A stretch of DNA of 43,379 nucleotides. Origin: Mycobacterium sp. Root265. GTDB taxonomy: Bacteria > Actinomycetota > Actinomycetes > Mycobacteriales > Mycobacteriaceae. Positions 1-43,379 of this stretch are shown piece after piece (position 1 is the first letter of the stretch; each line of letters opens with the position of its first letter). The translations under genes and the position numbers were made by a program. Under the pieces are notes generated by a model that was given only the letters and a program-made list of their open reading frames with translations, had not been told where the DNA came from and ran no database searches. The stretch is taken from NCBI RefSeq assembly GCF_001428895.1, contig NZ_LMJA01000016.1, forward strand, positions 1 through 43,379, read 5' to 3'.

Positions 1-89
1 CTGTGGTGGATCTCGTTGATCTGCCCGGAAATGTGGGGCTCCAGCGCGCCATAGTCGTAATCGAGTTCTGGCAGTGTGTATTCAGCCAC
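1..89 (-). CDS. sodA: Superoxide dismutase, N-terminal fragment (partial at window edge)
   Basis: Reading the minus strand from a GTG at 89 gives about 29 codons beginning (M)[18 protein letters not shown] and continuing [10 protein letters not shown], the hallmark N-terminus of mycobacterial Fe/Mn superoxide dismutase; the late His falls where the first metal-ligand His of the family lies. An AAAGGA ribosome binding site lies a few bases upstream of the GTG. The enzyme dismutates superoxide to peroxide and oxygen. Only the first residues are in the window; the rest lies to the left. It is divergent from the small hypothetical gene at 176, so 90-175 should hold the promoter of sodA; I see no clear hexamers there. 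Confidence 0.9.
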
Positions 90-175
90 TGGGTTCCTTT
101 CGTCGTTGTTACCCACGCCAACGTAGAACCTCAAGGGGCATTGAGGTCAAGGCGCCCGTGCGTCAGGATGAGGTG

Positions 176-532
176 ATGGCGAAGTATGACGTCAACCCGT
201 CCGCAGTGGAATGGGCGCAGAGCCTCATCGACAAACGTCAGTACGTGCTGGACAGCGACTGGGGTGACGTGCAGCCCCGCGCCGATGCCCAGAACGAGTA
301 CCTGGACAAACATGACTGGGATGACTACGCGCGGTGGCATCTCGGTCTCACCGAGGGCGCCAACGATGACACCAAGGCACGATATGCGTTCGTATACGGT
401 GACTTTCGGCGGGTGCACCGCTCCGGTCTGATCGCCTGCGTGTACCGCGCGGCCGAGTGGCGACACAAGGCCGTGGAGTTGGCGGCCCACCAGTTGCTGC
501 AGAAGCTGGACGAGGCGGCCGGGATCGAGTGA
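176..532 (+). CDS. Small conserved hypothetical protein (118 aa)
   Basis: I do not recognise a named domain. The protein starts MAKYDVNPSAVEWAQSLID and is soluble, acidic-to-neutral and Trp/Tyr rich (WGDVQ, HDWDDYARWHLGL, YGDFRRVHRSGL), ending in an amphipathic helix with many Ala, Leu and Glu. The ATG at 176 is chosen over upstream in-frame starts because the upstream extension is arginine-rich noise and a GAGG-like ribosome binding site (gatgaggtg) abuts the ATG. The composition and the phrase GANDDTKARYAFVYGDFRRVHRSG look like a conserved actinobacterial family of unknown function. It is divergent from sodA and precedes a DUF1206 gene. No function is inferred. Confidence 0.75.
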   Translation: MAKYDVNPSAVEWAQSLIDKRQYVLDSDWGDVQPRADAQNEYLDKHDWDDYARWHLGLTEGANDDTKARYAFVYGDFRRVHRSGLIACVYRAAEWRHKAVELAAHQLLQKLDEAAGIE

Positions 533-628
533 GCGTGCGGAGATTGCCGCGGGCCGAAACCGTCCGGCAGAGCATGCCGCTATACCGTTGATCGGAGGAT
601 CCCTTTCGAACATGCAAGGCGGGTAGAC

Positions 629-1468
629 GTGCACGGTGCTCGACCTGGCAGTGGCTGGATGGCGTTCAAGGGCGCGGTCAACCGTGCCACTGAAAGTCGC
701 ACTGTCGAGTCGATCGCTCGTGCCGGCTATCCCGTGAGTGGGTTGCTGCATCTGTTGATTGCCTACATCATCGTGCGGATCGCCTTCGGTTTTCGGGGCG
801 AGGCCGACCAGACGGGGGCTTTGGCGGTACTCGCGGAGCAGCGCGGCGGTTCGATGTCGTTATGGGTGGTGGCGTTCGGCTTGTTCGCGCTGTCGATGTG
901 GCGGCTGGCCGAGGTTGTGCTTGGTCTGCATCCGGGCGAGAGCAACCACGCTGACAAGCGGCACACGTCGCTGGTGAACCGGTTCAAGGCGTCCGGACTT
1001 GCGGTCGCGTACCTGGCGTTGGCATTCGCGGCGGTGCAGTTCGCGGTGGGAGTGGGAAGGCAGGGGAGTGAGCGGGCGGAAGGACTGAGTGCCCGGTTGA
1101 TGCAGTCCGGCGGGGGTAAAGCCGTTCTGGTCGCCGCCGGTGTGGCGATCGCGGCATTCGGCGGCTACTTCATCTACAAGGGCGCATCTCGGATGTTCCT
1201 GCGAGACCTGACGGTGCCGGGCGGACGGCTGATGACAACGCTGGGCATCGTCGGTCATGTCGCAGAGGGCATCGTGCTCTGCGCGGCGGGGATCTCCGTG
1301 CTCGGTGCTTTGTTCTGGCAGGATCCGTCGAGGGCGACGGGACTGGATGCGGCGGTGAGAGCGCTGGGCCGGACGGAGTACGGCCAGGCCACGTTGTTGG
1401 CGGCGGCAGCCGGTTTTGCCGCGTACGGCTTGTACAGCGTTGCGCTGACCAGGTATTCGCGAATGTGA
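629..1468 (+). CDS. DUF1206 integral membrane protein
   Basis: The 279-aa protein has three repeated two-helix units, each opening with a Gly-rich amphipathic stretch: ARAGYPVSGLLHLLIAYII near residue 31, KASGLAVAYLALAFAAVQF near 115, and LGIVGHVAEGIVLCAAGIS near 201. This three-fold pattern with six predicted membrane segments is the signature of the DUF1206 family, common in actinobacteria and without an assigned biochemical role. GTG at 629 is preferred because a GGCGGG ribosome binding site lies 7 bases upstream; an ATG at 659 is the alternative. It stands alone between a hypothetical gene and a GAF gene on the same strand, so no pathway can be deduced. Confidence 0.85.
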   Translation: MHGARPGSGWMAFKGAVNRATESRTVESIARAGYPVSGLLHLLIAYIIVRIAFGFRGEADQTGALAVLAEQRGGSMSLWVVAFGLFALSMWRLAEVVLGLHPGESNHADKRHTSLVNRFKASGLAVAYLALAFAAVQFAVGVGRQGSERAEGLSARLMQSGGGKAVLVAAGVAIAAFGGYFIYKGASRMFLRDLTVPGGRLMTTLGIVGHVAEGIVLCAAGISVLGALFWQDPSRATGLDAAVRALGRTEYGQATLLAAAAGFAAYGLYSVALTRYSRM

Positions 1469-1524
1469 CCGCCCGGTGAGCACAATGGTTGTGCAACCGG
1501 TGGGGTGTGACCATAATCGCGGCC

Positions 1525-2022
1525 ATGACCCCCGCTGAACCATTCGCCACCGATTCCACGCCGGCGCTGTCTGCGCTCGCCCCTCAACTCGAAGAGCTGG
1601 CCTCACGGCTAGGCGTCAAGTCGGTGCTCGTGATGCGGTCCGAGCCCGATGCCATGGTGGTCGCGGCCACCGCCGGTGAGGCGACACAGCACTACACGGT
1701 CGGCGCGGCCGGTAAGAAGGCCGGCGAGGACGCCGGCCGGACTCCGCTGTACTGCGAACGGGTGGTGAACACCGACGAGGCGCTGTTCGTTCAGGATTCG
1801 CGGGTCGATGAGACCTTCGCCGGCAACGAGGACGAGACCGAGTTCGGTCTGCACAACTACCTGGGCGTCGCGGTGCACGACGGCGAGGGCCGGGTGGTCG
1901 GGACGGTCTGTGTGCTCGATGACACGGCCCGCGAGTATTCCGAACAGGAGCGCGCCGAGCTGGAGCGGGTGCGTGCTGAGGTGGAGACGATCGTCGCGAA
2001 GGACGCCGGCGCCCTGGGGTGA
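1525..2022 (+). CDS. GAF-domain sensor-like protein
   Basis: A single GAF domain fills most of this 165-aa protein: residues around 65-145 contain CERVVNTDEALFVQDSR, the conserved NYLGVAV strand and GTVCVLDD, typical of GAF domains such as those near histidine kinases and diguanylate cyclases. No kinase, GGDEF or HTH domain follows; the C-terminus is a charged helix (EYSEQERAELERVRAEVE). It probably binds a small ligand or acts as a partner module; ligand unknown. ATG at 1525 is used; an upstream in-frame GTG at 1489 would add 12 residues. A gene of another kind (fdhD) occupies this side of yraN in M. tuberculosis, as I recall it. Confidence 0.8.
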   Translation: MTPAEPFATDSTPALSALAPQLEELASRLGVKSVLVMRSEPDAMVVAATAGEATQHYTVGAAGKKAGEDAGRTPLYCERVVNTDEALFVQDSRVDETFAGNEDETEFGLHNYLGVAVHDGEGRVVGTVCVLDDTAREYSEQERAELERVRAEVETIVAKDAGALG

Positions 2023-2112
2023 TCCTGTGGATGAATCGGTGATTGGGGATAACTAGGGCTTTCTCCGGTCTCTGGCCGCGGTGCTGTCGGTGGCCGTGGC
2101 GATGGTGGGTTC

Positions 2113-2481
2113 ATGGAAACCTGGACTCGCGCCGAGATCGGTGCACTCGGTGAGCAGCTGGCGGTGCAGCACCTCGAAGCAATGGGTTTGACGGTGCTGG
2201 AGCGCAATTGGCGTTGCCGGTACGGCGAACTGGATGTGATCGCCCTCGATGAGGCGGCCCGGGTGGTGATCTTCGTCGAGGTGAAGGCGCGCACCACTGA
2301 CCGGTTCGGCGGGGTCGCCTATGCCGTCACCCCGGACAAGGTGCGTCGGCTGCGCCGCCTGGCGGGTCTGTGGTTGGCCGGTGGGGGCGGTAGCTGGTCG
2401 GGGGTGCGTATCGACGTGATCGGGGTGCGGTTCGGCCGCACCCGGGTACCCGAGCTGACACATCTGCAGGCGGTCGGCTGA
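2113..2481 (+). CDS. yraN: UPF0102 family endonuclease-like protein YraN
   Basis: The 122-aa protein matches the YraN/UPF0102 family in length and motifs: an N-terminal helix (AEIGALGEQLAVQHLEAMG), then ERNWRCRYGELDVIALDE and VFVEVKAR, which form the GELD ... EVK pattern of restriction-endonuclease-fold (PD-(D/E)XK) proteins. A structure-specific nuclease activity is plausible, but the family's cellular role is not firmly established. Its TGA overlaps the ATG of comM by one base (TGATG), and comM overlaps dprA in the same way, so the three are one translationally coupled operon. The same trio is adjacent in many bacteria, which suggests a role in processing incoming or damaged DNA. Confidence 0.92.
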   Translation: METWTRAEIGALGEQLAVQHLEAMGLTVLERNWRCRYGELDVIALDEAARVVIFVEVKARTTDRFGGVAYAVTPDKVRRLRRLAGLWLAGGGGSWSGVRIDVIGVRFGRTRVPELTHLQAVG

Positions 2482-3989
2482 TGGCGCTGGGACGAGCGTT
2501 CGCCGTCGCGATCCGGGGCCTGGACGGCATCACGGTGGAGATCGAGGCCGACATCACCGGCGGGTTGCCAGGTGTGCACCTGGTCGGGCTGCCCGACACC
2601 GCGTTGCAGGAATCGCGCGACCGGGTCCGGGCGGCAATCACCAACTGCGGGAACAGTTGGCCGGATACCCGGCTGACGCTGGCGCTGTCCCCGGCGACGC
2701 TGCCCAAGGTGGGTTCGATGTATGACCTGGCGCTGGCCTCGGCGGTGCTGGCGGCGCATCTGAAGAAGTCGTGGGCCCGGCTGGAGAAGACGGTGTTGCT
2801 GGGCGAGCTCGCACTTGACGGTCGGGTCCGCCCGGTCCACGGTGTGCTGCCCGCGGTGTTGGCCGCCAAGCGCGACGGCTGGCAGGCGGTGGTGGTGCCC
2901 TTGGACAATCTGGCCGAGGCCAGCCTGGTGGACGGCATCGATGTGTGGGGCGTGCAGACCTTGCGCCAGTTGCAGGAGTGGTTTCGCGGGAAGGGACAGC
3001 TGGCGGGACGGATCACCGACGCGGCGCCGTATGTGCCGCCGGAGTGCCGGGACCTCGCGGACCTGATCGGTCAGACGGCGGCGCGGGTCGCGGTGGAGGT
3101 CGCCGCTGCGGGCGCGCACCATCTCATGCTGACCGGGCCGCCCGGAATCGGCAAAACGATGCTGGCCCAACGGGTGCCGGGCCTGCTCCCGGCGTTGACG
3201 GAGGAGGAGGCCATCGAGGTCACCGCCATCCATTCGATCGCCGGGACGCTGGCGCCCGACACTCCGTTGATCACCCGTCCGCCCTTCATCGCCCCGCATC
3301 ACTCCTCGACGGTGGCCGCGATGGTGGGCGGGGGTACCGGGATGGCGCGCCCGGGTGCGGTCAGCCGGGCACACCGCGGGGTGTTGTTCCTCGACGAATA
3401 CGCCGAAGTCGGGACCAACGTGCTGGAATCGCTGCGAACCCCCTTGGAGGAGGGCGAGATCCGGCTGGCCCGCCGCGACGGCGTGGCGCGCTACCCGGCG
3501 CGGTTCCAGCTCATCCTGGCCGCCAACCCCTGCCCGTGTGCGCCGACCGACCCGGCGGACTGCCTGTGCAATGCCGGCGCCAAGCGTCGCTATCAGGGCA
3601 AGCTGTCGGGCCCGTTGGTGGATCGGGTCGACCTGAGGGTCGAGATGCATCCGATCCGGGCGGGTGCCTTCACCCACGAGGTGGGGGAATCGACCGCGGC
3701 GGTGCGCAGCAGGGTGGCCGCGGCGCGCGCGGCGGCGGCCGAGCGGTGGCAACCGATCGGGGTGCGGACCAATGCCGAGGTGCCGGGACCTGCTCTGCGG
3801 CAGCAATACCGTCCCAGTGACGCCACGATGGCGGTGCTGCGCGCCGCAGTCGACCGCGGCAAGCTCAACCTGCGCGGTGCCGACCGTACCCTGCGCATCG
3901 CCTGGTCGATAGCCGATCTGGCCGGGGTGAACTCACCGACGCCGGATCATGTCGCCATGGCGCTGAGCTTCCGGCAGGGCGGTGTGTGA
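2481..3989 (+). CDS. comM: YifB/ComM family Mg-chelatase-like AAA+ ATPase
   Basis: The 502-aa protein has the full-length ComM layout: an N-terminal Lon-like fold (residues 1-170, GLPGVHLVGLPDTALQES), a Walker A box GPPGIGKT near residue 218, Walker B VLFLDEYAE near 308, and a C-terminal Mg-chelatase lid with a Cys cluster (NPCPCAPTDPADCLCNAG). ComM in transformable bacteria is a hexameric helicase that promotes branch migration during recombination of taken-up DNA. In mycobacteria a competence role is unproven, so a general recombination function is the safer statement. Start and stop codons overlap yraN and dprA by one base each, indicating coupled translation. Confidence 0.95.
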   Translation: MALGRAFAVAIRGLDGITVEIEADITGGLPGVHLVGLPDTALQESRDRVRAAITNCGNSWPDTRLTLALSPATLPKVGSMYDLALASAVLAAHLKKSWARLEKTVLLGELALDGRVRPVHGVLPAVLAAKRDGWQAVVVPLDNLAEASLVDGIDVWGVQTLRQLQEWFRGKGQLAGRITDAAPYVPPECRDLADLIGQTAARVAVEVAAAGAHHLMLTGPPGIGKTMLAQRVPGLLPALTEEEAIEVTAIHSIAGTLAPDTPLITRPPFIAPHHSSTVAAMVGGGTGMARPGAVSRAHRGVLFLDEYAEVGTNVLESLRTPLEEGEIRLARRDGVARYPARFQLILAANPCPCAPTDPADCLCNAGAKRRYQGKLSGPLVDRVDLRVEMHPIRAGAFTHEVGESTAAVRSRVAAARAAAAERWQPIGVRTNAEVPGPALRQQYRPSDATMAVLRAAVDRGKLNLRGADRTLRIAWSIADLAGVNSPTPDHVAMALSFRQGGV

Positions 3990-5119
3990 TGACCGACGAC
4001 ACGGTGCGGCGCGCGTGGGCGTATCTGTCGCGGGTGGCGGAGTCTCCGTGCGCAGGCCTGGCCGGCTTTGTGGCCGATGTCGGTCCCGTGGAGGCTGCGG
4101 CCGCAATTCGGGGCGGTCGTGCGCCCCAGGAGCTACAGAGCCGCGTCAAGGCGCGCTTTCACATCGACAGCGCCGCAGCAGATCTGGAGATGCTGGACCG
4201 CCGCGGCGGCCGGTTGATCACCCCGGACGATGCGGAGTGGCCACATCTGGCCTTCACCGTGTTCGACAGCGAGACGGTGCAGAAGAAGGAATCCGGCAGG
4301 CACCCGATGGTGCTCTGGGCGATCGGCCCGGCCCGACTCGACGAGGTGGCCGCCCGGGCCGCAGCGATCGTCGGCACCCGGGCATCCACCGCGTACGGCG
4401 AACACGTCGCCGCCGACCTGTCCGCCGGGCTCGCCGAACGCCATGTCGCGGTGGTGTCCGGCGGCGCCTACGGCATCGACGGTGCCGCCCATCGTGCGGC
4501 GCTCGGTGTCGACGGGGTCACGGTGGCGGTGCTGGCCGGCGGGATCGATGTGCCCTATCCCGCAGGACATTCCGCGTTGCTGCATCGGATGTGCGGCAGC
4601 GGTCTGGTGGTGACCGAATACCCGCCCGGTGTGCGGCCCGCGCGGCACCGCTTCCTGACCCGCAACCGGCTGGTGGCTGCGCTCAGCGGTGCGACGGTCG
4701 TGGTGGAGGCGGGCCTGCGCAGCGGGGCCGCGAACACCGCTGCGTGGGCGGACGTGATGGGACGGGTGGTGTGTGCGGTGCCCGGCCCGGTGACCTCGGC
4801 GGCGTCGGCGGGCTGCCATGTGCTGCTGCGCCGGAAAACCACGCAACTAGTCAGTCGCGCCGAGGAGATCATCGAGATCGTCGGGAGGATCGGTGAACTC
4901 GCCGACGATCCCGAGCATCCGCGGACCCCGCTGGACGGGCTGTCCCGGGAGGAGGCGCTGGTGTACGAGGCGCTGCCCGCGCGGGGTCTGCGCAGTGTCG
5001 AGCAGATCGCCGTGGACGCCGGAGTGCCCGCCGAGCAGGTGCTCGGCCCGTTGGCGCTGCTGGAGATCGCCGGTCGCGTCGAGTGCAGGGAGGGACTGTG
5101 GCGGATCGTGAAGAGCTGA
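3989..5119 (+). CDS. dprA: DNA processing protein DprA
   Basis: The 376-aa product contains the DprA Rossmann-like domain: AAIVGTRASTAYG near residue 127, VVSGGAYGIDGAAH near 153, VAVLAGGIDVPYP near 178 and VVVEAG further on. A C-terminal winged-helix-like segment (LSREEALVYEALPARGLRSV) follows. DprA loads RecA on single-stranded DNA. ATG at 3989 overlaps the comM stop (TGATG); the GTG one codon earlier is a less likely start. Its own stop ends one base before the stop of the convergent BCCT gene, so there is no room for a classical terminator between them. It is the last gene of the yraN-comM-dprA operon. Confidence 0.95.
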   Translation: MTDDTVRRAWAYLSRVAESPCAGLAGFVADVGPVEAAAAIRGGRAPQELQSRVKARFHIDSAAADLEMLDRRGGRLITPDDAEWPHLAFTVFDSETVQKKESGRHPMVLWAIGPARLDEVAARAAAIVGTRASTAYGEHVAADLSAGLAERHVAVVSGGAYGIDGAAHRAALGVDGVTVAVLAGGIDVPYPAGHSALLHRMCGSGLVVTEYPPGVRPARHRFLTRNRLVAALSGATVVVEAGLRSGAANTAAWADVMGRVVCAVPGPVTSAASAGCHVLLRRKTTQLVSRAEEIIEIVGRIGELADDPEHPRTPLDGLSREEALVYEALPARGLRSVEQIAVDAGVPAEQVLGPLALLEIAGRVECREGLWRIVKS

Positions 5120-5120
5120 C

Positions 5121-6887
5121 CTACTCCGGCTTGTTCGAGTCCAGCTTGTGGTATCGGGTGACCAGATCGAAGTTGTCGCCGTAGTGGCCGGCGCCGGTGA
5201 CGACTGCCCGTTCGACGAGTTCGGTGCTGCGCCGGTCCACCACCACGATCCGGTCCGTGCGCAGATCCTTGTAGAGCGCCACACACAGCAGCACCATGAC
5301 GATGACGAACGGCACCGCGGCAACGATCGTGAGGTTCTGCAGGCCGGTCAGCGCATCCGCGCCGCCCCCGCCGATGATCAGCATGATCGCGGCCACGGCG
5401 CCGGTGAGCGCACCCCAGAACACCACCGTGGCACGACGGGGCTCATGAGAGCCCTTCTCGGACAACGAGCCCATGACGATCGAGGCGGCGTCGGCGCCGG
5501 AGACGAAGAAGATGGCCACCAGCACCATCACCAGCACGGTGGTGATGCCCGCCAACGGCATGGTGTCGAGCAACTGGAACAGCGCGCCGGTGCTGTCCAC
5601 GCCGCCTTCCGCGTCGACCATGTCGCCGACGGTGCGTTGCCGGTCGATCCCCGCGCCGCCGAAGATGACGAACCACACCAGGCTGACCGTCGTCGGGACC
5701 AGCAGCACGCCGGTGACGAACTGCCGGATGGTGCGGCCGCGGCTGATGCGGGCGATGAACATGCCGACGAACGGAGTCCAGGACACCCACCACGCCCAGT
5801 AGAAGATGGTCCAGCCCGACAGCCAGGCCGCGAGTTCGGCGTCACCGTTGGCGTCGGTGCGGGCGCTCATGGCCACGAAGTCGCGGATGTAGTCACCCAG
5901 TGCGCTCGGAACGAGGTTGAGAATCAACAACGTCGGGCCGGCGACGAACACGAACACCGCCAGGATCAAAGCCAGCACCATGTTGATGTTGGACAGCCAC
6001 TGGATGCCGCGGGCGATGCCCGATACCGCGGACAGGATGAACGCCACCGTCAGCACCGCGATGATCGCCACCAGGATCGGGGTGCCCACGGTGCCCACCC
6101 AGCCGTTGAACTCCAGCCCATCTCCGATCTGCAGGGCGCCGAGCCCGAGAGAGGCCGCGGACCCGAACAGGGTCGCGAAGATCGCGAGGATGTCGATGAC
6201 CTTGCCGGCGGGCCCGTTTGCGCGGTCACCGAACAGCGAGGTGAACGCCGCCGACAACAGCCCCGGCCGGCCCTTGCGGTACATCCCGTAGCCGATCGCG
6301 AGCCCCACCACCGCGTAGATGGCCCACGGGTGCAGGCCCCAGTGGAACATGGTGGTGGCCATCGCCGTCTGGAACGCCTCATCGGACTGTGCCTCGGTGG
6401 TGCCCGGAGGCGGGGTGACGAAATGATTCAGCGGCTCGGCGACACCCCAGAACATCAGGCCGATACCCATGCCCGCGCTGAACATCATCGCGATCCAGGA
6501 GATGGTCTTGAACTCCGGTTCTTCGTCATCGCAGCCGAGCGGGATGCGGCCGTACTTGCTGGCGGCCAGCCACAGCACGAAGACGACGAAGAAGCTCGCC
6601 GCCAGGACGAAGAACCAGCCCAGGCCCTTGATGGCCGCGTCCTTGGTGCCCGCGGACACCGCGGACAACCCCGGGGTGTCGATCAGACCCCACAGCACAA
6701 AGGCGATCGAGATGACGCCGGTGACACCGAACACCACCCAGTCGCGGCCGGGATTGGCGTCGGTGGGGGCGATGCGGCCGGTGATGGGCGCCAACGGATG
6801 TTCTTGGTGGGAGGTGGCCACGTTGGCGACGTCGTCGGGTTCTGAAGCGGACGCGGGCCCGGAGGCACCGTTCGTGTCGAGCGACAT
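5121..6887 (-). CDS. BCCT family glycine betaine/carnitine-type transporter
   Basis: This 588-aa protein is a BetP-like sodium- or proton-coupled carrier of trimethylammonium compounds. It has about twelve membrane segments, the Gly-rich helix MFSAGMGIGLMFWGVAEP (residues 135-152, like the GMGIG of BetP) and the family signature with the Trp cluster WAWWVSWTPF (364-373) followed by RISRGRTIRQF. An approximately 45-residue polar N-terminus precedes the first helix; the C-terminal tail is charged but not long. ATG at 6887 has a GAGGA ribosome binding site. A 103-base gap with a dyad pair separates it from sdaA, so it is probably transcribed from its own regulated promoter. Context makes glycine betaine the likely substrate; carnitine or choline cannot be excluded. 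Confidence 0.92.
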   Translation of the reverse strand: MSLDTNGASGPASASEPDDVANVATSHQEHPLAPITGRIAPTDANPGRDWVVFGVTGVISIAFVLWGLIDTPGLSAVSAGTKDAAIKGLGWFFVLAASFFVVFVLWLAASKYGRIPLGCDDEEPEFKTISWIAMMFSAGMGIGLMFWGVAEPLNHFVTPPPGTTEAQSDEAFQTAMATTMFHWGLHPWAIYAVVGLAIGYGMYRKGRPGLLSAAFTSLFGDRANGPAGKVIDILAIFATLFGSAASLGLGALQIGDGLEFNGWVGTVGTPILVAIIAVLTVAFILSAVSGIARGIQWLSNINMVLALILAVFVFVAGPTLLILNLVPSALGDYIRDFVAMSARTDANGDAELAAWLSGWTIFYWAWWVSWTPFVGMFIARISRGRTIRQFVTGVLLVPTTVSLVWFVIFGGAGIDRQRTVGDMVDAEGGVDSTGALFQLLDTMPLAGITTVLVMVLVAIFFVSGADAASIVMGSLSEKGSHEPRRATVVFWGALTGAVAAIMLIIGGGGADALTGLQNLTIVAAVPFVIVMVLLCVALYKDLRTDRIVVVDRRSTELVERAVVTGAGHYGDNFDLVTRYHKLDSNKPE

Positions 6888-6916
6888 CGTGCTGTCCTCA
6901 CGTCAGATGGATGACA

Positions 6917-6953
6917 TGTTGCGAATAACGCACTCGTTGCGTATTAAACAACA
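6917..6953. promoter_or_regulatory. Paired dyad operator in front of the BCCT gene
   Basis: Two 15-bp imperfect palindromes fitting TTGCG-N5-CGCAA start at 6919 (TTGCGAATAACGCAC, 9 of 10 fixed positions) and 6937 (TTGCGTATTAAACAA, 8 of 10), exactly 18 bp apart. The same arrangement and spacing occurs at 13976-14012. On the minus strand a TTGTTT / TTATTC pair with a 17-bp spacer (6951-6946 and 6928-6923) lies inside the element and could be the promoter, giving a leader of about 29 bases. I infer binding by the IclR protein encoded at 8370-9197. Confidence 0.65.
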
Positions 6954-6990
6954 CTTTGGGTCTGGGCGCGTGCCAAACCGTGTTCGTTCC

Positions 6991-8358
6991 TCAGCATTCG
7001 ACGACGTTGAGCGCGAGGCCGCCCAGCGAGGTCTCCTTGTATTTCTCGGCCATGTCGGCACCGGTGTCGCGCATCGTCTTGATGGCGGTGTCCAGGTCAA
7101 CATGATGAATACCGTCGCCGCGCAACGCCATTCGCGCCGCGGTGATCGCCTTGACCGAAGCCACGGCGTTGCGTTCGATGCACGGGATCTGCACCAGACC
7201 GCCGACCGGATCGCAGGTGAGGCCCAGATTGTGCTCCAGTCCGATCTCCGCGGCGTTCTCCACCTGGGCGGGTGTGCCGCCCAGCACTTCGGCCAGACCG
7301 GCCGCCGCCATCGCGCACGCCGAACCGACCTCGCCCTGACAGCCCACCTCTGCTCCCGAGATGGATGCGTTGGTCTTGCACAGGATGCCCACGGCGCCCG
7401 CGGTCAACAGGAACCGGACCACCGCGTCGTCATCGAAATCCGGGACGAAATCGCGGCAGTAGTGCAGCACCGCAGGCACGATGCCCGCGGCCCCGTTGGT
7501 CGGTGCGGTCACCACCCGGCCGCCGGCGGCGTTCTCCTCATTGACCGCAAGGGCATACAGCGCAACCCAATCCATCGCCTCCAGGGGGTCACGCGCGTCG
7601 GGATGCGTTTCGAGCTCGTGGTGCCACGCCGCGGCGCGGCGGCGCACCCGCAGTCCTCCCGGCAGCACCCCGCCGTGGACCAGGCCGCGGTTCACGCACT
7701 GCTGCATCACCTCCCAGATGGCGAGCAGTTCCTCACGCACCTGGGGGGCCGGCCGCAGCTCGGATTCGTTGGCCAGCATCAGCGCGCTGACGGGCAGACC
7801 CGTGCCCGCGGTCAGGTCGAGCAATTCGTGCGAGGTGCGGAAGGGGTACGGCACCGCGCGGTCGGTGCTGATGGCGGCCGAGGTGATTTCATCCTCGTCG
7901 ACCACGAATCCGCCACCGACGGAGAAGTATTGACGCGTCGCAAGGACGTCGCCGGCCGCGTCGGAGGCGCGGAAGAGCATCCCGTTGCTGTGGTGGGCCA
8001 GCGACGTGCCCACGTGCAGCACAATGTCCTCGTCCACGGCGAAGGGCACCGACTGCCGGCCGCCGAGGGCAAGCTTGCCCTGGGCCCGCACCGCCGCCAG
8101 TCGGTCCGGAATCGACTCCGGGTCAACGGACTCGGGCTGCTCGCCGAGCAGCCCGAGGATCACAGCGGTGACCGAGCCATGCCCCTGGCCGGTCGCGCCC
8201 AGCGAGCCGAAGAGTTCCACCTGAACTCCGGCGGTGGCGCTCAGCAGGTCGCGGTCGGACAGCCATCCGACGAACCGGTCGGCGGCGCGCATCGGTCCGA
8301 CGGTGTGCGAACTCGACGGTCCGATACCGACTTTGAACAGCTCGAAGACGCTGATCAC
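6991..8358 (-). CDS. sdaA: L-serine dehydratase, iron-sulfur type, single chain
   Basis: The 455-aa enzyme converts L-serine to pyruvate and ammonia. The beta-type domain opens with [20 protein letters not shown]; the alpha domain carries Cys340 ([17 protein letters not shown]), Cys382 ([14 protein letters not shown]) and Cys393, the three [4Fe-4S] ligands of the type 2 (single-chain) family. The chain ends exactly in Cys (ALNVVEC), matching the 'tail-in-mouth' C-terminal Cys that caps the cluster in the Legionella enzyme. Translation starts at a GTG at 8358, 11 bases after the IclR stop. In this operon it supplies the final step, turning serine made from betaine-derived glycine into pyruvate. 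Confidence 0.95.
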
Positions 8359-8369
8359 GGCCGGACCAG

Positions 8370-9197
8370 TCAGCCGGTGAACCCGAGGCGACGGCTGATC
8401 TGTTCAGCGGCCATCATGGTCATCGCGGCCACCTCGTCGAATCGGGAGGGATCCAAACGGTATGCCGGCCCCGAAACGCTCAGAGCGGCAATGGCTTTAC
8501 CGGTGCTGTCGCGAACGGGAACGCCGACGGCATTGAGGCCGATCTCCAGTTCCTCGCACACACTGGCCCACCCCTTGCGGCGGACCTCGGCCAACTCGGC
8601 GGCCAGCGCGACGCTGTCGGCGATGGTGCTGTCGGTGAAGGTCGCCAGCGTGTCACCGGTCAGCTCGCGCACCCGTTCGGCGGGCAGCGCCGAGAGCAGG
8701 GCCTTGCCGCTCGAGGTTGCGTGCGCGGGGCAGTTCTGCCCGATCCAGGTGCGCAGCGTGATCTCCGCCGGACCCAGCGTCTCGACGATGTTGATGATCC
8801 TGTCGCCGTCCAGGATCGCCACATTGATGGTCTCGCCGCACTGTTCGGCGAGCCGGTCGCAGGTGGCCTGGCTCTGCTTGGCCAGGTCCATCTGTGCGCT
8901 GGTGGAACCGGCCAGCCGGACCAGGGCGAACCCCAGCCGGTACTTGCCGCGGTCGGAGAGTTGTTCGACGAACCCGCGGGACTCCAGGACGGTGATCAGC
9001 CGGGACACCGTCGACTTGTGCACGCCGAGTTCGGTGGCGATCTCGGTGACCCCGGCGGTGCCCAGCTTGCCCAGGATCTCCAGCACCATGAGCGCCCGGT
9101 CCACCGATTGCACTGCCGCGACGGACTTCTCCCGCGGCGCAACGTCGTCGGTGTCGGCAGTCATGACGGCACCAGTGTAGACAATGGTCGCGGTCAT
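8370..9197 (-). CDS. IclR family transcriptional regulator
   Basis: The 275-aa protein has an N-terminal winged HTH ([17 protein letters not shown], then [19 protein letters not shown], about residues 29-75) and a C-terminal IclR ligand-binding domain ([20 protein letters not shown] near 157-176 and [20 protein letters not shown] near 211-230). The ATG at 9197 overlaps the Rieske gene stop (ATGA), supporting that start; an in-frame ATG at 9164 is an alternative. Lying inside the betaine catabolic operon, it is the obvious candidate to control the operon and the transporter, sensing betaine or an intermediate. The paired dyads at 6917 and 13976 are the proposed targets; activator or repressor action cannot be told. 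Confidence 0.9.
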
Positions 9198-10384
9198 ACC
9201 GGCGCCCCCGATCCGGGCCGGTCACGCAACCGTTCCTCGATCCACTGGTGGAACTCGCCGATATGGTGCTCGGAGGGCACCAGGACGCCGCCCTTGCGGT
9301 ACGCGCGTGAGGACATGGTGGGCTGCGTGCGTTCGCAGGCGTCGAAGTCCTGCTCGTTCACCCGGTGGAAAAGCTCCACCGATCGTTCCAGGTCACGGCC
9401 TTGGGCCACCACGTCGGGCAGATACAGCCAGTCGCATTCGACGACCGTGCGATCCGGGCCCAGCGGGTACATGCGGTGGAAGATCACATGGTCGGGCACG
9501 AGGTTGATGAACACGGTGGGCCGGACGGTGATCGCGTAATACCGGCGGTCCTGCTCGGGCGTCACCCCAGGGATCGCGTCCAGTCCCGCGCTGCCGTCGA
9601 TGGTGAACCCCGCCACGTCCGCACCGAACAGGGCGCCGTGCCCGACGAAGTACTGCGCGGCCAGTCCGCCGGCGAATTCCGGCAGCACCTCGGTGAGTTC
9701 CGGGTGGATGGACGCGCAGTGGTAGCACTCCATGAAGTTCTCGACGATCAGCTTCCAGTTGGCCGCCACGTCGTAGACGATGCGCCGGCCCACCGACAGG
9801 TCGGCGATACCGTAATGCTCGATGGCCTCGGGGTTGCCGAGCCGCTCGGTGACGGCACCGATGACCTCGTCTTCGAAGGACGGCGGCTCGGCGTCCAGGC
9901 ACACCCAGGCATAGCCGAGCCATTCCCGCAGCGCCACCGGCACCAGCCCGTATTCGGTGCGGTCGATACGTGCGCCCTTCTCATCGGTCAGACTGCCGAG
10001 ATTCGGTGCCGCGAAGAGCTTTCCGTCCAGTCCGTAGGTCCACGCATGGTAGGGGCACTTCAGGTGACGCTTGACCACTCCGGAGTCCTCGGAGCACAGC
10101 ATCGCCCCGCGGTGCCGGCAGACGTTCAGGAAGGCATTCAGGGCACCGTCGCGGCCCCGCACCACGAGTACGCTCTCCCGGCCCACCTGGATTCTGCGGA
10201 ACGCGCCGGGGGAGGGCAGATCCGCGCCGCGTACTGCGCAGAACCACATGCGTTCGAAGATGCGGTCCTGCTCGGCTTCGAATATCGCTGTCTCGTAATA
10301 GTATCGGCCGCTCAGGGTGGGCATCAGGTTGCCGCCGGCGGGCGCGCCGGCCGGCAGGGGCCGCGATTCGTCGATCGTGGTCAT
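9194..10384 (-). CDS. Rieske non-heme iron oxygenase, probable glycine betaine monooxygenase (GbcA-like)
   Basis: The 396-aa protein has a Rieske centre, Cys89-x-His91 and Cys110-x2-His113 ([10 protein letters not shown] ... KCPYHAW), and a mononuclear iron site in [20 protein letters not shown] (His222, His227), with a downstream acidic ligand likely at NEQDFDACE (Asp346 or 348). This is the layout of GbcA and related N-demethylases of quaternary amines. In the proposed pathway it oxidatively demethylates glycine betaine to dimethylglycine with release of formaldehyde. Its ATG overlaps the sarcosine oxidase stop and its stop overlaps the IclR start (both ATGA). The matching ferredoxin-reductase (GbcB-type) is not in the window. 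A stachydrine- or carnitine-type demethylase is the alternative; the neighbours favour glycine betaine. Confidence 0.87.
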
Positions 10385-11523
10385 GTGGTCACCAGTCGTG
10401 TGGGGTCGAACAGTCCGATGGGGTGCGCGGTGGTCCCGGTGGTGGCCAGATCGGCCAGCACCTCGCCGACGACCGGGACGAATTTGAACCCGTGTCCCGA
10501 GAAGCCGCATGCCACCGTGACATTGGTGAATCGATCCGGGCGGGTGATGACGAAATGCTCATCCGGGGTGTTCGAGTACATGCAGGTTGCGGTGTGCACC
10601 GCCGGGCCGGTCAGCGCGGACAGCAGCTGGATGGCCCGTTCGCGCATCTCGTCGATCTCTTGCGGGTGCACGGTCCGGTCGATGGTTTCCGGTGTGCACA
10701 CCTGGCCCTTGCGGAAGAAGGCCACCTTGACGCCGCCCGCAGGTCCATCGATGGCCGGGAACCCGTAGATCTGCTGGCCGACGGCGTTCTCGTGGATGAA
10801 GATCGGATGGTCCTCGAACGGTGCCGTTCCGCCGGCCGGGTCCAGCCAGTACAGCACCTGACGCTCGATCGTGATCGGAATACCCAGCTCGTTCAAGAGT
10901 TCCGGCGCCCAGGCGCCCGGGCAGATCACCAGTTGCCCGGCGGTGTAGCTACCGGTCGCGGTGGTCACCGTCACGCCCTGCGGGCCGTCGGCCCACACCT
11001 GCACCTCTTCGCCGAAGCGCAGTGTGGCGCCTTCGCGTGCCGCCAGATCGAGATGTGCCTGCACGGTCATCTCGGGTCGGGCGAAGCCTGCCTTGGCCTC
11101 GTAGAGAGCGACATCGCCGGGGCTGGGGGTGAAGGTGGGGAAGCGACGGCGGAGCTCGGCGGCATCCAGCATCTCGTGCGGCAGTGACCATTGCAGCGCG
11201 GCGCGTTGGCTGCCGGCGACGGTCAGGCAGTCGGGTGGGCCTACGAACACGCCTCCGGTGAGCCGGTACACCTCCCGCCCGGTGCTCTGCTGTAGTTCTG
11301 CCCACAGTTCATAGGCCCGCAGCAACAGGGGTACATAGGCGGGGTCCTCGAAATAGGACTGCCGGATGATGCGCGAACCGCCGTGGCTGGAACCGCGGTC
11401 GTGGGCCGGGGTGAACTTCTCCAGGCCGAGCACCCGGACCCCGCGCCGCGCCAGGTGATAGGTGGCGGCGCTGCCCATCCCGCCCAGCCCGACGACGATG
11501 ACGTCATAACTGTTGTCGCTCAC
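10381..11523 (-). CDS. soxA: Monomeric sarcosine oxidase (SoxA/MTOX family)
   Basis: The 380-aa flavoprotein starts with the dinucleotide-binding motif [13 protein letters not shown] (residues 8-20) and keeps the monomeric sarcosine oxidase landmarks: [15 protein letters not shown] near 45-59, Cys314 in [14 protein letters not shown], which corresponds to the covalent FAD-Cys of the Bacillus enzyme, and [12 protein letters not shown] near the C-terminus. It oxidises sarcosine to glycine, formaldehyde and hydrogen peroxide. GTG at 11523 lies one base after the dimethylglycine oxidase stop with a GGAG site before it. Length is normal for the family (about 385-390). N-methyltryptophan oxidase is the close alternative but context supports sarcosine. 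Confidence 0.92.
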
Positions 11524-11524
11524 G

Positions 11525-13963
11525 TCATCTCCGGATCAGCGTCATGTCGGGGTCGACGACCGGCTCGGCATGCACGGTCGCCGAGAAGTTGGTCATCAGG
11601 TACGCCACACTCACCGCCGTACCCACCGCTGTGTCGGCGGGCAGCCACGCGTAGGCAATGCTGCGGCCGAGGGTGGCCGAGTATCCGGCGCTGGTCACAT
11701 AGCCGCCCACGGCGCCGTCGATGCTGACCGGCTCCTTGCCGAGTACCACCGCGCGGGGGTCATCGAAGACGATGCTGCGCAGCACCTTCGCCGGGGCGGG
11801 AGCGGTGTCCAGTGCCGCCTTGCCGAGGAAGTCACCCTTCTTGCCCGACACCGCGAACCCGACACCGGCCGCGGCCGGTAGGTGTTCGGCGGTCATATCG
11901 GTGCCCCAGGACCGGTAGCCCTTTTCCATCCGGAGGCTGTTGAAGGCGATGCGGCCGGCGGCGATCGCGCGGTACTGCCGGCCGGCCGTGGCCAGCAGAT
12001 CCCACAACTTGAGGCCGTGTTCGGCGGAAGCATAGATCTCCCAGCCCAATTCGCCGACATAGGAGACCCGCATCATCGTGACGGGGACCGATCCGATGAA
12101 TGTCGTGAGGGCGCGGAAGTAGCCGAACGACTCGTGGGAGATGTCGGCCGCGCACAACGGTGCGACGAGGTCGCGGGCGCGCGGCCCCCACACCCCGATG
12201 CAGCAGGTGCCGCCGGTGATGTCCCGTACCGTCACCCCGGTCTCCGGCAGCCGGCGCAGCATCCAGTCCATGTCCAGTGGGCCGTTTGCGCCCACCTGGA
12301 ACACGGTGTCGCCCAGGCGGGCGACCGTGAGATCGCCGCGGATGCCGCCGGATTCATCGAGCATCAGGGTGTAGGTGACCGACCCGGTGCGCTTGTCGAC
12401 GTTGTTGGTCGTGAGGTGCTGCAGGAATGCGCACGCGCCGGGTCCGCCTACCTCGTAGCGGGTCAGCGGCGTCATGTCGTAGAGAGCGACGTGCTCGCGG
12501 GTCCAGCGCGCCTCGGCGATGGAAATGGGGGAGTAGAACCGGCCCGACCAGTCGTCGCGGTCCGGGAACGCGAGCCCGGTATCGGCGAGTTCGCCCACCA
12601 GCGTGGCGTTGGCCTCATACCAGGCCGGTCGCTCCCAGCAGCCGCCCTCGAAGAAATGCGCGCCGAGTTCGCGCTGCCGGGCGTGGAACGGGCTGACCCG
12701 CAGATCGCGCGGTTCGGTGCGGTATTGGTGCGGATGCACGATGTCGTACACCTCGGCGAAGGCCTGCGAGCTGGTCTTGAGGATGAACTCCGGGCTCTTG
12801 GCCGGCTCCTCGAACCGATAGAGGTCGCATTCGTGGACGTCGGTGGCGGGTGCGCCGTCGAGGATCCACTCGGCCATCGCCTTGGCCACCCCGGCGGAAT
12901 GCGTGACCCATACCGCCTCGGCGACCCAGAATCCGGGTAGCTCGCGGTGTTCGCCCATCAGGGAGAAGCCGTCGGGGGTGAACGAGAAGATGCCGTTGAA
13001 GGCCTCCTCGACCTTCGAATCACTCAGCACGGGAAGCAGTTCGGTGCTGGCCTCCCAGCCGGGTGCGAAGTCGTCGTCGGTGAACGGCAGCATCGACGGC
13101 ATTGCCTCACCCGCCGTCTCGGTCAGCAACGTCGTCATCTCCACCGGCATCGGCCGGTGCCCGTAGTATCCGATGCCCAGCCGGTCGCCGTGCTCGCGGT
13201 AGTAGAGGTCCTGATCCTGGTGGCGCAGGATCGGCAGCCGCGCGTCGTCCGCTGCCAGTCCCTCGCGCCGCAGCGCAGCCACCTGACCGGTCTTGGCGTA
13301 CTGATGTGCCATCGGGACCAGCGGCACCGTCAGCCCGACCCGCGCCCCGAGTTCGGCACCCCAGAAGCCGGCGGCCGACACCACCACGTCGGCGGCGAAC
13401 TCGTCGCCCGCGGCGGTCCGGACACCGATGACACGTCCGCCCCGATCGAGGACGTCCACCACTTCGTGGTGCCCGAGGAACCGGGCGCCACGGGCGATGG
13501 CGCGCTCGGCCTGTGCGGTGGCCGCGCGCAGTGCCTTGGCCAGGCCATCGGACGGGGTGTGGAAACCGCCCAGTATCCGGTCGGCATCGAGCAGTGGATG
13601 CAGGGCCGCGCACTGCTGGGGATCGATGAGCTCGCCCTGGATTCCCCATGACCGGGCCCAGCCGTGCTTGCGGTGCAGATCGGTCCAGCGGGCTTCGGTG
13701 GTGGCCACCTCGAGGCCGCCGACCTGGTTGAACGCGTCGAGTCCGACGAACTTCTCCACCGTGTAGCGCGCGAACTCGCTCATGGTCTTCGATCCGTTGG
13801 TCTGGAACACCAGGCCGGGGGCGTGCGACGTGGAGCCGCCGGTGGCGAACAGCGGCCCGCGGTCCAGGACGGTCACGTCTGTGCACCCGCGGGCGGTCAG
13901 TTCATCGGCCAGGGACGTGCCGACGATTCCTGCGCCGATGACGACGACTTTGGGGTGGTTCAT
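11525..13963 (-). CDS. Dimethylglycine oxidase/dehydrogenase with GcvT domains
   Basis: The 812-aa protein is a fusion: an FAD-dependent DAO domain ([17 protein letters not shown] near residues 10-26, [15 protein letters not shown] near 44), a central FAO_M-like linker (to about 430) and a folate-binding GcvT domain with C-terminal barrel ([30 protein letters not shown]). This matches dimethylglycine oxidase of Arthrobacter and mitochondrial dimethylglycine dehydrogenase in order and length. It demethylates dimethylglycine to sarcosine and can pass the methylene unit to tetrahydrofolate. The ATG at 13963 has an AGGAG site 8 bases upstream, and the paired dyad at 13976-14012 lies immediately before it, so it is the first gene of the operon. 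Sarcosine dehydrogenase is the nearest alternative. Confidence 0.9.
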
Positions 13964-13975
13964 ACCCGGGGCTCC

Positions 13976-14012
13976 TGTTGCGCATTAAGCAACTACTGCG
14001 TATCGCGCAACA
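13976..14012. promoter_or_regulatory. Paired dyad operator in front of the betaine catabolic operon
   Basis: Two 15-bp dyads, TTGCGCATTAAGCAA at 13978 and CTGCGTATCGCGCAA at 13996 (each 9 of 10 for TTGCG-N5-CGCAA), are 18 bp apart as at the BCCT gene. The outer arms TGTTGCGC and GCGCAACA also form a perfect 8-bp inverted repeat. The element ends 12 bases before the ATG. The -10 could be TAATGC within the element or TATTGT (14015-14010); the first would give a very short leader, so the start of transcription is uncertain. Confidence 0.65.
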
Positions 14013-14290
14013 ATATCCCCGATGGGCGGTTCCCGCAAGATGTGCGAGCCGGCGATTCGCCTGTTGGCAGGAGCAGGGGGCGGGCGATCGTCGTGGCTCG
14101 TGAAAGAGAGTGTCCAGCAGGGCAATTCATGTCATCCGGGGTCCACGTTGCCATCCGTGCGGGTGTGCGGCACCGGGCGGCGCCGCACGGTGCGAGGCGC
14201 GAACGGGTCCGGCGCTGTAGCCGACCACCATCGGGCGGCTGCTCGTACAGTGGTCATGAGATCAGCTAAAAGTATTGTGGGAGGCTCACT
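14013..14290. other. Divergent intergenic region between the betaine operon and viuB
   Basis: These 278 bases hold the upstream part of the betaine operon promoter and the viuB leader. I see no convincing gene: short open frames here have no codon or motif support. A GGGAGG ribosome binding site at 14279-14284 serves viuB. No IdeR iron box (TTAGG...CCTAA type) is visible, although viuB is an iron-related gene. A weak plus-strand TCGTAC / CTAAAA pair with 17-bp spacing (about 14242-14270) might be its promoter. Confidence 0.4.
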
Positions 14291-15142
14291 ATGGCGGGAC
14301 GTCCGATTCACACCTTCGAGGTCATCAGCAGCGAACAGCTGGCACCGCACATGATCCGGTTGGTGCTCGGCGGTGTCGGGTTCGACACCTTCACCCCCGG
14401 CAAATACACCGATTCCTACGTCAAGATCGTCATCGTCGACCCGGATGTCGACATCGTGTCGCTGCCGCACCCGCTCACCCTGGACAGCTTCAACGTGCTG
14501 CCCGAGCACAAGCGCCCGACCGTGCGCACCTACACCGTGCGCTCGGTCGACGACTCGCTGCGCCAGATCTCCATCGACTTTGTCGTGCACGGTGAGCAGG
14601 GTGTGGCCGGCCCCTGGGCGGCCGCCGCCCAGCCCGGACAACCGGCCTATCTGATGGGACCGTCCGGCGCGTACGCCCCCGATCCCGCCGCGGACTGGCA
14701 TCTGCTGGCCGGTGACGAATCCGGGCTCCCGGCGATCAGCGCGGCCCTGGAAGCGTTGCCGCCCACCGCGATCGGCAAGGCCTTCATCGAAGTTAGCGGA
14801 CCCGACGACGAGATCGAGCTCACGTCGCCCGACGGAGTCGACGTGCACTGGATCTATCGCGGTGGACGCGCCGACCTCGTCGGCGAGGACAAGGCCGGGG
14901 ACCACGCGCCACTGGTCACCGCGGTCAAGGAGATGCTGTGGCTGCCCGGTCAGGTCCAGGTGTTTGCCCACGGCGAGGCGCAGGCCGTCATGCACAATCT
15001 GCGTCCTTACCTGCGCAAGGAACGCGGGGTGGAGGCGAAGTGGGCGTCCATCTCCGGGTACTGGCGCCGCGGTCGCACCGAAGAAACTTTCCGGCAATGG
15101 AAGGCGGAACTGGCCAAGGCGGAGGCGGGCCAGCGAGACTGA
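14291..15142 (+). CDS. viuB: Siderophore-interacting protein / ferric-siderophore reductase
   Basis: The 283-aa flavin reductase-like protein has an N-terminal FAD-binding beta-barrel with RTYTVRSVD (residues 78-86, the R-x-Y-T motif that contacts FAD) and [15 protein letters not shown], and a C-terminal SIP domain with [26 protein letters not shown] and [17 protein letters not shown]. Such proteins reduce iron from ferric siderophores in the cytoplasm with NAD(P)H. It corresponds in position to M. tuberculosis viuB next to xerC. Start ATG at 14291 has GGGAGG 6 bases upstream. Its stop is 4 bases from the next ATG, so it is cotranscribed with the lactate monooxygenase-like gene, which is not part of the M. 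tuberculosis order as I recall it. Confidence 0.9.
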
Positions 15143-15146
15143 CCCC

Positions 15147-16307
15147 ATGGCATTCGGCGATTACCAGCTCGAGATCTATCTGCAGGGCCTGGCCGGGGTG
15201 GTGCCATCGCTGCCGATGGCCTTCGCCGAGCTGGAGTCCAGGGCACAGTCGGCGATGTCACCCTCGGTGTGGTCCTACGTTGCCGGCGGCGCCGGCGATG
15301 AACGGACCCAGCGGGTCAACGTCAGCGCGTTCGAACACTGGGGGCTGATGCCGCGGATGGGCGTCGGCGCCACCGAACGTGACCTCAGTGTCGACCTGTT
15401 CGGGATCACGTTGCCTTCGCCGGTGTTCATGGCACCCATCGGCGTCACCGGTATCTGCAGCCGCGACGGCCACGGCGATCTGGCCGTCGCCCGCGCCGCC
15501 GCCCGCACCGGCGTGCCGATGACGGTGTCCACGTTGACGGCCGACCCGCTGGAGGAGGTGGCCGCCGAGTTCGGGGACACCCCGGGGTTTTTCCAGCTCT
15601 ACACGCCCAAAGATCGCGACCTCGCGGCCAGCTTCGTGGCCCGGGCCGAGGCCGCGGGTTTCAAGGCCATCGTGGTGACCCTGGACACCTGGGTGCCCGG
15701 CTGGCGTCCCCGCGACCTGAGCACGTCGAATTTTCCGCAGCTGCGTGGGCACTGCCTGTCCAACTACTTCAGCGACCCGGTGTTCCGGGCGAGCCTGCCG
15801 CAGTCCCCGGAGGAGAACCCGCAGGGCGCCATCCTCAAATGGGTGTCCACCTTCGGTCAGCCCGTCACCTGGGACGACGTCACCTGGTTGCGCTCGCTGA
15901 CCCGGCTACCGTTGCTCGTCAAGGGCATCTGCCATCCCGACGATGTGCGCCGCGCCCGCGGCACCGGCGTCGACGGCATCTACTGCTCCAACCACGGCGG
16001 CCGCCAGGCCAACGGCGGCATCCCGGCGATCGACTGCCTGCCCGAGGTGGTGGCGGCCGCCGACGGGCTACCGGTGCTGTTCGACTCCGGCATCCGCAGC
16101 GGCGCCGACATCGTCAAGGCCCTCGCGCTGGGCGCCACCGCGGTCGGCGTGGGACGTCCCTACGTCTACGGTCTGGCACTCGGCGGCACCGACGGTGTGG
16201 TGCATGTGCTGCGTTCGTTGCTGGCCGAACTCGACCTGACCATGGCGATCGACGGCTACCCAGGGTTGGCCGATCTCACCCCGGACACGCTGCGGCGCGT
16301 CCACTAG
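15147..16307 (+). CDS. FMN-dependent alpha-hydroxy acid oxidase, lactate 2-monooxygenase type
   Basis: The 386-aa protein closely resembles Mycobacterium smegmatis lactate 2-monooxygenase along its length: [20 protein letters not shown] at the start, [31 protein letters not shown] (active-site His and Arg of the family) and [15 protein letters not shown]. The monooxygenase-type Gly is kept in [10 protein letters not shown], where true oxidases have Ala. Expected reaction: L-lactate plus oxygen to acetate, carbon dioxide and water. A segment around residues 210-235 ([18 protein letters not shown]) is shorter than in the smegmatis enzyme, which may alter substrate choice. ATG at 15147 follows viuB by 4 bases. 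Confidence 0.9.
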
Positions 16308-16338
16308 ACAGCGCGCAGGCATCTGCGACGGTAGGACG

Positions 16339-17241
16339 GTGAGCAAGCCCGACCTCGAACCGCTGCTGGAGGAGTTCGACGAGTACCTGGCGCTGCAACG
16401 CGGTCGTTCGGCCCACACCCGCCGCGCCTACCTGGGCGATCTGCGGTCGCTCTTCGACTTCACCGGCGGCGGTCTGGACACCCTGACCCTGCCCAGGTTG
16501 CGGTCCTGGCTGGCCGCGCAGGCCGGTGCCGGAGCGGCACGCACCACGCTGGCCCGGCGCACCTCGGCGATCAAGACGTTCACCGCATGGGCGCTGCACC
16601 GCGGCCTGCTGAGCACCGATCCCGCTGCGCGGCTGCAGACCCCCAAGGCGCACCGCACCCTGCCCTCGGTGTTGCGCCAGGACCAGGCGCTCGACGCCAT
16701 GGACGCCTTGAATTCCGGTGCGCAGCAAGGTGATCCACTCGCGCTGCGGGACCGGCTGATCGTCGAGCTGCTGTACGCCACCGGCATCCGGGTCAGCGAA
16801 CTGTGCGGGCTCGACATCGACGACGTCGACCGCTCGCGCCGACTGCTGCGCGTGCTGGGCAAGGGCAACAAGCAGCGCACCGTGCCGTTCGGCGAGCCCG
16901 CCGAGGACGCACTCTCGGCCTGGCTGGACCGCGGCCGGCCGGAGCTGGTGAAACCGTCCTCCGGCGCCGCACTGCTGCTGGGCTCGCGCGGCGCCCGTCT
17001 CGACCAGCGCCAGGCCCGCACTGTGGTGCACCAGACGATGGCCGCTGTCGACGGTGCCCCCGATATCGGTCCGCACGGCCTGCGCCACAGTGCCGCCACC
17101 CATCTGTTGGAAGGTGGTGCCGATCTGCGCGTCGTGCAGGAACTGCTGGGCCATTCGACACTGGCCACCACCCAGCTCTACACCCACGTCACCGTCGCGC
17201 GGCTGCGTGCGGTGCACGATCAAGCGCATCCACGGGCTTGA
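16339..17241 (+). CDS. xerC: Tyrosine recombinase XerC
   Basis: The 300-aa recombinase has an N-terminal SAM-like core-binding domain ([16 protein letters not shown] near 23-38) and a C-terminal catalytic domain with all active residues: Arg151 (ATGIRVSEL), Lys175 (GKGNKQR), His246 and Arg249 ([13 protein letters not shown]), His272 (LLGHSTL) and Tyr281 (TQLYTHV). With XerD it resolves chromosome dimers at dif. The length and location beside viuB fit the resident housekeeping XerC, not a phage integrase. It starts with GTG at 16339. Its last 53 bases overlap the end of the opposing M23-like gene. Confidence 0.95.
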
Positions 17242-17710
17242 GCACGACCGGGGTCGACGCCAGCAGGGCCAACGGATCCACATAGTCCGCGCGCGCCGCC
17301 GGGCCCCACATCGCCCCCCAGTGCAGGCAGGCCCGCACCGGGCAGCCGGCATGCCCGTCGAGCAGCACACCGAGCGCGGTCCCGGTCTCCACCCGCTGCC
17401 CGGCCCGCACCGCGGGGTGTACCGGCTCGTAGCTGGTGCGCAACCCGCCCGGATGCTGCACCGACACCAGTGGTCGGCCCGCCAGCTCACCGGCGAACAC
17501 CACGGTGCCGCCGGCACTCGCGAACACGGGCTGACCTGTGCTGCCGGCCAGATCCACGCCGCGATGCCCACGCGTCCAGTTCGGTGCCGGCGCGTCGAAC
17601 CCGCGGGTCACCGCCGCGGGCCGCAACGGCCACTGCAGCCGGCCGGCCTCCGCGCCCGCCGGGGCGGCGGCGGTCAACGCGGCCACCATGAGCACCGCCG
17701 CACACCTCAT
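17189..17710 (-). CDS. Exported M23-like protein with degenerate active site
   Basis: The 173-aa protein has a signal peptide ([22 protein letters not shown]) and a LytM/M23 fold: GHRGVDLAG gives the metal ligands His49 and Asp53, and CLHWG gives His130. Two catalytic His positions of active M23 peptidases are replaced: the His of the usual Y-x-H is Pro96 (SYEPV) and the first His of H-x-H is Cys128, with Cys123 nearby. The SYEPV and CLHWG phrases also occur in actinobacterial relatives as I recall, so this is likely a conserved non-peptidase or altered subfamily acting on or binding peptidoglycan. ATG at 17710 is preferred over an adjacent TTG. It overlaps xerC tail to tail. Confidence 0.82.
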
Positions 17711-17713
17711 CAA

Positions 17714-18013
17714 CCCAGTTCAGCGTCTCGAACTCGACCCCGGAAGCCCCACTCGGGCAAACTGTGGATGAACCGGGGACTGTGCACTACTCGGCTGGTA
17801 AAAGCACAGGTTCCCACGGTGTAAACTTCTTCCCGCAGCTCACATCCGTGGGCTGACTTCGCGCGTCTGCACCGCAACCCGCACCACAGGTTGCAACCAG
17901 CATGCCGGGCGGTCCTGATCCGGGAAACCGAGTCGGGTCCGGCAGCCGCAGTCGCCAGGGTCCGGATTCACCCGATTCCGGACGTCAACCGACAACGAAA
18001 GCAAGGCACAGCC
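17714..18013 (+). other. rpsB: rpsB leader and upstream region
   Basis: No gene is seen in these 300 bases. TAAACT at 17822-17827 could be a -10 element, without a clear -35, giving a leader of about 180 bases. A 7-bp perfect stem, GTCCGGA (17960-17966) with TCCGGAC (17977-17983) and a 10-base loop, lies about 30 bases before the rpsB start. A long structured leader is compatible with ribosomal protein autoregulation, but I cannot match it to a described RNA family. Confidence 0.4.
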
Positions 18014-18841
18014 ATGGCTGTTGTAACCATGAAGCAGCTGCTCGACAGCGGCGCTCACTTCGGGCATCAGACCCGACGCTGGAATCCCAAGATGAAGCGG
18101 TTCATCTTCACCGACCGCAACGGCATCTACATCATCGATCTGCAGCAGACGCTGACCTACATCGACTCGGCCTACGAGTTCGTGAAAGAGACAGTCGCTC
18201 ACGGTGGATCGGTCATGTTCGTCGGCACCAAGAAGCAGGCGCAGGAATCCATCGCCGAAGAGGCGACCCGCGTCGGCATGCCCTACGTCAACCAGCGCTG
18301 GCTGGGCGGCATGCTCACCAACTTCCAGACCGTGCACAAGCGCCTTCAGCGGATGAAGGAGCTTGAGGCCATGGAGCAGACCGGTGGCTTCGAAGGTCGC
18401 ACCAAGAAGGAAATCCTCATGCTCACGCGTGAGAAGAACAAGCTCGAGCGCAGCCTCGGTGGTATCCGGGACATGGCCAAGGTTCCCTCGGCCGTCTGGG
18501 TCGTCGACACCAACAAGGAGCACCTGGCGGTTGCCGAGGCTCGCAAGCTGAACATCCCGGTCATCGCGATCCTGGACACCAACTGCGATCCCGACCTGGT
18601 CGACTACCCGATCCCGGGTAACGACGACGCGATCCGCTCGGCCGCCCTGCTGACCAAGGTGATCGCCTCCGCGGTCGCCGAGGGCCTGCAGGCACGCTCC
18701 GGTGCCGGCAAGACCGAAGCCGGCGCCGAAGGCGCCGTCGAGCCGCTCGCCGAGTGGGAGCAGGAGCTGCTGGCGGGAGCCACGACCAGCCCCGCCGCCG
18801 ACAGCCCCGTTGCTGCCGAGCCCACCACCGACGCCTCTTAA
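18014..18841 (+). CDS. rpsB: 30S ribosomal protein S2
   Basis: The 275-aa protein shows the canonical S2 sequence: [20 protein letters not shown] at the start, [35 protein letters not shown] and the [20 protein letters not shown] segment. The C-terminus has the Ala/Pro/Glu-rich tail found in actinobacteria. ATG at 18014 agrees with the universal N-terminus; the in-frame upstream codons are leader. It is followed after 20 bases by tsf, the widely conserved rpsB-tsf operon, which places it in translation initiation and small subunit assembly. Confidence 0.98.
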
Positions 18842-18861
18842 ATCTCCAGGAGACAGCTGTT

Positions 18862-19677
18862 ATGGCGAACTACACCGCTGCCGACGTCAAGCGACTGCGG
18901 GAGCTGACCGGCGCAGGAATGATGGACTGCAAGAACGCGCTGGCCGAGAGTGACGGCGATTACGACAAGGCCGTCGAGGTGCTGCGTATCAAGGGTGCCA
19001 AGGATGTCGGCAAGCGCGCCGAGCGCGCGACCGCCGAGGGCCTGGTGGCAGCCAAGGACGGCGCACTGATCGAGCTGAACTCGGAGACCGACTTCGTCGC
19101 GAAGAACGCCGAGTTCCAGGCGTTGGCCGAGCAGGTCGTCACCGCCGCGGCAGCCTCCAAGGCTGCCGACGTCGACGCCCTCAAAGCCGCCAAGATCGGC
19201 GACATCACCGTCGAGCAGGCCATCGCGGACCTGTCGGCCAAGATCGGCGAGAAGCTCGAACTGCGCCGCGCGGCATACTTCGACGGTCAGGTCGAGACCT
19301 ACCTGCACAAGCGTGCCGCCGACCTGCCGCCCGCCGTGGGCGTGCTGGTCGAGTTCACCGGCGACTCGCAGGACGCCGCGCATGCGGTGGCCCTGCAGAT
19401 CGCCGCGCTGAAGGCCAAGTACCTCACCCGTGAGGACGTGCCGGCGGACATCGTCGCCAACGAGCGTCGTATCGCCGAGGAGACCGCCAAGGAGGAGGGC
19501 AAGCCGGAGCAGGCTCTGCCCAAGATCGTTGAAGGTCGCGTCACCGGCTACTACAAGGACGTCGTGCTGCTCGATCAGCCGTCGGTGTCGGACAACAAGA
19601 AGTCCGTCAAGGCGCTGCTCGACGAGGCCGGCGTGACCGTGACCCGGTTCGTCCGGTTCGAGGTCGGTCAGGCCTAG
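18862..19677 (+). CDS. tsf: Translation elongation factor Ts
   Basis: The 271-aa factor has the N-terminal UBA-like domain ([20 protein letters not shown]), the core motif [14 protein letters not shown] and the EF-Ts dimerisation region with [12 protein letters not shown]. It is the nucleotide exchange factor for EF-Tu. An AGGAG site at 18848-18852 precedes the ATG. It is cotranscribed with rpsB and followed by a strong hairpin terminator. Confidence 0.98.
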
Positions 19678-19690
19678 GTAAGACCCCAGC

Positions 19691-19724
19691 AGAACCCCGC
19701 GTCACCTCGGTGACGCGGGGTTCT
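19691..19724 (+). terminator. Hairpin terminator after tsf
   Basis: A perfect 16-bp stem, AGAACCCCGCGTCACC (19691-19706) with its complement (19709-19724) around a 2-base loop, lies 13 bases after the tsf stop. There is no long T tract, as is usual for mycobacterial hairpin terminators. Confidence 0.85.
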
Positions 19725-19770
19725 CTGCATTTCGGCGACCGCGCTGGTACGTGCTGGTACCGTCGGCGGC

Positions 19771-21165
19771 ATGGCACGCATCCACGCATTCGGTGACGAC
19801 GCTCTCGGTGACCTGGACGCGGTCGGGCTGGCCGCTGCCCTGCGCAATGGCGCGGTATCGCGCGCCGAGGTGATCGAGGCCGCCATCGCACGTGCCGAGA
19901 CCGTCAATCCCGCCCTGAACGGACTGGCCTACCGGGCCTTCGACACCGCCCGCGGCGCCCGCCCGCACGGTGGCTTCTTCTCCGGCGTGCCCACCTTCGT
20001 CAAGGACAACGCCGATGTCGCCGGCATGCCCACCATGGACGGCACCGACGCCTGGACGCCGCGCCCCGCCCCGGCGGACGGCGATTTTGCGCGCACCTAC
20101 CTGGGCACCGGGCTGGTGGCCCTGGGCAAGACCCAACTCTCCGAGTTCGGCTTCAGCGCCGCGGCCGAGCATCCCCGCCTCGGCGCCGTGCGCAACCCGT
20201 GGAACACCGACCACACCGCCGGTGCCTCCTCGTCGGGCTCGGGTGCCTTCGTGGCCGCCGGGGTGGTCCCCATCGCGCACGCCAATGACGGCGGTGGTTC
20301 CATCCGAATTCCGGCGGCCTGTAACGGTCTGGTCGGTCTGAAACCGTCACGCGGCCGGCTGCCGCTGGACAAGCAGATGCGTCAGATGCCGCTGCGCATC
20401 GTCGCCAACGGCGTCGTCACCCGGTCGGTGCGCGACACCGCGGCCTTCTACCGGGAGGCCGAACTACTGTGGCGCAACCCGAAAATGCCGGCCATCGGCG
20501 ACGTGACCGGCCCTGGTGACCGACCGCTGACGATCGCGTTCACCACGGAATCTATTGCCCGCGAGGCCAGTCCGGAGATCCGTGAGGCCACCCTGAAAAC
20601 CGCCGCGCTGCTGGAGGGCCTCGGGCACCGGGTCACCGAGATCGCCAACCCGATTCCGCGGGCCTTCATCAACGACTTCCTGCTGTACTGGTCGCTGCTG
20701 GCGTTCGCCTTGGTGCGCGGTGGGAAGAAGACCTTCGGGCCCAGCTTCGACCGCCACAAACTCGACAACCTCACCCTCGGCCTGGAACACCTGGCCGCCC
20801 GTAACCTGCACCGGATGCCGCTGACCGTCGCGCGCTTGTCGCGCACCCGCAGGATCACCGCACGACTGGGCAACCAGTACGACGTGCTGCTCACCCCGAC
20901 CCTGGCCGAGGTGACCCCACCCGTCGGGCATCTGGACCCGACCGCGGACTATCAGCAGATCATCGACCGGCTCACCGAATGGGTGGCGTTCACCCCGCTG
21001 GCGAATGTCACCGGAGATCCCGCAATCTCGTTGCCGCTGGGCCGATCCGCCGCCGGGCTGCCGATCGGGATGATGTTCGGCGCCACCACCGGCCAGGAAC
21101 GCCGGCTGCTCCAATTGGCCTTCCAGCTCGAAGGGGCCAGCCCGTTTGCGCGCATCCAGGACTGA
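19771..21165 (+). CDS. Amidase signature family enzyme (AmiC-like)
   Basis: The 464-aa protein is an amidase signature hydrolase with the Ser-cisSer-Lys triad visible: Lys78 (PTFVKDNADVAG), the cis-Ser in TAGASSSGSGAF (about 153-154) and the nucleophile Ser177 in NDGGGSIRIPAACNG. Family members hydrolyse amide bonds of varied substrates; the substrate here is unknown. Synteny after tsf matches the M. tuberculosis amidase often called AmiC (Rv2888c). ATG at 19771 fits the domain start. It is separated from tsf by a terminator and so has its own promoter. Confidence 0.92.
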   Translation: MARIHAFGDDALGDLDAVGLAAALRNGAVSRAEVIEAAIARAETVNPALNGLAYRAFDTARGARPHGGFFSGVPTFVKDNADVAGMPTMDGTDAWTPRPAPADGDFARTYLGTGLVALGKTQLSEFGFSAAAEHPRLGAVRNPWNTDHTAGASSSGSGAFVAAGVVPIAHANDGGGSIRIPAACNGLVGLKPSRGRLPLDKQMRQMPLRIVANGVVTRSVRDTAAFYREAELLWRNPKMPAIGDVTGPGDRPLTIAFTTESIAREASPEIREATLKTAALLEGLGHRVTEIANPIPRAFINDFLLYWSLLAFALVRGGKKTFGPSFDRHKLDNLTLGLEHLAARNLHRMPLTVARLSRTRRITARLGNQYDVLLTPTLAEVTPPVGHLDPTADYQQIIDRLTEWVAFTPLANVTGDPAISLPLGRSAAGLPIGMMFGATTGQERRLLQLAFQLEGASPFARIQD

Positions 21166-21175
21166 TGCACGACGA

Positions 21176-21219
21176 AATCCGTTGCGAGCCGGACACCTTG
21201 TTGTAATCGCAACCGGATT
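21176..21219. promoter_or_regulatory. Inverted repeat before the amine operon
   Basis: AATCCGTTGCGA (21176-21187) and TCGCAACCGGATT (21207-21219) form an inverted repeat with one bulged base around 19 bases. It lies between the amidase stop and the first gene of the amine operon. The arms contain the TTGCG/CGCAA half-sites of the betaine-island dyads, with a different internal spacing. It could be an operator, or a terminator for the amidase gene. Confidence 0.45.
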
Positions 21220-21283
21220 CGCGTAACTCCGCCGATACCGCGAATCGTGTTCGACGAAACACGGCGCGCTCACCATCTTCCTC

Positions 21284-22447
21284 GTGGAGCCCCTCGCACC
21301 CACAATCGTTCGGTCACCGGAGATCGCCCGCACATCGGGGAACACTTTCGGGTGCCTTGTCCGATTTGCGGTCGCGAACATCCGGCGGCGTCCAGAACGC
21401 TTTGTGCTAGCCGTCCTCGGCATCGCCCTGGCGATCGCCTGTGTCACCGTCGTGCGCACCATCTCGGCGAGTTTCGCCATCACCGGCGAAGATTCGGTCA
21501 CCGATGTGCTCGGCGACGCCCAGCTGTGGGTGGTGCCGGCCGGCGGCGTGCACTACGACCCGGACGCCCAGGCGCTGATCGCCGACGGGCCTGCCCCCAC
21601 TTTCTCCCCGCCGCAGGAATGGACCGCGACCCGGACACTGTCGGGGACCACCACCCTTGACGGGTCACTCGTGTCGCTACGCGGTGCGGACGCCGTCGCC
21701 GCGGGCCGGGCGGTCGTCGGTGCGGGCCTGGCTGACCGGCTCGGTATCGCACCGGGCGCGACTGTGGACATCGGTGGTCAGCCACTGACCGTCGAGATCT
21801 CCGGCAGCGGTCAATCCATCACCGTGCCAACAAGTCTGGCTTCCTCACTGGTCGGCGAGAACGGGTGGTGGACAGTTGCCGCACCGGCCGGTGAAGAGCA
21901 CCGCCGCAACCTCGCGGGTGAGTTCGGAACCGCCACCGGCCTGCCGGCGACATCCGACCCATCCGTGCAGCCCGACGCGACGGGCCCCGGACTCATCTAC
22001 GACACGGTCGGCGGGTCGGGACCGCTGACCTTCGAACAGAAGTTCTCGGCGCTGTTCTCCGGCAAAGTGACCAGCTCCACGCTCGGGGTGATCTCGACCA
22101 TCGGCCTGATCCTGGGGTTCGTCATCGCGGTGTCCTCCTTCCTGGCGGCGGTCGCCGAACGCAAACGCGAGTTCGGCATCATGAGCAGCATCGGATTGGC
22201 CGACGAGGTGCTGTACTTCTTCCTCGTCGAATCCGGCATCACCTTCCTCACCGCCTACCTCGTGGGTGTCCTGGGTGCGGGAGTGGCTGTCGCCCTGGTC
22301 ATCCCGGAAATCGCGACGCTCACCGCGTGGGGACAGGCCGCCGGGATGGTGGCGGCGTTCATCCCCGCCATGGCGATCGTCGGCGCGCTGGTTCCCGTGC
22401 ACCGGCTGCTGCAGCAGCGGCCCGTCGACCTGCTGGGGGGGCGATGA
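21284..22447 (+). CDS. ABC transporter permease, FtsX/MacB type, full size
   Basis: The 387-aa protein has an N-terminal membrane helix (FVLAVLGIALAIACVTVV, about 41-58), a 200-residue extracytoplasmic domain and three C-terminal helices (GVISTIGLILGFVIAVSSF, then AERKREFGIMSSIGL, the cytoplasmic coupling segment of FtsX domains, and two more). This is the MacB/LolE type-VII ABC architecture, which moves lipids or peptides or transduces force and does not import solutes. GTG at 21284 is the likely start but lacks a clear ribosome binding site. It heads a five-gene plus-strand run ending in the copper amine oxidase. Confidence 0.82.
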   Translation: MEPLAPTIVRSPEIARTSGNTFGCLVRFAVANIRRRPERFVLAVLGIALAIACVTVVRTISASFAITGEDSVTDVLGDAQLWVVPAGGVHYDPDAQALIADGPAPTFSPPQEWTATRTLSGTTTLDGSLVSLRGADAVAAGRAVVGAGLADRLGIAPGATVDIGGQPLTVEISGSGQSITVPTSLASSLVGENGWWTVAAPAGEEHRRNLAGEFGTATGLPATSDPSVQPDATGPGLIYDTVGGSGPLTFEQKFSALFSGKVTSSTLGVISTIGLILGFVIAVSSFLAAVAERKREFGIMSSIGLADEVLYFFLVESGITFLTAYLVGVLGAGVAVALVIPEIATLTAWGQAAGMVAAFIPAMAIVGALVPVHRLLQQRPVDLLGGR

Positions 22448-22480
22448 GCGCCTGCGCGAAGAGGAGAGGGTCCAGCTGAG

Positions 22481-23044
22481 ATGAAGTACGGACTCACCTA
22501 CGGTTGGCTGTCGGCGCGACGCCGGCTGCGCGAGATGATCCTGCCCGCCGTCACCACCGCGACCGGCGCCTTCCTGGTGGTCATCGTGTTCGGGATGTCC
22601 GACGGCATCAGTGCACAGTCCGCGTCACTCGGTAACGCCGACGAGATCGGCGCGGCGGTGGTGCTCATCGCCGTGACGGTGCTGCTTGTCGGTGTCGTCG
22701 AGGTGGCCGTGGCCACCACCCGCACCGTCGCCAACCGCACCCGCGAGCTCGGAGTCCTTGGCGCCAATGGCATCCCGCGGCTTCCGGTGGTGGCCGCCCT
22801 GCTCGTGGAGCCCGTCGTCGCGGCCGTGGCGGGTGCGGTCGGCGGCGCGGGCCTGGCGGTGCTCACCGGCATCGTCCTCGATGTCACCGGGCTCGCACCC
22901 GCCGGTGTGGACGTCGGCGGCCTCGCCCTCGGGGCTGCCATCGCGGTCGCGGTCAGCATCGTTGCGGCCGTCGCCACCAGCATCATCCCGACCTGGAATG
23001 CCGCATCGCGGCCACCGATCCGATCCCTGAGCAGCGGAGGATAA
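22481..23044 (+). CDS. Half-size FtsX-type permease
   Basis: The 187-aa protein keeps only the membrane part of an FtsX permease: one N-terminal helix (MILPAVTTATGAFLVVIVFGM) directly followed by the three-helix FtsX domain with the coupling segment NRTRELGVLGANGIPR and the end TWNAASRPPIRSLSSGG. The large outer domain seen in its partner is absent. The frame is open with good ribosome binding sites, so it looks like a genuine short subunit that pairs with the full-size permease and the ATPase. It ends 2 bases before the ATPase ATG. Confidence 0.8.
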   Translation: MKYGLTYGWLSARRRLREMILPAVTTATGAFLVVIVFGMSDGISAQSASLGNADEIGAAVVLIAVTVLLVGVVEVAVATTRTVANRTRELGVLGANGIPRLPVVAALLVEPVVAAVAGAVGGAGLAVLTGIVLDVTGLAPAGVDVGGLALGAAIAVAVSIVAAVATSIIPTWNAASRPPIRSLSSGG

Positions 23045-23046
23045 CC

Positions 23047-23766
23047 ATGACCGCCATAGACGAAACCCCCGTCAAGGTCGACGCCCCGGCCACCCCGGCT
23101 CCCGTCGTCGACGTCTCCGACGTATGGAAGCTGCACAAGCTCGGCGATGAGGTGGTCAAGGCTCTCATCGCCGTTGAACTCCAGGTCATGCCAGGGGAAT
23201 TCGTCTGTCTGATGGGGCCCAGCGGCAGCGGCAAGTCCACCCTGCTCAACATCATGGGCGGGCTGGACCGGCCGACCAAGGGGTCGGTGAAGGTGGCGGG
23301 CCAGCACACCGAGACGCTCAGCGAGAGCCAGTTCGCCGCACTGCGCCACGACACCATCGGGTTCATCTTCCAGAGCTACAACCTGATCCCGTTCCTGTCG
23401 GCCGTTGAAAACGTGGAACTGCCATTGATGTTCGAGCCGTACGACCGCAAGGCGCTGCGCAGGCGCGCCACCGAACTGCTGGAGATCGTCGGGCTGGGGC
23501 ATCGGGTGCACCACCAGCCGACCAAGATGTCCGGCGGGGAACAGCAGCGCACCGCCATCGCGCGGTCACTCATCAGCAATCCCACGCTTGTGCTGGCCGA
23601 CGAACCCACGGCCAACCTGGATCACCGTACGGGGGAGACGGTGGTGCGCATGCTGCGCGACCTGTGCTCGACGCTCGGTGTCACCGTCGTCGCCAGCACC
23701 CATGACCCTACGGTGGCCGACGAAGCGAGCCGTGTCGTTCGAATGAAGGACGGACAGATCGTATGA
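23047..23766 (+). CDS. ABC transporter ATPase, MacB/LolD type
   Basis: The 239-aa ATPase has Walker A GPSGSGKST, the Q-loop in IGFIFQSYNLIPFLSAVEN, signature MSGGEQQRTAIAR, Walker B LVLADEPTANLD and an H-loop STHD. The LIPFLSAVEN and ADEPTANLD wording is typical of ATPases that partner FtsX-fold permeases. A GGAGG site precedes the ATG at 23047. Its stop overlaps the start of the APC permease gene (ATGA). It energises the two preceding permeases; what they move is unknown. Confidence 0.9.
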   Translation: MTAIDETPVKVDAPATPAPVVDVSDVWKLHKLGDEVVKALIAVELQVMPGEFVCLMGPSGSGKSTLLNIMGGLDRPTKGSVKVAGQHTETLSESQFAALRHDTIGFIFQSYNLIPFLSAVENVELPLMFEPYDRKALRRRATELLEIVGLGHRVHHQPTKMSGGEQQRTAIARSLISNPTLVLADEPTANLDHRTGETVVRMLRDLCSTLGVTVVASTHDPTVADEASRVVRMKDGQIV

Positions 23767-25277
23767 CTGCAGAGTTAGAGGCGCCGACAACAGTGGACCG
23801 CGACAAGCTCATGACCACAGAGCTTGTCCCCGAACAGATCCTGCCCAAGGTGATGACCACGTTCGGCCTCACCGCCGCGTACGTGTTCATCATCTGCTGG
23901 ATCACCGGATCCTCGGTGATGGCCGGCGGTGGTTGGACCGCAATCCCGATGTGGGTGCTGGGCATCCTGACCTTCCTGGTCCCCGCCGGCATGGCGGTCG
24001 TCGAACTCGGCAACCTGTGGCCGGGCCAGGGTGGTGTGTACATCTGGGCGACCCGCACCATGGGGGAGACGTGGGGCTTCATCGGCGGGTATCTGTCCTG
24101 GGTGCCGGTGATCCTGAACGCGGCATCCTCGCCTGCGATCGTTCTACAGTTGCTGTTGCTGGCCTTCCACACCGAGATCGGGCTTACGGCGAGCATCATC
24201 CTGCAGTTGGTCATCCTGTGGACCGTGATCGGTCTGGCGCTGGCCAAACTGGCGGCGAACCAGAAGATCATGAACATCGTCTTCGTCGTCTACGGCGTAC
24301 TGACACTGACCATCTTCATCTCGGGTCTGCTGTTCGCCGTCAACAACGGCTCGGCGACACCGTTCAGCTGGGCCGAGGCCACCATTCCCAACTTCGCCGT
24401 GGCCGGCTTCCTGTACGGCACGGTGCTGTTGTACCTGCTGGGTGTGGAGACCCCCTACAACATGGGCGCGGAGTTCCTCTCGGTCCGCAAGAGCGGCCCG
24501 AAGATGATCCTGTGGGGGTCGGCCGCGCTGGTCGCGATCTACCTGCTCACCACACTCGGCACCATGATGGCGCTGCCGGGGGATCAGATCGATCCGGTGA
24601 CCGGCGTGATCGGCATGCTCGATGTCGCGGGCTTCCCGGGATTGATGGAGATCGGCGCCGTCGTATTGGCGTTCATCATCATCGTCGCGCTGATGACCTA
24701 CCAGGTGGCCTACTCCCGGTTGATCTTCGTTTCCGGACTGGAGCGCCATCTGCCCCGCATCTTCACCCACCTGAATCCGCGGACCCGTAACCCGGTGACG
24801 GCCATCCTGATCCAGGGCGTGCTGTCATCACTGATCCTGGTGGGGTTGTACTCGCAGAGCAGCATGGCCAACGTGACGGTCTACCTGCAGGGCGGCCTGA
24901 GTACCGTATGGCTGTTGTCCGGGTTCTTCTTCCTGGTCCCGGTGGTCGTGGCGCGCAAACGGTACGCCGATCGCTATGCCGCCGAGACGTTCTGGCGGAT
25001 TCCCGGCGGGATGGTGGGCGTGTGGCTCACGGTCATCGTCGGCTCGCTGGCCACTGTTGGTGGCATCTACTACTCGTTCGTCACCCCGTGGATCGATGTG
25101 CCGCAGGCGACCTGGATGACCTGGGTGGGATGCATCAGCCTGGGCATGTTCGCGCTCGGCCTGACCGTCTACATCTTCGGGCGCCGCTCGGCGCACAAGG
25201 TCTCCCAGGACGACGCACTGGCCCACCTGGCCGTTTTCGACCTCACCAAGAAAGAAGCGGAGGACACCACCACATGA
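23763..25277 (+). CDS. APC superfamily amino acid/amine permease
   Basis: The 504-aa protein has about twelve membrane helices and the APC fold features: a Gly-rich first helix region (TGSSVMAGGGW), GNLWPGQGGVYIWATRTMGETWGF (the conserved P-x-x-G-G-x-Y element), and the loop YSRLIFVSGLERHLP. It should import an amine or amino acid by cation coupling. The ATG overlaps the ATPase stop and its TGA overlaps the copper amine oxidase ATG, so uptake and oxidation are translationally coupled. A monoamine such as phenylethylamine, tyramine or histamine is a fair guess, but the substrate is not determined by sequence. Confidence 0.87.
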   Translation: MTAELEAPTTVDRDKLMTTELVPEQILPKVMTTFGLTAAYVFIICWITGSSVMAGGGWTAIPMWVLGILTFLVPAGMAVVELGNLWPGQGGVYIWATRTMGETWGFIGGYLSWVPVILNAASSPAIVLQLLLLAFHTEIGLTASIILQLVILWTVIGLALAKLAANQKIMNIVFVVYGVLTLTIFISGLLFAVNNGSATPFSWAEATIPNFAVAGFLYGTVLLYLLGVETPYNMGAEFLSVRKSGPKMILWGSAALVAIYLLTTLGTMMALPGDQIDPVTGVIGMLDVAGFPGLMEIGAVVLAFIIIVALMTYQVAYSRLIFVSGLERHLPRIFTHLNPRTRNPVTAILIQGVLSSLILVGLYSQSSMANVTVYLQGGLSTVWLLSGFFFLVPVVVARKRYADRYAAETFWRIPGGMVGVWLTVIVGSLATVGGIYYSFVTPWIDVPQATWMTWVGCISLGMFALGLTVYIFGRRSAHKVSQDDALAHLAVFDLTKKEAEDTTT

Positions 25278-27253
25278 CGATGGACAGCACCGTGCTGAGT
25301 GCCGAACTCACCGAGGACGCCACTCGGTACCCCCTCGATCCGCTGTCCGGCGCCGAGATCGAGGCGGCCGCCGCCGTCATCACCGGATCCGACTATGCGA
25401 CACCGACGCTGAAGTTCGTGATGATCAGCCTGGCGGAACCTGCCAAGACCGCCGCCCTGACATTCGAAGGCGCTCAGGTACCGCGGCAGGTGTTCGCCAC
25501 GATGTACGACGCCGCGGCCAAGATGATCTACGAGGCCGTCGTCGATATCGATGCGCGCGTCATCGAATCCTGGACGCCGATCCCCGGGCGCTTCCCGTCC
25601 TATCTCGTCGAACACATGACCGGGGTGGAGGAAAAGGTCCGGGAGGATCCGCGCTGGCAGGAGGCAATGCGTAAACGCGGCGTCACCGACTTCAGTCTGG
25701 CGATGATCGATCCCTGGCCCGCAGGCTATTACGGAGCCGGAGACCACTACGACAACTCTCCGCTGATCTGCCGTCCGCTGACGTTCATGCGGGCAGCGCC
25801 CTCCGAGCACGGCTACGCGCGCCCCGTCGAGGGTCTGATCGTCACCTTCGACCTGGACAAAATGGTGGTCCTCGACATCGAGGACCACGGGGTGGTGCCG
25901 CTGCCCCCGACAGCGGGCAACTACGACCCGAGGTTCATGTTCGACGAGAACAACCGGCCGGCGTTCACCGAGTTCCGCGACGATGTCAAGCCCATCGAGA
26001 TCACCCAGCCCGACGGTCCGAGCTTCACCGTGGACGGGTGGAAGGTGCAGTGGCAGAAGTGGTCTCTGCGGATCGGCTTCAATCCCCGCGAGGGCATCAC
26101 CCTGCACGAGGTCACCTACACCGACCGCGGTCAGACGCGTCACATCCTGTATCGGGGATCGCTGTCGGAGATGGTGGTGCCCTACGGCGACACGGCGCCG
26201 ACGCACTGGAACAAGAACGTGTTCGACATGGGTGAGGTCGGGATGGGCTTCTCGGCCAACCCGCTCACCCTGGGGTGCGACTGTCTCGGCGAGATCCATT
26301 ACTTCGACGGTACGGTCAACGACTCCGACGGCAATGCCGTCACCATCCCGAACGCCATCTGTATGCACGAGGAGGACTTCGGCATCTCCTGGAAGCACAC
26401 CGACTTCCGCACCGGTGAGGTCGAGGTACGTCGATCGCGGCGGCTGGTCGTCTCGATGATCTGCACCGTCGGCAACTACGAGTACGGGTTCTTCTGGTAC
26501 TTCTACAACGACGCCTCGATCGAGGTCGAGGTGAAGTTGTCGGGGGTGCTCACCACCGGTGCGGTCGAAGTCGAATCCGGGGAACAGCCGCGCTGGGGAA
26601 AGATGGTCGCACCCGGCATCTACGGCCCGAATCACCAGCACTTCTTCAACTTCCGGCTCGACATGAGCGTCGACGGCACGGGAAACAGTGTCTACGAGGT
26701 GGATTCGATTCCCGAGCCGGACCCGGAGCTCAACCCGCACCACAACGCCTGGATCACCCGGGACACGCTCGTGGCATCCGAGTCCGACGGTGCGCGCGAC
26801 TGGAACTGGTCCACCGGCCGGTATTGGAAGGTGACCAATCCGTCGAAGAAGAACGAGCTCGGCATCCCGGTGGCCTACAAGCTGGTACCCAAGGATGTCG
26901 TGCCGGTGATGGTGCAGGAGGGCTCCTACATCTACGACCGCGCCCGGTTCCTGCAGCACAACCTCTGGGTCACCAAGTACGACCCGGCCGAGAAATTCGC
27001 CGCCGGGGACTACATGTACCAATCGGCCGATGTGCAGGGGCTGCCGGACTTCGTCGCCGACGATGCGCCGCTGGAGGACAGTGACGTGGTGCTCTGGTAC
27101 ACCCTGGGCGCGCATCACATCGTACGACCGGAGGACTGGCCGGTGATGCCGTGCGCGTACACCGGTTTCCACCTCAAGCCGATCGGTTTCTTCGACGGAA
27201 ACCCGGCGCTGGATCTGCCACCGTCACCACCGAAGGCCTGTCACGGGCACTAG
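25274..27253 (+). CDS. Copper amine oxidase (topaquinone type)
   Basis: The 659-aa enzyme oxidises a primary amine to aldehyde, ammonia and hydrogen peroxide. Key residues are visible: the topaquinone precursor Tyr402 in TVGNYEYGFF (consensus N-Y-[DE]-Y), the catalytic base Asp318 in NVFDMGEVGMG, and copper ligands His454 and His456 (NHQHFF) with the third at about His615 (GAHHIVRPEDWP). Length matches the Arthrobacter cytoplasmic-type enzymes, and there is no signal peptide. ATG at 25274 overlaps the permease stop (ATGA). It converges on the MarR gene with 12 bases between stops. No aldehyde dehydrogenase lies in this operon. Confidence 0.95.
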   Translation: MTMDSTVLSAELTEDATRYPLDPLSGAEIEAAAAVITGSDYATPTLKFVMISLAEPAKTAALTFEGAQVPRQVFATMYDAAAKMIYEAVVDIDARVIESWTPIPGRFPSYLVEHMTGVEEKVREDPRWQEAMRKRGVTDFSLAMIDPWPAGYYGAGDHYDNSPLICRPLTFMRAAPSEHGYARPVEGLIVTFDLDKMVVLDIEDHGVVPLPPTAGNYDPRFMFDENNRPAFTEFRDDVKPIEITQPDGPSFTVDGWKVQWQKWSLRIGFNPREGITLHEVTYTDRGQTRHILYRGSLSEMVVPYGDTAPTHWNKNVFDMGEVGMGFSANPLTLGCDCLGEIHYFDGTVNDSDGNAVTIPNAICMHEEDFGISWKHTDFRTGEVEVRRSRRLVVSMICTVGNYEYGFFWYFYNDASIEVEVKLSGVLTTGAVEVESGEQPRWGKMVAPGIYGPNHQHFFNFRLDMSVDGTGNSVYEVDSIPEPDPELNPHHNAWITRDTLVASESDGARDWNWSTGRYWKVTNPSKKNELGIPVAYKLVPKDVVPVMVQEGSYIYDRARFLQHNLWVTKYDPAEKFAAGDYMYQSADVQGLPDFVADDAPLEDSDVVLWYTLGAHHIVRPEDWPVMPCAYTGFHLKPIGFFDGNPALDLPPSPPKACHGH

Positions 27254-27265
27254 GTCTGAACGGGA

Positions 27266-27691
27266 TCAGTCGGTGCCGACGGCGGCCAGGATGCGTTTGA
27301 GCGCATCCCGGTCGCCGTCACTGACATGTCCGAGCACGCGGGTCTCCGCGGCGCGCACCCCGGCGTCGGTGCGCTTGAGCAGCGCCAGGCCTTCGCGGGT
27401 CAGCTGTGCGGGTAGCGCCCGGCCGGACGAGACACTCGTCGGCCGCGATACCAACCCGCGGCTCTGCAACCCGCGCAGCACCATGTTCATCGCCTGCGGC
27501 GACACCGCGAGATCGCGGGCCAGTTCGGCATTCGAGCGCCCCGGGGCCTTGGACAGGATCCGCATGCAGATGTATTGCGGGAAGCTCAGTTCCAGAGGCT
27601 CCAGCACAATGGTGGTGACCTCGGTGCGCAGCGTTTGTGCCACCCGGTGCAGGAGATAGCCGAGCGGCTGGTCGTGCAGGGGCTCAGCCAT
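27266..27691 (-). CDS. MarR family repressor (Rv2887-like)
   Basis: The 141-aa protein is a MarR-type winged HTH: dimerisation helix QPLGYLLHRVAQTLRTEV at the N-terminus, recognition region SNAELARDLAVSPQAMNMVL (residues 53-72), wing RGLVSRPTSVSSGRALPAQLT. It resembles M. tuberculosis Rv2887, which occupies the same place near the amidase gene. Rv2887 represses a SAM methyltransferase, Rv0560c. Here a methyltransferase is divergent and adjacent. ATG at 27691 is the only sensible start; longer in-frame extension upstream runs through the operators. The first base of operator 1 is the T of the start codon, so the leader is very short or absent. Confidence 0.9.
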   Translation of the reverse strand: MAEPLHDQPLGYLLHRVAQTLRTEVTTIVLEPLELSFPQYICMRILSKAPGRSNAELARDLAVSPQAMNMVLRGLQSRGLVSRPTSVSSGRALPAQLTREGLALLKRTDAGVRAAETRVLGHVSDGDRDALKRILAAVGTD

Positions 27692-27707
27692 GTCAACAAT
27701 ATTGACA
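27691..27707. promoter_or_regulatory. MarR operator 1
   Basis: A perfect inverted repeat TGTCAA-N5-TTGACA (TGTCAACAATATTGACA) abuts the MarR start codon. It shares the TCAA-N5-TTGA core with operator 2, whose centre is 19 bp away, so two dimers would bind on nearly the same helix face. Confidence 0.8.
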
Positions 27708-27708
27708 C

Positions 27709-28429
<721 letters not shown>

Positions 28430-28430
28430 T

Positions 28431-28446
28431 CGCGCCGACCGGCGCG
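28431..28446 (+). terminator. GC-rich hairpin after the methyltransferase gene
   Basis: CGCGCC (28431-28436) pairs with GGCGCG (28441-28446) around GACC, starting one base after the methyltransferase stop codon. It has no T tract and a short stem, so its strength is uncertain. Confidence 0.45.
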
Positions 28447-28510
28447 CCCCGGCCACCCGGACGTGGCCAAGCCGCTGTGATGAGGCAGGATTGGTGACGC
28501 CGTCCGTGCG

Positions 28511-28531
28511 GAATCGCCTGGGTGGCGATTC
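28511..28531 (+). other. Hairpin in the pyrH leader
   Basis: GAATCGCC (28511-28518) and GGCGATTC (28524-28531) form a perfect 8-bp stem with a 5-base loop, ending 24 bases before the pyrH ATG and just before its AAGGAG ribosome binding site (28546-28551). It may terminate incoming transcription or influence pyrH expression. Confidence 0.5.
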
Positions 28532-28555
28532 TGTGTCGGGACAGCAAGGAGTCTG

Positions 28556-29314
28556 ATGGCGGAGCCAGACAAGGCCGGCCCGGGAGTCATCCGGCCCGCG
28601 TACTCACGTGTGCTGCTGAAGCTCGGTGGCGAGATGTTCGGTGGTGGACAGGTCGGTCTGGACCCCGATGTTGTGGCCCTGGTGGCCCGCCAGATCGCCG
28701 ATGTCGTGCGCGCCGGTGCCCAGGTGGCCGTCGTCATCGGCGGCGGAAACTTCTTCCGCGGTGCCCAGCTGCAGCAGCGGGGCATGGAACGCACCCGCAG
28801 CGACTACATGGGCATGCTCGGTACCGTCATGAACAGCCTTGCGCTGCAGGACTTCCTGCAAAAGGAAGGGATCGACACCCGCGTGCAGACCGCCATCACC
28901 ATGGGTCAGGTCGCCGAACCCTACATCCCGCTGCGCGCCCGACGGCACCTGGAGAAGGGCCGCGTCGTCATCTTCGGCGCCGGTATGGGCCTGCCCTACT
29001 TCTCCACCGACACCACCGCCGCCCAGCGCGCCCTGGAGATCGGTGCCGAAGTGGTGCTGATGGCGAAGGCCGTCGACGGGGTGTTCACCGACGACCCCCG
29101 CAAGAATCCCGATGCCAAGCTGCTGACCGCGATCACCCACCGCGAGGTGATCGATCAGGGACTGCAGGTCGCCGATTCCACCGCATTCAGCCTCTGTATG
29201 GACAACGGCATGCCGATCCTCGTGTTCAATCTCCTCACCGACGGAAATATCGCCCGAGCGGTGGCAGGTGAGAAGATCGGAACACTGGTCACCACGGACA
29301 AGGAGACACCGTGA
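28556..29314 (+). CDS. pyrH: Uridylate kinase
   Basis: The 252-aa enzyme phosphorylates UMP to UDP. It shows the amino acid kinase fold: [14 protein letters not shown] at the start, [50 protein letters not shown] and [12 protein letters not shown]. The GGEMFGGG form in place of the usual SGEAL is typical of mycobacterial PyrH. ATG at 28556 has AAGGAG upstream. Its stop overlaps the GTG start of frr (GTGA), giving the conserved pyrH-frr-cdsA order. Confidence 0.97.
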
Positions 29315-29868
29315 TCGACGAAACCCTCTTCGACGCTGAAGAGAAGATGGAGAAAGCGGTGACGGTGGCGCGCGACGACCTGTCGTCGATCCGCACAGGC
29401 CGGGCCAACCCGGGCATGTTCTCCCGGCTGAACATCGAGTACTACGGTTCACCGACGCCGATCACCCAGCTGTCGAGCATCAACGTCCCCGAGGCGCGCC
29501 TGGTCGTCATCAAGCCCTACGAGGCCAGCCAGCTCAAGCCGATCGAGGACGCCATCCGCAACTCGGACCTCGGTGTCAACCCGTCGAATGACGGCAACGT
29601 CATCCGGATCTCGGTGCCTCAGCTCACCGAGGAACGCCGCCGCGAACTGGTCAAGCAGGCGAAGTCCAAGGGCGAGGACGCCAAGGTCTCGATCCGCAAC
29701 ATCCGCCGCAAGGCGATGGAGGAACTGGCCCGGATCAAGAAGGACGGCGAGGCCGGCGAGGACGAGGTGGGGCGCGCCGAGAAGGATCTCGACAAGAGCA
29801 CCGGGCAGTACACGACGCAGATCGACGAGCTGGTCAAACACAAAGAAGGCGAGCTGTTGGAGGTCTGA
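29311..29868 (+). CDS. frr: Ribosome recycling factor
   Basis: The 185-aa factor has the classic three-helix bundle and hinge sequences: [19 protein letters not shown] near 19-37, [21 protein letters not shown] and [20 protein letters not shown] followed by [13 protein letters not shown]. With EF-G it releases ribosomes after termination. The GTG start overlaps the pyrH stop and its TGA overlaps the cdsA ATG (TGATG), so translation of the three is coupled. Confidence 0.98.
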
Positions 29869-30737
29869 TGACCTTTCAGCAGGGCAGTCCAGTGGTAGAC
29901 CCCGAACCACCGAAGAAAACTTCGCGCGCAGGTCGCGACCTGCCGGCCGCCATCGCGGTCGGCGCCCTCCTCGGCGGATCCCTCATCGCCATCCTGTTGT
30001 TCGCACCGCTGGTCTGGGTGGGCGTCGTCGCCGCGGCGATGGCGGTCGCCACCCACGAGGTGGTGCGCCGCCTGCGGGACGGCGGGTTCTCCATCCCGGT
30101 GATCCCGCTGCTCCTCGGCGGGCAGGCGATCGTCTGGCTGACCTGGCCCTACGGCGCCACCGGCGCGCTGGGCGCGTTCGGCGCAACCGTGGTGCTGTGC
30201 CTGATCTGGCGGCTGGTCAGCGGCGGTCTGAGCGCCGCGCCCACCAACTACCTGCGCGATGTCGCGGTGACGGTCTTCCTGGCCGCGTGGATTCCGCTGT
30301 TCGGCGCCTTCGGTGCGCTGCTGATCTACCCGGAGGACGGTGCCGGTCAGGTGTTCTGCCTGATGCTGGGCGTGGTCGCCTCCGACGTCGGCGGGTACGC
30401 CGCGGGCGTGTTGTTCGGTAAGCACCCCATGGTGCCCGCCATCAGCCCCAAGAAGTCCTGGGAAGGGCTGGTGGGCTCACTGGTGCTGGGCATCGCGGTG
30501 TCGGTGCTGACGGTGCAGTACCTGCTGGACCAGCCGGCGTGGGTGGGTATCCCACTGGGCATCATGCTGGTCGTCACGGGCACCCTCGGTGATCTGGTCG
30601 AGTCTCAGGTCAAGCGCGATCTGGGCATCAAGGACATGGGCACCCTGCTGCCCGGGCACGGCGGCCTGATGGACCGCCTCGATTCGGTGCTGCCGTCCGC
30701 GGTGGCCACCTGGATCGTGCTCACCGTACTGACCTGA
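29868..30737 (+). CDS. cdsA: Phosphatidate cytidylyltransferase
   Basis: The 289-aa membrane enzyme makes CDP-diacylglycerol from phosphatidate and CTP. After a 25-residue polar N-terminus there are about eight membrane segments, and the family signature is intact near the C-terminus: [20 protein letters not shown] followed by GLMDRLDS. It is the third gene of the pyrH-frr-cdsA operon, starting within the frr stop. CDP-diacylglycerol feeds cardiolipin and phosphatidylinositol mannoside synthesis in mycobacteria. Confidence 0.96.
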
Positions 30738-30825
30738 TCCCCGGGTCGCTGCGCTCCTGCCCGCCGAACGTAGATCCCCAGGATTCGTGGCCACACCGTC
30801 CGCGGTGAGATACTGGTGGGACATC

Positions 30826-31923
30826 ATGGCCATCTCCCTTCCGCTCGTTTTCGACGCCCCGCGACGCGCTCTGCCGCCGCGGCATCTCGCCGACCTCGAT
30901 GCCGACGGCCGTGCCGCCGCCGTTGCCGAGCTGGGACTGCCCAAGTTCCGGGCGAAACAGCTGGCCAACCAGTACTACGGGCGGCTCATCGCCGACCCCC
31001 GGCAGATGACCGACCTGCCGGCCGCGGTGCGCGACCAGGTCGCCGGAGCGCTGTTTCCCAGCCTCATCGAGCCCGCCAAAGAGATCCAGTGCGACGCGGG
31101 GGAGACCCGAAAAACGTTGTGGCGGGCGGTCGACGGCAGCACCTTCGAGTCGGTGCTCATGCGCTATCCGCAGCGCAACACCGTGTGCATCTCGTCACAA
31201 GCCGGCTGCGGGATGGCCTGCCCGTTCTGTGCGACGGGTCAGGGTGGGCTGCAGCGCAACCTGTCCACCGCCGAGATCCTGGAGCAGGTGCGGGCCGCGT
31301 CGGCGGCCATGCGCTCCGAGCATGACGGCCGGCTCTCCAACATCGTCTTCATGGGCATGGGGGAGCCGCTGGCCAACTACAACCGGGTGCTGGCCGCCGT
31401 GAAGCGCATCATCGCTGCGCCGCCGGAAGGTTTCGGGATCAGCGCCCGCTCCGTCACGGTCTCCACGGTCGGGCTGGCTCCGGCGATCCGCAAGCTGGCC
31501 GACGAGCGTCTCGGCGTGACACTGGCCGTCTCGCTGCACACCCCCGATGACGAACTGCGCGACACCCTGGTGCCGGTGAACAACCGCTGGAGCGTCGACG
31601 AGGTGCTCGATGCCGCGCGCTACTACGCCGACAGCACCGGCCGGCGGGTGTCCATCGAGTACGCGTTGATCCGCGACGTGAACGACCAGCCCTGGCGCGC
31701 CGACCTGCTCGGCAAAAAGCTGCACAGCAAGCTGGGGCCGCTGGTGCACGTCAACCTCATCCCGCTGAACCCGACCCCGGGCAGTGAATGGGACGCCAGC
31801 CCCAAACCCGTCGAGCGCGAGTTCGTGAAACGCGTCATCGCCAAGGGCGTGTCCTGCACGGTGCGTGACACCCGTGGCCGCGAGATCGCGGCGGCCTGCG
31901 GACAGCTGGCGGCCGAGGGCTGA
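30826..31923 (+). CDS. rlmN: 23S rRNA (adenine-2503-C2)-methyltransferase
   Basis: The 365-aa radical SAM enzyme has [11 protein letters not shown] with Cys128, Cys132 and Cys135 binding the [4Fe-4S] cluster, and the methyl-carrying Cys at about 344 ([12 protein letters not shown]). [10 protein letters not shown] and [12 protein letters not shown] are family hallmarks. ATG at 30826 agrees with the N-terminus of the M. tuberculosis protein ([17 protein letters not shown]); a GTG 39 bases upstream is less likely. It methylates A2503 of 23S rRNA and some tRNAs. It marks the right-hand end of the conserved backbone: the next gene is convergent and catabolic, with 4 bases between stops. Confidence 0.95.
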
Positions 31924-31927
31924 GCCC

Positions 31928-32344
31928 TCACCGTGCCGGCGGGTTGCTGAACCAGACGTTCTCCTCACGCAGGCTCCGGCTGCGCCAACCTTCGGCGGTC
32001 CGCGCCAGCTCATGGTGGTAGTACCCGCCGCACGCGCTCTGGGTGTTCATGCCCGGCAACTGCATCGGGTTGTAGAACATGGCCTGCACCTGTGCGACAT
32101 CCCCGTCGATATCGGCCTCGACGTTGGTGATGTAGTGCATGCTCCACGGAATCGTCGCGAAACCCGCTGAGAGCCAGTCGATCACCTCCTCGCGGCTACC
32201 CGCGATCGCGCCGGCCGAGGTGTAGTCGATATGCGCGTCCTCGGTGAAGACCGAGCGGTAGAGCTCCCAGTCCTTGGTGTCCACCCCGCGGGCATAGCGG
32301 GCCAGCAGCGCCCGGATCTCCAGTTGGTCTTCGGCCCAGCTCAT
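31928..32344 (-). CDS. SnoaL-like/NTF2-fold protein 1
   Basis: The 138-aa protein belongs to the SnoaL_4-type NTF2-like group: EIRALLARYARGVDTKDWELYRSVF at the N-terminus with the conserved D-x-x-D-W, then HYITNVEADIDGDVAQVQAMF and a final GWRSRSL strand. Such proteins act as hydratases, isomerases, dehydratases or as small subunits in aromatic or terpenoid breakdown. Its ATG overlaps the stop of the second SnoaL-like gene (ATGA), and both follow the aldehyde dehydrogenase, making one operon. It has a longer C-terminal tail (REENVWFSNPPAR) than its neighbour. Substrate unknown. Confidence 0.85.
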   Translation of the reverse strand: MSWAEDQLEIRALLARYARGVDTKDWELYRSVFTEDAHIDYTSAGAIAGSREEVIDWLSAGFATIPWSMHYITNVEADIDGDVAQVQAMFYNPMQLPGMNTQSACGGYYHHELARTAEGWRSRSLREENVWFSNPPAR

Positions 32345-32733
32345 CTGGCCACCTCCAGTCGTAGATTGCAGATGCGCCAGCCCGCCGCGGTGCGCACCAG
32401 ATCGTCATGCCAGCGGCCGGCGAAATAGGTGATCTCATCCGAGCCGGGAAGCGCAACGGCGTTGAACCACATGGCAATTGTCTGTGCGCGATCCCGCTCG
32501 ACGGTGCTCTCGACATTGGTGACGTAGTGCATGCCCACCGAGATCGAGCCCTGATGGCGCCCGAGATAGCCGACCGCGTCCTCCACCGTCCCGACCACCA
32601 GGCCGGCCGCCGAATAGTCGACCCGTGCATCGTCGGTGAACAATGCGCGGTAGGACGCCCAGTCCTTGGAATCCACCGCGCGGCAATACCGGCTCAGCAG
32701 GGCCTCGATCTCCAGTTCGTCGGTGACCGACAC
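32341..32733 (-). CDS. SnoaL-like/NTF2-fold protein 2
   Basis: The 130-aa paralogue of the downstream SnoaL-like gene has ELEIEALLSRYCRAVDSKDW, RALFTDDARVDYSAAGLVVG, GMHYVTNVESTVERDRAQTI and GRWHDDLVRTAAGWRI. The GTG at 32733 shares a base with the aldehyde dehydrogenase stop (TAGTG). The shared core (HYxTNVE, D-x-K-D-W) with different tails suggests a duplicated pair that may form a heteromer. The role is inferred only from context: an enzyme or subunit in the catabolic cluster. Confidence 0.85.
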   Translation of the reverse strand: MSVTDELEIEALLSRYCRAVDSKDWASYRALFTDDARVDYSAAGLVVGTVEDAVGYLGRHQGSISVGMHYVTNVESTVERDRAQTIAMWFNAVALPGSDEITYFAGRWHDDLVRTAAGWRICNLRLEVAR

Positions 32734-34217
32734 TATTCGGGCATGCCGATGGTCTTGGCGGCCAGGTACTCCTTGTAGCCCTCCGCGCCGTTGCGGTAGC
32801 CCAGCCCGCTCTGCTTGGTGCCGCCGAACGGGCTGTCGATACCGAAGTGGCTCTTGCCGTTGATGGTGACGTTGCCGGTGCGCATCCGGGTGGCCACCGC
32901 GAACGCCCGGTCCAGATCGCCGCCGCTGACCTCCCCGGACAGCCCGTAGATGGAGTTGTTGGCGATCGCGACGGCCTCGTCGTCCCCGTCGTAGGGGATG
33001 ACGGCCAGCACCGGCCCGAAAACCTCCTCCTGCGCGATCTGGCTGTCCGGGTCGACATCGGCGAGCAGGGTGGCCTGGGTGTAGTAGCCCACCGGCAGCT
33101 TTTCCGGCACACCGCCGCCGGTGACCAGCCGGGCACCGGACTCGACGGCGCTCTTGACCAGACCGAGCACCTTCTGCCGCTGCGTCTCGCTGATCTGCGG
33201 GCCCTGCATGTTCGCCGGATCCCATGGATCGCCGACCGGGAAGTTCTCCATCATGTTCTTCATGATCTCGATGCCCTCGTCATAGCGGCTGCGCGGCAAC
33301 AAGATCCGGGACGGCAGGATGCAGGACTGGCCACTCATCACGCAGGCCATCAACGCGGCCATCGGCAGGGCCATGGTGAAGTCGGCATCGTCGAGCACGA
33401 TGTGCGCGCTCTTACCGCCGAGTTCCAGCAGCGTCTTCTTCACCGTCGGCGCACCCGCGGCCAGGATCGCCCGGCCGGTCGCGGTCGAGCCGGTGAAGGT
33501 GATCATGTCCACCCGCGGGTCGGCGGCCAGCGCGGCGCCCACCTCGTTGGCATTCGAGACCACCACGTTAAACACGCCGGGCGGGATATCGGTCTCCTCG
33601 GCCACGATGCGGCCGTACTCGCTGCCCGACCACGGGGTGAGCTGCGCGGGTTTGAGGACCACCGTGTTGCCCGCCATCAAGGCGGGCACCGTCTCGGCGA
33701 TGTTGAGGTAGAACGGCACGTTCCACGGGGTGATGGCGCCGACAACGCCGACGGCCTCGTAGTGGATCTTGCGCCGGGCCGGCCCCATCGGGGTGTCATG
33801 CACACCGTTGTCGGCCAGGTACTCGAAATTCTTGCCGTGCTCGGCCCAGTGCTTCACCTCTTCGATCGGGCTCTCGATCTGGCTGCCGGTGACCTTCACC
33901 GGACAGCCCACCTCGGTGATGAGCACCCGGCGCAGATGGTCCTTGTTGCGCTCCAAGGCCTCGTGCAGCTGGGTCAGGCAGTGGTAACGGAAATCGAGGT
34001 CGCGGCTCCAGTCGGTCTCGTCGAAGGCGCGCCGCGCCGCGCCGACCGCGCGCGCCATGTCGTCGGTGGTGCCGTCGGTGGCCTGGCCGGCCACCTGCTC
34101 GTCGGCGGGGTGGATCACGTCGAACAGCGCTCCGCTGGCGGTGAGCTGGAGCTCCCCGTCGATGAGCATGCGTTGTTCGCCGGCCAGGATTCCTGTGTCA
34201 CTCTGCACGCTGGTCAT
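32733..34217 (-). CDS. Aldehyde dehydrogenase
   Basis: The 494-aa NAD(P)-dependent enzyme has the family residues in order: PWNVP with Asn166, VVLKPAQLTPWS, FTGSTATG (nucleotide loop), general base Glu265 (LLELGGKS) and nucleophile Cys299 (SGQSCILPSR), then EEVFGPVLAV. It oxidises an aldehyde to the acid. An element resembling TTTGTAATGCT lies 7 bases upstream of the ATG at 34217. It is the first gene of an ALDH-SnoaL-SnoaL operon and follows the TetR gene on the same strand after 53 bases. Substrate is likely an intermediate of the P450/Baeyer-Villiger pathway encoded further right. Confidence 0.93.
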   Translation of the reverse strand: MTSVQSDTGILAGEQRMLIDGELQLTASGALFDVIHPADEQVAGQATDGTTDDMARAVGAARRAFDETDWSRDLDFRYHCLTQLHEALERNKDHLRRVLITEVGCPVKVTGSQIESPIEEVKHWAEHGKNFEYLADNGVHDTPMGPARRKIHYEAVGVVGAITPWNVPFYLNIAETVPALMAGNTVVLKPAQLTPWSGSEYGRIVAEETDIPPGVFNVVVSNANEVGAALAADPRVDMITFTGSTATGRAILAAGAPTVKKTLLELGGKSAHIVLDDADFTMALPMAALMACVMSGQSCILPSRILLPRSRYDEGIEIMKNMMENFPVGDPWDPANMQGPQISETQRQKVLGLVKSAVESGARLVTGGGVPEKLPVGYYTQATLLADVDPDSQIAQEEVFGPVLAVIPYDGDDEAVAIANNSIYGLSGEVSGGDLDRAFAVATRMRTGNVTINGKSHFGIDSPFGGTKQSGLGYRNGAEGYKEYLAAKTIGMPE

Positions 34218-34223
34218 CTGCTC

Positions 34224-34236
34224 AGCATTACAAATC
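34224..34236 (-). promoter_or_regulatory. TTTGTAATGCT element before the aldehyde dehydrogenase
   Basis: On the minus strand GATTTGTAATGCT lies just upstream of the ALDH start. Near-identical elements precede the phosphotransferase, CoA-transferase and second TetR genes. It could be a TetR half-operator, a -10-like element or both. Confidence 0.45.
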
Positions 34237-34270
34237 GGCGCGGCAGTGTCAGCCCCTTGGGCCGAATCGG

Positions 34271-34810
34271 TTACTTGATGCCGACGGCGTGCCGCAATTG
34301 CGCGAGGAACTGTCCCTCGTCGTCGCTGCGGACGATGTAGTGCGAGATCGCGACCCGGATTGCGGTGGACGCCTTCACCTGGGCATTGGCCCCGGAGAGC
34401 AGTTTGAGCAGACGTGCCCGCATCACCGGGATCACGTGGGTCAGCTGGGCAATCACGACCTCTGGCTCGATGTCGACGACCCGGACCCCGGAGTAGGACT
34501 GCTGGTACTCGACGATGAATCGCAGTGCGGCGTCCAGTTTTTCGGTGCCGCGCAGGCCGGCGGTGGCGGTGCTGATCCCGGTGTCGAACATCTCGCGCTC
34601 GTAGACCCCGAACGCGCCGAGCAGTTCCTCCTTGGAGGCAAACCAGCGGTACAGCGTGGGCCGGGAAACCCCGGCCTGTAGCGCCACCTCGGACAGACTC
34701 AACTTCGTCTGTCCGCTGCGCCCGAGCACCTCGGCCGTCGCGGCCAGGATCCGGCGCCGCGTCGAGGTGTCCTCTGCGGCGTCGGTGTGCGCGGAAAGGG
34801 GCTTGTTCAC
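34271..34810 (-). CDS. TetR family regulator 1
   Basis: The 179-aa protein has the TetR HTH at residues 19-63: RRILAATAEVLGRSGQTKLS, then EVALQAGVSRPTLYRWFASK. It is strikingly similar to the second TetR at 39356-39904, including the recognition helix (identical GVSRPTLYRWFASKEELL) and C-terminal phrases (VRSDD, FLAQLRHA). The GTG start at 34810 lies 25 bases after the phosphotransferase stop. It sits between the phosphotransferase and the ALDH operon, so regulation of both is likely. A TTGTG-N4-CACAA dyad lies upstream. Confidence 0.9.
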   Translation of the reverse strand: MNKPLSAHTDAAEDTSTRRRILAATAEVLGRSGQTKLSLSEVALQAGVSRPTLYRWFASKEELLGAFGVYEREMFDTGISTATAGLRGTEKLDAALRFIVEYQQSYSGVRVVDIEPEVVIAQLTHVIPVMRARLLKLLSGANAQVKASTAIRVAISHYIVRSDDEGQFLAQLRHAVGIK

Positions 34811-34827
34811 GGTACCGATGGTAGTGG

Positions 34828-34841
34828 TTGTGCCATCACAA
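34828..34841. promoter_or_regulatory. Dyad upstream of TetR 1
   Basis: TTGTG-N4-CACAA is a perfect inverted repeat 17 bases before the TetR GTG and spans the stop codon of the phosphotransferase gene. It is a candidate autoregulatory site; the overlap with coding sequence makes chance occurrence harder to exclude. Confidence 0.4.
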
Positions 34842-35957
34842 AGAGGCCTTCAGCGCGTAAACCGTGTCGAGATCCTCCAGCGCGGCCACCGCCCGGCCGA
34901 GCCCTTCGAGGGCGATGTTCTCGTCCTGCATGCCGCCCATCCCGGCGGTGATCAGGGTCGCGATGTAGGCGTACAGCGCCGACTGGCGGTACCGCTGCCA
35001 CAGTTCGTCGCGGTCGATCTCGGGGCCGCCCGCGGCGGCCAGCGCGGCCCGGTACACGTCGAGCAGTTCGCGCTGGTTCTCCACCCGTGAGTCGGTGGTC
35101 ATGCTGGTGATCAAGGTGTATGACAGCTCGCGGGACGGATGCCCGCGCCGCACCGCCTGCCAGTCGAGCAGGCCTGCTTTTCCGTTGCGGAAGTAGACAT
35201 TTCCCGGGTGCGCGTCGCCGTGCATGACGGTATGCGGGCCCCGGTCGATCAGGGTGGCCGCCGCCCGGTAGTTGTCGTTGATGAACTGGCCCGTGCGGAC
35301 CGGTATCGAGGTCCTGCCCTCCAGCCGGCGCGCCGAGGCGTTGGCCAGTGAGCCGGTCAGCAGCGAGGTCGCATCGGCCGACGCCGTGTACACCCAGGGG
35401 TAGGGGTCGAGCCGCCGCCAGAAGGTGGCGTGCACCCGCGCCAGCAGTTCCACGATCAGCGCCGCGCGGTCCGGGTCCAGTGGATGCAGAGTGTCGGGGA
35501 ATTCACAGGCATGGACCGCCAGATCCTCCAGCACCAACACGAATCGTCCGGTGAGGGGATCGAAGGTGGCGCCGTGGCAGGTGGGCACATCGTCGAGTTG
35601 ACCGGACAGCTCCCGGTAGAACCGGACCTCGGTGTCGGCGAGCCGGCCCAGCTCGCCCATCAGCCGGGTGGCCGCGGTTTCGGCGGGCATCTTGACGAAC
35701 ACCGAGGCGGGCACATCGGTACCGGTCAGCGCGAGCCGGGCCCGCGACGAGGTGCCGGCGTCGCCGTCGATCAGGGACACCGAGGTGACGCTGCGCCCAA
35801 GCAGGGTGGACAGGTAGGCCGCGTCCAGACCGCTGATGTGACGGGGGATCGCGCGCGCCCGCCCGAAGACGGCGTCGGTTGCGATACGTTGCATGCCGCG
35901 ACCGAGATGTGCGGCCAGACCGAACACCGGGGCGACGCTGCTGACCTGCGGAGGCAT
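34836..35957 (-). CDS. APH-like phosphotransferase family protein
   Basis: The 373-aa protein has a kinase-like APH fold: a glycine loop region LIDGDAGTSSRARLAL near 62-77, FVKMPAE with the ATP-binding Lys, LVLEDLA (hinge), the catalytic HGDAHPGNVYF (Brenner-type H-G-D-x-H-x-x-N) and LLDWQ replacing DFG. Such proteins occur in mycobacterial lipid and steroid catabolic clusters and phosphorylate small hydroxylated molecules. Resistance to aminoglycosides is not implied. ATG at 35957 is divergent from the CoA-transferase gene across a 53-base region with a TetR-like dyad. Confidence 0.85.
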   Translation of the reverse strand: MPPQVSSVAPVFGLAAHLGRGMQRIATDAVFGRARAIPRHISGLDAAYLSTLLGRSVTSVSLIDGDAGTSSRARLALTGTDVPASVFVKMPAETAATRLMGELGRLADTEVRFYRELSGQLDDVPTCHGATFDPLTGRFVLVLEDLAVHACEFPDTLHPLDPDRAALIVELLARVHATFWRRLDPYPWVYTASADATSLLTGSLANASARRLEGRTSIPVRTGQFINDNYRAAATLIDRGPHTVMHGDAHPGNVYFRNGKAGLLDWQAVRRGHPSRELSYTLITSMTTDSRVENQRELLDVYRAALAAAGGPEIDRDELWQRYRQSALYAYIATLITAGMGGMQDENIALEGLGRAVAALEDLDTVYALKASL

Positions 35958-35963
35958 CGTGCA

Positions 35964-35994
35964 AGCTTACAAATTAAATCAATATTGTAAAGCT
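35964..35994. promoter_or_regulatory. Divergent operator between phosphotransferase and CoA-transferase genes
   Basis: GCTTACAA (35965-35972) and TTGTAAAGC (35985-35993) form an inverted repeat with one extra base around a 12-base AT-rich centre. Each arm, read toward its gene, is a TTTGTAA(A)GCT-like element. The region is the most AT-rich in this part of the window and should hold both promoters. Likely target of one or both TetR proteins. Confidence 0.6.
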
Positions 35995-36010
35995 CATTGA
36001 AGGGATTCCG

Positions 36011-37186
36011 ATGTCTGGACCGATGGAAGGGTTCCGGGTGGTGGAGCTCGGCGTCTGGGTGGCCGCACCGGCGGCGGGGGCGATCCTTGCCGACTGGGGT
36101 GCCGACGTCATCAAGATCGAACCACCCGCCGGTGACCCGGCCCGCTCGTTCGGCCGGATGATGGGGCTCGACAGCGACCTCGGTATCGCGTCCAATCCGC
36201 CCTTCCAGATGGACAACCGCTCCAAGCGCAGCATCGTGCTCGACCTCGGAACCACCGAAGGGCGACGCACCGCCCTCGAATTAATCACCGGCGCAGACGT
36301 TTTCCTCACCAACATCCGCCCGGCGGCGTTGGCCCGGCTGGGCCTGGATTTCGCATCGGTCGCCACCGACAACCCGCGGCTGGTGTACGGCCTCATCACC
36401 GGGTACGGCACCGAAGGTCCCGATGCCGACCGGGCCGCCTACGACGTGGCCGCGTTCTGGGCCCGCGCCGGCATCGCCGACCTGCTGACCAGACCCGGTG
36501 ACACCCCGCCCTTTCAGCGCGGCGGCATGGGGGATCATTCCGCGGGGATGACCCTGGCCGCGGCGGTGTGCGCGGCGCTGCTGGCCAGAACCCGCACCGG
36601 CACAGGGCAACTGGTCACCACCTCGTTGTACCGCCAGGGCGCCTACACGGTGAGCTTCGATCTCAACACGCTGTTGATGTCCGGTCAGCAGGTGGCCATC
36701 GGGCAGCGCGAGGCGATGGGCAACCCGTGCATGAACAACTACACCGCCGGTGACGGCAGACGATTCTGGATCGTCGGCCTCGACGTGCAGCGGCACTGGC
36801 CCGCGCTGTGCCGGTCGGTCGGGCGCGAGGAATGGCTGACCCGCTATCCGACACCACGGGACCGGTTCACCCACGCCCGCGACATCATCGCCGAGCTGGA
36901 CACCCTCTTCGCGACCAGGACGCTGGCCGAATGGGAGCAGGTCTTCGCCGGGGAACCCGACTTCTTCTGGTCGCCGATCAATTCGCTCGACGATGTGGTG
37001 GCCGACGCACAGTTCCACGCCGCCGGAGGCATCGTGTATGTGCCCGAAGGGGATTCGAGCACGCCGATGGTGGCCAGCCCCGCCGACTTCTCGGCGACGC
37101 CGTGGCATCCACGCGGCCCGGCACCCGAACTCGGCGAGCACACCGAACAGATTCTCGCCGAACTCGGCGGCACTCAGGACCGCTGA
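36011..37186 (+). CDS. Class III CoA-transferase (CaiB/Frc family)
   Basis: The 391-aa protein has GFRVVELGVWVAAPAAGAIL at the start, GADVIKIEPPAGDPAR, DNRSKRSIVLDL and the catalytic Asp145 in RAAYDVAAFWARAGI, all typical of family III CoA-transferases that move CoA between acids through an aspartyl-CoA thioester. It would activate a carboxylic acid made by the neighbouring oxidative enzymes for beta-oxidation. The ATG at 36011 follows GAAGGG. It overlaps the convergent beta-glycosidase gene by 13 bases at the stop ends. Confidence 0.92.
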   Translation: MSGPMEGFRVVELGVWVAAPAAGAILADWGADVIKIEPPAGDPARSFGRMMGLDSDLGIASNPPFQMDNRSKRSIVLDLGTTEGRRTALELITGADVFLTNIRPAALARLGLDFASVATDNPRLVYGLITGYGTEGPDADRAAYDVAAFWARAGIADLLTRPGDTPPFQRGGMGDHSAGMTLAAAVCAALLARTRTGTGQLVTTSLYRQGAYTVSFDLNTLLMSGQQVAIGQREAMGNPCMNNYTAGDGRRFWIVGLDVQRHWPALCRSVGREEWLTRYPTPRDRFTHARDIIAELDTLFATRTLAEWEQVFAGEPDFFWSPINSLDDVVADAQFHAAGGIVYVPEGDSSTPMVASPADFSATPWHPRGPAPELGEHTEQILAELGGTQDR

Positions 37187-39363
37187 CGGTTCACCTCATC
37201 GAGCAGCTCGGTCAGCTGCTGCCGGCTGACCGCGCCGCCGCTGAAAGACACCATGCGGCCCACCGGAATGGACCCGAGCATGCGCAGCATGTCGGTGCCC
37301 AGCGACGCACCCGCCGCACCCTGGGGGGCCGCCTTCTCCAGCGCCGTCGTCACGATCGGGGCGGCCACCGGGTCGTCGAGCAGCTCGCCGAGGGTGGAGT
37401 CGGCGGTGAAGGCGATGACCGGGGTGTCGTCCCCGTCCACGGTCACCTCGGTGTGCAGGCGCAGATCCCGGCTCGACGCCCCGACGGACACCGCGTACTG
37501 GCCCGCCTCGACCAGCCGCCGCCCGGCGCGCACATCCCAGTAGCCGAGTTCGTCACGGGGAACACGGATCTCGATGTCGACCAGCTCGCCGGGCGCGACC
37601 GTCACCCCGGCGAAACCGGCCAGCCACCGCGGCGGACGGGATACCCGCGACGCCGGCAACCCCGTGTAGACCTGCACGACCTCACGGCCCTCCCGGTCAC
37701 CGGTGTTCACCACCGACACCCGCACCGTCAGACCCTCGGCGGCGACGTCCACCGACAGATCGGTGTAGTCGAACCGGGTGTAGGACAACCCGTGCCCGAA
37801 CGGGAACGTCACTGCGGCATCGCGCGCGTCATACCAGCGGTATCCGACGAATACCCGCTCCCCGTAGTGGATGTGGCCGTCCTCACCGGGAAAGTTGAGA
37901 TAGGCCGGACCGTCCTGCAGCCGGACCGGCACCGACTCGGCGAGCCGTCCCGACGGGTTGACCGCACCGAACAGGACGTCGGCGATGGCGCGCCCGCCAC
38001 CCTGGCCCAGCAGAGCGCCGTCCAGGATCGCCGGTGCGAGGCCGGCCACCCCCTCGAGTGCCACCACGCCGCCGTGTGCCAGCACGACGACGGTGCGGGG
38101 CTGCACCTGCACCACGGCGGACAGCAGGTTGAGTTGTTCAGCGGGCAGGTCGATGTGGGTGCGGTCGAAGCCCTCGGATTCGTCCTCGGGCGCCAACCCG
38201 AGGAACACCACCGCGGTGTCGGCGTCGGCGGCCGCCGCCAGGGTCTCGGCGGTGAGTTCCTCTGCGTAGCTGACCCGATGGCCGTCGGCGTACCGGCGGA
38301 TCTCCTCCAGCGGCACATCGACCCGGGTCGGATTCACATGGGAGCTGCCGCCGCCCTGGTAGCGCGGCGTCACGGCGAACCCGCCGATGACCGCGACCGA
38401 GGACGGTGGGAGGGGCAGCAGGTCGTTCTCGTTCTTCAGCAGCACGATCGAGCGCGCAGCCGCCTCCCGGGCCAGATCGTGATGGGCATCGACATCGAAT
38501 GTCGCGGTGCTGCTGCGGTTCTCGGTGACCCGGGCGGCCAGGGTGGCCACCCGTTCGGCGGCGCGGGCCACCACCGTCGCGTCCAAGGTACCCGCCTCGA
38601 CGGCGGCGACAACGTCGGCGTCGGTGACCCCGTTGGTGGCGGGCATTTCCAGATCGAGCCCGGCGGCCACCGCGGCGACCCGGTCGCGGACCGCGCCCCA
38701 GTCACTGATGACGGCCCCGTCGAAACCCCACTCATCGCGCAGCACGGTGCTCAACAACCAGGCGTTCTCGGCGGCGTACACCCCGTTGATCCGGTTGTAG
38801 GCGCACATCACCGTCCAGGGCCGTGCTGCGGTGACGACGTGCTCGAACGCCCGCAGATACAGCTCACGCAGCGTCCGCTCATCCACATCCGAACTCGACC
38901 GCATCCGGTCGTCCTCGGCGTTGTTGACGGCGAAATGTTTCAGCGAGGCGCCCACACCCTGGCTCTGCACACCGCGCACCCATGCCGCACCGAGCGTCCC
39001 GGCGAGCAGCGGGTCCTCGGAGAAGTACTCGAAATTGCGTCCGCACCGCGGGTCCCGTTTGAGGTTGACCCCGGGACCGAGCAGCACGTGCACACCCAGC
39101 GCCAGGCACTCGGCGCCCAGTGCGGCACCGACCCGTTCGACGAGTCCGGGATCCCACGCCTGGCTGAGCCCGACGGCCGGCGGGAAACAGGTGGCCGGCT
39201 CGCTGCTGCCCAGGCCCAGGTGGTCGGCGGTGCTGCCGGCCTGTCGGCGGACACCGTGCGGGCCGTCGGTCAGCAGTATGGATGGGACGTCGCCCACCGC
39301 CTTGGTGGTCCAGAAGGTGGCGCCGCTGCCGAGAGCGGCCTGCTCTTTGAGGGAGTCAGTCAC
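37174..39363 (-). CDS. Glycoside hydrolase family 3 beta-glucosidase-like enzyme
   Basis: The 729-aa protein has the GH3 TIM barrel with LTDGPHGVR, GPGVNLKRDPRCGRNFEYFS, LKHFAVNN (141-148) and the nucleophile Asp221 in GAVISDWGAV, a second alpha/beta domain with SEGFDR, and a fibronectin-like domain near 590-660 (PPRWLAGFAGVTVAPGE). No signal peptide is seen, so it should act in the cytoplasm on an imported glycoside. GTG at 39363 overlaps the end of the TetR 2 gene by 8 bases. A plant-type glycosidase inside a P450/CoA-transferase cluster suggests a glycosylated substrate whose aglycone is then degraded. Confidence 0.92.
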   Translation of the reverse strand: MTDSLKEQAALGSGATFWTTKAVGDVPSILLTDGPHGVRRQAGSTADHLGLGSSEPATCFPPAVGLSQAWDPGLVERVGAALGAECLALGVHVLLGPGVNLKRDPRCGRNFEYFSEDPLLAGTLGAAWVRGVQSQGVGASLKHFAVNNAEDDRMRSSSDVDERTLRELYLRAFEHVVTAARPWTVMCAYNRINGVYAAENAWLLSTVLRDEWGFDGAVISDWGAVRDRVAAVAAGLDLEMPATNGVTDADVVAAVEAGTLDATVVARAAERVATLAARVTENRSSTATFDVDAHHDLAREAAARSIVLLKNENDLLPLPPSSVAVIGGFAVTPRYQGGGSSHVNPTRVDVPLEEIRRYADGHRVSYAEELTAETLAAAADADTAVVFLGLAPEDESEGFDRTHIDLPAEQLNLLSAVVQVQPRTVVVLAHGGVVALEGVAGLAPAILDGALLGQGGGRAIADVLFGAVNPSGRLAESVPVRLQDGPAYLNFPGEDGHIHYGERVFVGYRWYDARDAAVTFPFGHGLSYTRFDYTDLSVDVAAEGLTVRVSVVNTGDREGREVVQVYTGLPASRVSRPPRWLAGFAGVTVAPGELVDIEIRVPRDELGYWDVRAGRRLVEAGQYAVSVGASSRDLRLHTEVTVDGDDTPVIAFTADSTLGELLDDPVAAPIVTTALEKAAPQGAAGASLGTDMLRMLGSIPVGRMVSFSGGAVSRQQLTELLDEVNRQRS

Positions 39364-39904
39364 CGTTCCTATTCTTCACCCTCGCCGCGTGGCGCAATTG
39401 GGCGAGGAACTCTTCGGCGTCATCGCTGCGCACCAGATAGTGCGAGATGGCCACTCGGATGGCGGTGGCAGCCGCCACGTCGGAGTTCGTGCCGGGGGTG
39501 AGGCGCTCCAGGCGTTCGCGCATCAGCGGGATGAACTGTGCCAACCGCGCGATGACGTGGGCGGGCTCGATATCGACCATCCGCAGGCCTGGATAGGACC
39601 GCTGATATTCGACGATGATCTGCAGTGCGGCGTCCAGCCGGTCATCGGCGCTCAGGGTCTGGTCGACCCGGGCCACGGCCCGGTCATAGTGCTTGCGTTC
39701 CCACACCACGAAGGCGTCCAGCAGTTCTTCCTTGGAGGCGAACCAGCGGTACAGCGTGGGACGGGACACCCCGGCCTGTGTGGCGACCTCGGACAGACTG
39801 AGCTTGGTCATCCCGTAGTTGCCCAGCACCTCGGCCGTCGCGGCGAGTATCCGCTCGCGGGTGCTGTTCCGCGCCTCGACGGGTGACACGTCGGTCATCG
39901 CCAT
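39356..39904 (-). CDS. TetR family regulator 2
   Basis: The 182-aa protein is a close paralogue of TetR 1: RERILAATAEVLGNYGMTKL, then SEVATQAGVSRPTLYRWFAS and the matching C-terminus AIRVAISHYLVRSDDAEEF. The two share the recognition helix exactly, so they may bind the same or similar operators while sensing different ligands. ATG at 39904 is divergent from the P450 gene; an in-frame ATG at 39898 is an alternative. The element TTTGTAAAGCT directly abuts its start. It is cotranscribed with the beta-glycosidase, whose start lies within its end. Confidence 0.9.
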   Translation of the reverse strand: MAMTDVSPVEARNSTRERILAATAEVLGNYGMTKLSLSEVATQAGVSRPTLYRWFASKEELLDAFVVWERKHYDRAVARVDQTLSADDRLDAALQIIVEYQRSYPGLRMVDIEPAHVIARLAQFIPLMRERLERLTPGTNSDVAAATAIRVAISHYLVRSDDAEEFLAQLRHAARVKNRNGD

Positions 39905-39916
39905 AGCTTTACAAAC
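39905..39916 (-). promoter_or_regulatory. TTTGTAAAGCT element at the TetR 2 start
   Basis: GTTTGTAAAGCT on the minus strand touches the TetR 2 ATG and faces the divergent P450 gene. It matches the elements before the ALDH, phosphotransferase and CoA-transferase genes. Confidence 0.5.
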
Positions 39917-39945
39917 TATTGCCGAACTGTCACGCTAAATCTCGC

Positions 39946-39961
39946 GCGACATCGATGTCGC
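39946..39961. promoter_or_regulatory. 16-bp palindrome in the P450 leader
   Basis: GCGACATCGATGTCGC is a perfect palindrome 24 bases before the P450 GTG. It is distinct from the TTTGTAA elements and could bind another regulator or fold in the mRNA. Confidence 0.45.
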
Positions 39962-39985
39962 AAGCGCTGGAGGAGGGAACACCCC

Positions 39986-41242
39986 GTGACAGTTGCCAGC
40001 ACGCCGCAGGCACGCGAATACAGCCCGTTCGACATCACGTCACATGACTTCTGGAGTCAACCGTTCGATATCCGCGACCAGACCTTCGCCCAGCTGCGGG
40101 CCCTGGACGGGATCAGCTGGCACCGGCCGTTGCCGACATTGTTCGATATCGAAGAACCGGGATTCTGGGCGCTGACCCGGCGCGCCGACCTCCAGTTCGC
40201 CAGCCAGAACCCGGATCTGTTCACCTCGGCGCAGGGGGTGGCGCTCGACCCGATGCCCGCCGAGGTGCAGAAGTTCGCGACCTTCTTCCTGGGCATGGAC
40301 CCGCCGCAGCACACCACCTATCGGCGACTGATCAGTTCGGCTTTCACGCCGCGCAATGTGCGCCGGATCGAGGAACAGATCCACGCCAACGCCGTCGCCA
40401 TCGTCGACGATCTCGTCGGCGCCGGTGACATCGACTTCGTCGAGGCCTGTTCGGCGCAGCTGCCGATGCGGACGATCTCGGACATGCTGGGGGTGCCGGC
40501 GGCCGACCAGCCGGCTCTGGCCAAGGCGGCCGAGAAACTGTTCAGCATGAGCGATGACGAATTCTCCACGCTCGAAGAGCGGGCCATGGCCACCATCAAC
40601 GAGATCATGCTGATCTCGAGCACGGGCGTGGAACTGGCCAAGTTCCGCCGCGCCAACCCGGGTGACGATCTGATGACCAGCATCGTCAACGCCGAGGTGG
40701 ACGGCCATCGCCTCACCGACGAAGAGATCGGCGCATTTCTCATCCTGCTGGCCTCGGCGGGCAACGACACCACCAAACAGTCCACCACGCACGGCATGCT
40801 GGCGCTGGCCGCCAATCCCGACCAACGAGATTGGCTGATGGAGGATTTCGACGGCCGGATCGGGATGGCCACCGAGGAGCTGGTGCGCTGGTCCACCCCG
40901 GTGTTGCAGTTCGCCCGCTTCGCCACCCAGGACGTCGAGGTCGCGGGCCAGCGCATCAGCGCCGGGGACAAGGTGGGCCTGTTCTACTGTTCGGCCAACC
41001 GCGACGAGAGTGTGTTCGCCGACCCGCAGAAGTTCGACCTGAGCCGCTCACCCAATCCGCAGGTCGGCTTCGGTGCGGGAGGACCGCACTTCTGCCTGGG
41101 CAACCAGCTGGCCAAGAGTGAGCTGCGAAACATCTTCCGCGAGTTGCTGACCCGGCTCAAGACCATCGATCTCGGTGAGCCCGACCTGCTGTACAGCAGC
41201 TTCGTGCACGGCATCAAACGGCTACCCGCGCACGTGCGATGA
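39986..41242 (+). CDS. Cytochrome P450
   Basis: The 418-aa monooxygenase has the I-helix AGNDTTKQ (258-265), the E-x-x-R pair Glu298/Arg301 (EELVRW) and the heme-binding loop FGAGGPHFCLGNQLAK with Cys370. The wording of the loop and FFLGMDPPQHTTYRRLISSAF place it near the mycobacterial CYP124/142-like lipid and terpenoid hydroxylases, but no family number is assigned. GTG at 39986 follows GGAGGAGG. Its stop overlaps the Baeyer-Villiger monooxygenase ATG (ATGA), so hydroxylation and ring-oxygen insertion are coupled. Ferredoxin and reductase partners are not in the window. Confidence 0.95.
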   Translation: MTVASTPQAREYSPFDITSHDFWSQPFDIRDQTFAQLRALDGISWHRPLPTLFDIEEPGFWALTRRADLQFASQNPDLFTSAQGVALDPMPAEVQKFATFFLGMDPPQHTTYRRLISSAFTPRNVRRIEEQIHANAVAIVDDLVGAGDIDFVEACSAQLPMRTISDMLGVPAADQPALAKAAEKLFSMSDDEFSTLEERAMATINEIMLISSTGVELAKFRRANPGDDLMTSIVNAEVDGHRLTDEEIGAFLILLASAGNDTTKQSTTHGMLALAANPDQRDWLMEDFDGRIGMATEELVRWSTPVLQFARFATQDVEVAGQRISAGDKVGLFYCSANRDESVFADPQKFDLSRSPNPQVGFGAGGPHFCLGNQLAKSELRNIFRELLTRLKTIDLGEPDLLYSSFVHGIKRLPAHVR

Positions 41243-43167
41243 GTGCACGGCACCTCGTCACGGAACCGATCGAGGGCGTCGACGACGCCACCATCGCTGC
41301 CGCGCTCGAGCAGTTGTCGGTCTCGGCGCTGATCGCCTCGGTCGTCCAGATCACCGGGGACCCGTCCTTCATTCGCGGGCCGATACGACCGGTCCAGTTC
41401 GTGCAGAACGAATTTCAGGGCATGTTGGACGAGGAAAGCCAGGCGCAACTGCGGCTTCACGCACTCGAGGCCATCTGCGCGTGGCGGGACGCCGGCTGCC
41501 CGGGAGCCCCGCCGATCAGCACCGAACTGATCCGCGAGCTGATGGACTGGATCGCCTGCGAACCGGTGCCCGATGACAACGCGGCGCTCTACATCGAGGA
41601 GATGGACCTCGATGGCCGCAACCCGCGCGGCATCGCCGCGGACGGATTGACGCCGCCACCGGGATTCTCGGTGCTTGTCATCGGCTTCGGTGCCTCGGGT
41701 CTGCTGGCCGCGATCCGCTTGCAGGAGGCCGGCATTCCGTTCGAGATCGTCGACAAGAATCCCGATGTCGGTGGGACCTGGTTCGAGAACAGCTATCCGG
41801 GGTGCCGGGTGGACGTGGCGAGCCACTTCTACTCGTACTCCTTCGAGCACGTCGGCGATTTCAGCGCGTACTACACCCGCCAGCCCGAGTTGTACGACTA
41901 CTTCCGCTCGGTGATGAAGGACCACCAGATCGACGCCCACGTCTCGTGGGGCCGGGAGGCGACGCGCGCGCAGTGGGATGACCAGACGGGCCAGTGGTCG
42001 GTGACGCTGCGCGGTGCCGACGGGTCGACGGAGCAACGGAGCGCCTCGGCGATCATCTCCGGCGTCGGATTCCTCAACCGGCCGCTCATCCCGGATCTGC
42101 CTGGGCTGGAGGATTTCGCGGGCCCGGCCTTCCACTCGGCGCAGTGGGATCATTCGGTGGACCTGCGCGGCAAACGGGTCGCCCTGATCGGGGCGGGGGC
42201 CAGCGGTTTCCAGATCGGCCCCGCCATCGTCGACGACGTCGAGAGTCTTGTGGTGTTCCAGCGGACCCCGCAGTGGATGGCGCCCAACCCGCGCTACCAC
42301 GCGAGCGTCACCGACGGTGAGCGCTGGGCGATGCGTCACCTGCCGGGGTACTCCCGCTGGTATCGCTTCATGCTGATGTGGCAGTCCAGCGACAAGATGC
42401 TGGAACTGGTTCGTGCGGACCCTGATTGGCACGATTTTCCGCGCACCGCGAACGAGGCCAGCGCCGCCCGGCGGGAGTTTTTCGCGAAGTGGATCCAGGA
42501 TCAGGTCGGCGATATGCCAGAACTCGCCGCCAAGGTCACCCCGGACTATCCGCCGATGGCCAAACGCATGTTGCAGGACAACGGCAGCTGGCTACGCTGC
42601 CTGCGTCGCGAACATGTGACGTTCGTCAACGATCAGATCACCGGCATCGACGGGCATTCGATCAGCACCGCCGAGGGCCGCCACGACGTCGACGTGATCG
42701 TGCTGGCCACCGGATTCCGGGCCTCGGAAGTGCTCTGCCCGATGGAGGTGATCGGGCGCGACGGGGTTCCGATCTCGGATGTGTGGGACGGCAAACCCGG
42801 TGCCTTCAATGGTGTTTCGGTGAACGGGTTCCCGAACTTCTTCATGATGGCCGGCCCGGGGACGGGGCTCGCCCACGCCGGCAGCGTGATCTTCATGCTG
42901 GAATGCCAGATGCGCTATATCGGCGCGGCCCTGCGGACGGTGATCGAACAGGGCAAGAGCACCATCGAGCCGACCGCCGAGGCGTTCGCGCGCTACAACC
43001 GTGAGCTTCAGGACGAGGTCGCCACCCTGATGTGGGGGCATCCGTCGATCGAGCACTCCTGGTACAAATCGCCCGACGGCGGTGTCTACGTGCTGAGTCC
43101 GTTCGGTTCGGTGGAGTACTGGAAACGCACCGGCGTGCTCGACGACGCGGATCACCAGCTGGGGTAG
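41239..43167 (+). CDS. Type I Baeyer-Villiger monooxygenase with N-terminal extension
   Basis: The 642-aa flavoenzyme has two Rossmann motifs, VIGFGASG (147-154) and IGAGASG (317-323), flanking the type I fingerprint F-x-G-x3-H-x3-W-[PD] at 293-304 (FAGPAFHSAQWD). A helical extension of about 140 residues precedes the FAD domain, as in acetophenone and large-ring ketone monooxygenases. It would insert oxygen next to a ketone, giving an ester or lactone, using NADPH. Start ATG overlaps the P450 stop. The ketone could come from alcohol made by the P450, although no alcohol dehydrogenase or esterase is in the window. Confidence 0.93.
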   Translation: MSARHLVTEPIEGVDDATIAAALEQLSVSALIASVVQITGDPSFIRGPIRPVQFVQNEFQGMLDEESQAQLRLHALEAICAWRDAGCPGAPPISTELIRELMDWIACEPVPDDNAALYIEEMDLDGRNPRGIAADGLTPPPGFSVLVIGFGASGLLAAIRLQEAGIPFEIVDKNPDVGGTWFENSYPGCRVDVASHFYSYSFEHVGDFSAYYTRQPELYDYFRSVMKDHQIDAHVSWGREATRAQWDDQTGQWSVTLRGADGSTEQRSASAIISGVGFLNRPLIPDLPGLEDFAGPAFHSAQWDHSVDLRGKRVALIGAGASGFQIGPAIVDDVESLVVFQRTPQWMAPNPRYHASVTDGERWAMRHLPGYSRWYRFMLMWQSSDKMLELVRADPDWHDFPRTANEASAARREFFAKWIQDQVGDMPELAAKVTPDYPPMAKRMLQDNGSWLRCLRREHVTFVNDQITGIDGHSISTAEGRHDVDVIVLATGFRASEVLCPMEVIGRDGVPISDVWDGKPGAFNGVSVNGFPNFFMMAGPGTGLAHAGSVIFMLECQMRYIGAALRTVIEQGKSTIEPTAEAFARYNRELQDEVATLMWGHPSIEHSWYKSPDGGVYVLSPFGSVEYWKRTGVLDDADHQLG

Positions 43168-43379
43168 TGGGTGGCGTCAAGGTCGGGATCTGTGGCCTGA
43201 CTCCACGTCGGTCCAGGGTTGCGTGGTTGCCGGAACTGTCACCGATGTCCTGATACATCACACTTGCGCACCGCTATCTTGCGGTGTCTTGAGTCAAGAA
43301 GTTGGCAGGTTTTTTTGGTTAATTGGGTTTAGGTATGCCTGCTGTGGGGTGTGGTCCTGGATGGCTTGGTGTGGTCGGA
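43168..43379. other. Non-coding right edge with several short dyads
   Basis: No gene is supported here. Dyads visible are GATGT-N6-ACATC (43244-43259), CACCGC-N6-GCGGTG (43269-43286) and TCTTGA-N-TCAAGA (43287-43299), followed by a seven-T run at 43310-43316. From about 43300 the composition turns T/G-rich on the plus strand. The hairpins plus T run could terminate the monooxygenase transcript; the sudden change of composition also fits the flank of an insertion sequence that lies beyond the window. Confidence 0.35.

Follow-up and report, generated by a model that had tools for sequence, protein, structure and literature searches.

The analysis of a 43,379-nucleotide stretch of Mycobacterium sp. 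Root265 (hereafter the window, part of contig C16 in a 6.67-Mb genome) reveals two 37-bp tandem-dyad elements, one ahead of a betaine catabolic operon and one ahead of a BCCT transporter gene, that are real and conserved. The tandem site is very likely the docking site, or operator, of the IclR protein encoded locally, because the same paired switch recurs near the regulator gene in many relatives. We hold it to be highly probable that this IclR (8370-9164) binds both elements as a tetramer and represses the catabolic operon and the BCCT gene until betaine, or one of its breakdown products, releases it. The features of the locus are as follows.

13976..14012, unstranded: putative tandem operator ahead of the catabolic operon, made up of two imperfect TTGCG-N5-CGCAA dyads with centres 18 bp apart
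6917..6953, unstranded: putative tandem operator of the BCCT transporter gene, 29 bp from the ATG at 6887
11525..13963, minus strand: dimethylglycine oxidase/dehydrogenase-like gene (DMGDH) with DAO and GCV_T domains, first gene of the operon
10381..11523, minus strand: monomeric sarcosine oxidase/N-methyltryptophan oxidase-like FAD oxidase
9194..10384, minus strand: Rieske oxygenase, probable glycine betaine demethylase (GbcA-like)
8370..9164, minus strand: IclR-family regulator, the proposed repressor, with HTH_IclR and IclR_C domains; its start may be 9197
6991..8358, minus strand: L-serine ammonia-lyase (TIGR00720, 677 bits, cut-off 345), last gene of the operon
5121..6887, minus strand: BCCT-family transporter, probable betaine uptake, above the cut-off of the TIGR00842 subfamily model

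The element ahead of the transporter gene reads TGTTGCGAATAACGCACTCGTTGCGTATTAAACAACA (6917-6953) and the one ahead of the catabolic operon reads TGTTGCGCATTAAGCAACTACTGCGTATCGCGCAACA (13976-14012). A preliminary description of this DNA had placed two 37-bp elements here, ahead of the transporter and the catabolic operon and with iclR between them; the letters and the gene coordinates bear this out, with the second element standing 12 bp from the operon's ATG at 13963. Both elements do begin with TGTTGCG, end with CAACA and carry TGCGTAT at an equal offset. The further claim of two TTGCG-N5-CGCAA dyads in each element stood as regards the 18-bp spacing, but all four dyads are imperfect, with one and two mismatches in the transporter element and one each in the catabolic element. 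Identity between the two elements amounts to 25/37 positions head to head and 26/37 with one of them reversed, so their direct orientation is nothing special.

Single dyads showed no excess in the window, where 25 with at most two mismatches were found against 27.5 expected from shuffles, and single TGTTGCG-N5-CGCAACA dyads at the same tolerance were no commoner in the whole genome than the control (16 against 29). The window holds two spacing-18 pairs with three mismatches or fewer; 300 first-order Markov simulations of it yielded 0.003 such pairs on average, and none of them contained two. Across the whole 6.67-Mb genome, a scan for spacing-18 double dyads with at most three mismatches in 20 returned the two elements only, and the reversed-pattern control gave 0 matches. 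At spacing 18 this agrees, genome-wide, with the earlier remark that the form had been found nowhere else; for the 19-bp-spaced version, the genome scan gave one match, with three mismatches, on contig C9. The window also holds a third dyad pair, at spacing 28.

In order of transcription on the minus strand, the genes are dimethylglycine-oxidase-like, sarcosine-oxidase-like, Rieske oxygenase, iclR and serine ammonia-lyase, followed by the separate BCCT gene, and the operon is tightly packed with overlaps or small gaps (the first two genes are 1 bp apart, and 11 bp precede the last). It unites a Rieske demethylase with dimethylglycine and sarcosine oxidases, the combination by which a betaine catabolic operon is recognised. 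The product of the first gene matches N,N-dimethylglycine oxidase (PDB 1pj5) at 1001 bits over almost its full length, and both IclR domains exceed their cut-offs (PF09339, 57.4 bits, cut-off 22; PF01614, 147.2 bits, cut-off 24). The Rieske protein scored 211 bits against the NCBIfam GbcA equivalog (cut-off 670) and the BCCT protein 573.9 bits against the betaine-specific NCBIfam equivalog (cut-off 650); because both fall under these betaine-specific cut-offs, the substrate is read from the gene context and the first gene's 1001-bit match. The gene set most likely serves betaine uptake, stepwise demethylation to glycine and then the conversion of serine to pyruvate.

The preliminary description had proposed looking for the motif at orthologous promoters, and tandem dyads are indeed found ahead of the betaine genes of relatives, standing before dimethylglycine-oxidase, Rieske, iclR, glyA and BCCT genes. 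On the IclR tree, families with the tandem site are Mycobacteriaceae, Nocardiaceae (Williamsia), Gordoniaceae (one locus, L013), Geodermatophilaceae and Micromonosporaceae. The locus set consisted of 45 loci from an IclR protein search (closest match, a Mycolicibacterium at 94%), 20 regions and 10 further stretches of relatives, and 344 gene upstreams from these 75 related loci and the window were searched at spacings of 12-30, with the best pair retained for each upstream. In tallies that are not independent, since the loci are related and partly overlapping, the best pair reached at least 18/24 matches in 107 of the 344 upstreams, 25 of them at spacing 18, 81 at 19 and one at 20, while the remaining 16 spacings gave none; when the upstreams were shuffled by mononucleotide, 39/6880 cases scored at least 18. 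Pairs of at least 20/24 at spacing 18 or 19 numbered 77 in 136 kb of masked upstreams against three in the remaining 1.25 Mb, all three lying ahead of BCCT or SHMT genes that the mask had missed, and at other spacings such pairs numbered two and 0, respectively. The 18-bp spacing of the window is not general, since relatives also use 19 and four genomes use 20.

L004, the closest relative, keeps both elements ahead of the corresponding genes, and L005 also has both; the catabolic element is present in L006, L008, L109 and L111, and the transporter element in L007, whose contig begins within the DMGDH gene. Of six close relatives in which BCCT lies downstream of iclR, three have the transporter site (L004, L005 and L007) and three lack it (L006, L008 and L109, where BCCT directly follows iclR); a BCCT match was looked for in L110 and L111 and none was found. 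In other species, the predicted regulon looks to extend beyond two promoters. Where operons are rearranged, the sites go along with the genes and stand before DMGDH, GbcA, iclR or glyA. L009-L011 carry two tandem operators 99 bp apart ahead of GbcA, and L110 carries two ahead of DMGDH and a third after iclR and before glyA-sdaA; at the double sites of L009, L010 and L110, a ferredoxin-NAD reductase gene lies alongside in divergent orientation. A family-wide scan at three mismatches was noisy, with the reversed control also matching in many genomes, and from it only G000, G015, G152, G215, G258 and G260 were used, where, among the matches listed, sites lie 0.1-11 kb from the IclR match.

A family sample of 301 genomes was further used to compare the site with its presumed regulator. 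An IclR match at E 1e-70 was present in 56 genomes, a DMGDH match at E 1e-200 in 72 and both in 55, and the 600 bp upstream of one DMGDH copy were compared in all 72 (G024, G050, G067 and G290 hold two copies, of which one was used). A pair of at least 19/24 at spacing 18-20 precedes DMGDH in 26/26 genomes with an IclR identity of at least 57%, in 7/29 at 50-56% and in 2/17 below 50%, whereas control spacings of 23-25 gave 1, 0 and 0 genomes in the three classes, and none of 1440 shuffles of the DMGDH upstreams contained such a pair. Since the site counts fall over the IclR identity classes, the putative operator and IclR diverge together. The motif and the regulator family do not fully coincide, because 37/46 genomes with IclR below 57% are without a strong site before DMGDH and 9/46 have one. 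A cut-off of at least 17/24 discriminated less well (of the 26, 29 and 17 genomes in the three classes, 26, 7 and 10 passed it at spacing 18-20, and 16, 5 and 0 did so at 23-25), and seven of the 10 positives among the 17 lowest-class genomes belong to one genus with a variant site. In four loci of Gordonia whose IclR is distant (L022, L035, L040 and L047), no site of at least 17/24 precedes the matched genes.

Two other ways of relating site and regulator were discarded. The Spearman correlation between IclR identity and operator score (0.67) is uninformative because one good dyad lifts the score at any spacing, and control spacings of 23-25 likewise gave 0.67. A control group without IclR, formed from 17 DMGDH genomes with none at E 1e-70, dissolved when all 17 were positive at E 1e-35, with an IclR relative 38-49% identical, placed no more than 8 kb from DMGDH in 14 and on another contig in three; the comparison is therefore one of a gradient, not of presence versus absence. 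Among 66 IclR rows, conservation of the recognition helix GVHKST..R is 95% or higher. On the tree of these 66 rows, spacing classes are clustered but not exclusive (10 changes against 27.3 in shuffles), the label "none" there including rows whose DMGDH upstream lies in another stretch (L113, L118, L120, L121 and L122). The idea that the 18-bp spacing is fixed for one IclR clade was rejected, and spacing is no strict switch, because single genomes (L112, L117, L123 and L128) carry both 18 and 19.

The anatomy of the sites is uneven. Outer boxes match at five or six of six positions on both sides in 86/104 sites, and exactly one inner box does so in 84/104, with both in 8/104. At DMGDH promoters it is on average the downstream inner box that is strong, whereas before iclR and at mycobacterial BCCT sites it is the upstream box, and because of this difference the window's two elements are mirror images in inner-box strength.

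By its architecture, the putative operator belongs to a known class of tandem IclR operators. The main text of Suvorova and Gelfand 2021 (PMC8222616) describes IclR palindromes with GTT-11-AAC ends and predicts tandem sites 18-22 nt apart across 94 orthologous groups, such tandem palindromes being known or predicted IclR targets and in keeping with tetramers. Like these operators, the present site repeats a 17-bp palindrome in two copies, with centres 18 nt apart in the window and 18 or 19 apart in 106/107 strong pairs; the 18 seen here, and the 19 of most relatives, lie at the short end of that range (PMC8222616). The element centres, 31 and 48 nt from the start codon, likewise fall within the 20-80 nt given there; outside the window, our start-codon distances were measured to tblastn match starts. 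Compared with GTTYCRY-W3-RYGRAAC, the palindrome of the GTT-11-AAC subgroup of IclR group 1, the GTT-N11-AAC ends and the length agree but base 4 differs: unlike the GTTYCRY consensus of PMC8222616, the half-site here is GTTGCG, with G instead of Y at base 4 in 51/52 outer boxes (26 sites). The TphR site of Comamonas sp. E6 (PMC8222616, Table 1) has a core, TTGCG-N5-CGCAA, identical in form to the present dyads, although TphR differs in that it serves terephthalate genes and a single palindrome is listed for it. The words betaine, sarcosine and Mycobacterium are absent from the main text of PMC8222616, whose supplement may include this IclR group.

The position of the operator relative to candidate promoter boxes was also investigated, and the boxes in the window are the following.

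14033..14038, minus strand: candidate -35 box TTGCGG of the catabolic promoter, assigned by eye, 17 bp from the candidate -10 box
14010..14015, minus strand: candidate -10 box TATTGT of the catabolic promoter, assigned by eye, overlapping the operator's first three bases
6971..6976, minus strand: weak candidate -35 box TTGGCA of the transporter promoter
6948-6953, minus strand: weak, possible -10 box TGTTGT of the transporter promoter, coinciding with the operator's first six bases

The catabolic promoters of L004 and L006 have identical boxes and the same 17-bp spacer. Across 101 non-redundant upstreams, TTGACA-like boxes (at least 5/6) starting 28-31 bp before the operator were found in 19, against a shuffled mean of 1.0 and maximum of 6; the window's TTGCGG agrees with TTGACA at 3/6 positions and lies outside these 19. 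By gene, they occur at 16/28 DMGDH, 2/2 SHMT and 1/25 GbcA upstreams, with none in this position at 37 iclR or 9 BCCT upstreams (0/37 and 0/9). Because a TTGACA-like box begins 28-31 bp before the operator at 16/28 DMGDH promoters, the operator is predicted to cover the start region there. At the catabolic promoter it seems to lie over the -10/start region, which fits repression by blocking, a reading drawn for DMGDH promoters.

In the mechanism that we propose, two IclR dimers would sit side by side, as a tetramer, on the two dyads. With the operator beginning at or just past -10 and spanning the transcription start, bound IclR would stop RNA polymerase from starting, so that dimethylglycine oxidase, sarcosine oxidase, the Rieske demethylase, iclR itself and serine ammonia-lyase would be repressed, as would the BCCT transporter gene. 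Betaine or a breakdown product would bind the IclR C-terminal domain and release the protein, and this release would turn on betaine uptake and breakdown to pyruvate jointly. The sites, how rare and how conserved they are and, at some of the related promoters, where they lie relative to promoter-like boxes are observed; that the local IclR binds them, does so as a tetramer, represses and answers to an effector is what we infer.

IclR proteins may activate as well as repress, and PobR and PcaU are members of the family that act as activator or both ways. The local IclR could thus bind the same sites and act as an activator, or in both directions, with the effector turning it on, and the upstream placement in most Geodermatophilaceae loci, where the operator stands 141-149 bp before the iclR match, together with the lack of a TTGACA-like box 28-31 bp before the operator at the 37 iclR upstreams, would suit such a role. 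At 16/28 DMGDH promoters, however, the operator starts at or just past -10, a position better suited to blocking polymerase than to recruiting it, and we regard activation as unlikely.

The sites might instead serve a different regulator whose gene lies elsewhere in the genome, the adjoining IclR being incidental, and this we rate as quite improbable. The seven genomes of one genus whose similar but weaker variant site (17-18/24) is accompanied by a nearest IclR relative of 43-44% identity would be compatible with it; against it, iclR is the one regulator gene identified across the loci (where some neighbours are unannotated), a site stands before iclR itself in 37/104 strong sites (one of which, in L119, resembles a chance match in coding DNA), and the site architecture suits the IclR family. 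That the two elements are a chance or structural repeat without regulatory function has a negligible probability: single imperfect dyads do occur in the window at chance frequency, but the pairs lie far above it, and conservation at orthologous promoters already contradicts such an origin.

The proposed repression by a tetrameric IclR can be set beside known regulators. TtgV is an efflux-pump regulator, and GbdR is an AraC-family protein, unlike the IclR-family regulator here. TtgV (PDB 2xrn/2xro) is itself of the IclR family and a sequence match to the IclR at 8370-9164, and its structure paper is cited for tetramer binding in PMC8222616. The GbdR regulon of Pseudomonas aeruginosa resembles the present case in that genes for glycine betaine catabolism have a regulator of their own, and GbdR is described as inducing its targets in response to betaine (PMC3572970). 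Within open-licence PubMed Central texts, mostly titles and abstract openings, no IclR-type betaine regulator or regulon was found, and an IclR betaine regulon seems to be undescribed there so far.

These findings point to a concrete candidate regulator of betaine use, and to its candidate binding site, in mycobacteria and other actinobacteria, and they suggest, by common operator or cluster, glyA, purU, ferredoxin reductase and choline dehydrogenase as candidate partner genes. A broader and tentative reading, which we hold at somewhat under even chances, is that one IclR may be a widespread choline/betaine regulator in several actinobacterial families, acting through a polarised operator of three strong boxes and one weak box, with the promoter determining the side, and that the operator may point to the ferredoxin reductase that the betaine demethylase is missing as its partner. 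The clusters of relatives also hold betaine-aldehyde- and choline-dehydrogenase-like genes, which score under the specific NCBIfam cut-offs, and in Streptomyces an IclR gene is reported to adjoin the proP transporter gene (PMC6676996).

In several of the related loci carrying IclR or betaine genes, a ferredoxin-NAD reductase gene lies divergent to the betaine genes; each of these genes is HcaD-like, with a score under the cut-off of the HcaD model:

L009:6887-8266, ferredoxin-NAD reductase gene
L010:106-1347, ferredoxin-NAD reductase gene
L110:6154-7506, ferredoxin-NAD reductase gene
L114:17887-19188, ferredoxin-NAD reductase gene

In L009, L010 and L110 the intervening DNA carries two tandem operators. 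The divergent reductase may supply electrons to the Rieske demethylase. A close copy was not found in the window's own genome, where the best match reached 44%. In the window, the following gene lies divergent to the catabolic operator:

14291-15142, + strand, siderophore-interacting FAD-reductase-like gene, its start 279 bp from the operator

This gene has a match in L004 and in none of the other 74 scanned loci.

The genes located between the Rieske gene and iclR in L112 (9530-16139) and similar loci, namely betaine-aldehyde-dehydrogenase-like, amino-acid-permease-like and choline-dehydrogenase-like GMC genes together with one CBS/DUF294 gene, suggest a choline-to-pyruvate cluster. In L008, iclR is followed directly by the BCCT gene (at 10908), and a degenerate-looking transporter operator about 60-20 bp upstream of the latter retains TGTCTAATACGCA, with its ends altered, as if the transporter's own promoter control had been abandoned. 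The sole double-dyad match at 19-bp spacing in the window's genome (G000:C9:153195-153228, 3 mismatches) is probably due to chance.

The BCCT match of a Gordonia contig (L022:3447-5062) falls in two frames, which is a frameshift or sequencing error, and the nearest IclR relative in the sampled genome G299 (C1:26856-27497) contains an internal TGA, its match beginning only at residue 50, within the HTH.
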